Position numbers and translations under genes: made by a program. The notes under the pieces are model-generated. The model searched no databases and was not told the origin of the DNA. It was given only the letters and a program-made list of their open reading frames with translations. DNA of 64,000 nucleotides from Entophlyctis helioformis (taxonomy: Eukaryota; Chytridiomycota; Chytridiomycetes; Chytridiales; Chytriomycetaceae). Positions 1 through 64,000 of the stretch are shown here, in pieces (within the stretch, counting starts at the first letter, position 1; the number at the start of each line of letters is the position of its first letter). The stretch is taken from assembly GCA_025526915.1 (NCBI GenBank), contig JAHLKH010000002.1:267931-331930 (forward strand). The letters are read 5' to 3'.

Positions 1-301
1 AACTTGCCATATGGTGTGATGGGCGGCGGCGGCTAGCTGGCGGCTTGTTGGCGGCTTCCAGAAGGCTTGATGGCAAGGTCCTATGCAACAGCGCCGCGTG
101 CCGTGCAAGGGCTGCTGCGCTTGGCGGTCGAGCCCACCGAGCCCGGCTGTCCACTCGCGGCCGCTGTCGCAGCAGCTGCATCGTCGGCTGTCCACGCCAC
201 ACTCCGACACAGCAGCTGGACAGCCGCGACCAGATCGCGGCGGTCGGCCGATTCCCTCAGCATCCATCCGTCCATCCATCGCCAGATCCGCTCATCGCAC
301 C
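1..301. other. 5' flank of the CDH1 gene
   Basis: No gene is supported here. The stretch is GC-rich and stays open in several frames, including the frame of the downstream start, so a longer N-terminus cannot be excluded. The first ATG that gives a sensible fizzy-type N-terminus is at 302. Confidence 0.4.
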
Positions 302-2568
302 ATGAGCTCCACGTTCGAGCAGCGTCTGGACAGCGGCATCCAAGCCAGCGAGCAACAGCAGCTGCAGCAGCACCACAGCCGCCGCCACCACCACCACCAG
401 CAGCAGCAACGGCAGAAGCAGCGACCAAAGCAACGGCACCAACAGCAGCATGCCAGCAGCACAAGCCACGCCAAACGAAGCGGTCGCACTGCCAGCAGGC
501 CAACTACGCCACTGCAGTCCGACCCGGCCTCTGCCCATGTCGCCACCGCAGCCGAAGAGGCGACCACCGACGAGGCCAAGATGCGCGACGCCGACGCTGC
601 TGCTCGGGCCGCAACGCCCCCGCCAGACGGCAGCCGCACGCAGCACAGACCCCGGCCAGCGCCCGCATGGAGGCCGCTGGATGCCGAGGCGTCGCTGGCC
701 CCGTATCTGGAGAAGCCGCGGCGGCTGTCGACGGCAGATTCGCCTGTTGTGCGCACCGACAGGTTCGTGTCGACCCCCTTGTGCTGCGACGCTCGTGTCT
801 CTGACAGCTGGCACCCCCCAAACAGGTACATCAACGCCAGCAGTGGGCATGATGCTCGCACGGCATTCGTCCTCGCTGCCCCCTTGTACGGCACTCCCTC
901 TCGGTCGAAGCGCAAGCAGCCCGGCGACCCAGACAACACAACCACAAACAACCCTGCTGCTGCCGCTGCCACCAACGGCAACGCTGCCAACGGCAACGCT
1001 GGCAACGCAAACGGAGGCTCGGCAGCCACCATGCCAGCCAGCCACGGCCACGGCCAGTCGCACCAAAACGGCACACTTGAAGTCTACCATGCCGTCATGC
1101 TCAACGAAGCCATCGAGTCTCGATCGGCTCGCGGCTCGTCCAGCTCTCACTCGGTGCCTGGCCAGACCCGCGTCTTCAGCTTCGAAACCACAACCACGCC
1201 AAGCAAGCGCGCCAGGATAACCCCGGCCGACATGATCGTTGCCAACTCGGTGAGCAGCTTCAAGCCGAGCAGCCTCGATATGCTCAAGTCGCCCGTGCGC
1301 AAGGTGCGCCACATTGCCAAGACGCCGTACAAGGTGCTGGATGCGCCAGAGCTCCAGGACGACTTTTATCTCAATCTGGTCGACTGGTCGGCAGGCAACC
1401 AGCTGAGCGTCGGCCTGGGGTCGTGTGTGTATCTCTGGCACGCCAAATCACACGCGGTATGCAGCTGCACACACACACACACACACACACAGTGTGTCCT
1501 TGGATGCATCCGGTTGATGCTGATCAGCGTGGCCTGTGCGCTTGACAGGTGACCAAGCTGTGCGATCTCGGCCAAAACGACCACGTCACATCCGTTAGCT
1601 GGATCCAGCGGGTGCGTCTTTCCGTTCCTGCCGGCCCCGCCTGCTTGCTCGCTTTCTCGGTACACATGTCCCAGCAGACAAGACTGGCTGACGCGCTTCT
1701 GCCCTCTGACAGGCGTCCCATCTGGCTGTTGGAACCAACAAGGGGCTTGTCCAGATCTGGGACGTTGAGCGCTCCAAACTCGTGCGCCAGTTTACTGGCC
1801 ACCAGGGGCGTGTTGGCGCACTGGCATGGAACGCCAACGTGCTCACCTCGAGCAGCCGCGACCGCTCGATCTTCAACCGCGACACCCGCGAGCCACGGGA
1901 TCACGTCACAAAGCTTGTCGGGCATCGGCAGGAAGTCTGTGGGCTCAAGTGGAGTCCGAGCGGCGACATTCTGGCATCGGGCGGCAACGACAATCGGCTG
2001 TTCCTGTGGGACAAGCGGCAGTGGAGCTCGCTTGCCTCGTTTGACCAGCACGTTGCTGCCGTCAAGGCCATCTCGTGGTCGCCACACGAAGTAAGTGTCG
2101 CCGCCTGCCCACTGCTCTCTGTCTCATGCCTCATGCCCCCCTACCGCGCATCAGCGTGGGCGACAATCACCGTGTCTAACGCTTGCTCTGACGCAGCACG
2201 GGCTTCTGGCGTCTGGCGGCGGCACCGCCGACCGCTGCATCCGCTTCTGGAACACGCAAACACTGACGCCCATCAGCCACGTCGACACGGGGTCGCAGGT
2301 CTGCAACCTCGCCTGGTCCAAAAACTCCAACGAGATTGTGAGCACGCACGGGTACTCGCTCAACCAGATCATTGTGTGGAAGTACCCGCGCATGGAGCCC
2401 GTCGCGACCCTCACGGGACACACGTTCCGTGTGCTGTACCTCGCCATGTCGCCGGATGGCCAGAATATCGTCACGGGCGCCGGCGACGAGACGTTGCGCT
2501 TCTGGAACGTGTTTGCAAAACCCAAGCAGCGTGGTAGTGGCACGCCAACTGGAATGACCGTGCGATGA
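302..2568 (+). CDS. CDH1: CDC20/CDH1 (fizzy-related) APC/C activator, WD40 protein
   Basis: Coactivator and substrate receptor of the anaphase-promoting complex, driving cyclin and securin destruction in late mitosis and G1. Proposed exons are 302-762, 826-1456, 1549-1611, 1713-2090 and 2197-2568 (634 aa). A long Gln/His/Ala-rich N-terminus precedes a C-box (DRYINAS, near residue 153), formed exactly across the first splice. The fizzy signature TPYKVLDAPELQDD and DFYLNLVDWS follows, then a seven-bladed WD40 propeller from about residue 360 (SVSWIQR, VGTNKGLVQIWD, SGGNDNRLFLWD, TGAGDETLRFWN). DAPELQDDFY and SSRDRSIF favour the Cdh1/Fzr1 branch over Cdc20. The protein ends in VR rather than the usual IR tail. 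Intron 2 holds a CA microsatellite. The gene converges on LRRC45, leaving about 200 bp between stop codons. Confidence 0.9.
1469..1491. repeat. (CA)n microsatellite
   Basis: Perfect CA dinucleotide run inside the second intron of the CDH1 gene. Confidence 0.9.
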
Positions 2569-2774
2569 ACGCTCCGTCGTGGCTGCTGGGCTGGTGCGAT
2601 GTGATGACGATGACGATGATGACGATGGACCTCTTCTCCTTTCTCCTGACTAGACGTTTCTTTCCCACTGTTTTTTCATACCCTCCCCTTTCTCCTTTTG
2701 ATGAACACGTGCTGCTTTCCCATGTCGCTCTTCATTGGCGTGCACGGTCCGTGTCATGGCGGCGTGCATCGAAA

Positions 2775-5581
2775 CTATGCACCGGCCACTTCGTACTCGG
2801 GCGACTTGGACCGGCTGGCATGCTTGCGTGTCCGCTGCGTCATGAGCGTATTGATGCTCAGTTGCAGTTCCTTCATCTACAGACACACGCCATGTCAGTC
2901 ACACAGAAAGAGAGAGCCCCAAAACACCACCCACCTTGATGAAATTATCTTCCTCTTTGGCATCCAGCTCCTCGTCTCGCCGGCGAATCTCTTCCTTGAG
3001 CCGGCCAATGACAGCATCTCTCGCAACCATCATCTGATGCATCTTGTCCGCATCTTCACGCCGTTCGCGTTTCTCACGCTCGCCCTCGTCGCGCGCGCGA
3101 GCGAGATCCGCATGCAGGCTCGCCAGCTGGCCCTCGAGCGCCTTGGTCTCTCGACGCGCGTCCTCGAGCCGCGAACGCAGCTGTGCCGCGTCAGACGCGT
3201 GGTGCGTTTCTTTGGCTTTGAGGTCCGACAGCTCTTGGTGGAGGGACGACCGCTGCTCCTGGAGTCGTCGCAGCTCCGACTCGTGCTCTTTGATCGTCTG
3301 CGTGTAGGTGTGCAGGTGGGTCGACACTTCGGACTGCAGAGTGTCGCGCTGGCGTGAGAGGCTCTGGATCTGGCTCTCCAGATCCTTGCGCTTGGCATCC
3401 TGTGCCACGGTTCCAAGCAGACTGTGTGTAAGTGGCCGTGCCAGCATGAGCTGCAGTGTCCTGAGCCATCTACCTCGTCTTTGTGGATCCTGGCCTCTGT
3501 CTCGGACAGCGACTCTGCCCAGTGCCGCTTCTCCGATAGGAACTTGTTGCGCACCGCTTCCGTCTCCTGCTCAGCCAGCCGCATCTTTGAGCATCTATGA
3601 AGGGAGTGATCCAGCACCCGCAGCAACAACACGCCGTCCGTCTCACCTCTTGCGCACGCGTCTTTTCTGCCTCAAGCCCGCGCACCCGCTCCTCAAACTT
3701 GCGTGTCCGATCTGCAATCTCCTCGTCCTTGGCGCTTTGCAACGCCAGCAGCTTGTTGTGGTTGATCGCCTCGTGCCGCTGCAGTTTCTCTGCACAGGCC
3801 GGCAGAGTCTCGTCAGCCATCGCCTCAGCGCCAGCATTCTGCAGCATGACACCGTGCATTACCTTCCCATAGATCGATGATCGCCCGCTCCTTCTCCTTG
3901 GCCTTGGCCAGGTCTTCCAGCAGCATGGTCTTGTCGCGTCGCAGCACTTCGACATCCATCTCTGCCTTTTTGACTTCCGCCTCGAGCTGCAGCGTGCGCG
4001 TTGAAGCCTCTGCAGACACTTTCTGGAACCCGTCTTCGGCTTTCATGCGTCTCTGTCCAACCACAACACGGAGTGAGGTTGATGTCCATCCAAGACAGCG
4101 AAACAGTCACCGTTTGCAGACGTGCATGCCAACTGTCATGAGCATACCTCGCGCTCAACAACGAGCTCGTGCTGCAGATCGTTGATGCGAGCATTGGTTT
4201 GTGACCGTTCTGTCGTGACTTGCTCTTCCAGCGCACGCTTCTCGCCAACAACACGCTCCAGCTTCGCCTCAAGCACGCGATACGCTTCCTGGCTCTGCGC
4301 AATCTCGGAGCTCGCCAACGACAGCTGCTGCGACAGCGTCATTGACTTTTGGTCAGACGACGCCAGCTTCGAGGTCAGTCTCGACAGCGTCTCTTGATGC
4401 GACGATGTGATGGACTGCAGCGTGCTTGTCAGGTTCTCCGTATGCGCTTTGGTGTGGATGTCGTGTTTGTACCGGTCGCGGTTGCGGTCGAGGGCAGAGG
4501 CGATACTTCGGTGGACGTCTTCAGGGACCTCGTTGCCTGTCAAGTCAATCTCCATGAGGACGACGTTCCATTTGAGCAGATCGGCTATAGCCCGTCCGCC
4601 AATGATGCCCGCATTGTTCCATCGCAGATCTGGTGGGCATTCAGCAAGGTAAGAGCGTGCATGGACGGATCGATGCAAGGGACGAATCTGCAAACCACCG
4701 ACCCAGTTTCCGCAGTTTGGTGTTGTGCTTGAGACAGAGCGCCACATTCTGGATAGCCTGAGGGCCTATCTTGTTGTTGCGCACATCCAGCTCCTCGAGC
4801 GTCTGGTTGATGGACAGCGCATCGGCAATGGCTCGAATGCCAGCCTCCCAGATGCCGATGCAGTTCCACTCGAGATTGAGTCTGCCGCGCATGTGGACGA
4901 GTCAGCATGCGGTGTGTACGTGCGTGGGCACAGCAAGCAGAGGCGACAGCCGGCGGCACTTGCGATTTGAGGGTCGAGTTGACCTTGAGCATCTGGCCCA
5001 GCGCCATGGCACCGTCGGCACGGATGCTGTTTCCCCGCAGGTCCAGATGCGTGACGGTAGCATTGGTCTTGAGCGCATTCGCAATCAGGATGCATCCTGG
5101 CAGTCGCTTTGCGTCAGTCTGGCAGCGCGCGTCCACGAGCCACGTTGCACATGGACGCGCTCATTGTGTCTGAGCGTGCCACCAACATGGGCAGACATGG
5201 GCAGACAGCCGCAGACAGTCGCAGACATGGGCAGGCATGGGCAGACATGGGCTGCGTACCGTCGTCGCCCAGAAACGCATCGGCAAGCACCAGCCGCGAG
5301 AAGAACACGTCGTTGGCAAGGGCGGCAGCCACGGCCGAGCAAGCCTTGAGCGGCACGGACTGGCCGGACAGGTCCAGCGACTCGAACGACGGCCGCTCAT
5401 GCTCTGGATCTGCAGCCGCATCCAGCTGCTGCCGCAGGCCCGGGCTGCTGCTCCCTCGGCGGCCGTCGTGCGCCCGTGTCTGCTGCCGCTGCCGCCGCGA
5501 GAGGGCGTCCAGCACGCCGGCCAGTGGCTGGATGCTCAGCTCGGCGCACTTGGCGTGGTACTCGGCCTTGAAGGCGTCCAT
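2775..5581 (-). CDS. LRRC45: LRRC45-like leucine-rich repeat/coiled-coil centriolar linker protein
   Basis: Animal LRRC45 is a centrosome-linker and ciliogenesis protein. Proposed exons, in transcript order, are 5581-5260, 5096-4964, 4881-4703, 4629-4148, 4052-3863, 3789-3647, 3584-3474, 3399-2935 and 2876-2775 (708 aa; human LRRC45 is 670). The start MDAFKAEYHAKC matches the family N-terminus. Residues about 70-270 hold RNI-type repeats (VTHLDLRGNSIRADG, LNLEWNCIGIWEAG, LEELDVRNNKIG, LRKLDLRWNNAGIIGG, LMEIDLTGNEVP). The rest is continuous coiled coil rich in Glu/Arg/Lys/Gln. Intron 2 (4963-4882) must use a GC donor (GCAAGT) to give TLKSLNLEWN. Intron 1 contains short ACATGGGCAG repeats. The start lies 33 bp from the divergent SelK-like gene. 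Centriolar function fits a flagellated fungus but is inferred from homology. Confidence 0.88.
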
Positions 5582-5614
5582 CTGCGAAGTGATCAGACTT
5601 TCCGGGCAACTGCG
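5582..5614. promoter_or_regulatory. head-to-head intergenic region, LRRC45 / SelK-like
   Basis: Only 33 bp separate the two divergent start codons, so the core promoters must overlap the neighbouring 5' ends. I see no clear TATA element. Confidence 0.5.
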
Positions 5615-6149
5615 ATGCCATACGTCAACAGCAAGGGCGAGCTCGTCCAGGACCGGCCGCTGTGGAGGTGAGCGCCGGAGCATGCAGCGTCGCCTGCTCC
5701 TGCTGTTGCTGCTGTGGGGACTGCAGCATGTATGGCGGACGGATGGACGGACTGACACACGGACGGACGGCACAGGTCGGTCTACGACGCCATCCGCGGC
5801 GCCATCAACGTGGTGTTCCTGTTCATCGTGTCGCTGCTGTGGGTGAGTGCATGCACGCAGCACCGCTCGCCTGCCGCCAAGCGCTGGCTGACTGGCAGCC
5901 TGCCCGGCGTGATCGCCAGCCTGCGGAGCCCATCAGGCCAGCCAGACGGGACCGCGACATGCAGCCGCCCGGACGGGGCAGCGGGAGCGGTGGTGGTGGC
6001 AGGGGCGGTGGCCGGATCCACGGCATCCAGCACGGCTCCAACACCATCGGTGGATGTGCGTCTGCGAGCAGGTGCCTGCCCTCGTGGCTGGCGTGCGCAT
6101 CTGATCGCTGACCCGTGCATGCCCCCCGACAGGCTCGACATGCGGGTAG
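5615..6149 (+). CDS. SELENOK: selenoprotein K family protein, cysteine form
   Basis: Small single-pass ER membrane protein. In animals SelK acts in ER-associated degradation and as a partner of palmitoyl-transferase DHHC6. Proposed exons are 5615-5667, 5776-5842, 5920-6055 and 6133-6149 (90 aa; human SelK is 94). The start MPYVNSKGELVQDRPLWR matches the family opening, followed by one membrane helix (INVVFLFIVSLLW) and a Gly/Arg-rich basic tail. The tail ends with IHGIQHGSNTIGGCSTCG, so cysteine sits where animals have selenocysteine (GGU). No UGA recoding is needed. The last exon is only 17 nt and completes the GGC codon across the splice. The choice of acceptor at 5919 rather than 5898 is uncertain. 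Confidence 0.75.
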
Positions 6150-6236
6150 CCACGGCGCCGCTCTACAGCAGCAGCAGTCGCTTGCACACACAATAAACGA
6201 CTTTTCCTGGCTGCTTGCTTGTCCACGATCTGCAAG

Positions 6237-7912
6237 ATGTCAGGTTGGTGTCGGACGCTGACGCTCGGCTGACGCTCGGCTGGCGCTCGGCTGACAAGCT
6301 GGTGCGCTGCCATGCACAGCGACAGAAGCAGCGACAGACGCAGCCGCACACGCACATGCAGACGCAGCCGCTCTCGTCGCCGAGCACCGCGCGGCCCTCG
6401 AGCTCGAGCACAGCAAGTCGCTGCGCATGCTGCAGGCCAGCCTCGACGAGCACTTGGCCCGCTTTCCGCCCGCGCTGCTGCAGCAGGTCACGCTCCGGGT
6501 CTTTCTCGAGACGTATGACGGGAGCCTCGACAAGTACCTCGGCCGTTCAAGGTCGGTGCCGGCCACCGGCGAGGCTCCTGCCGCAGGTGCGTCGTCGGCG
6601 CCACCGTCCCCTGGCCCTGTCGCTGCTCCAGGTGAGGATCTGCCGCAGGTGTGCGTCTGGCCGCTTGGTGTCGGACTGGTGGCTGACGCTGGCTCGAGCC
6701 GCTTGTGCAGAGACGCTGGCCGACGATGCGCCGGCCAAGAGGCAGCGAGGACGCAAGGCCAGGCCGGCAAAGGCAAAGACGACCGCTGCTGCTGCTGCGA
6801 TTGCGCTCATGGACAGCCCAGCCGCCTGCGATGACGACGGCGTGCAGCAGGCGGATGATGCTGGAACGGCACGAGAGTCAGAGGCAGGGGCAGACGCTGA
6901 GGCAGAGGCAGACACACAGGCACAGGCGGAGGACGGGACGAGTGTTGTGGAAACGGTGCCATCTGCACCAAGGGCGACGCACACCAGATCGCGAGCGGCT
7001 ACCATCATGGCAGCAGCACCAGCATCTTTGGCGCCGACAGCAGGCGATGCCTCAACAGTGCCGGACAGCAGCACGTCTGCAAAACGGTCAAGGCGTGTCG
7101 GTGCTCAGACCGCCAAGACGCAGGAGCAGGTAGCCACAGCAGCAGACGACGCAGACGACGCAACAGACAAGCAGCCGCCTGCCACAACAGCAAAGCCGCG
7201 ACAAAGCACACGCGCAGCTCACGCCGCTGTGCACCCGTCCAAGCCGCGCTCGCCCGTCCGCCGCTCTACTCGGTCACAGAGTATCATGGTGTCTGCCCAA
7301 CCCGCCCTCCAGCCGCCGCCAACACCTGCATTCAGCCACCTCCTTCCCCAGACACCAGCCGCCCTGCGTCTCCGCCGCCCGCGTCCCAACGAGCCGCTCC
7401 TGTCGTCCAACGGATCTCCCATTGTCAATCCCTTTGCGTCCACCGCCTCTGCCTCTGCCTCTGCCTCTGCATTCGACGATGGCGACGATGGCGATGCTGC
7501 CAGCGACAGCACAATGGACAATGGTCGTGTGCGCGACTCGTTTGCCGGCCGACGCCGCATCACGCTGCGCAGCGCGTCCATGGCGGTTGATGCCCATCTC
7601 GCCGTGGCCGCCAAGCCGCGTGTTGCCAAGAAAGGCGGCGGCGGCGGCGGCGCGCCAGCCAAGGCTGCCAGGAAGCCGCGAAAGACGGCACGGGCCACAG
7701 CGGTAGGCGGCGATGGCGGGGGGACGCACGAGACCAAGAACCCGCTGCTGATGATGCAGCTCGGGGATGGCACGGTGCTGGATTTCGATGCGGCGGTGTC
7801 GGGTGCTGTCATCAACCAGCAGCTGGGCGACGCGCAACGGAAAGAGGTTGCCGAACAGATCCGGAGCGTGCAGGCACATTTGGCGACCCTGCTGGGCGAC
7901 ATGGGCTTATGA
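6237..7912 (+). CDS. borealin-like chromosomal passenger complex subunit
   Basis: Borealin holds INCENP and survivin together and targets Aurora B to centromeres. Proposed exons are 6237-6243 (7 nt), 6320-6631 and 6711-7912 (506 aa). The N-terminal helix (RAALELEHSKSLRMLQ, then FPPALLQQVTLRVFLETYDG) resembles the INCENP/survivin-binding helix of the Nbl1/borealin family. A long acidic and Ala/Ser/Thr-rich linker carries basic motifs such as KRQRGRKARP. The C-terminus (LLMMQLGDGTVLDFD, then QLGDAQRKEVAEQIRS) resembles the borealin dimerisation domain, which yeast Nbl1 lacks; this looks like the long animal-type form. The 7-nt first exon is inferred from phase and is the least certain part. Confidence 0.68.
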
Positions 7913-8291
7913 CGACGATGCAGGCTGGAACGAGTCTAGCGCTGCATGGCAGAGTGGGCAGCATCCCCTTGGAAATAAAAGGTGTGTTGGCTGATGCGGT
8001 ATGGTTTCATTGGGTCAGTCTCGGTCCAATGCGTCTTGTTCGTCTGTACCGGCCAATCTCGAGCCAGACGGCTGGCGAGGAATGCGGTGACGGTCGGGTT
8101 GTGACTGCGACGGTAGCAACGACGAAGACGAAAAGGGCCCGCGCGAATGGAGATGGTCACCGCCTGCTCGCATCTTTGCCCTTTCTGCGCGAGATGCCAG
8201 AGTATCCGACCGACAGCGACATTAGCGTCAGACTGTCGTCAGGCACATTGCAAACCATGGCGTGGCGGCATGCACGGCAGCCATGCGGCAC
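7913..8291. other. intergenic, 3' ends of borealin and CSN7
   Basis: Two convergent genes end here. An AATAAA-like sequence near 7975 could be the borealin poly(A) signal. Nothing else is recognised. Confidence 0.4.
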
Positions 8292-9477
8292 CTACCGCTT
8301 GTGCTGGACACCGCCGCGGGGAGGCTCGTCGCGGTCGTCGCTGAACATGAGACCCGTGTTTTCGTTCTGGTCGCCAGCTCGCCGAGTGCGCGACGCGAGC
8401 GTGGCCGACACCTGGGCCATGGCCTGCTCAAGCTGAATGGCATACTGCTCCTGGTGGGTGTTTCGCGCCATGATCGAGTCGGAAAGCGTCTGCACCTTGC
8501 TATCCGTGTGGCTGAGAATGTCTTCTGTTGTCCGCAGCCTATCCAGCGATCGTATCCAGTCCAGATCAGTTCAGCCCAGATCAGCCCATGCTCAACACTA
8601 TGCCAGAGACGGCCATAGACAGCAAGCATCCAGGCGGAACGCACCACTGGCGCAGAACGGCAAGGATCTCGCCCGTCTGCTCTTGCTTGACGTCGCGACC
8701 CATGGCGTACTCGACCACCACGCACTTTTTCTTCTGGTCCAGCTTGCCCGTCAGGATGTTCTGGTAGATGGCGTCGATGATGATGTCCTCGAGCTCGCGG
8801 ACATTGGGGATGTCGAGGGCATGCAGCAGGTCGTCGTACAACAGGATCTGTCAAGGGTGCATTTGAGATGCCGGTCAGCCAGAGGGAGGAGCACGACGGT
8901 CTGGACAGCGAGCCAAGACGAACTCTGTTCTTGCTGGACAAGGTGACCATGGTCAGATGCTGGAGCTTCTTGAGCTGCAGAGGGTTGAGCGGAGGCAGCG
9001 TCGAGGCATTGTCTGTTCACGGCAAGCCAGGCAGGTGGTCAGGCAGGCAGGTGGTCAGCCAGATGGCCAGGCAGTTCGCGTTGAAGCATCCTGCCCCATA
9101 CCCTTGTAGTCTTGCAGAGTGCCGTAGGCAAACACCTCGAGCAGACGAAAGTACTTGGCGTGCTGCTCGCTCTTGGCCAGCTGCATCGCAGACAGTCGGC
9201 CAGATGGGCAGTCGGTCAGCGAGGTGGGCAGCCAGACAGAGCAGCCAGGGTACGTGCACGGCCAGCAGTGGCACAGGCCACGGACAGACAGACGGACAGA
9301 CGGACTTGCCTCGTGCACGGCGGGCAGGTCGAGCAGCTCGCCAAAGACAAAGACGCCGGGGGCCGCCAGAGCGTCCTGGATGAGCTTTGCGCAGGCGGCC
9401 CCGCGCGCGCTCTTGGCCAGCAGCAGGAACGGCTCGAGCCTGTGCGGAGTCGACGACGCAAGCACCGGCTGGGCCAT
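8292..9477 (-). CDS. CSN7: COP9 signalosome subunit 7 (PCI domain)
   Basis: Subunit of the COP9 signalosome, which removes NEDD8 from cullin ubiquitin ligases. Proposed exons, in transcript order, are 9477-9310, 9180-9102, 9012-8924, 8847-8645 and 8538-8292 (261 aa, normal for the family). Hallmarks are [61 protein letters not shown] and [17 protein letters not shown], then GKLDQKKK and a short C-terminal coiled coil. The PCI winged helix lies at about residues 90-165. Intron 1 (9309-9181) uses a GC donor (GCAAGT); no GT site gives the conserved junction. The start is 95 bp from a divergent ORF. Confidence 0.9.
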
Positions 9478-9572
9478 GCGAGATCTTGCGAGGCGTTGGT
9501 TGGGCAAGTGGGCGGCAAGTGCGAGACAAGGCGTTTGGCAGCACAAGGTGTTTGGCAGCACCACTCGAGCCC

Positions 9573-11300
9573 ATGAACTGGACGACCGGCGAGCGGCAGA
9601 CGCTGCGCAGGCACGCGGGGCGGGAGCTCGCACGCGGCCACGCACGGGGCCAGGCCGATCCCGCAGACGCCGCCGCAGAAGCCGCCCGCCCGCACGGCGT
9701 GCGCAGCGCCATGCTGGCCTCGATCGCCGCCTCGCTCGCCATCCGCCCGCATCCGGACGAGCCGGCCGGCCGTGTCTCGCCCGCGTCGCACACCGTGTCT
9801 CACGCCGTGTCTCACGCCGCGTCCCACGACCGCAGCCGGCCGCAGAGCCACGAGCGTGTCGCCCAGATGCTCGCCTCGGACGACATCCGCTCGCTGCTCA
9901 TGGACCCTGCGGTGCATGCGCGGCACCGCCCGTCTGCGCACCATGGCCAGCCGCCCCTCCACCGCCCGCGCCTTGCTCGTGCGTCCCCAAGCGATGGCCC
10001 GCCTGCGTCGCAGCCGCACACCAAGCGGCACCGCATCCTGCACACGCAGCGACAGGCACTCGACGACGCTTCCGTCGGTGCACCCACGGCCACGTTCACG
10101 AGCGCGCAGTCTGTGTCGTGCGCGGTCGGATCCACCCGCGACGCCAGAGACTGCCGGCTGAGCCTGATGCGCGACGGCAGGCGTGCGGCCTTGGGACCAG
10201 CCAGCCCGCACAGCAACGATGGCAGCGACGACGGCAGTGGCCAGCGAGAGACGGCAGTCGCTGCAGACGACGACGACAAGGACACGATGGATCTGCTCAA
10301 CGATGCGGCGAGGTCGCTGGTGGCAGAGATGCGCCGTCGCGTCCCCAGTGCCAGCAGCACGGGCACCAGCACCGGCACGCTCGGGGACGCGACTGGCCAC
10401 GATCATCGCGACCGCGACCGCGACGCCTGGATGCTGGACGACTACGGCCTGGCCGACCACGAGCTGGCTGAGCTGACTCGCCCGCCATCTGCCGAGCTGA
10501 TTCGTGGCGGGTCTGACAACAGCGTGTGCGACGGCCTAAGCGGCCATCGGCACGTGCAGCAACGCTCAACCGAGTCTCCCAGCCACGCATCAGCGTCCAT
10601 GGCTCCACTGCAGCTGTCGCTCTACAACACGCAAGGATCGACAGTCGGCTCGTCGACTCTCTGGAACGTGTTTGTCAATGGCGCTGGCAGCGAGGGCAGC
10701 GAGGGCAGTGCAGGCAGCACGGGCAACGGCATCTCAGCCGACATTGCTGCTGCGGAGCACGCCGTCTTGCCCGATGAACACGGCAACCAGGCCGGCCATG
10801 AGCAGCAGGATCGGACGGACGAGAGCGATGGGTCGCAAGAGTGGCTAGCGATGCTCGCTGACCATGACACGCAAGCCAAGCCATCCGAACAACAAGGGCT
10901 CGAAGCGGCGGCCGTGACGGGTGGATCGCCAGGCATTGCCAACAGCAGCGCAGGCCAGACGGACATGCTCGGCGAGCTGGAGGCTCGACTCGAGGCCATC
11001 ATCGGGCAGCACATGCATGCGATGAGAGCGCAGGTGCATGCAGTGATCCAAGACACTCGCAGGCGGCTGGGTCTGCATCGCCGCGCCACTGCACTCCATC
11101 CGACGCCACACTTGAGCGAGCACGCAGCGGCCGGTGGAGCAGCCGTGCAGGGGGACAGCCAGCCCGACAGACCCGATGGCCGGGATGGGTGCGCCGGCAG
11201 GGCCGAATGCGGCGACGGCATTGTGCAGACACCGCCGCAGCGAGGCGGCAGCGGTCTTGGCGGCCGCCTTGTTGAAGAGGCGCTTGAACTGGCGGTGTGA
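9573..11300 (+). CDS. hypothetical low-complexity protein, 575 aa
   Basis: Intronless ORF that I do not recognise. It starts [19 protein letters not shown] and begins with an Arg/Ala-rich region. A long disordered section rich in Ser, His, Asp and Gly follows, including a short Gly-Ser-Glu repeat near 10690. A possible amphipathic coiled coil ([19 protein letters not shown]) lies near residue 470. The ATG at 9573 was chosen because the CSN7 start lies just upstream on the other strand. Lunapark begins only 26 bp after the stop, in the same direction. Good codon continuity over 1.7 kb argues for a real gene, but GC-rich DNA also gives long chance ORFs. Confidence 0.5.
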
Positions 11301-11326
11301 TGTTTCCCTCAGAACAAGTTGCCGTG

Positions 11327-12231
11327 ATGTCGTTCTTTGGTTGGTTGTCCAAGAAGGTGTGTGTGGAGTGTGTGTGTGTGTGTGTGAGGTGGCAGGCAGG
11401 GGCGGCGGCGAGACGCACAGAGGGCCTTGCCTGTGCGAAGCCGCCTGCATCGGCCGGATGGCCTGGTCTTGGCTGGCCTTGTCTGACCGGCTGGCTGACT
11501 GGCTGACCGACTGGCTGACGACACAACGACCATCGGTGGCGGCGGCACCACAGGAGGACGTGGACTTTGAAAAGGTGCTGGCGGAGCTGGACGACAAGAT
11601 ACGGCGGAGCGAGCTGCGCATGGCCGAGCTGTCGCTGCGTGAGCGCCGCCTGCTGCATGCCTGGCTGTTCTACACCGTCCCGGCCTTTATCGTCGGCATC
11701 GCCGTGTACGTCTTCTACGTGCGCGGCGCCGCCAAGAACGATGCCTGGGACCTGTTCCTGCTCAAGACGCTGGCGCTCCTGCTGGCTCCCGTGATGTGAG
11801 TGCCCTGCCCCATCATGCCCCTGTCCTGTCATGCCCCTGCCACACTCCGACTGACTGACGGACTGACGTGCGTGTGAATGGCAACAGCATCTACGTCGGA
11901 CGCACGCTTATCCTGGTGTGGTACCGTCGAAGCCGCAGTCGCGAAGGTGCGTCTTGCATGGGCTGGCTTGCATGGACCGACCGGCTGGGTGACTAACGCT
12001 CTGGCGCTCGCATGCAGAGGATCACCTGGACGAGCTCAAGACCAAGCAGAAGGGCCACGTTGAAGAACTGAAGCGCAAGACGGCGTACTATCTGACCAAG
12101 GGCCTCATTGAGCGCTACGACACGCCGTCCAAGAAGGATCGCCGTGCCCATGGCCCTGCCAGCAGCACCAACGGTCCCAATCCCAACGGCCCCGCTGGTC
12201 CCAGTGGACATGGCAGACAGCACAATCCCCA

Positions 12232-12279
<48 letters not shown>

Positions 12280-13264
12280 ACAGCAACCACAACAGCAGCA
12301 ACCACAACAGACCAAGCCTCAACCTCAGCCAGCCGCTTCCACACCAACAAGCGCGACACAGCCAACACCTCATACTCAGCCAGCACCTCAACCACAACCT
12401 CAGCCGCAACCACAGCAGCCCGCACCTCATCAGCAACCACAGCAATTGCCTCATATCAATCACCAGCAGCAACAGATGCAGCAGCAGATCTTGATGCAGC
12501 AACAGCTGCAACATCAATTGCAAATGCAGAACCAGATGCAGCAGCACATGATCCAGCAGCAGCGTATCCAGCAACAGATGCAGCAGCCCGTCACGCCTCC
12601 CAATGGCCACATGGCACAGGCTGGACAGGCTGGAATCTCGCCGCCATCCACGCGTACGTTCTTTGACCGCGTTCTGGATGCCATTGTTGGCGAATCAGAC
12701 GGTCCTCAGCACAAGTATGCCCTTGTCTGCGAGGCTTGCTTCACGCATAACGGCCTTGTCCTTCCCGATGAGTACCTCGTCGCAAGTATGTATGCTTGAC
12801 TCGCCCCCCACTCAAGCATTCATCTAACGGCTGCTCCATCAACAGAGTTCAAGTGCATGCAGTGCGGTCACCTTAACGCCAAGAACACGTCTTCGATCTA
12901 CGACTTTAACATCCGCAGTATACGCCAGCAGAGCGGGCTCAGAGACGGCTTCACGCCATCGCCGCCTGGCTCTCCTTCCCTTGGATTCCGCCACCGCAGC
13001 AATTCCATCCACAGCAACTCCAGCATCACAAGCGCAACAAGCATGCAGACCACCAGTGCCCGCGCTGCACCTGCAGCGACTGCAGCGGCTTCGTCTGGTG
13101 CTCCGCGTGACGAGTCATGGGCAGCAAACACCACGACCAACCCAGACTCGGACAGCAATGGCGATCTGCCCATTGTGTCGGACCCCGACGAAGAGCGCGA
13201 GCCCCTCTTGCAGAAGCCGCCAACACCGTCGGTGCCTGCAGAAGAGGACAAGGCCGAGAAATGA
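11327..13264 (+). CDS. LNP1: lunapark (Lnp1) ER three-way-junction protein
   Basis: Membrane protein that stabilises three-way junctions of the tubular ER network. Proposed exons are 11327-11356, 11554-11795, 11888-11946, 12018-12785 and 12846-13264 (505 aa). Order of parts: short N-terminus MSFFGWLSKK; coiled coil (FEKVLAELDDKIRRSELRM); two adjacent membrane helices forming a hairpin (LFYTVPAFIVGIAVYVFYV and LLKTLALLLAPVIIYVG); second coiled coil (LDELKTKQKGHVEELKRK); a very long Gln/Pro-rich linker with a CAG tract; then the lunapark zinc ribbon CEACFTHNG ... CMQCGHLNAKN, with its two CxxC pairs split by the last intron. An acidic tail follows. The polyglutamine linker is unusually long for the family. 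Confidence 0.88.
12230..12278. repeat. CAG repeat coding for polyglutamine
   Basis: Nearly pure CAG run in the fourth exon of the lunapark gene, followed by further Gln/Pro-rich sequence to about 12590. Likely length-variable. Confidence 0.85.
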
Positions 13265-13380
13265 GGTTTCTTATGCCCGCCTCCACAGCCTTTCTCTCTC
13301 TCTCTCTCTGACGGCACATTGCTTCCTAGCGCTCCACATACATAAAACCTAGTGGCATCCTTTCTCCGCGCTGTTTTTCA

Positions 13381-13984
13381 TTATAGATTCATGTTGGCTT
13401 TGAAGATGCTCGACACAACGGTTGTCGACAGACCGGCAAGAGACAGATTGGCCAGCGCCGTGTATGGACCGCGCGCCACACGCGTCTCAAAGATGGCCTC
13501 TGCGCGTTTCTTGCCAATCTGCTTGAGCTGCATGATCTCCTTGAGCGTGCCCGTGTTGACCACACGCAGTATCTCCGTCTCGGTGCGTTGCTTCATCTGC
13601 TCAAGCGACGTCTGATCCGCTTCCCCATCAATAGCTGGCTTGTCTTTGGTGGCTTCGACACCAGCCGCACACGCACTGTCGTTACCCAAACTCGCAGCAT
13701 GGCCGCTGGCGTCGCCTGCTGCAGCCGCACGAGTATCACGCGTTGCAGCGGCCCCCATCAGCTGCGCGTCAATCGTCGTCAACAGCCGCTCATCGCCATG
13801 TGTCGCGCTGCGTACGAGCATGAGCAGCGGTTAGACCAGACAGACTGGGATCAACACAGCTGCTGCCATGCAAACGCACCCGAGTAATTCGGTTCGCAGG
13901 TGGGCGAGCCGTTGTCGCACCTGCTCGTCGACCTGCTGCCTGACCATCTCATCCAGCCGTTTGGCCTGCTCAGCCTGCTGCTGC

Positions 13985-14016
<32 letters not shown>

Positions 14017-16229
14017 TGTTGTTGTTGTTGTTGCTGGTGCCGGTGCTGCTGTTGACCACCGATCCGTCCCTTGGTTGGGATAGCACTCGCATGGTTGCCC
14101 GGCCCCGTGCCACTGTCCGATGAACAGTTCGAGCCGCCACTCAGCCGCAGACTCTTGGGGTTTCTGCCACCCTGGCTGCTATGGAGTCTTGCACGCTGCT
14201 TCCATTCGAGCAGCTCCTGTTTGCGGCTTGGTGGTCCGAGAAGGCCTGCAGCTCCTGTTCCGTCCTGTGCCATGGACAGCAGACTCGCGTGGCCAGATGC
14301 TGCGGAATGGCCTGGCGGCTGGACAGGCACCGGCGGCGGCGGTGCTGTTGCAACCCATGTAAGCCGAACGGTGGATGGAATCGGGAACAGGGACATGGGC
14401 ACCATGTGCCAGCGCACCTGCAATCTCGTGCTTGACCACGACATTCTTGATGAGCGAGGACTTGAGGGCAAAGTTGAGCGTGTTGTACGTGTCCCAGTAA
14501 TGTTGCTGGTTGTGCCATCATCCGGCCATCGCGTGTCAGTATCTGCCACGGCAATTCTGGTCTTGGCCGAGATTCGGCCACGGCCACGACCACCGACCTG
14601 TCCCGGCGCACAGCATGCAATCATCAGCCCAATGGCGCTTCCGCCGAGCGAGTCTTGCAACAGTCGCGTGACCTTGCTGTCTCTGATGCCAACCATGGTC
14701 AATGCCTGCCAATGTGGATCCGGCAAGGAGTGCCCAACAAACCTGTATGGTATCCGTGCATGGCCCTTGTTGAGTGCTTCCACGACCTGGCCAAGCACAA
14801 AGAGCGACTTGTTGATGGCACCGCTCTCCACCATCCGCGCGCCAACGTTCCCTGTCCGCTTGTTGTCCTCACTGCCAGCCTGTCCATGCGGTCCACGCTT
14901 CAGTGTCTGCCAGCCACACATGACAGCACGGCCCGCCGTACCAGATCGATGATGTGCAGCTTTGACATGAGCATCTTGCCATTCTGCAGCGTGTTTTGGA
15001 TCTGCGCCGTTTCCATGCAAGGGGCGGTGATCAGCTATATGTGCACACTTGCCCCCCAAAACTCGGCGATACTCTTGCCTACCGTTAGCTGCATGATAAA
15101 ATGCGATCGCGACGACTCTTCGTTCAGGTTTGTCGCTGCTGTCGACCTGTTTTTGAGGGCCAGCCTTGCACAATAAACAAATCAGTCAGCAAGTCAGTCG
15201 TCAGGCCAGCCAGCCAAAGCCTCGGTGTGACTCCCAACCCAGCCTGGCCATGACCCACTCGTGATGTTTCTCGAAATCTGCCAACGACTTGATGGCCACT
15301 GACGACAAGCCCGTGACCACAATGCTCCCGCTTGACGTCTGCCTCACATCCAGGTTCGAGTGCGCCTTGGAGTCTCCTGCCAGCAGGTCGTAGATTTTCT
15401 CGTTGTAGATCTCGAGATACGCGGCCGAGATGGATGCGTTCAAGACGTTCTCGTCAACGTGAGCGAGCAGCGTCTTGATGGTGCGTGGAATGATGCCTTG
15501 GTCGTCCCCTGATGTGCCGTTGATCGTGTGTGTCTTGCCACTGCCTGTCTGGCCATACGCAAAGACTGCCGGGCAACAGGCAGCCGTGTGTCAGCCACAG
15601 GATCAGAATCTGGGACGCACGGCTTTGGCGGCACGTACTTGTGGCGTTGTTGCCGCTCAAGGCCTGCAAGACGACAGACTTGACCTCTGCAAACACTTGC
15701 TCCTGTGCACATGCGATGGGAGGCGGGCCGATCAGCAGCCACTCGCCCGTACCCTGCAGGCCGGCGCATCGATCCTCACCTGAGTTTCGCTCGTGCCAAA
15801 GGTGTGGTTGAACCTGCACCGACCGCAGCAAGCCAAGCCCCAAACACAAGTGTGAGTATGGAGGACGGCTGGCAGATGCATCGCTGCCGTTGCTCTGCAT
15901 CGAAGCCACATACTTGTAGCTGAGCTTCTCTGCCGCATTCCGGGGATTGACAATGGTGACCTCGTCAGGCCCCGACACGGAGATGCAAGGCGGGCGGTCG
16001 TCTCGTTCATGCGAAAGCGTTGGCCTCACTCGAATGAGCACACGCACGGTCTGCTTGCTGCCGTTGCAGCTGCCACTGTTGCTGCTTGCACCGGCTGTCC
16101 CTGCTGCGGTTGTTGATGCCGGACAGACCAGACGCAGACGCAGACGCAGACCGACGCAGACGCACCAGCGACAGGCGGTTGCTGCTCCTTGGACACACGT
16201 CTGGCTCGTGTTGTCGTTGTCGCCAGCAT
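13381..16229 (-). CDS. KIF22: KIF22/Kid-type chromokinesin with C-terminal HhH domain
   Basis: Plus-end motor that binds DNA and pushes chromosome arms in mitosis. Thirteen exons are proposed, in transcript order: 16229-16166, 16103-15914, 15813-15780, 15702-15639, 15565-15259, 15164-15083, 15001-14942, 14879-14743, 14682-14598, 14505-14418, 14344-14114, 14048-13880, 13807-13381 (645 aa; human Kid is 665). Motor motifs are [10 protein letters not shown]-loop [34 protein letters not shown] and [16 protein letters not shown] coiled coil ([20 protein letters not shown]) leads to a helix-hairpin-helix DNA-binding end ([18 protein letters not shown]). The frame changes around a CAA/CAG tract at 13977-14040. 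I model a 65-nt intron (14113-14049), but an indel in the repeat is equally possible. The start is 32 bp from the divergent ankyrin gene. Confidence 0.85.
13977..14040. repeat. CAA/CAG (polyGln/Thr) tract in the kinesin gene
   Basis: On the coding (minus) strand this is a run of CAA then CAG broken by an AAAA. The interruption changes the reading frame relative to the sequence upstream. Confidence 0.8.
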
Positions 16230-16261
16230 TTTCTTGATCTTGGGCGTGATTGGACGTGACG
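16230..16261. promoter_or_regulatory. head-to-head intergenic region, kinesin / ankyrin gene
   Basis: 32 bp between divergent ATGs, with an ATTGG (inverted CCAAT) at 16249-16253. Confidence 0.4.
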
Positions 16262-17612
16262 ATGCAGACAACGCAGACGACAGGCAACACAGACGCAGAC
16301 GCAGCAGCAGTCAGCAACGAGCAGCCGGCTGTGGTCGAGCAGGTCGTTGGAGCGAGCGGCAGCCAAGCCGTCGAGCCAGGACAGCCAGGACAGCCACGAC
16401 AGCCAGGACAGCCATCAGCAGCAACGACCGCACAGCCAGGCGTGCCTCGCTATGTGGTGCCGCCAGCCGCCGGCGACCTTGCGTTCAGGAGCAGCCACTG
16501 GGACCGCAAGCCCGCCGAGATCCACGCCATGATCCTCAAGGCAGCCGGCCCGCTCACTCGCTTCCTGTGTGGCCTGCTCGGGACAAGGCCACACTCGACC
16601 GAGCGACCAAGCTGCAGCTGTGGATCGAAGCGTTCAAGATGGACTGGCAGGGCGATCTGGCGCTGCTGCCTGACGTTGACCTGACGGCCGACAACGGACT
16701 GCTGCTCGCACACTCTCGCTCCATGTACGACCGTCTCTGCAAGCGCTTTCCTCGTTACACTGAGCCCTCCTGTGCGAGAGACGACGCATACAACAACAAC
16801 TACGACTGGCAGTTCTTCGACATTTACTTTGACGGCTGCCGCCTCCTTCTCATTCCCATGCGGCACGGCTGGTTCGATCTGGTCGACTTTTCGTATCCTA
16901 TCACACTGTCTCGCATGGCCATCCGCTTTGGATGCCTCGATCTGCTCAAGCATCTCGACGACAAGTACAAGATCTCCAACGCTGGATGGCGAAACACGAT
17001 CCGACAAGCAAGTACTGGCACAGAGCAGTTGAAGAGGCAGCGGGCAATGGACACCTCGATGTTGTGCAGTACCTGTTTGATCTCGGTGTGACGGGATGCA
17101 CGACCTATGCAATGGACCTTGCGGCCGAAAACGGCCACCTGCATGTCGTCAAGTGGCTCCACGAGAACACGACGGCAGGATGCACGACAAAGGCGATGGA
17201 CCGAGCGGCTGGCAACGGCCATCTGCGTATCGTCAAGTGGTTGCACGAGACCCGCGGTGTAGAGTGTACGCCCCGCGCAGTGGATGCCGCCATCGGCTCG
17301 GAACATGTGGACGTTGTCAAGTACATGCACTCGAAAGGCGGCCGCGCATCAAGCGATATTGTCAAGATGGCGGCAAGCTATGGTAAAACCAAGGTGCTGC
17401 CGTGCTTGTTGGATCTCGGATACGCCGTCGAACTCGAGGCACTCAACCAAGCCAAGACTGCTGCCATTGCTGATATCCTACTTGGCAGCCTCACACTGGA
17501 CCGGGCAAAAGAGCTGCTTGCACAAGCGAGACAAGATAATGCCATCAAACAGGCCACCGTTGAGAGGCTCCAAGCGACCATCCAGGCACGGCAAGCATCA
17601 AACATGCGATGA
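16262..17612 (+). CDS. ankyrin-repeat protein with two frame breaks
   Basis: A zoosporic-fungus-type ankyrin protein. The N-terminus (MQTTQTTGNTDADAAAVSN) leads through a Gln/Pro-rich stretch to LTRFLCGLL. The frame then changes near 16580 to read TLDRATKLQLWIEAF, DWQGDLALLPDVDL and FDLVDFSYPITLSR. A second change near 17000 enters about five ankyrin repeats (EEAAGNGHLDVVQYLFDLG, AAENGHLHVVKWLHE, AAGNGHLRIVKWLHETRG) and a C-terminal helical tail ending ARQASNMR. No intron of normal size fits either break, so this is either a recently inactivated gene or a consensus with two one-base errors. Function unknown; ankyrin repeats bind proteins. Confidence 0.65.
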
Positions 17613-17869
17613 ATGGAATGGCAAGGCTCGCAGTTGGAATGAAGACGCGAATACCGCACTTGCTGCCTTGCCACTGCTCGTTCCAGAAAGTCACAAAGGA
17701 AGCAGTTGTGATGCTCAAGATCGTGCGAGTGAGCCTTGCTGGACAGACGAAGCGGAGCATCGATGGCAGTCACAACAGAGGCACACACGCACACACGCAC
17801 ACAGCTGCAAAAACAGAAGCGATCTGCAGGTTGTGACGAGCAGCAAAAGGAAAGCAGTCGAAGAGGGAA

Positions 17870-17941
17870 GGTCCCACCGAGATTCGAACTCGGGTCTCAG
17901 GAATCAGAATCCTATGTGATGACCACCTACACTATGGAACC
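17870..17941 (-). tRNA. tRNA-Gln (anticodon CUG)
   Basis: 72-nt cloverleaf on the minus strand with no intron. The acceptor stem GGTTCCA pairs with TGGGACC with one G-U pair. The T-arm holds GTTCGAATC. The anticodon loop TTCTGAT gives CTG, reading the CAG codon that is very common here in polyglutamine tracts. The CCA end is not encoded. The D-arm TAGTGTAGGTGGTCATCACA is typical of eukaryotic tRNA-Gln. Confidence 0.9.
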
Positions 17942-18071
17942 CCCTTCGATCGCATTTTTCGCCAATGGCATACAAATACCAGGTAGCAAAGATGCAAACG
18001 CATTCACGACTCGCATTCCTGCAAAGTGACGACTGCAGGCGACGGGCCAATTGACGGCATGCTTCATTCCG

Positions 18072-19843
18072 TCAATGTACAGGCGGAGATTGGACTGGAC
18101 TGGGCTGTGAGAGCAGCCGAGATCTGATCTCAAACACCAGAGCAGCAACACCAACAGCAACAAAGACTGCAATCACATACTGTAACGCGATACGGGCAAT
18201 ATGGGAAGCAAGCAGGACAAGCGCCTCAAATGGAGCCAGCGATTTGCGCATGATGAGTCTCGAGTGTCTGAGCAGCGACATGGACGACGATGGCGTGCCT
18301 CCCCCATGGTTAGCTGGCGGCAAGGACGGCATGGCTAGTCCGGCAGCAGGCGACACGAGAGATAACAGCGACGAAGACAGCGATCCCCACGATTGCGATA
18401 GAGATGACCAGGAAGCGGTGGTGGCGGTGTCGGCTGACGGAGGCTTGGGTTTGGACGTCCATCGGTACGAGAGCCGGAGAAGATCGCGGTATGTTAATGA
18501 GCCCCATGACTGCCATCGCGTGAGTTGGCGCAGACAGAGCATCAGGTCCAGGTAGGTCAGAAACTCGTCAAAGTCGGACTCGTGCACAAAGAGGTTGTAG
18601 TCGAGGCGTTCCAAGAATGCGCGTTCCATGGCATTGATGTCTTTGAGTGCGTACCGGCCGTCACTAAAGTTGGCCCAATCCTGCTCGCGTGGTCGAGGAG
18701 TGGCATGGGCTGTCCCATCAGTCGCCGGGGTAGAGACGCGCGCCACGGGGATCAAGCCTGGACTAGGCATGCACATACCTGATTCGTGTAGGTTGCGTCG
18801 TACAGGTACTTGTCGGCGCAAATGACCGACGACAGAAACGTTTCCACATGGCCGCCGTACTTGACCTGCTCGTGGTTGGACCGCCGAAGCGAAAACAGCA
18901 TGGATGGCTTCATGCTGCGCTCGCGCTGATTGAGTCGGTACGCGAGAATGAGACCAAAGATGAACGTGCTGCAGCTCAGCTGTGTGCGCTGGATGATGTT
19001 GAGAATGAAGCTGAAGATGGATTCGTCGTAGTGGGAGCCAGGTCCCGTGTTTCTGTGGCTACGGCTGTTTTGGCTGTTCTGGATCGGCGTGGCGGTTGAC
19101 GATGCTGGCGTTGAAGGCCGGCTGCTGGCTCCTGCATCCAGGCTTGCTGCGCTCGTGCCCATGTCTCCCTCGGCGATGCTGTCCAGCGATCCCTCCTGCG
19201 CTGCTCGACTGCGGCTGCTTCTGGCTCGTCTGGCGCGTCGCGATGACTTGGATCCCGACCGCCGATGGCTGGCTGGAGAGGACGCCTCAGACTGCGGTGC
19301 AGACGTCCTTGTCCTGGAGAACTGGGCGTCCGAGTCTGCGCCGAGGTCCATGTCTCCGTCGCTTGCAGCCGACGACAAAAAGGCAAAGTCGGAGAAGGAT
19401 CCCTCCGTCCAGCCACCGCGACCGGCCGAGGACGAGCTGTTGATGCTGGCGAGCGAGCCGTGGCTTTGGCTTTGGCTGTGGATGCGATCGGAGCGCAAAC
19501 GGCGGCCGGTAAGCAGCGAGGTGATCAGGCTGGCAGTCAGCTCGACGAGGTTGACGGGGATCTGCAGGTAGTCGACTGCCTCGATGCCCGCACTGCGGAC
19601 CTGCTCCAGAAAGCGGCGGTACTCGCCGAGCGGGTCTGTGCATCCACGGCCGTTGTCAGCCACCACGGCAGGCTGCGCACGCTGGCCGGCACGGCAAGGC
19701 TTACCAGCGAGGTGCCTGCCGAGCTCAAAGTACTGCTCGTCTCTGGCCCTCTCTGCCTGCTCTCTGCGTCGCTGCCTGCGCTCACGCTTGGACGGCGCAG
19801 CCGACCCATATGCCGACGGTGTCGACGTGGACTGCCGTGGCAT
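18072..19843 (-). CDS. PHO80-like cyclin with C-terminal membrane helix (CNPPD1-like)
   Basis: Cyclin-fold protein of the Pas1/PHO80 group. Proposed exons, in transcript order, are 19843-19705, 19635-18779 and 18680-18072 (534 aa). An upstream in-frame ATG at 19879 would leave only 8 bp to the divergent phosducin-like start, so 19843 is preferred. After VDYLQIPVNLVELTASLI comes a long Ser/Arg-rich insert. The cyclin core follows (CSTFIFGLILAYRLNQRE, VICADKYLYDATYTNQDWA, MERAFLERLDYNLFVHES). Near the C-terminus a hydrophobic segment (IALQYVIAVFVAVGVAALVF) looks like a membrane anchor, as in animal CNPPD1, so it may not be a soluble Pho85-type regulator. The kinase partner is unknown. Confidence 0.75.
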
Positions 19844-19887
19844 CGTGTTCGGTGGAAAGCCACGTTGCGGGTTTCCCATCGCCTTGA

Positions 19888-20868
19888 ATGGACGCCAGCG
19901 ACGAAGCCATCCTGCGAGCCATCCAGCGCAGCTGCGACCCGGATGCAGAGCCCCGCAGAACAGGCTCAGACGCCGACTCGGACGTGGACTCTGACGAAGA
20001 GGCTGCCCGCACCGCCGCAGCCCAGGCAGCCGCATCCGACGTCGACCCAGACATGGCCCGCCTCCTCGAAGACAGCGCCATCCGGCGGCAGCTCGGCGTC
20101 GGCGGCAGCTTCACCGGGCCCAAGGGAGTGGCCAACGATGCCAAGTTCCACAGGCGCCAGGAGCAGGCAAGGGCCGCCATCCAGCGGCAGGCCTTGGCCG
20201 ACAAGTGGTCCAGCCAGGCGCTCTCGTCCGGCTGGCTCCAACGCCAGCTCGCCAGCGAGCGAGCCGCTGCGGCTGCCGACGGCGACAAGCTCCGCTCGCT
20301 CCAGCGCGGCCGGCTGGAGCATCCGGAACCTGCCGCCAACGCCTCGGACTCGGACGACGATCTCGAGGGCCTCGAAGACCTCGAGGACGACGACGAGTAC
20401 ATCCAAGAGTACCGCGCGCGGCGCATGCTGCAGCTCCAAGTGCAAAGCGTCCGGCCGCGGTTCGGTGTCGTGGCCGACCTCCAAACCGCCGACTATGTCT
20501 CGGCGATTGACGATGTCGACCCGTCGGTCACGGTCGTCATCCACCTGTACCAACAGTCCCTCGACGCCTGCCGCCTGGTCAACACCTTTCTCGACACCCT
20601 CGCGACAGCCTACCCGACGGTCAAGTTTGCCAAGATCGTGTCCACAAAGGCGGATGCCGTGTTCACCGACGACGTGCTGCCTGCCGTGCTGGTGTACGAG
20701 GCGGGTGCGCTCACACACACGCTGCTGAGGATCACGGACGAGATCCCCGGGTGGGCCAAGACCGGCCGCGTGTCGTACACCGAGTTTGAAGAGTATTTAT
20801 GGGACATGGGCGTGCTGGCCGAGTCGACGTCTTCTCTTGTTCGCAATATCGGCAAGCTGGGGTTGTAG
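19888..20868 (+). CDS. phosducin-like protein
   Basis: Intronless, 326 aa. Phosducin-like proteins are thioredoxin-fold cochaperones that work with the CCT chaperonin, for example in assembling G-beta-gamma or folding cytoskeletal proteins. The N-terminus is helical and acidic and contains the family signature FTGPKGVANDAKFHRRQE. The thioredoxin-like domain runs from about residue 195 to the end (VDPSVTVVIHLYQQSLDACR, AYPTVKFAKIVSTKAD, DVLPAVLVYEAGAL), with no CxxC redox pair, as usual for the family. Which of the PhLP1/2/3 groups it belongs to cannot be settled by eye; the GPKGV motif favours PhLP1. It diverges from the CNPPD1-like gene. Confidence 0.85.
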   Translation: MDASDEAILRAIQRSCDPDAEPRRTGSDADSDVDSDEEAARTAAAQAAASDVDPDMARLLEDSAIRRQLGVGGSFTGPKGVANDAKFHRRQEQARAAIQRQALADKWSSQALSSGWLQRQLASERAAAAADGDKLRSLQRGRLEHPEPAANASDSDDDLEGLEDLEDDDEYIQEYRARRMLQLQVQSVRPRFGVVADLQTADYVSAIDDVDPSVTVVIHLYQQSLDACRLVNTFLDTLATAYPTVKFAKIVSTKADAVFTDDVLPAVLVYEAGALTHTLLRITDEIPGWAKTGRVSYTEFEEYLWDMGVLAESTSSLVRNIGKLGL

Positions 20869-20920
20869 TGACGGATTGCCAGCATTTTATTACGACGGGT
20901 AGCAGGGATAGGCTTGCCGA

Positions 20921-22225
20921 CTATGTAAGGATCCTGATGCCGTCTTCGACAACAAGCACCGTGTGTTCTGTGTCACAGAGCCATGTCGTGTTGGTAAATA
21001 CAAAACACAATACATGACAGTGTCCGCTGGGCTCGAAACACCGACGGCAGACGCCACTTACCAAATTGTGCCGAACGGCCGCCGTCCTGTGTGACAATGG
21101 TCCAGTTGTCAGGCCATCTGACATACTCTGCGCCGCCTTGGCACAAGATTGGTTCAACGGTGAACGTCATGCCCACTTGCATGACGTCCTTGGCGCTGTT
21201 CGGGTAATGCAACACGAGCGGCGGCTGGTGGAACTGCCGCCCAATGCCGTGCCCGCAAAAGTCCTTGTTGATGGAGAACTTGTGGGCCTGCGCGACCTTG
21301 TGGACCGCGTCGCCAATGGCTGAAAACGGCACACCAGGGCCGCAAACGGACAGCGCCTCGTCCAGCGATTCTTGCGTGGCCGCCACGAGTGTTTTCCCTG
21401 CCTCGTCCACGTCACCCACCAGCACCGTGCAGCTCGTGTCGCCATGGAAGCTGCCAACGCGTGCCGTTAGTCTTGCATGCCCTTGTAGGTTGTGGATCTG
21501 CAGTTGCGTGATGGCTTACCCATTCAAGTACACCTGCATCGCCGGCCATTGCATTGCAGTCGATCAGCATACCATGCGATGCCATGCACTGCAATGTCAT
21601 GCACTGCAAGCCATCGGTCAACGACACTCACCGTCACGTCAATGTTGACGATATCGCCGTCAACCAGAGCCCGCTCATCCGGGATCCCATGGCAGATGAC
21701 GTTGTTCACCGACGTGCACACCGACCGCGGAAACGCCTGGTATCCCAGCGGGCTCGGATACGCACCGCCCTCGACGACCTTGTCGTGCACGATGCGGTCA
21801 ATGTCGAGCGTCGTCATGCCAGGAACCACCGATGCGGCCGCCGACGCCAGCACCGATCGAGCGAGCCGGCCGGCAGCCTCCATGCCAGCCACCTCGGCGG
21901 CGCTGTTGATATGCGTAGCGTCGAGAGTGACGAGCGGCTTTCCGGTGGAGAAGTCGTACGGCGGGCGCGGGATGGAGGACGGAAGCGGCCGGTCCGACAT
22001 CTCGAGCGTGGTGCCATTGAGGACGGATTCCGACGGCAGGATGAGCGAGTATGCGCCAAAGCGCTTGAGTCGCTCTGCGGGAGAGAGCAGCCGCGGCCCA
22101 CGGAGGCGGCTGAACAGGCCGCGGTGCATGGGCGGTGTGGTGTGCAGCATGTGTGTGGACATGAACTGGTGCCTTGGTGCACTGGACGCTGCCGTTGCGG
22201 CGAGTGCCGTTGCCGACCTGAACAT
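20921..22225 (-). CDS. methionine aminopeptidase type I, mitochondrial-type
   Basis: Removes the initiator methionine from new proteins. Proposed exons, in transcript order, are 22225-21632, 21533-21520 (14 nt), 21450-21062 and 20967-20921 (347 aa). The N-terminus (MFRSATALAATAASSAPRH) is basic and Ser/Ala-rich like a mitochondrial presequence, as in MAP1D. All metal ligands and catalytic residues are present: His in NNVICHGIPD, Asp in NIDVTVYLNG, Asp in FHGDTSCTV, His in CGHGIGRQF, Glu in FTVEPILC and Glu in QFEHTVLVV. The 14-nt microexon encodes VYLN plus part of a Gly codon. There is no N-terminal zinc-finger domain of the cytosolic type. Confidence 0.9.
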
Positions 22226-22445
22226 GGCAATGGTCTCTGTGGCCGGCGTATCGCATCATGGCGCAAGAGTCAGCAGGCCGCATGGACGGCCAGCGGACGG
22301 CGCCCATCTGCGAGCATGCCGCCTACAAGTAGGTGACTGTTTGTGGTCGATCGGGAGGACCAGCGATGCTCGTCTTGCTGCAGGGGATGCTCAGGGGCAC
22401 GATCCAATGTTTTCGATCGGCCAAGTTCGCTTGAAGCAGAACAAC
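22226..22445. promoter_or_regulatory. divergent promoter region, methionine aminopeptidase / FEN1
   Basis: 220 bp between divergent starts. No element is clearly recognised. Confidence 0.4.
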
Positions 22446-24426
22446 ATGGGCATCCAAGGTCGGACATTGATCGAGCAGCTGCGGATACGCTGCAGATGCA
22501 CTGCAGATGCACTGCAGGACGGCGTCCGCTGAGCTGACACGGACGTGCAGGTCTCTCCAAGGTCATCTACGACAATGCACCGGCCGCCACCAAGGAGAAC
22601 GACATCAAGAACTACTTTGGCCGCAAGGTCGCCATTGATGCGTCCATGTCCATCTACCAGTTCCTGATTGCCGTGCGCTCCAACGACGGCCAGATGCTGA
22701 CCAACGAGGCGGGCGAGACGACCAGGTACGGCGACTGCTGCCTCTTCTCTCTCTCTCTCCTTCATCTGGTCTTGTCTTGTCTTGTCTAGCCTTGTCTTGT
22801 CTGGTCTTGCTCAGACTGTGTGAACAATGCACTCATCTCTGGCCCGCGTTCGGACATGGCATGCTGGATCTGGCAACGCAACACAATGCAATCCACTCAC
22901 GACATGCAGCCACTTGATGGGGCTGTTCTACCGCACCATCCGCATGCTGGAGAACGGCATCAAGCCTGCGTACGTCTTTGATGGCAAGCCGCCGTCCCTC
23001 AAGTCGGGCGAGCTGCAGAAGCGTGGCGAGAAACGCGCCGAAGCCCAGAAGGAAGCCGATGCCGCCGAAGAAGCAGGCGAGTCTCCCCTTTCTTCTGTCC
23101 GCCTGCCGGATCCTGGCGGTTCTGTGGATGACTTGGGATGCACATGCTGACTGGATCGACCGGTGGGCGATGCAGGCGATACGGAAAACTTTGATCGGTT
23201 CAGTCGCCGCACGGTCAAGGTCACCAAAGAGCACAACGAAGAGTGCCGCAAGCTGCTCACGCTGATGGGCATTCCATTCGTCATTGCGCCGTGCGAGGCA
23301 GAGGCGCAGTGCGCAGCTCTTGCCAAGGCTGGCAAGGCAAGCTTGCCTCCCACGTCGCGAGACCCGTTGTGTAGCGGCAGGCTGACGCGTGTGCACTGTG
23401 GCTGCCAAAGGTGTACGCGGCAGGCTCAGAGGACATGGACACACTCACGTTTGGCGCGCCAGTGCTTCTGCGGCACCTGACGTTCAGCGAGGCCAAAAAG
23501 GCACCCATTGCCGAATTCCACATTGACAAGGTTCTGGCTGGTCTCGGCATGACCCAAGACGAGGTATGCCAATCCGACACGGCTGCATTGACCTATTCAC
23601 ACACAATGCCAAATGCTGACGCAAGGCTGCCAGTTTATCGATCTGTGCATTCTGCTTGGATGCGACTACTGTGACTCGATCCGAGGCATTGGGCCGCTGC
23701 GTGCCGTGCAGCTCATGAAGGAGCACCGGTCGCTTGAGAATGTGCTCAAGGCCATTGACAAGAAAAAGTACACTGTGCCAGAAGACTGGCCGTACCAAGA
23801 GGCGCGCAAGTTATTCCAGAAGCCGGACGTGACAGATCCCGAGACGCTTGATGTGAGCGGAGCTGGGATGGAGGGATGGATTGCGATAGATGGATTGCGA
23901 TGGACAATGGCAGCAAGGCTTACATGATGCCCTGCGATGCAGCTTGTGTGGAACGAGCCAGACGAGGAGGGCATTGTCGAGTACATGGTCAAGGAAAAGG
24001 GCTTCAAGTGAGTGGCGATGGCGAATGCATGCACTGAAAGTGATTCTTGGCCGCTTACGGGACAGCACGATGGCGTGGACCACGACAGCGAGGAGCGTAT
24101 CCGCAAGGGCGTGCAGAAGATGCAAAAGCTCCGCGGTGTCGGCACGCAGGGCCGCCTGGACTCGTTCTTCAAGCCCGTGGCCAAGGATCCGTCGGCCGCA
24201 CCAGCGACGACGCCCAAGCGCAAGGTAAGGCCGGGCTGGTGGCTGTGGCCGATGGCGGTTGCTTGTGGACTGACAGGACGATGGCTTGATGACTGGCTTG
24301 ATGGCTTGGTGGATGGACGGATGGATGGACGCGCAGGCCGATTCGGCAGCGGCGGGAAGTGCAGGAGCCCGGGGCAAGGCGGCTAAGAAGGGATCAGGAT
24401 CCAGCCGCGGCAAGCCTCGGCGATAG
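22446..24426 (+). CDS. FEN1: flap endonuclease 1 (FEN1/Rad27)
   Basis: Cuts 5' flaps in Okazaki fragment maturation and base-excision repair. Nine exons are proposed: 22446-22458, 22551-22725, 22910-23076, 23176-23336, 23411-23563, 23634-23852, 23943-24007, 24089-24224 and 24337-24426 (392 aa). It starts [15 protein letters not shown]. Active-site acidic residues are seen in [38 protein letters not shown] and [16 protein letters not shown]-binding box QGRLDSFFK precedes a basic Lys/Arg-rich tail. Introns 3 (23077-23175, GCGAGT) and 4 (23337-23410, GCAAGC) use GC donors. The 3' exons lie under a long open frame on the other strand that comes from the Fanzor fragment. Confidence 0.93.
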
Positions 24427-24429
24427 AGC

Positions 24430-25083
24430 GCGTTGGCAGACAGCGACAAGTGCGCGTGGCATCGAATTAAAGACCCTTTATCGCAAGAAAGGTGACCAGT
24501 TTGTGCCCCGATTCTAAATGTTGGTGGTGGTAGGCATGGCAGCATGATCTGATCGCATGAGGTGACATGCGACTTGAAAGGAAGCGGATCGGGTGCTGGA
24601 GGCTGCTGGTCGACAGGCTGATCGACTGGCGTGTGCGTCAAGTAGAGTGGCCGTTGTCCAAAAAGCAGATGCTCCAGTGCGACCATCCCGATGTTGGTGG
24701 CTCCAAGCACATCGCGGTGGTAGACGGTCGTGCATGGTATGCACTCGTAGCGTCGCAGGTTGGTGCGGTTCTCGTATGGGATCCGCTGCTTGCACTGCGG
24801 GCACATCTGGCTGGTCAGGTTCTCGTTGCAGCGGTAGATCTGTGTGTGTGTGTGCATGATCGTGTGGTCAGTTGGTGCACAGATGGATGGATGGATGGAT
24901 GGATGGACAGTGTGGCATCAGACGCACATAGGCATATCCAGACGACCGCAGATGCCTGATGAGAAACTTCTCAAACACAGCTTGCCGGCCACCTTGGCCT
25001 GTAAAGTCGATGCCAAATGCCCAGACAACATGGAACGCGACGACAAGGTTCAGTAAAGCCAAGCCACTCGCGCGCGTTGGCAT
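24430..25083 (-). CDS. Fanzor nuclease C-terminal fragment (TnpB-like)
   Basis: Fanzor proteins are eukaryotic TnpB relatives, RNA-guided DNA nucleases carried by transposons. Proposed pieces are 25083-24928, starting MPTRASG, and 24839 to about 24430, joined by an 88-nt intron (24927-24840). Visible parts: the region before the zinc finger (GIDFTGQGGRQAVFEKF), the TS-x-x-C zinc knuckle (ENLTSQMCPQCKQR ... YECIPC) and the final RuvC aspartate (VYHRDVLGATNIGMV), then LLFGQRPLYL. The first RuvC Asp, RuvC-II Glu and the whole N-terminal domain are absent; the eL32 gene lies immediately upstream. No stop follows in frame until 23811, under FEN1, so the true C-terminus is unclear. This is a 5'-truncated remnant and cannot cut on its own if this is all there is. 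Confidence 0.65.
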
Positions 25084-25209
25084 GGCAAAGCAATCAGGGC
25101 ATATAGACTAGTGAGGATAGTGTGCACAAGTAGGCGTAGGGTGTATATATCGTAGAAGAACCCAGGTTCATTACAATGCCAACAAGTCGATTCTCAAGGG
25201 AAGGAGAAT

Positions 25210-25815
25210 TTACTCGTTCTCAGCCGTCTGCAGTCTGGCGGCAGCGTTGGTGACCTTGACGTCGAGCTGGCGAGCGCGCTGGACAATAGCAATGCGCTTC
25301 TTGGAGCTGACGTTGTGGGCAATCTCAGCAGCGTAGACGCGGTTGTGCATGAGGAGGAGCTCAAGGTCCTGGACATTGCTGACAAGGAACTTCTTGAAGC
25401 CGTTGGGGAGGACGTGGCGGGTGTTGGCGTTGGAGCCGTAACCGATCTTGGGCATGGCGATCTGGCCCTTGAAACGGCGACGAACGCGGTTATCAATACC
25501 CTTGGGCTTTCTCCACGAAGCCTGTTGACGTTGACCATGCACGTGTGTCCATCATCAACGTCGGTTGCCGTCCACCCAGATCAGCACACGATCAGCACGG
25601 CGGATTGTTGCAGTCGTCCAGAATGTGCGTCCCAGTCATATGGTTGGACACCAAAGCATTCGCGACGGTCAGCAGTCCGATCCACAGAACCACAGCCCGC
25701 AAACAGAATGCTGCAGCCAACGTACATCGAGCTTCTTGTATCTGTCCGACTGGTGGCGGGCGAACTTCTTCGTGCGCTTCTTGACGATATCAACCTTCTT
25801 GATCGGGACGGGCAT
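25210..25815 (-). CDS. RPL32: 60S ribosomal protein eL32
   Basis: Large-subunit ribosomal protein. Exons, in transcript order, are 25815-25726 and 25521-25210 (133 aa, the usual length). The N-terminus [18 protein letters not shown] is followed by [19 protein letters not shown] across the single 204-nt intron, then [35 protein letters not shown] and [12 protein letters not shown], ending in TAENE. Conserved along its whole length. About 600 bp upstream is a CCAAT box followed by CACGTG (26416-26446), possible promoter elements. Confidence 0.96.
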
Positions 25816-26824
25816 TCTGTTTTCGGTGCAGGGCAGCTGCGTTAGCCTGCGGTGATGGTTGAATGATGGCAGCCAGACGAGCCGTCAAGTCGTTGCAGGT
25901 TCTCGCAAGCGGTTGAAGCTGAATGCCGCGAGAGTGTGCAGCTGGCAAGTGCTGCAGAGGTGTGTGCGGCTGACGAGAGCGCACAGCTGGTTGGCGCAAG
26001 CGCTGGCATGTCTGCAGGTGCGGCAGTTGTCTTGCACAGTCGGTCGTGCGGCGGCTAGTCGACACGATTCGTTGTTGTTGCTGCTGCTGAATCGGTTGCT
26101 GCTCGTTGGCGCAGCCGTCGGCCAAGTCATCCATCCCATCCCATCCATCCCATCCATATGCCCAGAGCATCCCCAGCAAGGGATGGCCTGGATGGTGGTG
26201 CAGCGTCTGTAGGGTGGTGCGTCCCGCCTGGTGCTGCTGTCGTATGCGCGCAACTCCTGCTCTGGCCACCTGTCTCTGCAACGGCTTGACGGCTCGGCTG
26301 GGCTCGTGCCAGCGACAGACTCACGTTAGGTTTGACGAGTGTGGCGAAACGGCAGAGACAAACGGCCGTGCGATTTCGATGCTGCAAAGTGAAACTGGCT
26401 CTGGCAGCCATCTGGCCAATCACAGGCCTTCATGTGACGCCACGTGACCTTGGATCACGTTGTTGGAGGTCGCGTTGCACGCGTTGGAGGGACTGCCAGT
26501 GCGGCCAGGCGTGAGTGTGTGTACATGGACGGTGTTTATAGATATCAATGAAGGTGCCGCAGACAGGTAGTTGTTGGAGAGACTGCTGCGGACGGACAGC
26601 GAAGGCCGAGGGTGCTGCAGGATCTGTGGATTCGGCGAGAGCCGTGAGGGAAAGTGCAAGGAGCGTCCACGTCGATGCTGCATCTGGCTGCTGCTGGAAC
26701 ATGCTGTGCTCGACGGTGTCGTGAGTTTTTACAGGCAAGCTGCATTCGCAATGGTATCAATTGGACTCTGATTGTTTGGCAGTAATGCATGGAGCACTGG
26801 TCTGTGTGTGTGGAATGGCATGCT

Positions 26825-26828
<4 letters not shown>

Positions 26829-26861
<33 letters not shown>
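26829..26861. repeat. (GA)n microsatellite
   Basis: Uninterrupted AG/GA run in the RPL32-CCR4 intergenic stretch. Confidence 0.9.
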
Positions 26862-26862
<1 letters not shown>

Positions 26863-27163
26863 TTGCACATGGCTATGCATTCGCCCATCTCTATTCATGG
26901 AGGACACACACGCACGGCCCAGCGAGACAGCAGACGCTGCTGCCTGCACCACTGCCGTTGCTGGACTCGCATCGCGCAGTGTCTGCACCACGCAAGGGCT
27001 CTCACGATCGACCAATTACAGCGATCCCACCAGGATCGACCAATCACAGCGGCTCCACCAGGAGAATGGTCAAGACCCTTGTCGGGTCGCGTTGCCGCCT
27101 GCCCTCCGTCCCGGCTGAATCCAAGTGAGTCTTCCGAGCCGTGTCTGGCTTGCCGTGTCTGGC

Positions 27164-27235
27164 TTGCCTGGCTTGGACAGCCTGGCTTGGACAGCCTGGC
27201 TTGGACAGCCTGGCTTGGACGGCTTGGCTTGGATG
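27164..27235. repeat. minisatellite, about 15-bp unit
   Basis: About five tandem copies of a unit like GCCTGGCTTGGACA, the last diverged. Confidence 0.85.
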
Positions 27236-28289
27236 GGCAGCAAGTGGCGGCAAGTGGCAGCAGAGCAGCTGGCAGCAGAGACCGACCACCAAGCGAGACA
27301 GACAGCCGGCCGGCCAGCCAGCCAGATAGACTGATAGTCAGGCGGCTGCCCTCGGCAAGACAAGACACAGCAAGACACAGCGAGGCAAGGCGAGCCAAGG
27401 CTGGCCTGGCCCCGTCTGCAAGCACCGGCAGCACCACTAGCAGCAGCAGTCGCAGCACCATCAACAGCAGCAGCCGTGGCCGTAGCACCACCAGACTGCT
27501 CCTCCCTGCCGCCTGCGCTTCCATGCCGCCGAGCGTGCAGCCGAGTGGGGCCAGCCAGCCGAGTGGGGCCAGCCAGCCAGCCAGCACCAGCCAGCCAGCA
27601 CCAGCCGCCTGTACCGCCCGTGCCGTGCGTGCGCTCTCTCCTCCAAGCGCCGCCTGTCTGCTGCTTCTCCTTCGACTGCTGCTGCTGCTCCTGCTGCTGC
27701 CCATCAGCCATCGTCGCATCATCATCACAAGCTCGTCATCACAAGCTCATCGTGCTGTGGGCCTGTCAGCGTGCCGCTTGCCCGCTTGCCCGCTCACCCG
27801 CCTGCCCGCCTGTGCCACACACCACTGACTCTGCTGCCCGTCATCACGCTCGTCTGCGCTCTTCGTCATCCTCCTCCTCCTCCTCCTCTGCTGCTGCCAG
27901 CCGTCCCGGTAAGCCATTATGGTCTGCCCATAGTGTCCCGCTGCCACCCAGCCACTCACGCTGCTTGCAATGGTGATGTGGTGCGATACTCGGTGCGATG
28001 CTTTCCTTGCAATCCCCCTTCTCCAATCTCGCTTCGTCGGATCCCTCACTCTCGTCGGCTGCCCGTCGTCCGACAGCTGCCAACAACTACAGCCAACAAC
28101 GACAGCCAACGACTCTTCGCATCACATCGCTTACACAGGCTCTTGCATCGGCCACCAACCAGTCCGCATCAGCACCTCGCCCATCATCAACATCTGCCAA
28201 AACAGCCCGCCCGCCTTGCTCGCCGGACTCTGCCTTCCGTCGCGCCTGGTATCGCCCTCTCCCCGTCCCGTCCGCTTGCATCGCTTTCA

Positions 28290-30953
28290 ATGAGCGACAA
28301 GGACGAAATATACGCAAACCCGTATCCGTTCCCGCAGCATCTGCACCATCAGCACGCCGCATCTCTCCAGGCCTTTTACCAGCAGCACTCTCCCGGTGTC
28401 TCTCTTCCGCACACCTCTGGATCGTCCCTCGCTGGATCGCCCGTCACCATGTCAAACTATCCAAACCATCAGCAGCAGCTTTTCAACGCGTCCATGGCCG
28501 GCCCCATGCAGCAGCACCGCTTTGGCATTCCGTTTGGCGGCGGTCCCAAGCTGCAGCAGTCGCTCGCACACAACCAGCACCTGATCGGCCCGTACGGCGT
28601 CCAGATGTCGCAGCACACGGCCGGCTCCTTGGCCAATGCCGCCAGCATCTCGGCAATGGCTGGCTTGAGTCCCCACTACCAGAAGCAGCTCGAGCTGGCT
28701 CAGCAGGCCCGTCTCTCTTCTTCGCCGCACCACCATGCCAGACAGCACGCCACTGCCGCACGCGCCAGCATCTTGGCCAATGCGAATGGAAGCGCCAGCG
28801 GCCTCAACGGAAACCTTGCTGGCAGTGGCCTGCTTGCTGCCAGCACCAGCAGCGCAATTGCCATCACCGCACCAGGAGGAGGACCGGCCGCCAATGCAAA
28901 CGGAAACAATGCGGCTGGAAACGGAACTGGCAACGGTAACGCCAACGGCAACACCACCACAACCAACAACAACGCAGAAAACATGAACGAATCGCGCATG
29001 TCGGTTGCATCGCACACGAATGGATCGGCACAGCAGCCCTCTGAACGCGCGTCGGGATGGACTTCCATTGACATGGGCGGCATGCTCATCCACAACATCA
29101 GCAAAGAGTTGTTTCGGTACACATTCCTCACCCACTTGTATCTCAACCACAACAACCTGATCTCGATCCCGTCCGAAATCTCCAAGCTGTGCCAACTCGC
29201 CCTCCTCAACCTCTCTGGAAACAAGCTCTCGTCCATCCCCGCCGAACTCGGTCTGGTGGTCTCTCTAAAGGAACTCCTTCTGTTTGACAATGAGCTCACG
29301 TTCCTGCCGCCCGAGCTTGGCCAGTTGTATCAGCTCGAAACGCTCGGCATTGAAGGCAATCCGCTCGGCGAGCCCATCCCGTCCCTGTTGCAAAAAGACG
29401 GCACCGTCGGCGTGATCACGTACCTCCGAGACATGTGTCCAAGTATGTGCTGACTTGTGAATGTCTCGTGTCACAGCATGGACTCACCTCGTCGGTGTTG
29501 CTGCTCACTCGCTCGCTCACTTGCTCGCGCGCTGCCAGTCGGCAATCCTCCTGCCGATCGTGAATGGGTCGTTCTTGAGGACGAAACCTACGGTGCAAAC
29601 GCGATAGGTAGGCCATTTGATGGTGCTGCGGCACGGCACGGCACGGCTTCTTGGCTTCTTGACCGGCTGGCGTTTGCATGCTGACCCATGTGCTTGGCGC
29701 GATCCTCTTGCCCAGAAACGTGCACCGTCATGTGCTACAACACACTTTGCGAAAAGTACGCGTCGCCTCAGGCATACGCGTACACACCATCCTGGGCCCT
29801 GGCATGGGACTACCGCAAGGATCTAATTTTGCAAGATATTCTCAACTACAATGCAGATATTGTTTGTTTGCAGGTGAGCGCGTGGCTTGCTTGGCTCGTT
29901 GCTTGCTTGGCTGCGCTTGTCTCGTTGACGGCCTGCGACGGACTGACGTGAGTGGCCGGCCCGTGCGTGATGCCATGGCAATGCAGGAAATGGAAATCGG
30001 GCAGTTTGAAGACTTTTTCCGAGAGCAGTTGTCGCAGCTTGCCGAGTACGACGGCGTCATTTACCCCAAGTCGCGTGCAAGGACCATGCCCGAGTTTGAG
30101 CGGCGCCAGGTGGACGGCTGCGCGACATTGTACAAGGCCAACAAGTATGCTGCGATGCCCGTTCTGATTAGCCTTGACTGTGAACGAGCGCCGCTGACGC
30201 GAGCATCATCATCTGCTGCGCGTCTGTCGCAGGTTCAAGCTCCTTGAGAAGCACAACATTGAGTTCCAGCAGGTTGTGACGCAGCGGCCCGAGCTTCGGC
30301 AGTGCGAGGACGTGCTCAACCGTGTCATGGTCAAGGACAACATTGCCGTGGTGACGTTCTTGGAGCACAAGACGACAGGCATGCGCTACATGGTCGTCAA
30401 CGCGCATCTGCACTGGGACCCGGCCTACAGTGACGTCAAGCTCATCCAGACGGCGCTGATGATTGAGGAGATGGACCGTCTCATGTCCGTGTGGCTCAAG
30501 GTGCACCCGACCGACCCGCCCAACCAGGTGCCCGCCATCCTTCTCTGCGGCGACCTCAACTCGCTGCCAGACTCTGGCGTGTTCGAGTTCCTGTCGCGCG
30601 GCCAAGTGTCGGCAGACCACGACGACATCCGCGACTTCAAGTACAAGCCGTTTACCGACGGCGGGCTCAGCCACAAGCACGCACTCAAGTCGGCATACGC
30701 GCAGATTGAGGACCTCGGGTTCACCAACTTCACGCCCACGTTCCGCGGCATCATTGACTACATCTGGTTCTCGACCAACACGTTCACCGTCACGGGCGTG
30801 CTGTCGCATGTGGACAAGGAGTATGTCGGCCGCACCGTTGGATTCCCAAACGCCCACCACCCGTCGGACCATATTCCGCTGGTGGCGTCGCTGCGGCCAA
30901 GACAACCTGTCGCGCCGTCCGGGCCGCGCAAAGTCAACTTTAACAACAAGTGA
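28290..30953 (+). CDS. CCR4: CCR4 deadenylase (CCR4-NOT catalytic subunit)
   Basis: Shortens mRNA poly(A) tails in the CCR4-NOT complex. Exons are 28290-29442, 29539-29607, 29716-29873, 29987-30144 and 30233-30953 (752 aa). An N-terminal Gln/His/Asn-rich region of about 260 aa is followed by leucine-rich repeats that bind CAF1 (LTHLYLNHNNLISIP, LALLNLSGNKLSSIP, LKELLLFDNELTFLP). The exonuclease-endonuclease-phosphatase domain follows, with catalytic Glu in CLQEMEIGQFEDFF, His in VNAHLHWDP, Asp/Asn in LLCGDLNSLPDSGVF and His/Asp in HHPSDHIPLV. The start is the first ATG; the frame is also open upstream, so a longer N-terminus is possible. Confidence 0.95.
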
Positions 30954-31264
30954 TGCTGCCAGCGTGGCTGGCCGGGGGCATTGCATCCCGCTCCCGCCCA
31001 CCTTTGGCTGCCGCCCCATCTCCTGTGTGCCCATCGTTTTGCGATCTCACCCGACGCTCTCTGTCCATGTTGTTTTCTGCCTTTCACCCTTGTCTCGGTT
31101 CTCTTTCTGCACATCCCAGCAGCACCCCTTCCCGCCGGCCCGCCAGCCTTCTTTCTTCTCTCCCTTCGGACGCACATCCCTCCCCCTCTCCTCCCACACC
31201 AACCCTTATCAAAAAAACCTACAATGTCTTTTTTTCTTTCTAGCCTGTCGTGTGGTTTGCTCTT
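30954..31264. other. intergenic, convergent 3' ends of CCR4 and VMA22
   Basis: Pyrimidine-rich on the plus strand, with an A-run near 31210. Probably the two 3' UTRs. Nothing else is seen. Confidence 0.4.
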
Positions 31265-32152
31265 TCATTGCTCGCCGCCGTCTGCCTCGTTGGCTGTTGT
31301 GGAAGCAGGGTTCTGGAGAGTGTCTGCCGATCGCGACATGCGCAGATCCACCTCGAGGTCTTGGACGCGTGCCATCAACTCGCGTCTCATATTTGCGAGT
31401 GCAACAATGTGCGGCAGTCCTGTTTCAACAAACACACACTCGGTCGTTGGTCAGACGGGCTTTGGCTGGTCCAACGAGCATGCCATGGCATGACACGGCA
31501 CGCGACGCTACCTGCTTTAAACGACGACTGTGAGTCGCGTAGTGCTGACGGCACCAGCACGCCGTACCAGTGCAACGGATCCCGTTCCGGCTTGGCTGTG
31601 CTCTGCGCAGGCGGTTTCGTGTCTGTTGTTGGTGGACTCGGTTTCTGCTGCGCGCGGGCTCGTCTGTTTCGGAGTGCCTGTTCTGTCTGCTCTGTCTGGG
31701 CCGTGGGCTCTGTCTGGTCTGTCTGGCCATCATCGTCGGACTTGCTCGTCGGCGCGTCGCCTGGCAGCCGGAGCTCGAACCGAGCGTCTGTGGTGTCACT
31801 GGCCAAGCGTGTCAGAAAGCAGAAGCAGACGACCAGCAGGACGACCAGCAAGACGGCAGACACACACTGTGACCAGGGCTTGCATGCGGCGGTCGTACTG
31901 GCTCCTGGTCAGCCTGCTTGGGCCGATGATGTACTTGGCTTGCGCCAGGTTGAAGAAGGCCTGTTGCCGTGTCCGCGCGCGTCAGTCACTGCGGGCAAGG
32001 GAAGGCGGCAGACGGCAGCCTACGCTGTTGAGGGTCTTGGCCAGCAGCGGCGTTTGCGCCAGGTAGTCGTCGGCAAGGTCCATGAGGCCGAGCAGCTTGG
32101 CATCGATGCGGGCGTCCAAGTCGGCGCTTGTGGTGGTGGCGGCAGCGAGCAT
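31265..32152 (-). CDS. VMA22: VMA22/CCDC115 V-ATPase assembly factor
   Basis: ER assembly chaperone for the membrane sector of the vacuolar proton pump. Exons, in transcript order, are 32152-32024, 31960-31864, 31787-31512 and 31419-31265 (218 aa). Recognised by the N-terminal helix (LLGLMDLADDYLAQ), the motif FFNLAQAKYIIGPSRLT and the family's best-conserved block DPLHWYGVLVPSALRDSQ, then SFKAGLPHIVALANM. Human CCDC115 has the same order of blocks, with a disordered acidic linker in the middle. Intron phases agree at all three junctions. The gene is head-to-head with ALG2 (61 bp between starts) and short as usual for this fast-evolving family. Confidence 0.8.
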
Positions 32153-32213
32153 GGCGGCGATCTTGGCGGCGTTGTCGACAAGCGAGGCAGGCGAGGCAGC
32201 CGCTCGCACACAC
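32153..32213. promoter_or_regulatory. head-to-head intergenic region, VMA22 / ALG2
   Basis: 61 bp between divergent ATGs; a shared promoter is inferred from the spacing only. Confidence 0.4.
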
Positions 32214-32249
32214 ATGGCCAGACGCACTGCACAGGGAAGCAGCCTCGGA

Positions 32250-32286
<37 letters not shown>

Positions 32287-34017
32287 CAGACGCACAGCCG
32301 GCCGCACAGCCGCAGCGGCTGCGGGTGGCCTTTGTGCACCCCGACCTCGGCATCGGTAAGCACCCGGCCGTGGCGTCGGCGGCGGCCGTCCCGCAGTGGC
32401 TCACCGTGCGCACACACACAAACACCCTCCAGGCGGCGCCGAGCGGCTCGTGGTCGATGCAGCCGCCGGCCTCCAGCGGCTGGGCCACTCGGTCGTGCTG
32501 TACACGTCGCACCACGACCCGTCCCACTGCTTCCAGGAGACGCGGGACGGCACGCTGGACGTGCGCGTGCGAGGCGACTGGCTGCCGCGTGCGCTGCTCG
32601 GCAAGGGCCACATTGTCTTTGCCATTCTGCGCAACCTGTACCTTGCCCTGACGCTCGTGCTGGCGTCGTCGGTTTCGTTGGCGTCGTACGACGTGCTGCT
32701 GGTCGATCAGCTGTCCGTGTCGATCCCCCTGCTACGGCTCACGGGTGCAAAGGTCTGCCAGTCTGCAAGTGGCATTCCCTCTTGGTGATCGTGTACGTGG
32801 GCAGGGTGCTGATCTGCACATGCGACGACAGATCCTGTTCTACTGCCACTTTCCAGACAAGCTGTTGACCACACGGACATCGCTGGCCAAGCAGCTGTAC
32901 CGCATACCGATCGACTTTGTCGAAGAAATGACCACCAGTGAGTCCACAGCGTGGACCTGGTCTGCCCGCAGCAGCAGCATCTGACACAGTGAACAGAAAT
33001 GGCAGACGATATCGTGGTCAATAGTCAATTCACCGCGTCGGTATTCGGGGCCTCGTTCAAGCGCATCAGCAAGACACCTGATGTGCTGTATCCGGGCATT
33101 CATCTTGACTCGTACTCGGCGACTGTTGATCCGGCCAGCCCGGCCATCAAGACGCTCGTCTCGTATGTGCACTTGGACGCATGTCGTCTGGCGCGTGAGC
33201 TAAGAATGCCGTCCATGGCGTAGGAACAAGACGACGATTGTGTCGATCAACCGGTTTGAGCGCAAGAAGAACATTGGCCTCGCGATTCGTGCATTTGCAC
33301 TGTTGCGCACACAGGCGGCCGCCCAGTTTCCGTCTCTGCGGCTGGTGATTGCAGGTCAGACGCAACGCCAAGTGCCGCACATGCCGACCGGGGGAATCCC
33401 AAACTGACAGGCTGTGGTGCATGGCAGGCGGCTATGACAAACGCGTCGCGGAAAACGTGGAGCATCTGCAGGAGCTGGTGAGCCTCGCCCACGAACTTGA
33501 GCTGAGCACCTTTATCATGGACACCAAGGACGCCACACCGCAGCCCACAAGCCAAGTCGTCTTTTTGCCATCGTTCAACGAGGCGCAGCGCACGTATCTC
33601 CTGGCGTCGTCGCTGTGCCTCGTCTACACGCCTAGCAACGAGCATTTTGGCATTGTGCCCATCGAGGCCATGGTTGCCCAGCTGCCCGTGGTCGCTGTCA
33701 ACTCGGGCGGGCCCACCGAGACCGTCCAGCACGGCCGCACGGGGTTCCTCTGCGAGCCGACCGAATCGTCGTTTGCGGATGCGCTGACGCGGCTTGTCAC
33801 GGGCGAGCACAGCAAGCAGACCATGGGTGCGGCTGGACGACGCCGTGTGGTCGAGGGGTTCACACTGGACGTGTTTGTCGGGCGACTCGAGCAGATCCTA
33901 TATGGCGTGCTCAGGGGACGGAACGCTGAAGCCGAGTCTGCATTCTATGGGCTCGTTGGTGTCGTTGTCCTGGTGGTTGTCGCGTGCGTGTCGGCAGGTG
34001 TTCTGTATGGGCGCTGA
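32214..34017 (+). CDS. ALG2: ALG2 alpha-1,3/1,6-mannosyltransferase
   Basis: Adds the second and third mannose to the dolichol-linked N-glycan precursor on the cytosolic ER face. Exons are 32214-32355, 32433-32752, 32832-32937, 32997-33162, 33224-33354 and 33428-34017 (484 aa). After a Ser/Ala-rich start come RVAFVHPDLGIGGAERLV (GT4 nucleotide-sugar fold), ILFYCHFPDKLLTTR, DDIVVNSQFTASVF and SINRFERKKNIGLAI. The glycosyltransferase motif SNEHFGIVPIEAMVAQLP has the expected EX7E spacing, followed by NSGGPTETVQHGRTGFL. A C-terminal hydrophobic helix (GVVVLVVVACVSAGVLYG) anchors it, as in known ALG2. All junctions are GT-AG and in phase. Confidence 0.94.
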
Positions 34018-34520
34018 CGCCGTGGGCCAGGAGCCCCCAATAAAGGGTCATGGGCCAGTGATTGGCGCAGTGGCTGCTGCACCAAACGAGGTCAGGACGC
34101 GACCACCGACGCGACCACCAACGCGACCAAGCGATCCAGACGGCCGTTTGGCGTGGGTGTGTGCCGGCGTGGCGACGGCCGAGCAGCACGAGCGCCTCCA
34201 TCCAGCGCACAGGCGAGCAGGCGCCAGCCAGCCTCGCTGCCACCAGACGGCCACAGGACGGCGCCGTCTGCACGGGGCAGCATACGCAGCAGCCTTGGCG
34301 ACGCCCGATTGCGCGCCGCCGCGCCATCTTTGCCCGCCTCAAAGCAACGCCGGTCCACGGGCCAACCGTCGGCAACGCAGCAGCAGCAGCAGCAGCAGAA
34401 CAGACGCACGCACACGCACGCACACACGCACGGACAGACCTGCTCGGCATCCGTCCTCCCACCGCCTGCTCACCACCGCCCGCCTTCCAGCCTTCCAGCC
34501 CCTCGCCAGCCGCCCGCAGT
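34018..34520. other. intergenic, ALG2 to VTS1-like gene
   Basis: AATAAAG at 34039 is a plausible ALG2 poly(A) signal. The rest is GC-rich with a short CAG/CAC-rich tract near 34380. No gene is seen. Confidence 0.4.
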
Positions 34521-37176
34521 ATGGCGTCCTCGCAACGGCCGCATTCTGACCTGCTGCCCGCGGGCATCGCCTCGCCCGTCCATGCCATCCCGCCCTCTGC
34601 CGCCTCGTCGCTCGCACACGCCGGCGCACACGCCTATGTCCACGCAGGCCATGCTGGCCACGCAGGCCACGCCGGCCACGGAACAGGCACGCTGGGGCGG
34701 CCCACATCCGCCAATCTGGAGCAGCGGGCCGTCAAGGCTGCCAATGCACCGATGGGCGCAGCCGCCGCAGCCGCAGCCGCAGCTGCCGTGCGCCCGTCGT
34801 CTGAAATCATATCGTCGACATACAAGTCGCCCGAGGCTGAAGGTGTGCCCTCGCCCTGCTGTGCCCGCGGCCTGCCGCTGTCGGGCACAGCTCTTGCCCG
34901 CTCGCCTGTTCGCTTTCTCGCTTTCTCGCTCGTGCCCGCCCGCCCGCCTGCTTTGGCCGTGTTTGCTGCCGAGCACCCTCGCCGGCTTCGCTTGCCGGGC
35001 GGCTTGAACAGCGTGAATGGCTTGGACCGCACGCGTCGCCTGCGTCCGCCACGCCCTGACTGCCGTGACTGACCCGTCTTACACACAACACAAACCCGCC
35101 TTACATCCAACCCAACCCAACCCGCCGCATCTCCCGCCACAGCCATCGATCGCTGGTTCGAAGACCTCTCGTACTACGAGCGCACGCTGGAGCAGATGGC
35201 CCGTGCCAAGCTGGACGACCATTTCCGCGACGAGCTGCGTGCCATCGAGCAGTGGTTCTCGGTTCTCTCTGAGCCCGAACGCACAACGGCCCTGTACACC
35301 CTGCTGCAGAACACCACACAGGTTCAGATCCGCTTCTTCATCACCGTGCTGCAGCAGATGGCGCAGCGCGACCAGTCGGCTGGCCCGTTGTCTCCAACCC
35401 CACCGGCCCCCGCTGGATCCTCCACCATGGGTGCGTCCTGTTGACTGTTTTGACAGAGCTAGCAGAGACTGGCAGAGACTGGCTTGGCTGGACAGATGTG
35501 TCGGCATGGCTAACGTGATTCTGACGGACGACTCGACACGCGACCTGTGCACGAGCAGCCACTGCGTCCATGAGGGACGGCGACGAGGCATCCGTGTCGG
35601 CAGCAGCTTCGGCGGTCGCTGCTGCAGTCGCTGCCGCCGGAACCGACGACGAGCTGTTTGGCGTCAAGAGCAGCATGACATCAACGACATCCCGCAACAC
35701 GCGGCGACTCTACGACCGGCACAGCGCTCCGACTGCAGACGACAAGTACGTGCAGCTGCTGGGTGCTCTCGGCTCCGGCGACTCGTACAAGGTGGTTCCG
35801 GACGGCCCCAGTGGAGCCAGTGGCAGTGCCGCTGGACGCGGCGTGCGGCTGTCGCGCGACGATATAGACTTTGACGAGTTTTCCGCCAACAGCAGCTTCG
35901 GGTCGAACGGCAAACACGTGTCTGGATCGTCCAACAGCTCGGGCCTGAGCGCGCTGGCTGTTGGGTCCATGATCCGGCCCAAGACACCCGTGGACGAGGC
36001 GATTGCGTCTGCGAACTGGTCCATGATGCCGCCGCCGCCGCCTGCGCCACAGGTGTCTGAACGGACCACGTCGCTCAGTGTTGCTTCAGAGACGATGCCG
36101 CGCATCTCGGCGCGCACAACGTCGAGCCATCTGGGTAACTTGACTGGATCGCCAGCACAAATGGACATCCCGGCGGCGAATGCAGCCAGTGGCTTGCATC
36201 CGTCGCTGAGATCGGCACTGTCGCCGCCGCGGGCAGCATCGCCAGCGCCGCTTGGGCACCATGCACCAACCAGCCCGATTCCGGGCACAGCCGGTATTGT
36301 CGGCATGGGCATCCCGACCCGCGTCGCCAGCATGTCATCGCCCCTCATGAGCAGCCCCCTCCTCACGTCCAACCTTGCAACCTCGTCACTCTCAACCCCA
36401 TCGGCAACCACCACCACTACCACCACCACCACAACAACAACAGTAGTAGCAGCAGCAGCAGCAGCAGTAATCGGCGCCGGCGCTGACACGCCCACTTCTT
36501 CGGCGAGCACACCGCTTGGCGCTGCGACGCCGACGCAGGGCTTGATGGGACACCCGTCGCCCGGGTGGAACCATGTCGTTGCTGGTGGGCATGCCCACCA
36601 CTCGCTCTACGCGACGTCGGACGTGTCGGACGATACGGGCGAGCACGAGTCGAATGACCCGCGGAGCAGGACTGGCACGGGCGGCCTGCATCACAAGGAA
36701 AAGGGCAAGATACCCGACTCTGTGGATCTCGAGGCCATCAAGGGTGGGTTGTCTGTCTCTCTGTCTGCCTGCGTGTCTGTCTGTCTGCCTGTCTGCTCCT
36801 CGCTGTTTTGGGGGGTTTGGGTAGGCTGGTAGACTGACGCGCGAGAGTGGTGCTGGATGTGTGCCGCAGATATCCCCGGATGGTTGAGGAGCTTACGGCT
36901 GCACAAGTACACGCACATCTTTGAGAACGATGACTGGCGTGTCATGGTCAAGTTGTCCGAGGAAGATCTGATTGGTCGTGGCGTGGCGGCACTCGGTGCT
37001 CGACGCAAGATGCTCAAAGTGTTTGAGCTTGTGCGCAAAGAGCTTGAGGACCAGGTACCTGCCCTGCCCTGCTCTGCCCTGCCCTGCCCTATGGTGTTGT
37101 GTTGCGTTGGCGTCGGCGGTGACTGACTGGCAGTCGATGGGCATGTATGTATGCACGACAGGGCGTCGAGTTGTAG
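34521..37176 (+). CDS. VTS1: VTS1/Smaug-like SAM-domain RNA-binding protein
   Basis: Binds stem-loops in mRNAs through its SAM domain and recruits deadenylation; CCR4 is encoded nearby. Exons are 34521-34842, 35143-35430, 35556-36743, 36870-37054 and 37162-37176 (665 aa). A Ser/Ala/His-rich start leads to a conserved N-terminal helical domain ([37 protein letters not shown]). A long disordered Ser/Thr/Pro-rich middle follows, with Thr and Ala runs. The SAM domain is near the C-terminus ([37 protein letters not shown]). The final 15-nt exon (GVEL, stop) is inferred; using the AG at 37133 instead would give a longer, unconvincing tail. Confidence 0.87.
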
Positions 37177-37398
37177 ACAGCGTCTCCGAGGTTACACACA
37201 CACGTGCACGCACGCACGCATACAACACCTTCCCCTGTTTTCATTTTGCCTCTTACGGGTGGCTGGCCCTCCTTGATCCCCTCGCGAGCGTGCACTCTTT
37301 GCACCGCAGCCATAAAACAACAACGTACTACACACATCAGCCTTCCTCGTCCTTCCCTCGGCTTTATTCCTCTGCTCGTGTTGCTTGTCAAACTCGAA

Positions 37399-38876
37399 TC
37401 ACTTTTGTAGCAGGTGGATCGGCGCGTCCGTGGCAATGGCAGCCTCCTTGCCGCCGATGGTGCCGACAGACCCCGTGATGCCAAACGACGTCCACGACGT
37501 CACGTTGTCGGTGGGCTCGATCGCCACCCAGCTGAGACCGTTTGCCTTTTTGAGCACAATCTCGATCTTGGTCGACAGGATCTCGTATCTCGATGCCGCG
37601 GGATCAATCGGCTATCCCATCCCATCGCATCGTTGTCAAACCGCACCGGGCATGAGTATCTGCCCACATACACTCGGTAAATCCAACACATCCAAACAAA
37701 CAACGCACCTGGAACAGCGGCGTGTGGTACGTGTGCACACTCCCGTCCATGAACGCGACATTGACCTCGAGCCGACGCTCGCCAAACACAACCGTCGTCG
37801 ACGCGCGATCGACTTTTTTGGCAAACACCGAGACAATGACCTCGCCGGGTGTCTGGTACCAATCGCGTCTGCACTCGACCTGCACGCGTCCCTTGCCCTC
37901 GCCCGCCGCGCCGGCCAGGACGCCGTCCGTGAACCGGTGCAGCGCGGTCGTGCAGCCGGGGATTTTGAGAAACTCGTCAAACTCGAGGACGCGACGCGCG
38001 CAGCACGACCAGCCCTTGGAGCCTTCATGGAAGATGGGGGCGCCCGGGTGGTGGACGCACGGTTGTGTGCGCGAGGCCGCGTCGACGTGCGCGGCGTTGC
38101 AGCCTTTGCGGCGGCAGACGGTGCCTGGGGCGATGACGGCGTCGGGTGCGTCGTGGAGGTCCTGCTCGCGTGGCGCGGCTGGCTTTTCGGGCGTGGGCTG
38201 TGCGAGTGCGGGTGCAGGTGCCGGTGTGGGTGCCGGTGCAGCCGTGGTAAAGGTTTCGACGCCTGCAGATGAGACGGATGACGCGACGGCCGACGGGGTG
38301 TCGACGGGCTTGGCGACGGGTTTGGGGATCGGCGCCGGGGCAACGGCCGAGTGCTTGCCAGCGGTGCATCCGGGGATCTGCATGCGCATTGCACGGTCAG
38401 CGTCGGGACGCGTGAACATGGCGTGAACGGCGTGAACGGCATGAGGCCCACCTTGAGAAAGTCGTCAAAGTCGGTGACCTTCTTGGTGCAGCAAGACCAT
38501 CCCTGTGGCGTTGCCAGTGCAAAGGTGGGCTAGTGTGAGTGTGTGTGTATGTGCCGACGCACAGCCGTGTCTGCCGTCGCAGTTGCTGCTGGTGAACAGC
38601 AGGCTTGTAGGCAGCGGCAGCCAGCCCAGCCACGCGGCAGAACGCTGTGGAACGTTGCGGATTCTGGCTTGGCAGGGCCGTGGGCTTGCAGCAGCCAGAC
38701 TGGTGCAGAGCAGCGACGAGCGCAGCAACGGGCACGGCAACGGGAAGATGGCTTGCCTTGAGACCCTCGTGGAAGATGGGGCCGCCCGGGTGGAAGCGGC
38801 AGGCCTCGGCGGCAGCATCGGCGTCCGGGTCGAACGTCTGGCCGCAGCCCTTGTTCAGGCAGGCGATGGACGGCAT
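37399..38876 (-). CDS. CHORDC1: CHORD-CS cochaperone (CHORDC1/RAR1-like)
   Basis: Zinc-binding Hsp90 cochaperone. Exons, in transcript order, are 38876-38757, 38502-38452, 38377-37709 and 37611-37399 (350 aa). CHORD-I spans about residues 6-65 (CLNKGCGQTFDPDA, HPGGPIFHEGLKGWSCC, FDDFLKIPGCTAGKH). CHORD-II spans about 145-210 (CRRKGCNAAHVDAA, HHPGAPIFHEGSKGWSCC, FDEFLKIPGCTTALH). A CS/p23-like domain (RDWYQTPGEVIVSVFAKKV, RRLEVNVAFMDG, RYEILSTKIEIVLKKANG) completes the animal CHORDC1 order. Intron 1 (38756-38503) uses a GC donor (GCAAGC); without it GLKGWSCC cannot form. Two CACGTG elements and an inverted CCAAT lie 75-110 bp upstream of the start. Confidence 0.93.
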
Positions 38877-39718
38877 GTCGTGTTTGTCGAGATCTGGAGA
38901 AGCCGGCTCGGGCTGCTTTCGTCTTCGCTTGTTCCCTGAGAGTCGCCCGCTGATTGGCCCGCCATCCAGTCACGTGATAGCACACGTGACCTGCATTCCA
39001 TCAGCATCGGTTGTGCATCGGTTGAAGGTCCTCACGACAGATCTGGCTGGTCACACTACTACTACGGGTGGCTTTCCCGCCTTACAAAGGCTGTAGGTGC
39101 AGGCCGCTGACTCTTGGGCCATGCGACGGGTCGCTGGCCGGATGGTAAAGAGGCTGACAAGACAAATGGCAGTTCAATCGTCTGTCAAAGAACAACGAGG
39201 AGGGCAGCAGACGCAAGGAGACGATGGGGCAAGAATAAGGACTGTGCAAGCAGATATGGGACAGGATCACGGGACAGCAGGCCGTCTGGAGGATGCGCGG
39301 CATTAACGACCAGAGAGACTGAGAGGGACAAGGATCCCACAAAGGTCCGTGGCATCAAGCACACGGACGCGATGTGCTGAACAATCGATCCATCCATCCA
39401 TCCAGGCTATCTGCTCGTGGTCTGGCTGCTGGTGTTGCTGATCCTGTCTCCATCTTGCGAGTGCATATTCTTTGGTCTCTGGCGGGTTGCGGCGTGTTTG
39501 CTGGATAATGGGATGTGGCGAAGTCGGGTCTGGGGGAGTTGCTGCTGTAAAATGTTGGCGGCTGGGCGGGTAGTTGGATGGGTGCGGATGAAGAAGGAAA
39601 GGTCGGGTCAAGAATGAAGAGACGAAGCGAGATGCAGTCGGGCGGTCGGGCGGGCGGTGGGTCGGTCGGTGGGGGGGAAGTGTGGTCGGGGGATGGAATG
39701 TCTGCAGCGGCGGAGGTA
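38877..39718. other. upstream region of CHORDC1 and 3' flank of PP1
   Basis: No gene. Two CACGTG palindromes (38971-38976 and 38983-38988) and ATTGG at 38952-38956 lie just upstream of the CHORD gene. The part nearer 39700 is the likely 3' UTR of the PP1 gene. Confidence 0.5.
38952..38988. promoter_or_regulatory. paired CACGTG boxes with an inverted CCAAT
   Basis: Two perfect CACGTG palindromes 12 bp apart plus an ATTGG, 75-110 bp upstream of the CHORD cochaperone start. These are typical bHLH/bZIP and CCAAT-factor sites. Function is inferred. Confidence 0.45.
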
Positions 39719-41390
<1,672 letters not shown>

Positions 41391-43186
41391 ACAAGAGTGC
41401 TATGTGAAGAAGAAGCGTGCGGGGAGGTGTTTGTCGTGGTGGGCTGTAAGCGACCGAGGCAGACCAATCTGAGGCTGGAGGGAACGGGATTCCTCCTGGC
41501 TGCGGGTGTTGGCAGACGCGCAATGGTTGGGTTCGGTGGTGATGCCAATAGTGGTCGTCGTGGATCCCGCGGGTCGCAAGGAGCAAGGCAGGCAGGCGGA
41601 CAGGCAGGCAGGCAATCGTGTCAGTCTCGTGCGACACAGCAGCAGGTGGGCAGACACGGCAAGAGACAGCAAGAGACAGCGCGAGACGGCAGAAGGCGAG
41701 ACTGGGCAGGACAGCAAGGCACGACCGACAGAGTCCGCCAGGCCCAGCATCTCCGGTGCCAGACAGCCAGATGGCCACGCCTCCCAACCCCAGGAAAACA
41801 AGACAGGCAGGAGGGACGGCAGGGAGAGGAAGAGAAAGAGTGGGCTGCCGTGTCATGGTGCTGTCATTGGCGCTGCTGCTGTGGTGGCCACCGCTGCTGT
41901 TGCTGTTGCTGTCGCTGCTGCTGTGGGGCGGCCGTGCAGCTGGAGGAGCAGCAGACAGCGGCGCCATGCCGCGCTGTGCCGCGCTGTGCCGCGCTGTGCC
42001 GTGATGGCACACGACCAGCTGGGCACACGCTTCTGTGCTGCGACTTTCAGATCGAGAAAAGACGAGGCGGGCGGCCTTGGCGGGCAGCAGCTGGACTGGG
42101 CCTGTGCTGGGCAGTGTTGTGGTGCTGTGCTGAGGGTGCGGTGGTTGGCGAGAGCGAGGTGCGGCTGGCGACAGGGCGAGGCGGCCATATGCAGCGGGTT
42201 GTGCTGGCGCTGCTGGTGCTGGTGCTGGTGCTGCCGAGTGTTGCTGCTGCTACTGCCGAGTGTTGCTGCGCAGCGTGCCGCATGATTGCTCGAGACGAGA
42301 CAGACACAGGGCAGAGGGAGAGGCAAGGGTGCGAGAGGGTGCGGTGGGAGGCCGGCTGGCTGGCTGGCTGGCCGTGGTGGCTGGCCGTGGTGGCTGGCTG
42401 GCCGTGGTGGGCATGCATGGGGGCGGCAGGCGCTCTGGCCGTGTGCCGGGCAGCGACGCCCCGACACGCGGCCGCATGCGCTCTGGCCCTGCTGTCTGCT
42501 GTCTTCGCTCTGTCTTCGCTCTGCGCTCTGCCCGTCTGCCCGTCCGCATGGCTTGACGTGGCGGCAGCGGCACAAACTCACGTCTGCTGATGATTTGTGG
42601 TGAAAGGCAAAACGCAACTTGCCACGGCGCGACGTTGCCATTGCCGTGCGTGATGCAGAAGCGAGCGAGCGCTCTGGACCTGCTGCTGGGATGCTGCGGC
42701 CCCGTTGGATCCTTGCCGTCTGCCGCCTCGCCGCCGCCGTCGTCCTTGTCGCCGTCGCCTGCCGCACGCCGCACGCCAGCCAGCGCACTCGCGCAGCCGC
42801 ATGCGCTGCACCAGGGATCGGCAGCCGAGATCAGAGAGTCGCAGGCTGCACGGCCGCCTTTGCTCACACCGCAGCAGCCGCAGCAGCAGCAGCAGCTTCG
42901 CAACATTGGCCGCATCGTGCCCATCGACGACTCGTCGGCCGCATCTGCGTCTGCATCTGCATCTGGACTGCCAACTGCTGTCGAGCCAGCCGTCGTGGTG
43001 GATACGAGACCAGCATCTGGCCGCTTGAACGCCGGCGCCGCCGCTGCTGCTGCTACTGCTGCCCACAGCCAGACCAGCCAGACCAGCCGCGCCATCTGCA
43101 GCGATCGTGGGCCGCAGCACCACTCGACTGCCACGCCATCAGCGAATGCCGCCGTCGCCAACTTGCCACAACATCAAACAGCCAAC
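41391..43186. other. 1.8-kb gene-poor stretch before the pyruvate kinase gene
   Basis: No conserved gene is recognised. It is rich in short direct repeats such as CAGTCAGTC, GGCTGGCTGGC and TGGCCGTGG. An open frame from an ATG at 42654 (MQKRASALDLLLGCCG) runs in frame into the pyruvate kinase start through low-complexity Ala/Gln/Ser sequence. It could be 5' UTR, an N-terminal extension or a separate gene; I cannot tell. Confidence 0.4.
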
Positions 43187-45686
43187 ATGGTCTTCCCCAT
43201 CTCGCAAGGCAAGCCGCCGTGCCGTGCCGAATGCTGCCGCGGGGTTCCGTCTGCCCATGCCTGCCCATGTCTGCCATGCCTGCCATGCCTGCTTACCATC
43301 CACGTGCACGCTCTCTCGCCTCGCCCTTCTGGCCATGCAACCCCGTCGCTGGACGTCTGCGCTCGTGCTCGTGTCCGTCGCGCCTGTCGCCGCCAACGCT
43401 GCAACAACACGACGGCCAACGCCCAACCCTGCTCAGCCAGCTCATCGGGCATCCTCCGCACAAAGGTCGTCTGACCATTGGACCTGGTACGCCTCTTGCC
43501 CAGCCAGTCGCCAGCCAGCCAGCAGCCAGCCAGCCCTGGCCTGCTGGCCTGCTTCTTGTGCCTCTTGTGCTGACCATCGGCTGCCATCATTGCTGCCCTT
43601 CACATCGCATCGCATCGCATCACATCGCATCACATCGCATCGCTGCGGATCTGCGTCTTGTCCGCTGCTTCCCTCGGCTGCCTGCCAATGGCTCGCCGCC
43701 AACTCTCGGCCCGCAACAGCTTCGCAGTCCAAGGAGACGCTCACCAAGCTCGTCAAGAGCGGCATGAACATTGCCGTCTTAACATGAGCCACTGCACCCA
43801 CGAATCCGCCGCAGAGATCATCAGCACCCTGCGCGAGGTCCTCCAAGAACTCCCAAACAGCCCTCCCGTCGGCATCTGGCTCGACATCAACGGCCCCAAA
43901 GTCAGGTACGCCCTCGCATGTCCCGTCGCAGCGTCCATGCCTGCCTCGTCTGCCGCCAGCATGCACACGTGGCCATCGTCGCAGATCGATTGGCGATGCT
44001 AGCTGGCATCCACCTCGCGTGGCGGATGCATGTCCGCCTCGCTCGCAGCCTGATGCGATCAGATACACAGGCCGGCTGTCTCAATGGATGAATAGACGCA
44101 TTGATGTATGCATGGTGCTTACACGGGTGCTTGCATGCGTTCCGCCAATGATCGCTCAATAGAACGGGCAAGCTGGCCAACGGCGGCCCCGTGTACCTCC
44201 GAAAGGGCGACGAGTTCTTCTTTGTCAACGACCAGTCTGTCCTTGGTGATCACACAAAGGTCGCCACGACCTATACCCGTGAGCTTGTCCAGGTCGGCGA
44301 CAAGATGTGTGTCGATGACGGCCTCCTCTCGTTTGCCGTTGTCGAGCGTCTTGAGAACTCGATCCGCTGCATTGTCGAGAACAACGGTGCGTCGCAGCCA
44401 CCAAGCAGACCTGCATGGATTCGACGCAACTGACTCGTCCGTCTTGGGACGCTTGTTGGCTAAACAGGCGTGTTGGGCGAGAACAAGGGCATCAACTTCC
44501 CTGAACGCACCATCGAAGACCTTCCCACGATCTCTCCCAAGGACAGCCAGGACATCCAGTTTGCCCTCAAGCACGACGTGGACTTTATCTCCATCTCGTG
44601 CATCCGCGATATCGAGGACATGACCGAGGTCCGCATCCGTCTGGGCAACTCGCAGATCAAGGTGCTGGCCAAGATCGAGAACAAGCGCAGCATGATCAAC
44701 TTTGAGTCGATTCTCCGCGTCGCCGACGGCGTGGTCATTGACCGTGGATACCTTGGCGCCGAGGTCGAGGTCGATGTTATCTCGATCGCCCAGAAGAAGA
44801 TGGTTGCCTTGGTAAGACTCAAGACACTTGGCTCCTTGGATGTCTCTCGCTGGTCACCAACGCGATCGGCGCGATCTGACGCGACCTGTTTGCTTCAAGG
44901 CCAATGTTGCTGGCAAGCCCATCATGATTGCCAACCAGATGCTCGAGTCCATGTGCACCAACCCTCGCCCCACTCGCTCGGAGGCCGCTGGTACGTTACA
45001 GTCCATGCACCCTGCCGTGTGAACGTCAGACTCACCCCAATGCCCTTGGTCGCGACCGTCCCTTGGTCAGATGTCGCCAACGCTGTCATGGACGGCGTTG
45101 ATGGCCTTGTCCTCTCTGGCGAGACTGCCCTCGGTAAGCATCGCTCTTCATTCCCAACCCACTTGCGGGACAGACTCTCGTCTTACCAACCCACCCATTT
45201 GGCAGGCGAGTATGTCGTTGAGACGGTCGAGACCATGCGCAAGATTGCCAACCAGGCCGAGCTCAACACCAACTACCTCGAGTTCCAGGCCAAGGCCATG
45301 CGCAACGTGGCCAAGCCCGTCCATGTCAACGAGTCCATTGCCTCTTCGGCCGTCCTCGCTGCCCGCCAGATCGGCGCCACGGTCATTGTGTGCATCACCG
45401 AAGCCGGCGGCACCGCTCGTCTCGTCGCTAAGTACCGTCCTCTTATCCCCGTGCTCGCGGCGACCACGATCGCCCGCACTTCGCGCCAGCTCATGGCGAA
45501 CTTTGGATTGGAGCCGTACCACCACAAGGGCTCTCCCGAACGGTTGTGAGAGACACGCTCAAGTACGCGGCTGGACTCGGCATCTGCAAGCCAGGCGACA
45601 TCGCCGTCGTGACGTCGGGCCAGGTGATTGGCTTCCAGGAGGGAACCACGACACGCATGCAGATTGTCACTGTCCCCGAGTTCTGA
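43187..45686 (+). CDS. divergent pyruvate kinase, catalytic residues changed, three frame breaks
   Basis: Pyruvate kinase fold. Exons are 43187-43208, 43437-43486, 43720-43905, 44163-44386, 44468-44811, 44900-44990, 45071-45133 and 45206-45686 (about 487 aa if frame breaks are ignored). Family blocks: LRTKVV and TIGPASQSKETLTKLV, LDINGPKVRTG, VLAKIENKRSMINFE, NQMLESMCTNPRPTRSEA, GLVLSGETALG. The Mg-binding Asp in RGDLG is Tyr (RGYLG), and the Thr of the TQMLES motif is Asn, so canonical activity is doubtful. One base appears missing in exon 2 (near 43473), exon 3 (near 43786) and exon 8 (near 45546); exon phases fit only if each is restored. Intron 1 would be another GC-AG intron (CAAG|GCAAG). 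The first exon is the least certain. Confidence 0.8.
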
Positions 45687-45914
45687 TCTTGGGGGGGCCG
45701 CTGTGACCATCCAGTGTTGCATGTCGATCGCCTCCCCTGCATGTGTATCTATCTCTCTTCAAACAATGAACCAGGTGCCAGGGACGCATTCCCACTTGGT
45801 TGGGGCTGACGGACGGTTGTGAGCTTGCTCGGAAACCGGGGGAAACCGGGTTTGCCCAGCGCCACAAACGGCTCTTGATTTCCACAAGACCAGCATCGGC
45901 ATCACACATCACAC

Positions 45915-48900
45915 ATGGCGTCGCTTGCAGCCGTGGCAGGCGCCATCCCGCCGGTGCCGCTGCTGCGCTGCTCTATCGACAGCCTTTGGCAAATGTCCAA
46001 CAGCCTGCACGGCCTGCGCGCCAACCGCGGCGCCCTCGAGGTACTCGGGATCCGCTGCGGCATCTTCATCAAGGCCTGCTGCGAGCGTCTGCAGGCCGGC
46101 AACGCGGCCGACATCGAGCGCAGCATTCAAGCCGTGCGGGCGCTGCTCGACGACGTGCACCGCTTTGTGCAGAAGCTGGCCGCCAAGAACTCGCTGCGCC
46201 AGCTGCTGGGGTTCCTTGCCGCCTGCGCCAAGGTCGAGCAGTTTGACGACCAGCTGACCAGCTTTGTGCAGGTGAGCGCCGTCTGATGCCTGCCGCCTTT
46301 GCCTATCTGTGCAGTGGTGCACTCGGCCTGCATCCGACGCCACTGCACCAACGAATGAGGCTGAAGAGCGGCGGGCCGATGTCCGCCTGGCCTGTTCGCG
46401 GCGATTGCCGTATCTATGGATTCGACTGCTCACGCTTGTGCACACACACACATGGACACACACTTGGACACACACAGTCGCTGCAGCTGCCCATTGCATT
46501 CGATCGCCGCATCATCGCCAGCGCCATCCAGCAGGACGAGTCCGGCATCCCAGCGTTGCTCGAGCTGCTCTGCATCGAGCCCGACGTCACCAGCCAGTGC
46601 GTGGAAATATTGCTCGTCAGCTGACACCGCTTTGCCGGCAGCCTGTTGACATGGCGGCGATCAACTGACACACACACACATACGGCTGGTCTGCACGACC
46701 CTGCACGGCTCTGCACGGCACTCTCTGCAGATCCCTCGAGACGCTCGTCGACATTGACAAGTGCTTCAAGAGCGGTCTCGCCGGCTTCCCACCGCATCTG
46801 CAGACCAAGGCACGCAACATGCTCATGACCTCGCGCGACAACATCATCCGCAGATGCGGACGCAACATCGCCACGTCCGTGGCCACGTCCAAGGTGCAGC
46901 CGCTCGACCCAGACATGGTCGACATCCTGCACAACGAGCGTCTCGGCAAGGGCTCGCTCGGCTCCACGTTCAAGGCGATCGTCAGCGGCCGCAAAGCCGT
47001 CGCCAAGGTCATCTACGGCGTCGAGGGCCGGCCCATGGTCACGGCCATCGAGAAGCTGGCCGAGATCTGGGCTCCGCTGCGCCATGCACACATCCTGCAC
47101 ATGTGGGGCGTGTGTCTGTTTGCCGACAACCCGTTCATCATCACGCCGCTGATGCAGTGCGATCTGCGCACGTACCTGCAGCGCCGACTGGAGACGGACA
47201 TTGATGCGCGCGCAGGGTTTGTTGCGGGGATTGCAAAGGGAATGCGGTACTTGCACGAGCAGCCCGACCAGATCCTGCACGGCAACCTGAACGCACGCAA
47301 TGTGCTCATTGGTGAGCCAGTCGCCACGCGATAGCCATGCCTGCCTGCCTGCCTGCCTGCCTCTTAACGCTGCGTGCAGATGCCTGGCTGGCTCTGATGT
47401 GTGGCTGACTCTTGACCGCACGGACACCAACACGCCTCCACACTCTTCCACGCACAGGGCACGACGGCATCATTGCAATCACAGACTTTGCACTCGGCGA
47501 GCTCAAGTCGTTTGGCCAGACATCCTCGAGCAGATACACCTCCGCCACGCGCTGGCTCGCACCCGAGATGTACAAGCGCGGATACAAGCAAGCGCCGTCC
47601 GCCGATGTGTTTGCGTTTGGCATGACGTGCTACGAGATCTTCACGGGCCGCGTCCCGTTCTTTGAAGAGATCCACGACTCGATCGTGCAACCTTGGATCC
47701 AGAGCGGCGAGCGTCCCGACCGTCCAGAGGGAGTGCCCAGCCTGCTGTGGGAGATGATGCAAAAGTGCTGGCACCAGGACCCTGGGCAGCGGCCGACGTT
47801 TGCCGAGATTGACGAGCAGCTGACGCTTGTTGGGTACTTTAACGCGCCGTTTGCGATCGAGGGACCGAGGACGCTTAGCATTGCCGACACGGACAGTGAG
47901 TGGTGCACGCACGTGCCGTCTCTATGGCCGATGGGATGGCCGATGGGATGGCCGATGGACCGACTGCTGACGTGCTTGCACGGGACAGGCGTGTCGGTTG
48001 TCCACGAGATGATGAAGCGCGTCACGATGACAGACATGCGTCCCATGTCGCCCATGTCGCCAATGCAGCTACAGCTCCAGATGCCGATGCCGACGCCGCT
48101 GAGCCCACTCACGACGGCACAGGGACTGCAGCGTCTGCGTCTGCGCAAGGACTCCGAGTCAAGCAACATGGACTCGCCGCCATTGACGCCACCGAGGCAG
48201 CAGATCCACATTGCAGACATCAAGGTGCTGGTCAAGGCATTTCCTGACTGGGCATTCAGCAACGGCGTGCAGCCCGACACGGTTGTTCACCCGAGCTACT
48301 CGGTCGAGAACGGGCGACTCAAGACGCTGTGAGTGTGCATCGCAGAGTGTTGGCTGTGGTGTGGGAGTCGAGTCGATGGCGAAGTGGTCTTGGCTGGTCA
48401 CTGACACGGGGAATGGGACGACTGCCACGGGACGACTGCCACGGACCGTCCGCCATGGCAACCCAGGAATCTCAAGGGATACTGCATCACGGCCAGTGTG
48501 CCAACCACCATCTTCCGACTCAACGCGCTAGTCGAGCTGTAAGAGCAACCACAGACATGCGGCTGCCGCTTGGCACAGCATCCTGCTCACGCTCTGTTGC
48601 CATGCATGCATGCACGCCACACAGCGATCTGAGCAACAACATGCTGTTTGGCAGCATTCCAGACACACTCGGCAGCCTCGAAATGCTTGAGAAGCTGTGA
48701 GTTGCAACCCGCTCGCATTGTGTCGTGTCCCCATATCCCCACATCCATCCATCCATCGATCCATCGATCCATCGATCCATCCATCGATCGATCCATCCAT
48801 CCATCCATCCATCCACATTCTAGATCGCACATGTCCACTCTCGCAAGCTTGCGATGCTGACCAGTTGCTTCACATCCTCTGGCACTGCACTGCACTGCAC

Positions 48901-49648
48901 TTCACTTCACTGCACTGCACTGCAACAGGAGCATGAAGGACAACAAGCTGACTGGCAGCATCCCCAAGCAGATTGGGTTCCTCGTCAACCTCCGAGTTCT
49001 GGACCTGAGCAGCAACCGCCTCACTGGCGCGATCCCGCATGAGCTTGGCGCGCTCATCAACCTCGAGACGCTGAACCTGAGCCAGAACCGGCTGACGTGC
49101 ATCAACCACAAGATCAACCAGATCTCAGAAAAGTGAGGCAGTGCCGTGGGAGGCTGAGGATGCAGCGTCTATCGCATGCGTGTGTGTTGGTGGCACCAAA
49201 GACTGACGCGTTTGTTGGTGTGTGCGATGGCGGATGTCCAGGCTTGCGTTCAGTTCGGCGCCAGTGGTGGACACACTGCCGACCGAGTTGACCAACCTGC
49301 TCAGCCTGACCGAGCTGGACCTAAGTGGCAACCAGCTGTTTGGCACGATCCACTCGGACTTTGCCAAGCTGCAGAGTCTTGTGTCAGTGTAAGCACACGC
49401 AATCTGCTTTGTTGTTGTCTGCTTTGTTGTTGTCTGCTTTGTTGTCTGCTTTGTTGTCTGCTTTGTTGTCTGCTTTGTTGTCTGTCTTGCTGGCTGCTTT
49501 GTTGCCTTCCTGTGCACGCGAGCGCGTCTGGACGGCATACCGTTGCGGGCACTGACACGATCGATGGTCTTGCTCGGTACACAGCAAGATGGACTGGCAC
49601 AAGTTTGGCAAGATCCCCCAGGCGTGGCACCAGTTCCGCAACGTGTAA
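45915..49648 (+). CDS. helical-bundle / TKL pseudokinase / LRR protein (MLKL- or RPW8-like N-terminus)
   Basis: 797 aa in ten exons: 45915-46271, 46478-46596, 46731-47311, 47458-47895, 47989-48328, 48467-48538, 48625-48696, 48929-49132, 49242-49388, 49585-49648. Residues about 1-180 form an all-helical domain ([35 protein letters not shown]) resembling the four-helix bundle of MLKL and RPW8/ADR1 proteins. The kinase domain (about 205-480) has the glycine loop ([11 protein letters not shown]), the AxK lysine (AVAKVI) and an APE motif (RWLAPEMYK). The catalytic HRD loop reads HGNLNARN and DFG reads DFA, so it is probably a pseudokinase. After a Pro/Met-rich linker come leucine-rich repeats ([39 protein letters not shown]). 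Repeat exons are 72 nt or multiples, bounded by phase-2 introns. A cell-death or membrane role is only a hypothesis. Confidence 0.82.
48741..48816. repeat. CCAT/CGAT tetranucleotide repeat
   Basis: ATCC/ATCG tandem run in the intron between two LRR exons of the pseudokinase gene. Confidence 0.85.
49406..49495. repeat. minisatellite in the last intron of the pseudokinase gene
   Basis: Tandem units of TGCTTTGTTGTC, some with an extra TTG. The same array, inverted, reaches the right edge of the window from about 63915. Confidence 0.9.
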
Positions 49649-49699
49649 ACAGTGTGATGGTTCCTGTCGCGCGTGGCGATAGACTGCATAAAGACTGCA

Positions 49700-51637
49700 T
49701 TAAAGCCAGGTGGCATTGTTTATTCGTACGCATCCTCTGTAGTCAAATGATGCCACAACAGGCCAGCCTGTTGTGCTTATCATTCGAATCACCAGGAGAA
49801 CACGTTCTCGTGATCTGCTGCTACTGTACATCGAGCAGGGTTCTACGTTATCTCCATCCGCTTCAACTCTGGTGCAATGGACCGACTCACTGTTGCACAA
49901 CACAGCCGTCAGCATGCCTACTCTCGCATACATCTGGTCAAGCGAGATGGCATGTGGCAAGCCAGACTTACGAACTTCTCCAAGCCCGTTGTCAATGTCG
50001 ACTCGGACCAACAAGAGTAGATAAAGGATAGGAAGAAACAAGAAGGCAATCAACCCCACTGAACTCGTTGCACATGTGGTTAGTGCACGGCATCACACCG
50101 CCCATGCATAACTGCTGGCCTTACAGAACTCTGACAGCCAGATCCGACCATCGTAAAAGGATTCGTCCATGTTCACGAGGGCCAGGCCAAGACAAACCGA
50201 GAGGTTCTGGATAATCAAGATGACAATCGGCACGCCTAGCGCGTCCTTGTTGAGTTCCTTCAATGCCTTGGACGCAATTATTGGCCCAATCACGGACGTG
50301 GAGAGCATAACCGTTACGAAGACGATATGGTACACGTAGAATGGCGAGTCTGGCGAAAACGCAGACCGCTGCGATCCGATGAACGCCTTGGTAACGTCAT
50401 CGCTCGTAGACGAGTAGAACACCACGATCACGTACTGTGGGACGGTGAACAGCATGATGATAAAGCGCAGCTTGATCAGCACCATGAGCAACCGGTACCG
50501 CATCAGCATGCCTGTCAACGCACACATGCATGTGATGGTATGAGTTTCTGAATATGCCATGTGACTGAGAGCAATGCGTACTTCGTTTCATGAGACTGGC
50601 GCCGTTTTGGTGAAATTGCTGCCATCGCATCATCATGCGTGCTCGTACACTGAAAACCACAGACACGATGGCAAGTATGCCTGCGATCGCGACTTGGATC
50701 CATAGCAGTATACTGCGCTGGTCGAGATTTGTGATGGCGCTCTGGATGGCCACTGACGATTCCGCGATGCCTGTGAGGATCGGGAGCTGTATTTGCGACC
50801 CGTTGGCTGCCGTGTAGTTGAAGCCCGTGTTTGACACTCGAACGCCGTTTGGTGTTGGGCATTGCTTGAATGAAAAGGAATTGTACAGATCGATACTGAT
50901 CTGTGTGTCGTTTGTGCTGGCCGTGCTAAGCGATATCCATGATATTGCGCAATGCTCCAGCTTCCGAATCTGGTAGATTTCTGTTTTGCCAACGTGAGTG
51001 TCAGCCAGCGCTCACAAGACAAGCAAACCTCGGCCCGCTGAGAGACGTACGAACGCCAGTATAGCTTGCAATCACAAAGTTCAAAACTGGCACGACCAGC
51101 AATGCAATACTGCTCCGATGAACATACTGTTGCATCGAGTGCCAGTAAGCGTGGTTGGTCAGTTGAAAATCCAGCAGACCAGATGTGAAATGCGCTTCGT
51201 GTCTGGGAAGCGCAGGCAAGCTGACCCACCCCGTCGTGCGCGAGAATGGCCAACGAGATATGCGACAGACAGAACAGCACGGCGTAGGTTATGATGAGCG
51301 ACGCCTGGCCATTGACTGGCCCGAACCCCCTGAAGGCGAACGAAGCGATGCTCTCGATGATGGCCGCCTCGACAGCAATCAGGACAACCGTCTGGAAGAA
51401 TTGCAGACGGAGGAATGCCAGAGCCCAGTCGAATCTGGCACGGCTGGCCTTGATTGGCACAGGGGTTGGAGCGGCTGCGGGCGTCTTTGGGCTCTCAACG
51501 GGCACAGCAACGATATCTCCGGCAGATGTGACGGATAACACTTCGAGGAGGGGCTGTGACGACTCGATGCGCACGCGTGGTATGCTGGGCAGCACCTTGT
51601 TGTTGAAAGGCACCGCCTGATCCGGTTCGGATGGCAT
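49700..51637 (-). CDS. multi-pass membrane protein, family member 1 of 3
   Basis: Not recognised. Exons, in transcript order, are 51637-51230, 51126-51051 (76 nt), 50980-50582, 50511-50125 and 50058-49700 (542 aa). The five-exon plan, intron phases and the 76-nt second exon match the two paralogs at 51.7-53.5 and 54.2-56.0 kb. About seven or eight hydrophobic helices are seen (LIAVEAAIIESIASFAF, ITYAVLFCLSHISLAILA, ALLVVPVLNFVIASY, WIQVAIAGILAIVSVVF, YVIVVFY, LGVPIVILIIQNLSVCLG, IAFLFLPILYLLLLV). A probably non-cytosolic section after the third helix keeps two cysteines (LEHCAISW and FKQCPTPNG). The C-terminal tail is about 70 residues longer than in the paralogs. It could be a receptor- or channel-like protein; no known motif is seen. 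It converges on the pseudokinase gene. Confidence 0.65.
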
Positions 51638-51711
51638 CTGCGGCTAAGATCGTTGATTTTCGGTCAAACGCGTTGTAGAAAGTTGGCCGCAAAGAGCCCA
51701 TCTAGTCGAGA
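51638..51711. promoter_or_regulatory. head-to-head intergenic region between membrane-protein paralogs 1 and 2
   Basis: 74 bp between the divergent ATGs of two members of the same family. Confidence 0.4.
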
Positions 51712-53516
51712 ATGCGAGAGCCCAAGAAAGCAGACAAACTGCGGCAGCCGCCTCAGCCTCAGCCGGAATCCTCCCGTCTCTTGCGGGGAGACTCGCTGTC
51801 GCCGCAAACACAAACGCAGTCGCAGGGTATCGTCTCGCCCGACACCTTCATGTCCATGACCTCTGTGGCGGATATTGAAGTGCTCGTTCCGCCACTGCCG
51901 GACTCGAAGGAGTATCAACGCGCAAAGACCGGCGGCAGCTGTCTCCAAGCGACAGAGTTCTTGATGCAGAGCAAAGCGTGACTGGCAAGGTGCGCATGGA
52001 CAAGGCGACGCTTTGGGCAACCCGCTCAATACTCCAGCACGCCATCACCGCCATCATCAGCATCATTCTTGAGATCCTGTCGATTACCCTCGGGTGGATA
52101 TACAACCAAAGCGCATACGGCAACAATATTGGTCGCCCGACCATCTTTTTCACACAAGGCATCCTGTACATGATTCTCCATATCCATCTTGTGCTTTTAG
52201 CGCGTGATGCTGTAAGCCGACATTTGCGACAGAGTTTGTTGCCAATAAGCCATCGAGTCTGAACTTACCCTTGAACATACGACAGATGCGGACAATGAAC
52301 ACACTGGAGGTGTCTGGGCTGCCCGTGCTGCGGTCTTCGTTCATCTTCTTTATGTTCACGCGTAGGTGCTGCGGCTCTGCAGTTTGGTATTGAGCAGCTC
52401 GCTGACATCTGGACCTGGCCGGGCTTGGAAGAGGTGAACTTTGCTGGGCAGTTCAAAACCTGCGCCGATTCCTGGCTCAGCCTGACTGATTCGGCCGATC
52501 CGGCCACGATCAGCCCAACCTTTACAAGTCATTTGACTTTGTCAATTGCCCTTCGCCCAGCAATATCCTTGTCACCAGCACGATGGTATCAGTGCCGTCC
52601 ATGCAGACGTCGGGATCGCTAGTCGATATCCCACTGCTATCCAACATTGATCAATCGCGGACATCCATAGCAAGCGCTCAGCACCTGCTACCGATGATCG
52701 AGCTGCTCTCAATTTTAGCAACCGCCGTCAACGCACTCGGCCTGCTCGTTACTATTTGGGTGACGATCAAGTCACGACAGGCTTTGTCTTGGCACCTGTA
52801 CCACGAATACGGTGCAAGCATACAGCGTAGATGTACGTTTGTGTGATGCGTGGCAACAGCCGGTGAAACCAAAATGAGCGAGCGTATATACTCACGAAGC
52901 GGCATGGATAACGGCAACCACTAGCAATGCTCTTTAGGATACAGACGATCCAGTTCCTCATCAAGGTCAAGACAGCGATGATTTTCGTTCTTATTCCGTT
53001 TGTAGTTGTGGCTATTGTCACATCGTCTCAAGCCACAGAAGTTGCAACAGCGATCTTGACCCTTCAGATCAACAAGGACGATCTTCTAGGACAGCAAATC
53101 GCCGTGCTGGTATTGGGTCTCCTCACGATCTTCACCGGTCCGCCCGTCATCACCAAAGCACTGTACGACCATTCGATTCCACTGCTTCGTGTGTACTTTG
53201 CAATCTTGCTGGTCCAAAGCGGGGTCTGCGGGTGGACAATGTACTTGATTGTAATGGACGAGCACCTCGCACGCGCACGTCTTGGCTTCCTCTTTCTAAG
53301 TAAGTCTGGTTCCAAACATCTAAACATGGCGAACACTAACATTAGGCGGCGGTGGGTAAATTCCATCGGCCATGCACAGTGACGGCCATCCTACTGATCA
53401 ACATACCAGCCATGGTCCTCTCTATTCTTGTCATTCGAGACATTCATCGAGGATACAGGATCAACCTTATCGATACAAACCAGCCTGCTGATGTTCAGCG
53501 GATGGACATTGAATAA
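51712..53516 (+). CDS. multi-pass membrane protein, family member 2 of 3, two frame breaks
   Basis: Exons are 51712-52211, 52286-52361 (76 nt), 52432-52832, 52925-53299 and 53380-53516 (about 496 aa if restored). The order of helices is the same as in member 3: HAITAIISIILEILSITLGW, IFFTQGILYMILHIHLVLLA, then a section with FKTCADSWLSLTDSAD and FVNCPSPSNILVTS. Next come LLSILATAVNALGLLVTIWV, the shared SWHLYHEYGAS motif, and VLVLGLLTIFTGPPVITKAL. Exons 1 and 3 are each one base short of the expected phase. The breaks fall near 51940 and 52518 (an AA where member 3 supports AAA). They are either consensus errors or early decay. Confidence 0.65.
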
Positions 53517-54185
53517 AGTGTATATACGATTTTACGCACTCGCCGCTTAGAGTGGTCCAAGCACAGCAGGCCACCCTCCTATTGAAACGGAACGGTTGGA
53601 TGGGATTTGGCAGGCTTTGGTATTCCTTCCCTGTGGCTCATCATCGATCTTGTATTGAGGATATGACTCCAACGCCACGTCTAGCTCGTTGTGCCGGCCG
53701 TATGCATTGCTTCGCTGTTACATGTGGCGCCACACACGTTGACAGCCTTCTATGCTCGCCACGTCATAGTGCGGGCAAGCATCCGACAGCACCACCCGTG
53801 GCACGCGCCATTTCTGTTGAATGTTGCCGTTGGAATCTCCGCACCACGCTCCAAATGTTTGCTGCGGTCTGGAGCATGGCACCACAGACGCGGCCTTTCT
53901 TCCCGTGACGTCTTCAGATGCGGCCGTCGCAGACATCTACTCTACAGCACGAGAACTGCCCCTTGCGGTTCAATTCAGCATCAAGCGTCGTCCGTCACTG
54001 GCATTTCTTTGCTATTGACGTACACAAGTTGGAGCCTGACAATGGGTATTTGAATCCTTGCCCTGCTTGATGGCTTCGGTTCGTGTTGCTGTACCAACTG
54101 GATCTCAATCTCAAAACCCTGCAGATACTTTACATCACTCTGGTTTACTCACAAGCGCAAAGCATCATAACGCCAGCTATCCAAA
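53517..54185. other. intergenic between membrane-protein paralogs 2 and 3
   Basis: No gene, repeat or RNA recognised. It looks more AT-rich than the left part of the window, like the paralogs themselves. Confidence 0.4.
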
Positions 54186-56002
54186 ATGTGGACCCCAAGA
54201 AGCACCGGCGCCAACCCATACAACGCACAAGAGTCGCAGTCTTCCCGGCTGCTGGTGACCGAGACAGTATTGTCAACAGCGACGGCAGGCCAGCCTCAGC
54301 CGTCGAGCTCCATGACAGGCGACCTGCTCATCCCTACAAGCTTCGACTATGACGACACAATAGCAGCGCAGTTGGAGGTGCTCGTTCGCAATCCAACTCA
54401 ACGCGTTCAGCCCGACCACAAACCCCCACAAGATTACTACTACTCCGAGAAGGCCAGGCTCGAACGAGCAGCCAGGCACTCCAGCCGGTCAATAGTCCAG
54501 CATGCGACAACCTGCATTCTCAGCCTCAGTCTGCAGATTGCCACCATTGTCGTCTTTTGGGAGTTCAACCAGCGGGCGTTTGGCAACAACATTGGCAGTG
54601 CCACCATCTTTGTGGCACAAAGCGCGCTATTCATGCTGCTGCAAATCCACCTGGTTATCATGGTCGTCGATGGAGTGAGTTTCGTATCCATTCGATGGAC
54701 ACCATGGACTGCAGCACCCTTTCCGGCCTGCCTTTGTGTCTTGTCTGGCAACTGACACCTACTCGCCCATCGTGCCTCGCCAGTTGCGGACCATGAACGC
54801 GTTCGAAATCTCCGGGATGCCAACAGTACGGGCGTTTTTTGTGTTTTTCGTGGTCACGGGTATATTCGAGGGTCACCGTAGCAACAATGGATCGGCCCGG
54901 CCGCCATGCCACTAACTTTACGTTCGTGCTCTCGCCCACTTCATGACAGAATTTCTATCCGTAGACTTCTTCAACACCTGCTCCGACTCTTGGATGAGAC
55001 TGACAGACGCATCGGATGCCGCCACAATCACCACAAACCTGTACACGGCGTACGACTTTTACCTGTGTCCATCGCCCAGCTCCATCGTTGTCACTGGTGC
55101 AACGGTTCAAACACCGTCAAGACAAGATCCCACAGCCGTTGTCAACGCTCCGCTTTTGGCTGGCATTCAACAGTCACGGGCATCCATAGCAGATGCGCAA
55201 TACTTGATACAGCTCGTGCAAATACTCAACGTTCTGAATCTGAGCGTAAATGCCATTGGTCTGTGCTTGAACATTGGAGTGACGATCAAGATCCGGAAAT
55301 CAGTGTCCTGGCATCTGTACCATGAATACGGTGCCAGCATGAATCGGCGATGTAAGGGACACGCGGTCATGGTCTATCGATGCTGACTAACACGGCCACC
55401 AGCCATGCTCTTCAGAGTGCAGATCATACAGTTCCTGACAAAGATCAAAACCAATCTCCACATTGTTGCCGTGCCACTCCTGATCGTTGCCGTCGTGACC
55501 TCGTCGCAAAACACGGATGTAGCTGCCGCGTACTTGGCACTCGAATATGCCAAGGGCAATCTGCTGCCACAGCAGATCTCAGCCATGGTGCTATGGATGA
55601 TAACGGCCATTGCAGCGCCGGCGATTTTGGCGACAGCACTTCCAGACCATTCCGTTATCAGGCTGCGAACATACACGGTTGTCATTGTTGTCCAAACGAG
55701 TGCACTCGGGTGGGCCGGGTATTTGATCTATCAAGATCAGCACATTGCGCGTTCACGGCCAGCTCTACAGTTTCTGAGTACGTCCAACTCGTGCTTTGCA
55801 TCTGCACGCCGTCTTTAATCGCATGCACCTGTGGCTGACACTTTTGGATCGTGGCTTGGCTGGTGCAGCATATGCTCTTATTGCTCTAAACGTGCCAATC
55901 ATAGTGTTCGTCTCCATGGTCGTCTCTGACATACAGCATGGCCTGAGTGTCAGGCCTGCCCCAAAACAGGTCTGCGATGAGGAGCGAATGGAAATGGAAT
56001 AA
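54186..56002 (+). CDS. multi-pass membrane protein, family member 3 of 3 (intact)
   Basis: The cleanest member: exons 54186-54674, 54784-54859 (76 nt), 54950-55351, 55403-55777 and 55869-56002, all in phase (491 aa). The N-terminal tail of about 95 aa is hydrophilic (SEKARLERAARHSSRS). About eight helices follow (TTCILSLSLQIATIVVFW, IFVAQSALFMLLQIHLVIMV, AFFVFFVV, VQILNVLNLSVNAIGLCL, LHIVAVPLLIVAVVTSSQ, ISAMVLWMITAIAAPAIL, TYTVVIVVQTSALGWAGYLI, YALIALNVPIIVFVSMVVSD). The loop after helix 3 has conserved Cys and Trp (FFNTCSDSWMRLTD, YLCPSPSSIVVT). SWHLYHEYGAS marks the family. The cytosolic tail is short and acidic. I do not recognise the family. The 51-nt intron at 55352-55402 is unusually short. 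Confidence 0.72.
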
Positions 56003-56064
56003 ATAAGTTTGCCGCGGAACATAGATCAGAACCGACAGACGAGCAGCTCAATTCCGACGCCGCC

Positions 56065-59000
56065 ATGTCTATCGCGGCTGTCTCTCACCGGTCAGTCGCC
56101 CTGGTTGCTAACGCCTTGGCGTGTGCGGATGGCCATACTGTGGGGTTCTGCTCTCCATTGCTGCTGTGCCACGCCGTGGCTGTTCATTCTCGTCTGCTCT
56201 GGGCATGCAGCGCAACGAACGCAACACGCTGGCAGACTGTTGTGCCGTGTTGATACGCGTCAAAAGCTGCGATGGCAGACGTGCGACATCAACACGACAC
56301 CTTCTGCCAGCATGCCATGCTGCTCAGTTGTGGCTGCGACAAAACAAGGCTCGGCCAGCTGCATCATAGCTGCCATCTTTCCAGTCATCTAGCCAGAGAA
56401 TGGAACGGCCGCCGCTCCAAAGCACCACACTCCCGCTCTGCCACATCGAGCAGCTGAAATCGGGCACTGACAAACACTCTGTTCGACAACAGACATGTGT
56501 TCGGTCTCAAGGGAGACGTGAGCAACAATGTCATGTACTTGGACGAGCAAACGATCCTCTATCCAGCAGGCTCCAATGCGATCCTCTACAACACCGAGAA
56601 CAAGACGCAGCGCTTCATCCCTGCAACCGAAAAGTCCGAGGGCATGACGGCCATGACCGTCGGCGGCAACAAGCGGTTCGTTGCCATTGCAGAGCGTGGC
56701 GAGAAGCCAGTCTGCATTGTCTACGACCTGCACACACTGCGCCGACGCAAAACCCTGGCAATGCCCGACGTCGAGGCCAAGGAATTCATTTCGGTCGGCT
56801 TCTCGGCAGACTCCAAGTTTCTGGTTACGCAGACTGGCGCGCCAGACTGGATGCTGCATTACTGGTCCTGGGAAAAGTCCAAGACGTTTGCGTCGGTTCG
56901 CACGGCGAACATGCCCGACAAGATCGGCGGCCAGGCAGGCGGAATGCTCCTGCTGCCCACGAGCCAGCAGGGTAATGCCAAAGACAACAAGGAGAATCTG
57001 CTGGGTGCGGTGGTGTACCAGGTGTCCATCAATCCAACGGACAGCACGCAGATCTGCTGTATCGGCAATGGCATCTTCAAAATCTTCCGCTACCAAGAGG
57101 GCGTGCTCAAGACGGTCGGCGTGCAAAAGTTTGATTACAAGGTGCAGCGCCGTTTGCTCAATGTGACGTTGCTATTCCAACGCTGACCGCTCAACTTGCA
57201 TGCCTGTTGGAAGAATTTTACTGCCCATACATGGACGCCAGACGATCGCATCATTGCAGGAACAGAAGATGGCAAGATCTACGTGTTCGAGTCAAACGGA
57301 GAGCTCAAGGCAGAGATCCAGCATACCCACGGCGCAAACATGGTTCCACGCGCCATCTACTGCGTTGCGGCATTCAGCAAAGGGTTTGTTGTTGGCTGTG
57401 CAGGCGGCATGGCAGCCATGTACGAGCGATCCGAGGAACTGGCGTCAAGCGGTATTGCCGCTGCTGCAGCACAGATCACAAGCAACACTGGCGGCAGCTC
57501 GCAGGGGCAGTCCAACTCACAGCGTGAAATGTACCGCAAATCGAGAGAGTACACGCTCTTGGATGAGAATGTCAGGATCACCAATATGGCTGTCAGCCCA
57601 TCGGAAGACACGCTGCTCTGCACAACGGACAACTGCCAGATCAATAGCATCTCGCTTGCCAATGCTGAAGTCCAAGGTAACTCTTGCACACAGTCTCATA
57701 GTCTGGAAGGATGCTGACAATCTGCGCAACAATGCGGCTCGTAGGGAGAAGAGGCTCGCTTTGATTCGTTTGCACAGCCGTTCCACCACAACCAGATCAC
57801 AGGCATGGACACGTGCATCCGCAAACCACTCATCGTCACTTGCTCTTCGGACCGATCCATCCGCGTATGGAACTACCTCGAGACAACGTCGGAGCTGGTC
57901 AAGTATTTTCCAGAAGAGGCGTTTTCAGTCGCCATGCATCCATCAGGGCTCTATATTCTCGTCGGGTTCAGCGACAAGCTGCGTTTGATGAACCTGCTTA
58001 TTGATGACATCCGACCGTTCCGCGAGTTTACGATTCGCGGCTGTCGCGAGGTGGGCTGCTTTCCTTTGCATCGCCATGCTCGTCAATCGACTACTAATGC
58101 GACGGTCGCAACGGGATTCCGTGTTCGCAGTGCCGCTTTTCCAACGGCGGACAATATTTTGCAGCCGTGCATGGCAACACTATCCAAATCTACTCGACAT
58201 GGAACTTTGACAACCTGGGAAACCTCAAGGGCCACAACGGCAAAGTGCGATCCATCTACTGGACAGCCGATGACTCCAAAATCATATCGGCTGGTGTTGA
58301 TGGCGCCATCTACGACTGGTCGCTGCGTGATCTTTCGGGGCATGCCGTGTGGGCATCAAGCGCGAGGGCGAGAGTATCCTCAAAAGCTGCAGCTATAGTT
58401 GCGCATGTGCGACACCGGACGGCAAGACCATTTTGCCGTTGGAAGCGACAAGACCCTCAAGGTATGTATCCACACACGTGGAAGCTACGGGGCACTTGGA
58501 CTGACGCGGCGTGCTGACGCGGCTTTGATCAACAGGAAAATCATCGACTCGCAAATTGTGCGGGAGCTCGAGTCCGACTGTGTGCTGACGCAAGTGGCCC
58601 TCTCGCACTCTGGCCGCATGATGTTTGTTGGTATGCATGCTTGCGCTGCGGATGCATGTTTATGCAATAGCAATGCACGCTGACATTGCCTTGTGCCAGG
58701 CACGGCAAGCGGCACCGTGAGATCGATGCGGTTCCCGCTCGGATCCGAGCCTGGCGAATTTCAAGAGCACCAGGGGCCATTCCGCATCCCATCACGAAGC
58801 TGCGCATCAGTTTTGATGACCAGTATCTGTTCTCCACCTCGGAGGACGGCTGCCTGTACATCTTCCGTATCGCTGACCGCGACGGTCGTGGCCACAAAGC
58901 GCGAGCGCGACATTGTGTATGCTGACGAGGCAAGTGGTTTGCGTGTTCACCGCCAGTCAATGAGGAACCAGAACTGACTCTTGATGACGCCCCGCAGATT

Positions 59001-60736
59001 CTTGTGACCAAGTCCGACCTGGAAGAGAAAAACTCGATGATGGCCGAACTCAAGACACGGGTCGAGGAGCTCAAGATGGAAAAACGAGTACCAGCTCCGC
59101 CTCAAAGACATGAATTTCAACGAAAAGATCAAAGAAGTCACCGAGAAGTTTATGCAGGAGATCGAAGCACTAAGATCACGAGCACAGTCCTGCGCACCGA
59201 CAAGGAGAAGGAAGAGATGCGCCACGAGGAGGAGATGGCCGAGGAGAAGGACAGGCATGCCAAGGGAGCTGATGGAGCTCGGAGACGGCAACACAACGCG
59301 AAACTGATGGCCGAATACGAAAAGTACCAGGAGCTGCAGGTCAAGACTGCCGAGCTGCAGGAAGCAGTGGGAGAAGCAGATGCGCGAGATGCAGAACGCC
59401 AAAGACCAGGCGCTCGAGGATCTGACCAAGCACTTTGAGGCACGTCTCAAAGAGAAGCAGGCCGAAATTGATCGTGTAAGTTTAGCGTGTTTGACTGCAT
59501 GCCATGCACGACACCGAGAGGCGGGGACTCACAGCTGTGCCATCGACGTATCAAGCTCCAAGAAGAGATGAAGCGACAGCTGCTCGAGTTTGAAGAGACG
59601 ACCAAGGAGACTGAGCAAGATGCCGACTCTGAGGTTCTTGAGCTCAAGCACCGCTACGAGCGCAAGCTCAAGGAGGAGCGCGAGATTGTCATGCGGCTCA
59701 AGGGCGAGAACGGCATTATGCGCAAAAAGTTCAACACGCTGCAAGGCGAGATTGATGCGCACAAGGGCGAGATTGCCAAGATGTACAACGAGGAGAAGAA
59801 GCTGCATTCGGTCATCAAGAGTCTCGAAAAGGACATTGCCGGTCTTAAGAAGGAGGTGAGTGGACCCCGTATGGGCGACTTGGCGGTGTGAGCGTGCATG
59901 CTGAAAGAGAGAGTGCACGCCAGATCCCAAGAGCGCGATGAGACCGATCCAAGATAAGGAGAAGCGCATCTACGATCTCAAGAAGAAGAATCAAGAGCTG
60001 GAAAAGTTCAAGTTTGTGTAGACTACAAGATCAAGGAGCTCAAAGAAGCAGATCGAGCCGCGCGAGCAGGACATCCAGGGCATGACGCAGCAGATCAAGG
60101 AGATGGATGTGGAGTTGGAGCACTACCACAAGGCCAACTCGGACCTGGAGCTGACGATTGCGGATCTGAAGCTCAAGTTGAAGGCTGCTGAGAAGGAGGT
60201 GGCAAGGAGCGTGCCAAGGTCAATGCAGGCGTCGCCCTGATCGCCGCTTCAAGGTGGATCTGAGCGAGACTGTTCAGTACATCCAGAGCCCAAGCTGCTC
60301 AAGGTAAGATAGAGCGGCACACCACCGCCAGAGAAGCAGTGCAGCTGACACTGGATGATGGTCGCGACAGACGTACCTCAAGAAGCTGTACCAAAAGTAC
60401 TGCAAGGAGAGCTCGCGCGAAGAGGATGCCGTGGAAGTCGACATCCAGCAAGAGTATGCTCGCCAGCGCAGTACCTTGAGCGCACAGTTGCGTCGCTTCG
60501 CCGCAAGGTGTCCAAGGATCAGCTCCTGCACCGGTCGGACAAATGTGCGCATCATGCAGGAGAACGTGACGCTCATCAAGGAGATCAACCAGCTGCGACG
60601 AGACATCACGGGCATCAAGCAGAAGGAGCGCACTCTTGAGATGAGTCTCAAGAGCATCATTCCTGGCACGCCATCAACAGCCGTTCCAGGTGAAGGTATG
60701 CGTGGCGTCGAGCTTCGTGACAAGGTTGATGGATAG
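56065..60736 (+). CDS. CFAP57: CFAP57 (WDR65) ciliary WD40/coiled-coil protein, many frame breaks
   Basis: Axonemal protein linked to inner dynein arms and the regulatory complex. Start exon 56065-56090 (MSIAAVSHR), then 56493-57141, 57214-57676, 57749-58050 and 58131 onward. The WD40 half is very well conserved: [74 protein letters not shown]. The coiled-coil half follows: [67 protein letters not shown]. From about 58340 on, the frame changes at least eight times by single bases, both gains and losses and often beside homopolymers (near 58430, 59085, 59170, 59265, 59355, 59930, 60015). The exact 3' end is unsure. It confirms a flagellated organism. Confidence 0.85.
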
Positions 60737-61115
60737 ATGCGAGCACGGCTGACACTGGCGTTGTGTGCCATGGTTGCAGCACAACACCGCTTCCCATGCT
60801 GTCCAGCTGACGGCTGGCAAGCGTCATTGTATTGGCAGATCTGTCCTATAAAGGGTAAAGTTGTGCATTCCCAAACGGCGTCCAATAAGCGACTGCGACT
60901 ATGGACAATGGATGAGGCGATCCCTGGTGCCTCGCTTTGGTCAGAGATCAGCACGCTCGAGACGGCGATGTTTTGGCTGGACCGCCTTTGAGCGTGCACG
61001 CCACGGCGGCGTCGGAGGTTTTTGGGTCTGTCGGCCAACCAAACAACTCAAGGCGAGGCCGTGGGTCGCAAGACAGGGCCCGGCACAGACACACAGACAG
61101 GACGCACAGACAGAC
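60737..61115. other. intergenic, CFAP57 to zinc-cluster gene
   Basis: No gene recognised. It may contain a last small exon of CFAP57 after an AG at 60779, and the promoter of the next gene. Confidence 0.35.
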
Positions 61116-63684
61116 ATGTCGCATCGCACGCCGGGACGCAAGACGGCAGCAGCAACCACGGACACCAACCAGGGCAGCAGCGACGAGCCGCCGCAGCCGC
61201 AGCCGTTCCAGTCCTTCCACGAACAGCTGCGCATCCTCCCATGTTGGGCACAGACGCAACGCCATCCCCACACAGAGCCGCATCGCCTGCTCTCGCAAGG
61301 ATGCAGGGCTCGTCGTTCATCAGCCCCGGCACAGGCAGTCGGTCGGCTGGCATTGCATCCGACATCGCCAACAACACCGCTGGCACCAGCACCAGTAGCA
61401 GCAGCAGTAGCAGCAGCAACGACCATGTGTCTCCGTCAATGTTTGCCAGCGACAGCACGGCTGCTGCGTTGGCAACAGCCGTCTCTGCGCTCATCAACGA
61501 CCCGCAGAGACACCTCGGCAGTACCAGCGGCAGCAGCAGCAGGATCAGAGGCCGATTCGGCATCGGAGACGCTTATGACCACCAACACCACCACCATGCA
61601 GACCACATCGCAAGATCGATTGAGAATGCTGTGATCTCGTCTCTCCCGGACGCGGATCACGATGCCGCTCAGGATGCTGGTGGCGACGTTGATGCGTGCG
61701 GTGATGATGGCGATATGAATGGCGAGACGATCCATCACGATGCCGAGCATGACGCTATGGCGGCGGCTGAGCAGGCTTTGCAGTCGATTCTGCCGTTTGT
61801 GCCCACGCACATTGCTGTTCGACCCGCGATTCATGGCAAAGCAGGCAGGCATCCCTTGGAACGATCAAGTAAAAGCGACTCAACCGGGACAAGCATAGCT
61901 GTATAAGGCGGACTGACATGTATGGCTGTGCATGCTTTGGAATCGACAGTCCTCGAGTTTGCTTACCTATGCGACGATCAAGGCCGCAACAGAGGCGATG
62001 GCGGCCATCCAGCAGCAGCAGCAACAACAGCAGCAGCAGGAGCAGCAGGATGAGCAACGTGACCAGGAAGAGCGTGAAGAGCACGAAGAACAAGGATACC
62101 AGCCGCTGGTCGAGCAGTCAGATCGCCAACACCGACAAGACGACGGCCATGTGCAGCAGCAGGACTTGCTAGGAGATAGCCAGCACGATCAAAACAACGA
62201 GCAGCAGCATGATGTTCGCGGCACAGATGATCAAGCAGCGATATCTCACGAGATCCGCACGCAGGGGTTCAACAGCCACCACCATGACCACGATCCCAAT
62301 CGCGACAACGACGACAGCCACAACCGCGAGCAACAAGCACATGCCTCACCTGACCATGACGCCATGTCACACATGGACAGCCAGTCTCACTTGGAGATCA
62401 CGCAATCGGCGGCTGCTCTGGCTGCTGCCGCCTCACTCGCCAATGCAGCGCAGTTCCACATGATGAGTGAGCTGCACCAACAGCACCAGAACCAGCAGTT
62501 TGCACACGCGGCACTTGGCAGCATGCATCTCAACCCGTTTTCCCAGCACATGTCGCATATCCAGCATCAGGCTCACTCTATACCCGACTACATGATGGGG
62601 AAAGTGGTTGTACATGCATGCCAGCTGTGCAAAAAGTCGCACGTGGCTTGTGACAATGAGCGGCCTTGTCGGTGAGTGGCATCAGCCCTGAGCTGCTTGA
62701 CCTTTGGAATTGATGAGCAAGTGCTGACGCTTAGCGGGGCCTACAGCGGTGTGTGAGGATGGGCAAGGCACAGCTATGCATTGACGCGGAGCACAAGCGG
62801 CGCGGTCGCCCTCGTACGCGGATACGACGGTTGATCATGCGGCCAGTGACGGAGCAATGAGTCCAGCCTCGCAAACGCCAAAGCGGCCGCGACTCGGTGT
62901 TGAGTCTGGGGTCGGATCATTGGATATGCAGGACAACCAAGGCGTCCTTGACAAACGGTGGATGAGGGCAACAGTGTCGGCACCAGCAGCAGCATCCATG
63001 GTCGCCAGCACGTCCATATTGATGCGCAACCTGACGGTAGCGCGTCTAGTTCGTCAGCAACTCCAGCGCCTGTCGCAGAGGGAGTGCAGCAGCCCGCAAC
63101 ATCAAGCCAAGCCCCTGTACAGCCACCTCCTGATTCATCTCAGCCATCCACTGCGACACCTACCGATCCTGTCGACGTCGCATCTGCGCCAATACAACCG
63201 CCCAACCCAGCCAAGACAGGAAAACCTCGCGGCCGTCGCCAACGCCGGACGCAGATCCCAGCGCCATCCAGTCTCTACCAACGCCCGCTCCTGCCGCTTA
63301 TCCCGCCCGGCCCGCAAGAGCCTTCCTTTTACCACAGACTCATGTTCTCAGGAGGCATGTACGCTGCGCCGCCACCGCCTCAACAACAGATGCAGAATCT
63401 CTTGTCGCTCCCCAACGACGTGCTGCAGGCGGTCACTGCCCTGTCGCTTTCTGATTCCGTACGGCAATGGAGGAGGTACGCGCTGCATGGCCCGAGGTTG
63501 TTCAGGGCGGTAGAGCTCACAGAATGTGGACAGCATGCCTGATTTCGCGGCAGCGGCAGCGGCGGCGGCAGCAGGTGCAGCTGTGGCGGCAGCAGCGGCA
63601 CATGCCAGCAACAACAGTCACGGCAGCGGCGGCGGAGATCAAATAGAGGGACTAGAGGACCGGAGTGGCGCATCAGGCGCCTAG
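61116..63684 (+). CDS. Zn(2)-Cys(6) transcription factor with frame breaks
   Basis: A fungal zinc-cluster regulator. The start MSHRTPGRKTAAATTD leads to a long Ser/His/Asp/Gln-rich N-terminal half. The DNA-binding zinc cluster comes only near 62600-62790: ACQLCKKSHVACDNERPC, an intron, RCVRMGKAQLC, and a basic KRRGRPR tail. Spacing of the six cysteines (CX2CX6CX5CX2CX8C) fits the class, close to the AcuK/ERT1-like type. The C-terminal half is Pro/Gln-rich (MYAAPPPPQQQMQN, LSLPNDVLQAVTALSLSDS) and ends in an Ala-rich tail and RSGASGA before the stop at 63682-63684. Frame changes are needed near 61240, 61830, 62750, 62810, 62960 and 63525, some of which may be unseen introns. Target genes unknown. 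Confidence 0.62.
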
Positions 63685-63712
63685 TGTAATAAACGTGTAA
63701 TAGCCTGATTAA

Positions 63713-64000
63713 TGCAGTCTTTATGCAGTCTATCGCCACGCGCGAAGGAACCATCACACTGTTTACACGTTGCGGAACTGGTGCCACGCCTGGGGGATCT
63801 TGCCAAACTTGTGCCAGTCCATCTTGCTGTGTACCGAGCAAGACCATCGATCGTGTCAGTGCCCGCAACGGTATGCCGTCCAGACGCGCTCGCGTGCACA
63901 GGAAGGCAACAAAGCAGCCAGCAAGACAGACAACAAAGCAGACAACAAAGCAGACAACAACAAAGCAGACAACAACAAAGCAGACAACAACAGATTGCGA
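63713..64000 (-). repeat. inverted near-identical copy of 49.39-49.70 kb
   Basis: Read on the minus strand, this matches the last intron minisatellite, last exon and 3' flank of the pseudokinase gene almost base for base, with a few differences, for example near 63743. The match ends abruptly near 63713 and runs off the right edge. Confidence 0.88.
63763..64000 (-). CDS. partial: last exon of a second pseudokinase/LRR gene copy
   Basis: Exon 63826-63763 encodes the same C-terminus as the gene at 45.9-49.6 kb ([17 protein letters not shown], then RNV and stop), in the same phase after an identical acceptor. The minisatellite-bearing intron lies upstream on the minus strand. The rest of the gene would lie beyond position 64000. 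It could be a recent paralog in opposite orientation, or only a duplicated 3' end. Confidence 0.6.

Follow-up and report, generated by a model that had tools for sequence, protein, structure and literature searches.

How did a piece of a Fanzor gene come to lie between two housekeeping genes of the chytrid Entophlyctis helioformis, and what kind of element did it come from? Fanzors are RNA-guided RuvC nucleases. A preliminary description of the window, by which we mean the whole 64-kb stretch of DNA analysed here, had proposed a Fanzor remnant between FEN1 and RPL32 that marks a past mobile-element insertion. Our results suggest that the fragment is very probably a dead, doubly truncated copy of a DNA transposon, and that its family encodes, in addition to Fanzor, an upstream gene of the FEN1/XPG superfamily on the same strand. 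The size of the family and the presence of a FEN/XPG-like gene in its elements were unforeseen by the preliminary description.

The Fanzor fragment and its surroundings

The proposed identity was borne out by the Pfam model PF07282, which matches the minus strand of the window at 24514-24917 (E = 1.8e-9, 38.0 bits against a cut-off of 26.3), well beyond chance, and is the one profile on which the identification draws. A better match to another zinc-ribbon family had been raised as a possibility; the three other Pfam matches in the fragment, C1_1 (17.2 bits against 26.5), DZR (13.2 against 27.3) and Zn_ribbon_IS1595 (10.9 against 25.4), are all below their cut-offs. At the level of the predicted protein, the fragment is a member of the Fanzor/TnpB family. 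The signature published by Bao and Jurka in 2013, D-X(125,275)-[TS][TS]XX-C4-X(5,50)-RD (PMC3627910, cited from excerpts throughout, as are PMC10432273 and PMC10045372), was found with spacings of 188 and 5 in a composite of fuller relatives, gene model P0003 joined to the last exons of a copy that we call copy A, and the same composite matches PF07282 at 1.5e-11. The window copy itself retains 119 codons, short of a complete RuvC and REC/WED core.

The fragment occupies 25029-24441 on the minus strand and consists of the last two coding exons followed by part of the 3′ non-coding tail. Exon a (24928..25029) starts at the break point of the remnant, 25029, which falls within the coding exon. 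It is followed by a GT...AG intron of 88 bp (24840..24927) that the alignment of copies shows to be common to them, with a CATC microsatellite and a CA repeat whose lengths differ among copies. Exon b (24584..24839, PF07282 at 1.8e-9) contains a zinc ribbon, TSQMC-PQC...CIPC, the RuvC-III motif HRDVLGATNI, RPLYL and the start of a proline-rich tail, and the two exons when spliced translate as VVWAFGIDFTGQGG...SSGYAY-IYRCNENLTSQMCPQCKQRIPYENRTNLRRYECIPCTTVYHRDVLGATNIGMVALEHLLFGQRPLYL. The two-exon structure with zinc knuckle, RuvC-III motif and RPLYL that had been described could thus be placed exactly, with TSQMC at 24815-24801, RDVLGAT at 24716-24696, RPLYL at 24653-24639 and the intron at 24927-24840. 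Neither exon has lost its open frame, and the splice sites are both canonical. Homology continues past the protein motifs first described into 3′ non-coding sequence, to about 24441; alignment with six copies identifies 24441..24583 (minus strand) as the rearranged end of the coding tail and a portion of the 3′ non-coding region of the element, and in the DNA search query positions 578-698, in the 3′ part of the fragment, are matched by three genome copies at 87-88%. The Fanzor C-terminus of the family carries tandem Pro/Arg-rich repeats, the number of which varies by copy (L042:4650-4970, among others); most of these repeats are gone from the window copy.

Both neighbours are host genes outside the element and are convergent. 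The last exon of RPL32 (25210..25551, minus strand; PF01655, 5.4e-45) ends in a stop codon at 25212-25210, and FEN1 (22446..24426, plus strand), which was read from its exons, ends in a stop codon at 24424-24426; a genome search with PF00867 matched its XPG_I exons at C2:291198-291499, or 23268-23569 of the window. The earlier claim that the fragment is cut off by the 3′ end of RPL32 was wrong, as 180 bp lie between the RPL32 stop codon and the break at 25029. On the other side the homology ends 14 bp from the FEN1 stop codon, and of the 783 bp that separate the two stop codons the fragment occupies 589. The element appears to have landed in this short gap, outside both coding sequences, with the deletions coming later. 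About 9 kb of its 5′ part is missing, as is the right end, the edge at 24441 falling about 110 bp before the right end shared by other copies, TTGGTAATTGT.TGAATATCGGGCC. When the 64-kb window was compared with three long copies and two proteins, no other pieces of the element came to light. Because both the 5′ part and the right end are absent, the window fragment is most likely a dead remnant. A fragment that takes up so much of the space between two stop codons, with open exons and canonical splice sites, might instead be alive in another sense, retained in the 3′ untranslated regions or terminators of RPL32 and FEN1. We consider this very improbable, since young age (96% identity to the nearest copy) would be enough to account for the open frame.

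A transposon family with inverted ends

The assembly searched for relatives comprises 29.57 Mb in 482 contigs. The PF07282 search gave 205 candidates, of which 150 were scored and all 150 passed the cut-off, the RuvC-I exon of one copy gave at least 150 matches (207 candidates, 150 scored), and the best 40 of 267 candidates in the DNA search with the fragment comprised the window itself plus 39 further DNA copies with 88-96% identity, the nearest copy among the matches listed being 96% identical; these counts, like that for the FEN-like exon given below, are lower bounds. The fuller relatives that the preliminary description had proposed to look for exist as seven copies measured end to end at 9,480-10,071 bp, several of their 5′ ends being placed by where the match falls on the query. 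The terminal inverted repeats that it had suggested seeking are present too, and mostly begin GAGGGG (five of the seven measured copies; C103 starts with a variant of this sequence, which is missing from C112). Copy A (C108) begins GAGGGGCAGGCAATT and finishes ...GTTGCCCACCCCTC, with AGCTGTAAC flanking it on both sides, and C264 has GAGTTCAAC on each flank. These two are the clean 9-bp target-site duplications among nine copies inspected; C95 has seven matching bases on its flanks, C169 has an imperfect repeat (12 and 14 bases), and inspection of the flanks of C103, C16, C112, C116 and C18 revealed none, the ends of C18 possibly deriving from different copies. The 39 other DNA copies, the inverted ends and the two clean duplications together establish the mobile-element origin, as had been supposed.

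The DNA-transposon setting favours Fanzor1 rather than Fanzor2. It is already known that Fanzor is carried by DNA transposons, that copy numbers can be high and that some copies are broken (PMC3627910; PMC10432273). In Rhizopus, Phycomyces and Mucor, Fanzor is found in non-autonomous MuDR-like transposons that have 9-bp duplications and lack the MuDR transposase (PMC3627910), and the E. helioformis elements could be of the same kind: two copies have 9-bp duplications, and no transposase was recognised in the ten open reading frames scanned. We regard this as unlikely. The mucoromycete elements are described, in the excerpts of PMC3627910, without a FEN/XPG gene, and the MULE transposase domain PF10551 gave 0 candidates in the assembly, which is no proof of its absence because the same six-frame search missed divergent FEN-like exons.

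The terminal motif GAGGGGYRGGCAATW occurs 97 times in the assembly and its reversed control 0 times; 59 of the 97 sites are consistent with 3′ ends of Fanzor and 8 with 5′ ends that precede a FEN-like exon. The remaining 30 have neither a Fanzor nor a FEN-like exon nearby among the matches listed; they may be elements that lack a partner or have lost internal sequence, or their partners may lie outside those matches. The 3′ termini fall into two classes. One stops at TTGGTAATTGT.TGAATATCGGGCC and is followed by unique sequence, whereas the GAGGGG class is about 60 bp longer; at loci L018, L026, L028, L037, L038 and L046-L048 the terminus is at ATCGGGCC, and the GAGGGG class reaches its inverted end about 60 bp further on. 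The 5′ parts are mosaic across the element classes, and neither a 5′ end nor a target-site duplication could be fixed for the second class. A 300-bp block (L057:3627-3928; position 1543-1841 of the C108 element) is 96% identical between subfamilies that are about 75% identical elsewhere, and this suggests that elements have exchanged sequence by recombination or gene conversion. For one class we considered whether a constant right flank reflected insertion into another transposon whose empty sites were the targets of homing. The empty-site pattern (a non-A base nine places upstream, at most one mismatch) gave no empty site, as each of the 54 matches follows the right end of Fanzor, in its usual or a variant form, and the idea was dropped.

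A conserved 3′ end resembling a guide RNA had also been suggested. The 3′ region of the element can be aligned among 29 loci and has no Rfam match above the gathering score, and a guide-RNA structure at the right end is not supported by the predicted folds, the consensus being far weaker than the folds of individual sequences. A candidate hairpin near the right end was discarded after inspection by eye of 27 distinct sequences, in which its varying pair shows all four base combinations.

A FEN/XPG-like gene upstream of Fanzor

The fuller elements contain a second multi-exon gene upstream of Fanzor on the same strand. An exon of this gene, which we call FEN-like, gave at least 151 matches in the assembly (159 candidates, 150 scored). 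The linkage analysis used 144 FEN-like matches (six others were excluded as second pieces of a copy), 150 RuvC-I and 150 PF07282 matches and 97 inverted ends. A Fanzor exon lies 1.5-9 kb downstream on the same strand for 84 of the 144 FEN-like matches, compared with 0 of 144 for each of the control arrangements, a Fanzor exon on the opposite strand or upstream on the same strand; the other 60 have no Fanzor partner among the matches listed. Seen from the Fanzor side, a FEN-like exon is upstream of 74 of 150 RuvC-I and 59 of 150 PF07282 matches, again among the matches listed, and the median distance from FEN-like to RuvC-I exon is 5,581 bp (74 pairs). We conclude that one repetitive element carries both genes in the order FEN-like, Fanzor.

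The assignment of the partner gene to the FEN/XPG nucleases is well supported, not proven. Its product contains the acidic active-site set D, D, E-x-D, D-x-D, D together with the Lys and Arg, and the full set is present in gene model P0006. In FEN1 these acidic residues, the lysine and the arginine have known roles. The EAD motif is present at 25 of 27 FEN-like loci, and D, HVDG, K, R and EAD are invariant in all eight aligned copies, which had been selected for carrying HVDG and EAD. An earlier candidate for the second motif, QEREAC, proved to be intronic and was replaced by EAD one exon further on. The sequence profiles were less responsive: none of the Pfam FEN/XPG models reached its cut-off on the gene, the best being XPG_I_2 at 21.5 bits against 24.2 (19.7 bits on a spliced piece), whole-genome searches with PF12813 and PF00867 matched only other genes, sequence searches of the PDB with the protein returned no FEN, and a profile-based comparison between the FEN-like exon and the host FEN1 of the window gave nothing. 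A structure model of low confidence (mean pLDDT 56.2, pTM 0.41) retrieved EXO1, FEN1 and their relatives first, with TM-scores of 0.29-0.45 for the top matches. The Foldseek matches at E<=0.001 have 10-19% identity to the FEN-like protein, and the top matches of both Foldseek and VIA belong to the FEN1/EXO1/XPG superfamily, whose fold the low-confidence model thus resembles. The fold of P0001 alone (pLDDT 40.8) was set aside. The gene thus resembles cellular FEN1, EXO1 and XPG in that its acidic motifs, its Lys and its Arg follow one another as expected, and differs from them in being encoded by a transposon, in its low identity and in falling below the cut-off of every Pfam model. The copies diverge to about 28% protein identity, and within stop-free windows dN/dS of the FEN-like exon is below 1; codon-position periodicity between two copies gave weak and mixed signals.

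The products of the element match predicted E. helioformis proteins (BC831DRAFT), and the protein-database matches among those listed are E. helioformis models only. The Fanzor tail found no locus among viral contigs, and the FEN-like protein found one weak locus there (L094:4383-4550, IMGVR_UViG_3300017420_000013; 27% over 44 residues).

Discussion

The E. helioformis elements share with Fanzor1 in fungal DNA transposons the protein signature, carriage by a DNA transposon and the 9-bp duplications of three mucoromycete families, and they differ in their length of about 10 kb, their GAGGGG ends and the upstream FEN/XPG-like gene (PMC3627910). As in MCi-2 of Mucor, the 3′ Fanzor part is constant and the 5′ ends vary, and Cyanidioschyzon likewise has about 150 copies in one genome (PMC3627910). 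Spu-1/SpuFz1 of Spizellomyces punctatus likewise has a chytrid host, full, partial and ghost copies and a Fanzor between transposon ends; in contrast to the elements described here it is about 2.1 kb long, with a single open reading frame, putative TA duplications and 33-bp terminal inverted repeats (PMC10432273; PMC3627910). A FEN/XPG-type partner of Fanzor is absent from the accounts in the excerpts of PMC3627910 and PMC10432273, and none of the papers searched contains both Fanzor and XPG as whole words.

The main rival explanation for the partner comes from the Academ superfamily. The AcademX nuclease is of XPG type. Within the superfamily, AcademX has an accessory nuclease and duplications of 3-4 bp and AcademH has a helicase and duplications of 9-10 bp; the author relates the difference in duplication length to the encoded helicase and nuclease (PMC10045372). 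The E. helioformis elements, with their XPG-like gene and the 9-bp duplications seen in two copies, might accordingly be Academ transposons, one of which captured a Fanzor; the FEN-like gene would then be an ordinary Academ nuclease and only Fanzor would be new. This seems to us rather unlikely, as no transposase was recognised in the ten open reading frames scanned, and the combination of a nuclease with a 9-bp duplication, here together with Fanzor, fits neither lineage as described in the excerpts of PMC10045372.

In the reading that we prefer, of a DNA-transposon family encoding both Fanzor and a FEN1/XPG-superfamily protein, an element would have inserted between the convergent RPL32 and FEN1 genes, and deletions would later have stripped its right end and about 9 kb on the 5′ side. 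A transposase, one not recognised in the ten open reading frames scanned, probably mobilises the full elements. Guided by an RNA for which the conserved 3′ end is a candidate source, Fanzor may cut element-free sites, into which repair would then copy the element, as has been proposed for TnpB and Fanzor; the FEN-like enzyme could trim 5′ flaps or branched intermediates of this repair. A joint role of the two nucleases would go further. It is possible, and we offer it tentatively, that Fanzor and a structure-specific nuclease of FEN/XPG type have travelled and diverged together and act as one machine, a two-nuclease eukaryotic OMEGA element, in which Fanzor would make a guided break or R-loop, the FEN-like enzyme would process flaps and the element would be copied in.

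If this is true, the window fragment would be the fossil of a two-nuclease eukaryotic OMEGA element. The fragment shows that Fanzor elements also land and decay among housekeeping genes. Well over 100 copies in several subfamilies, with a recurrent partner in one order and orientation, provide a handle on what Fanzor does for transposons; the partner gene suggests a step at which Fanzor may need help, and the pair is open to joint testing.
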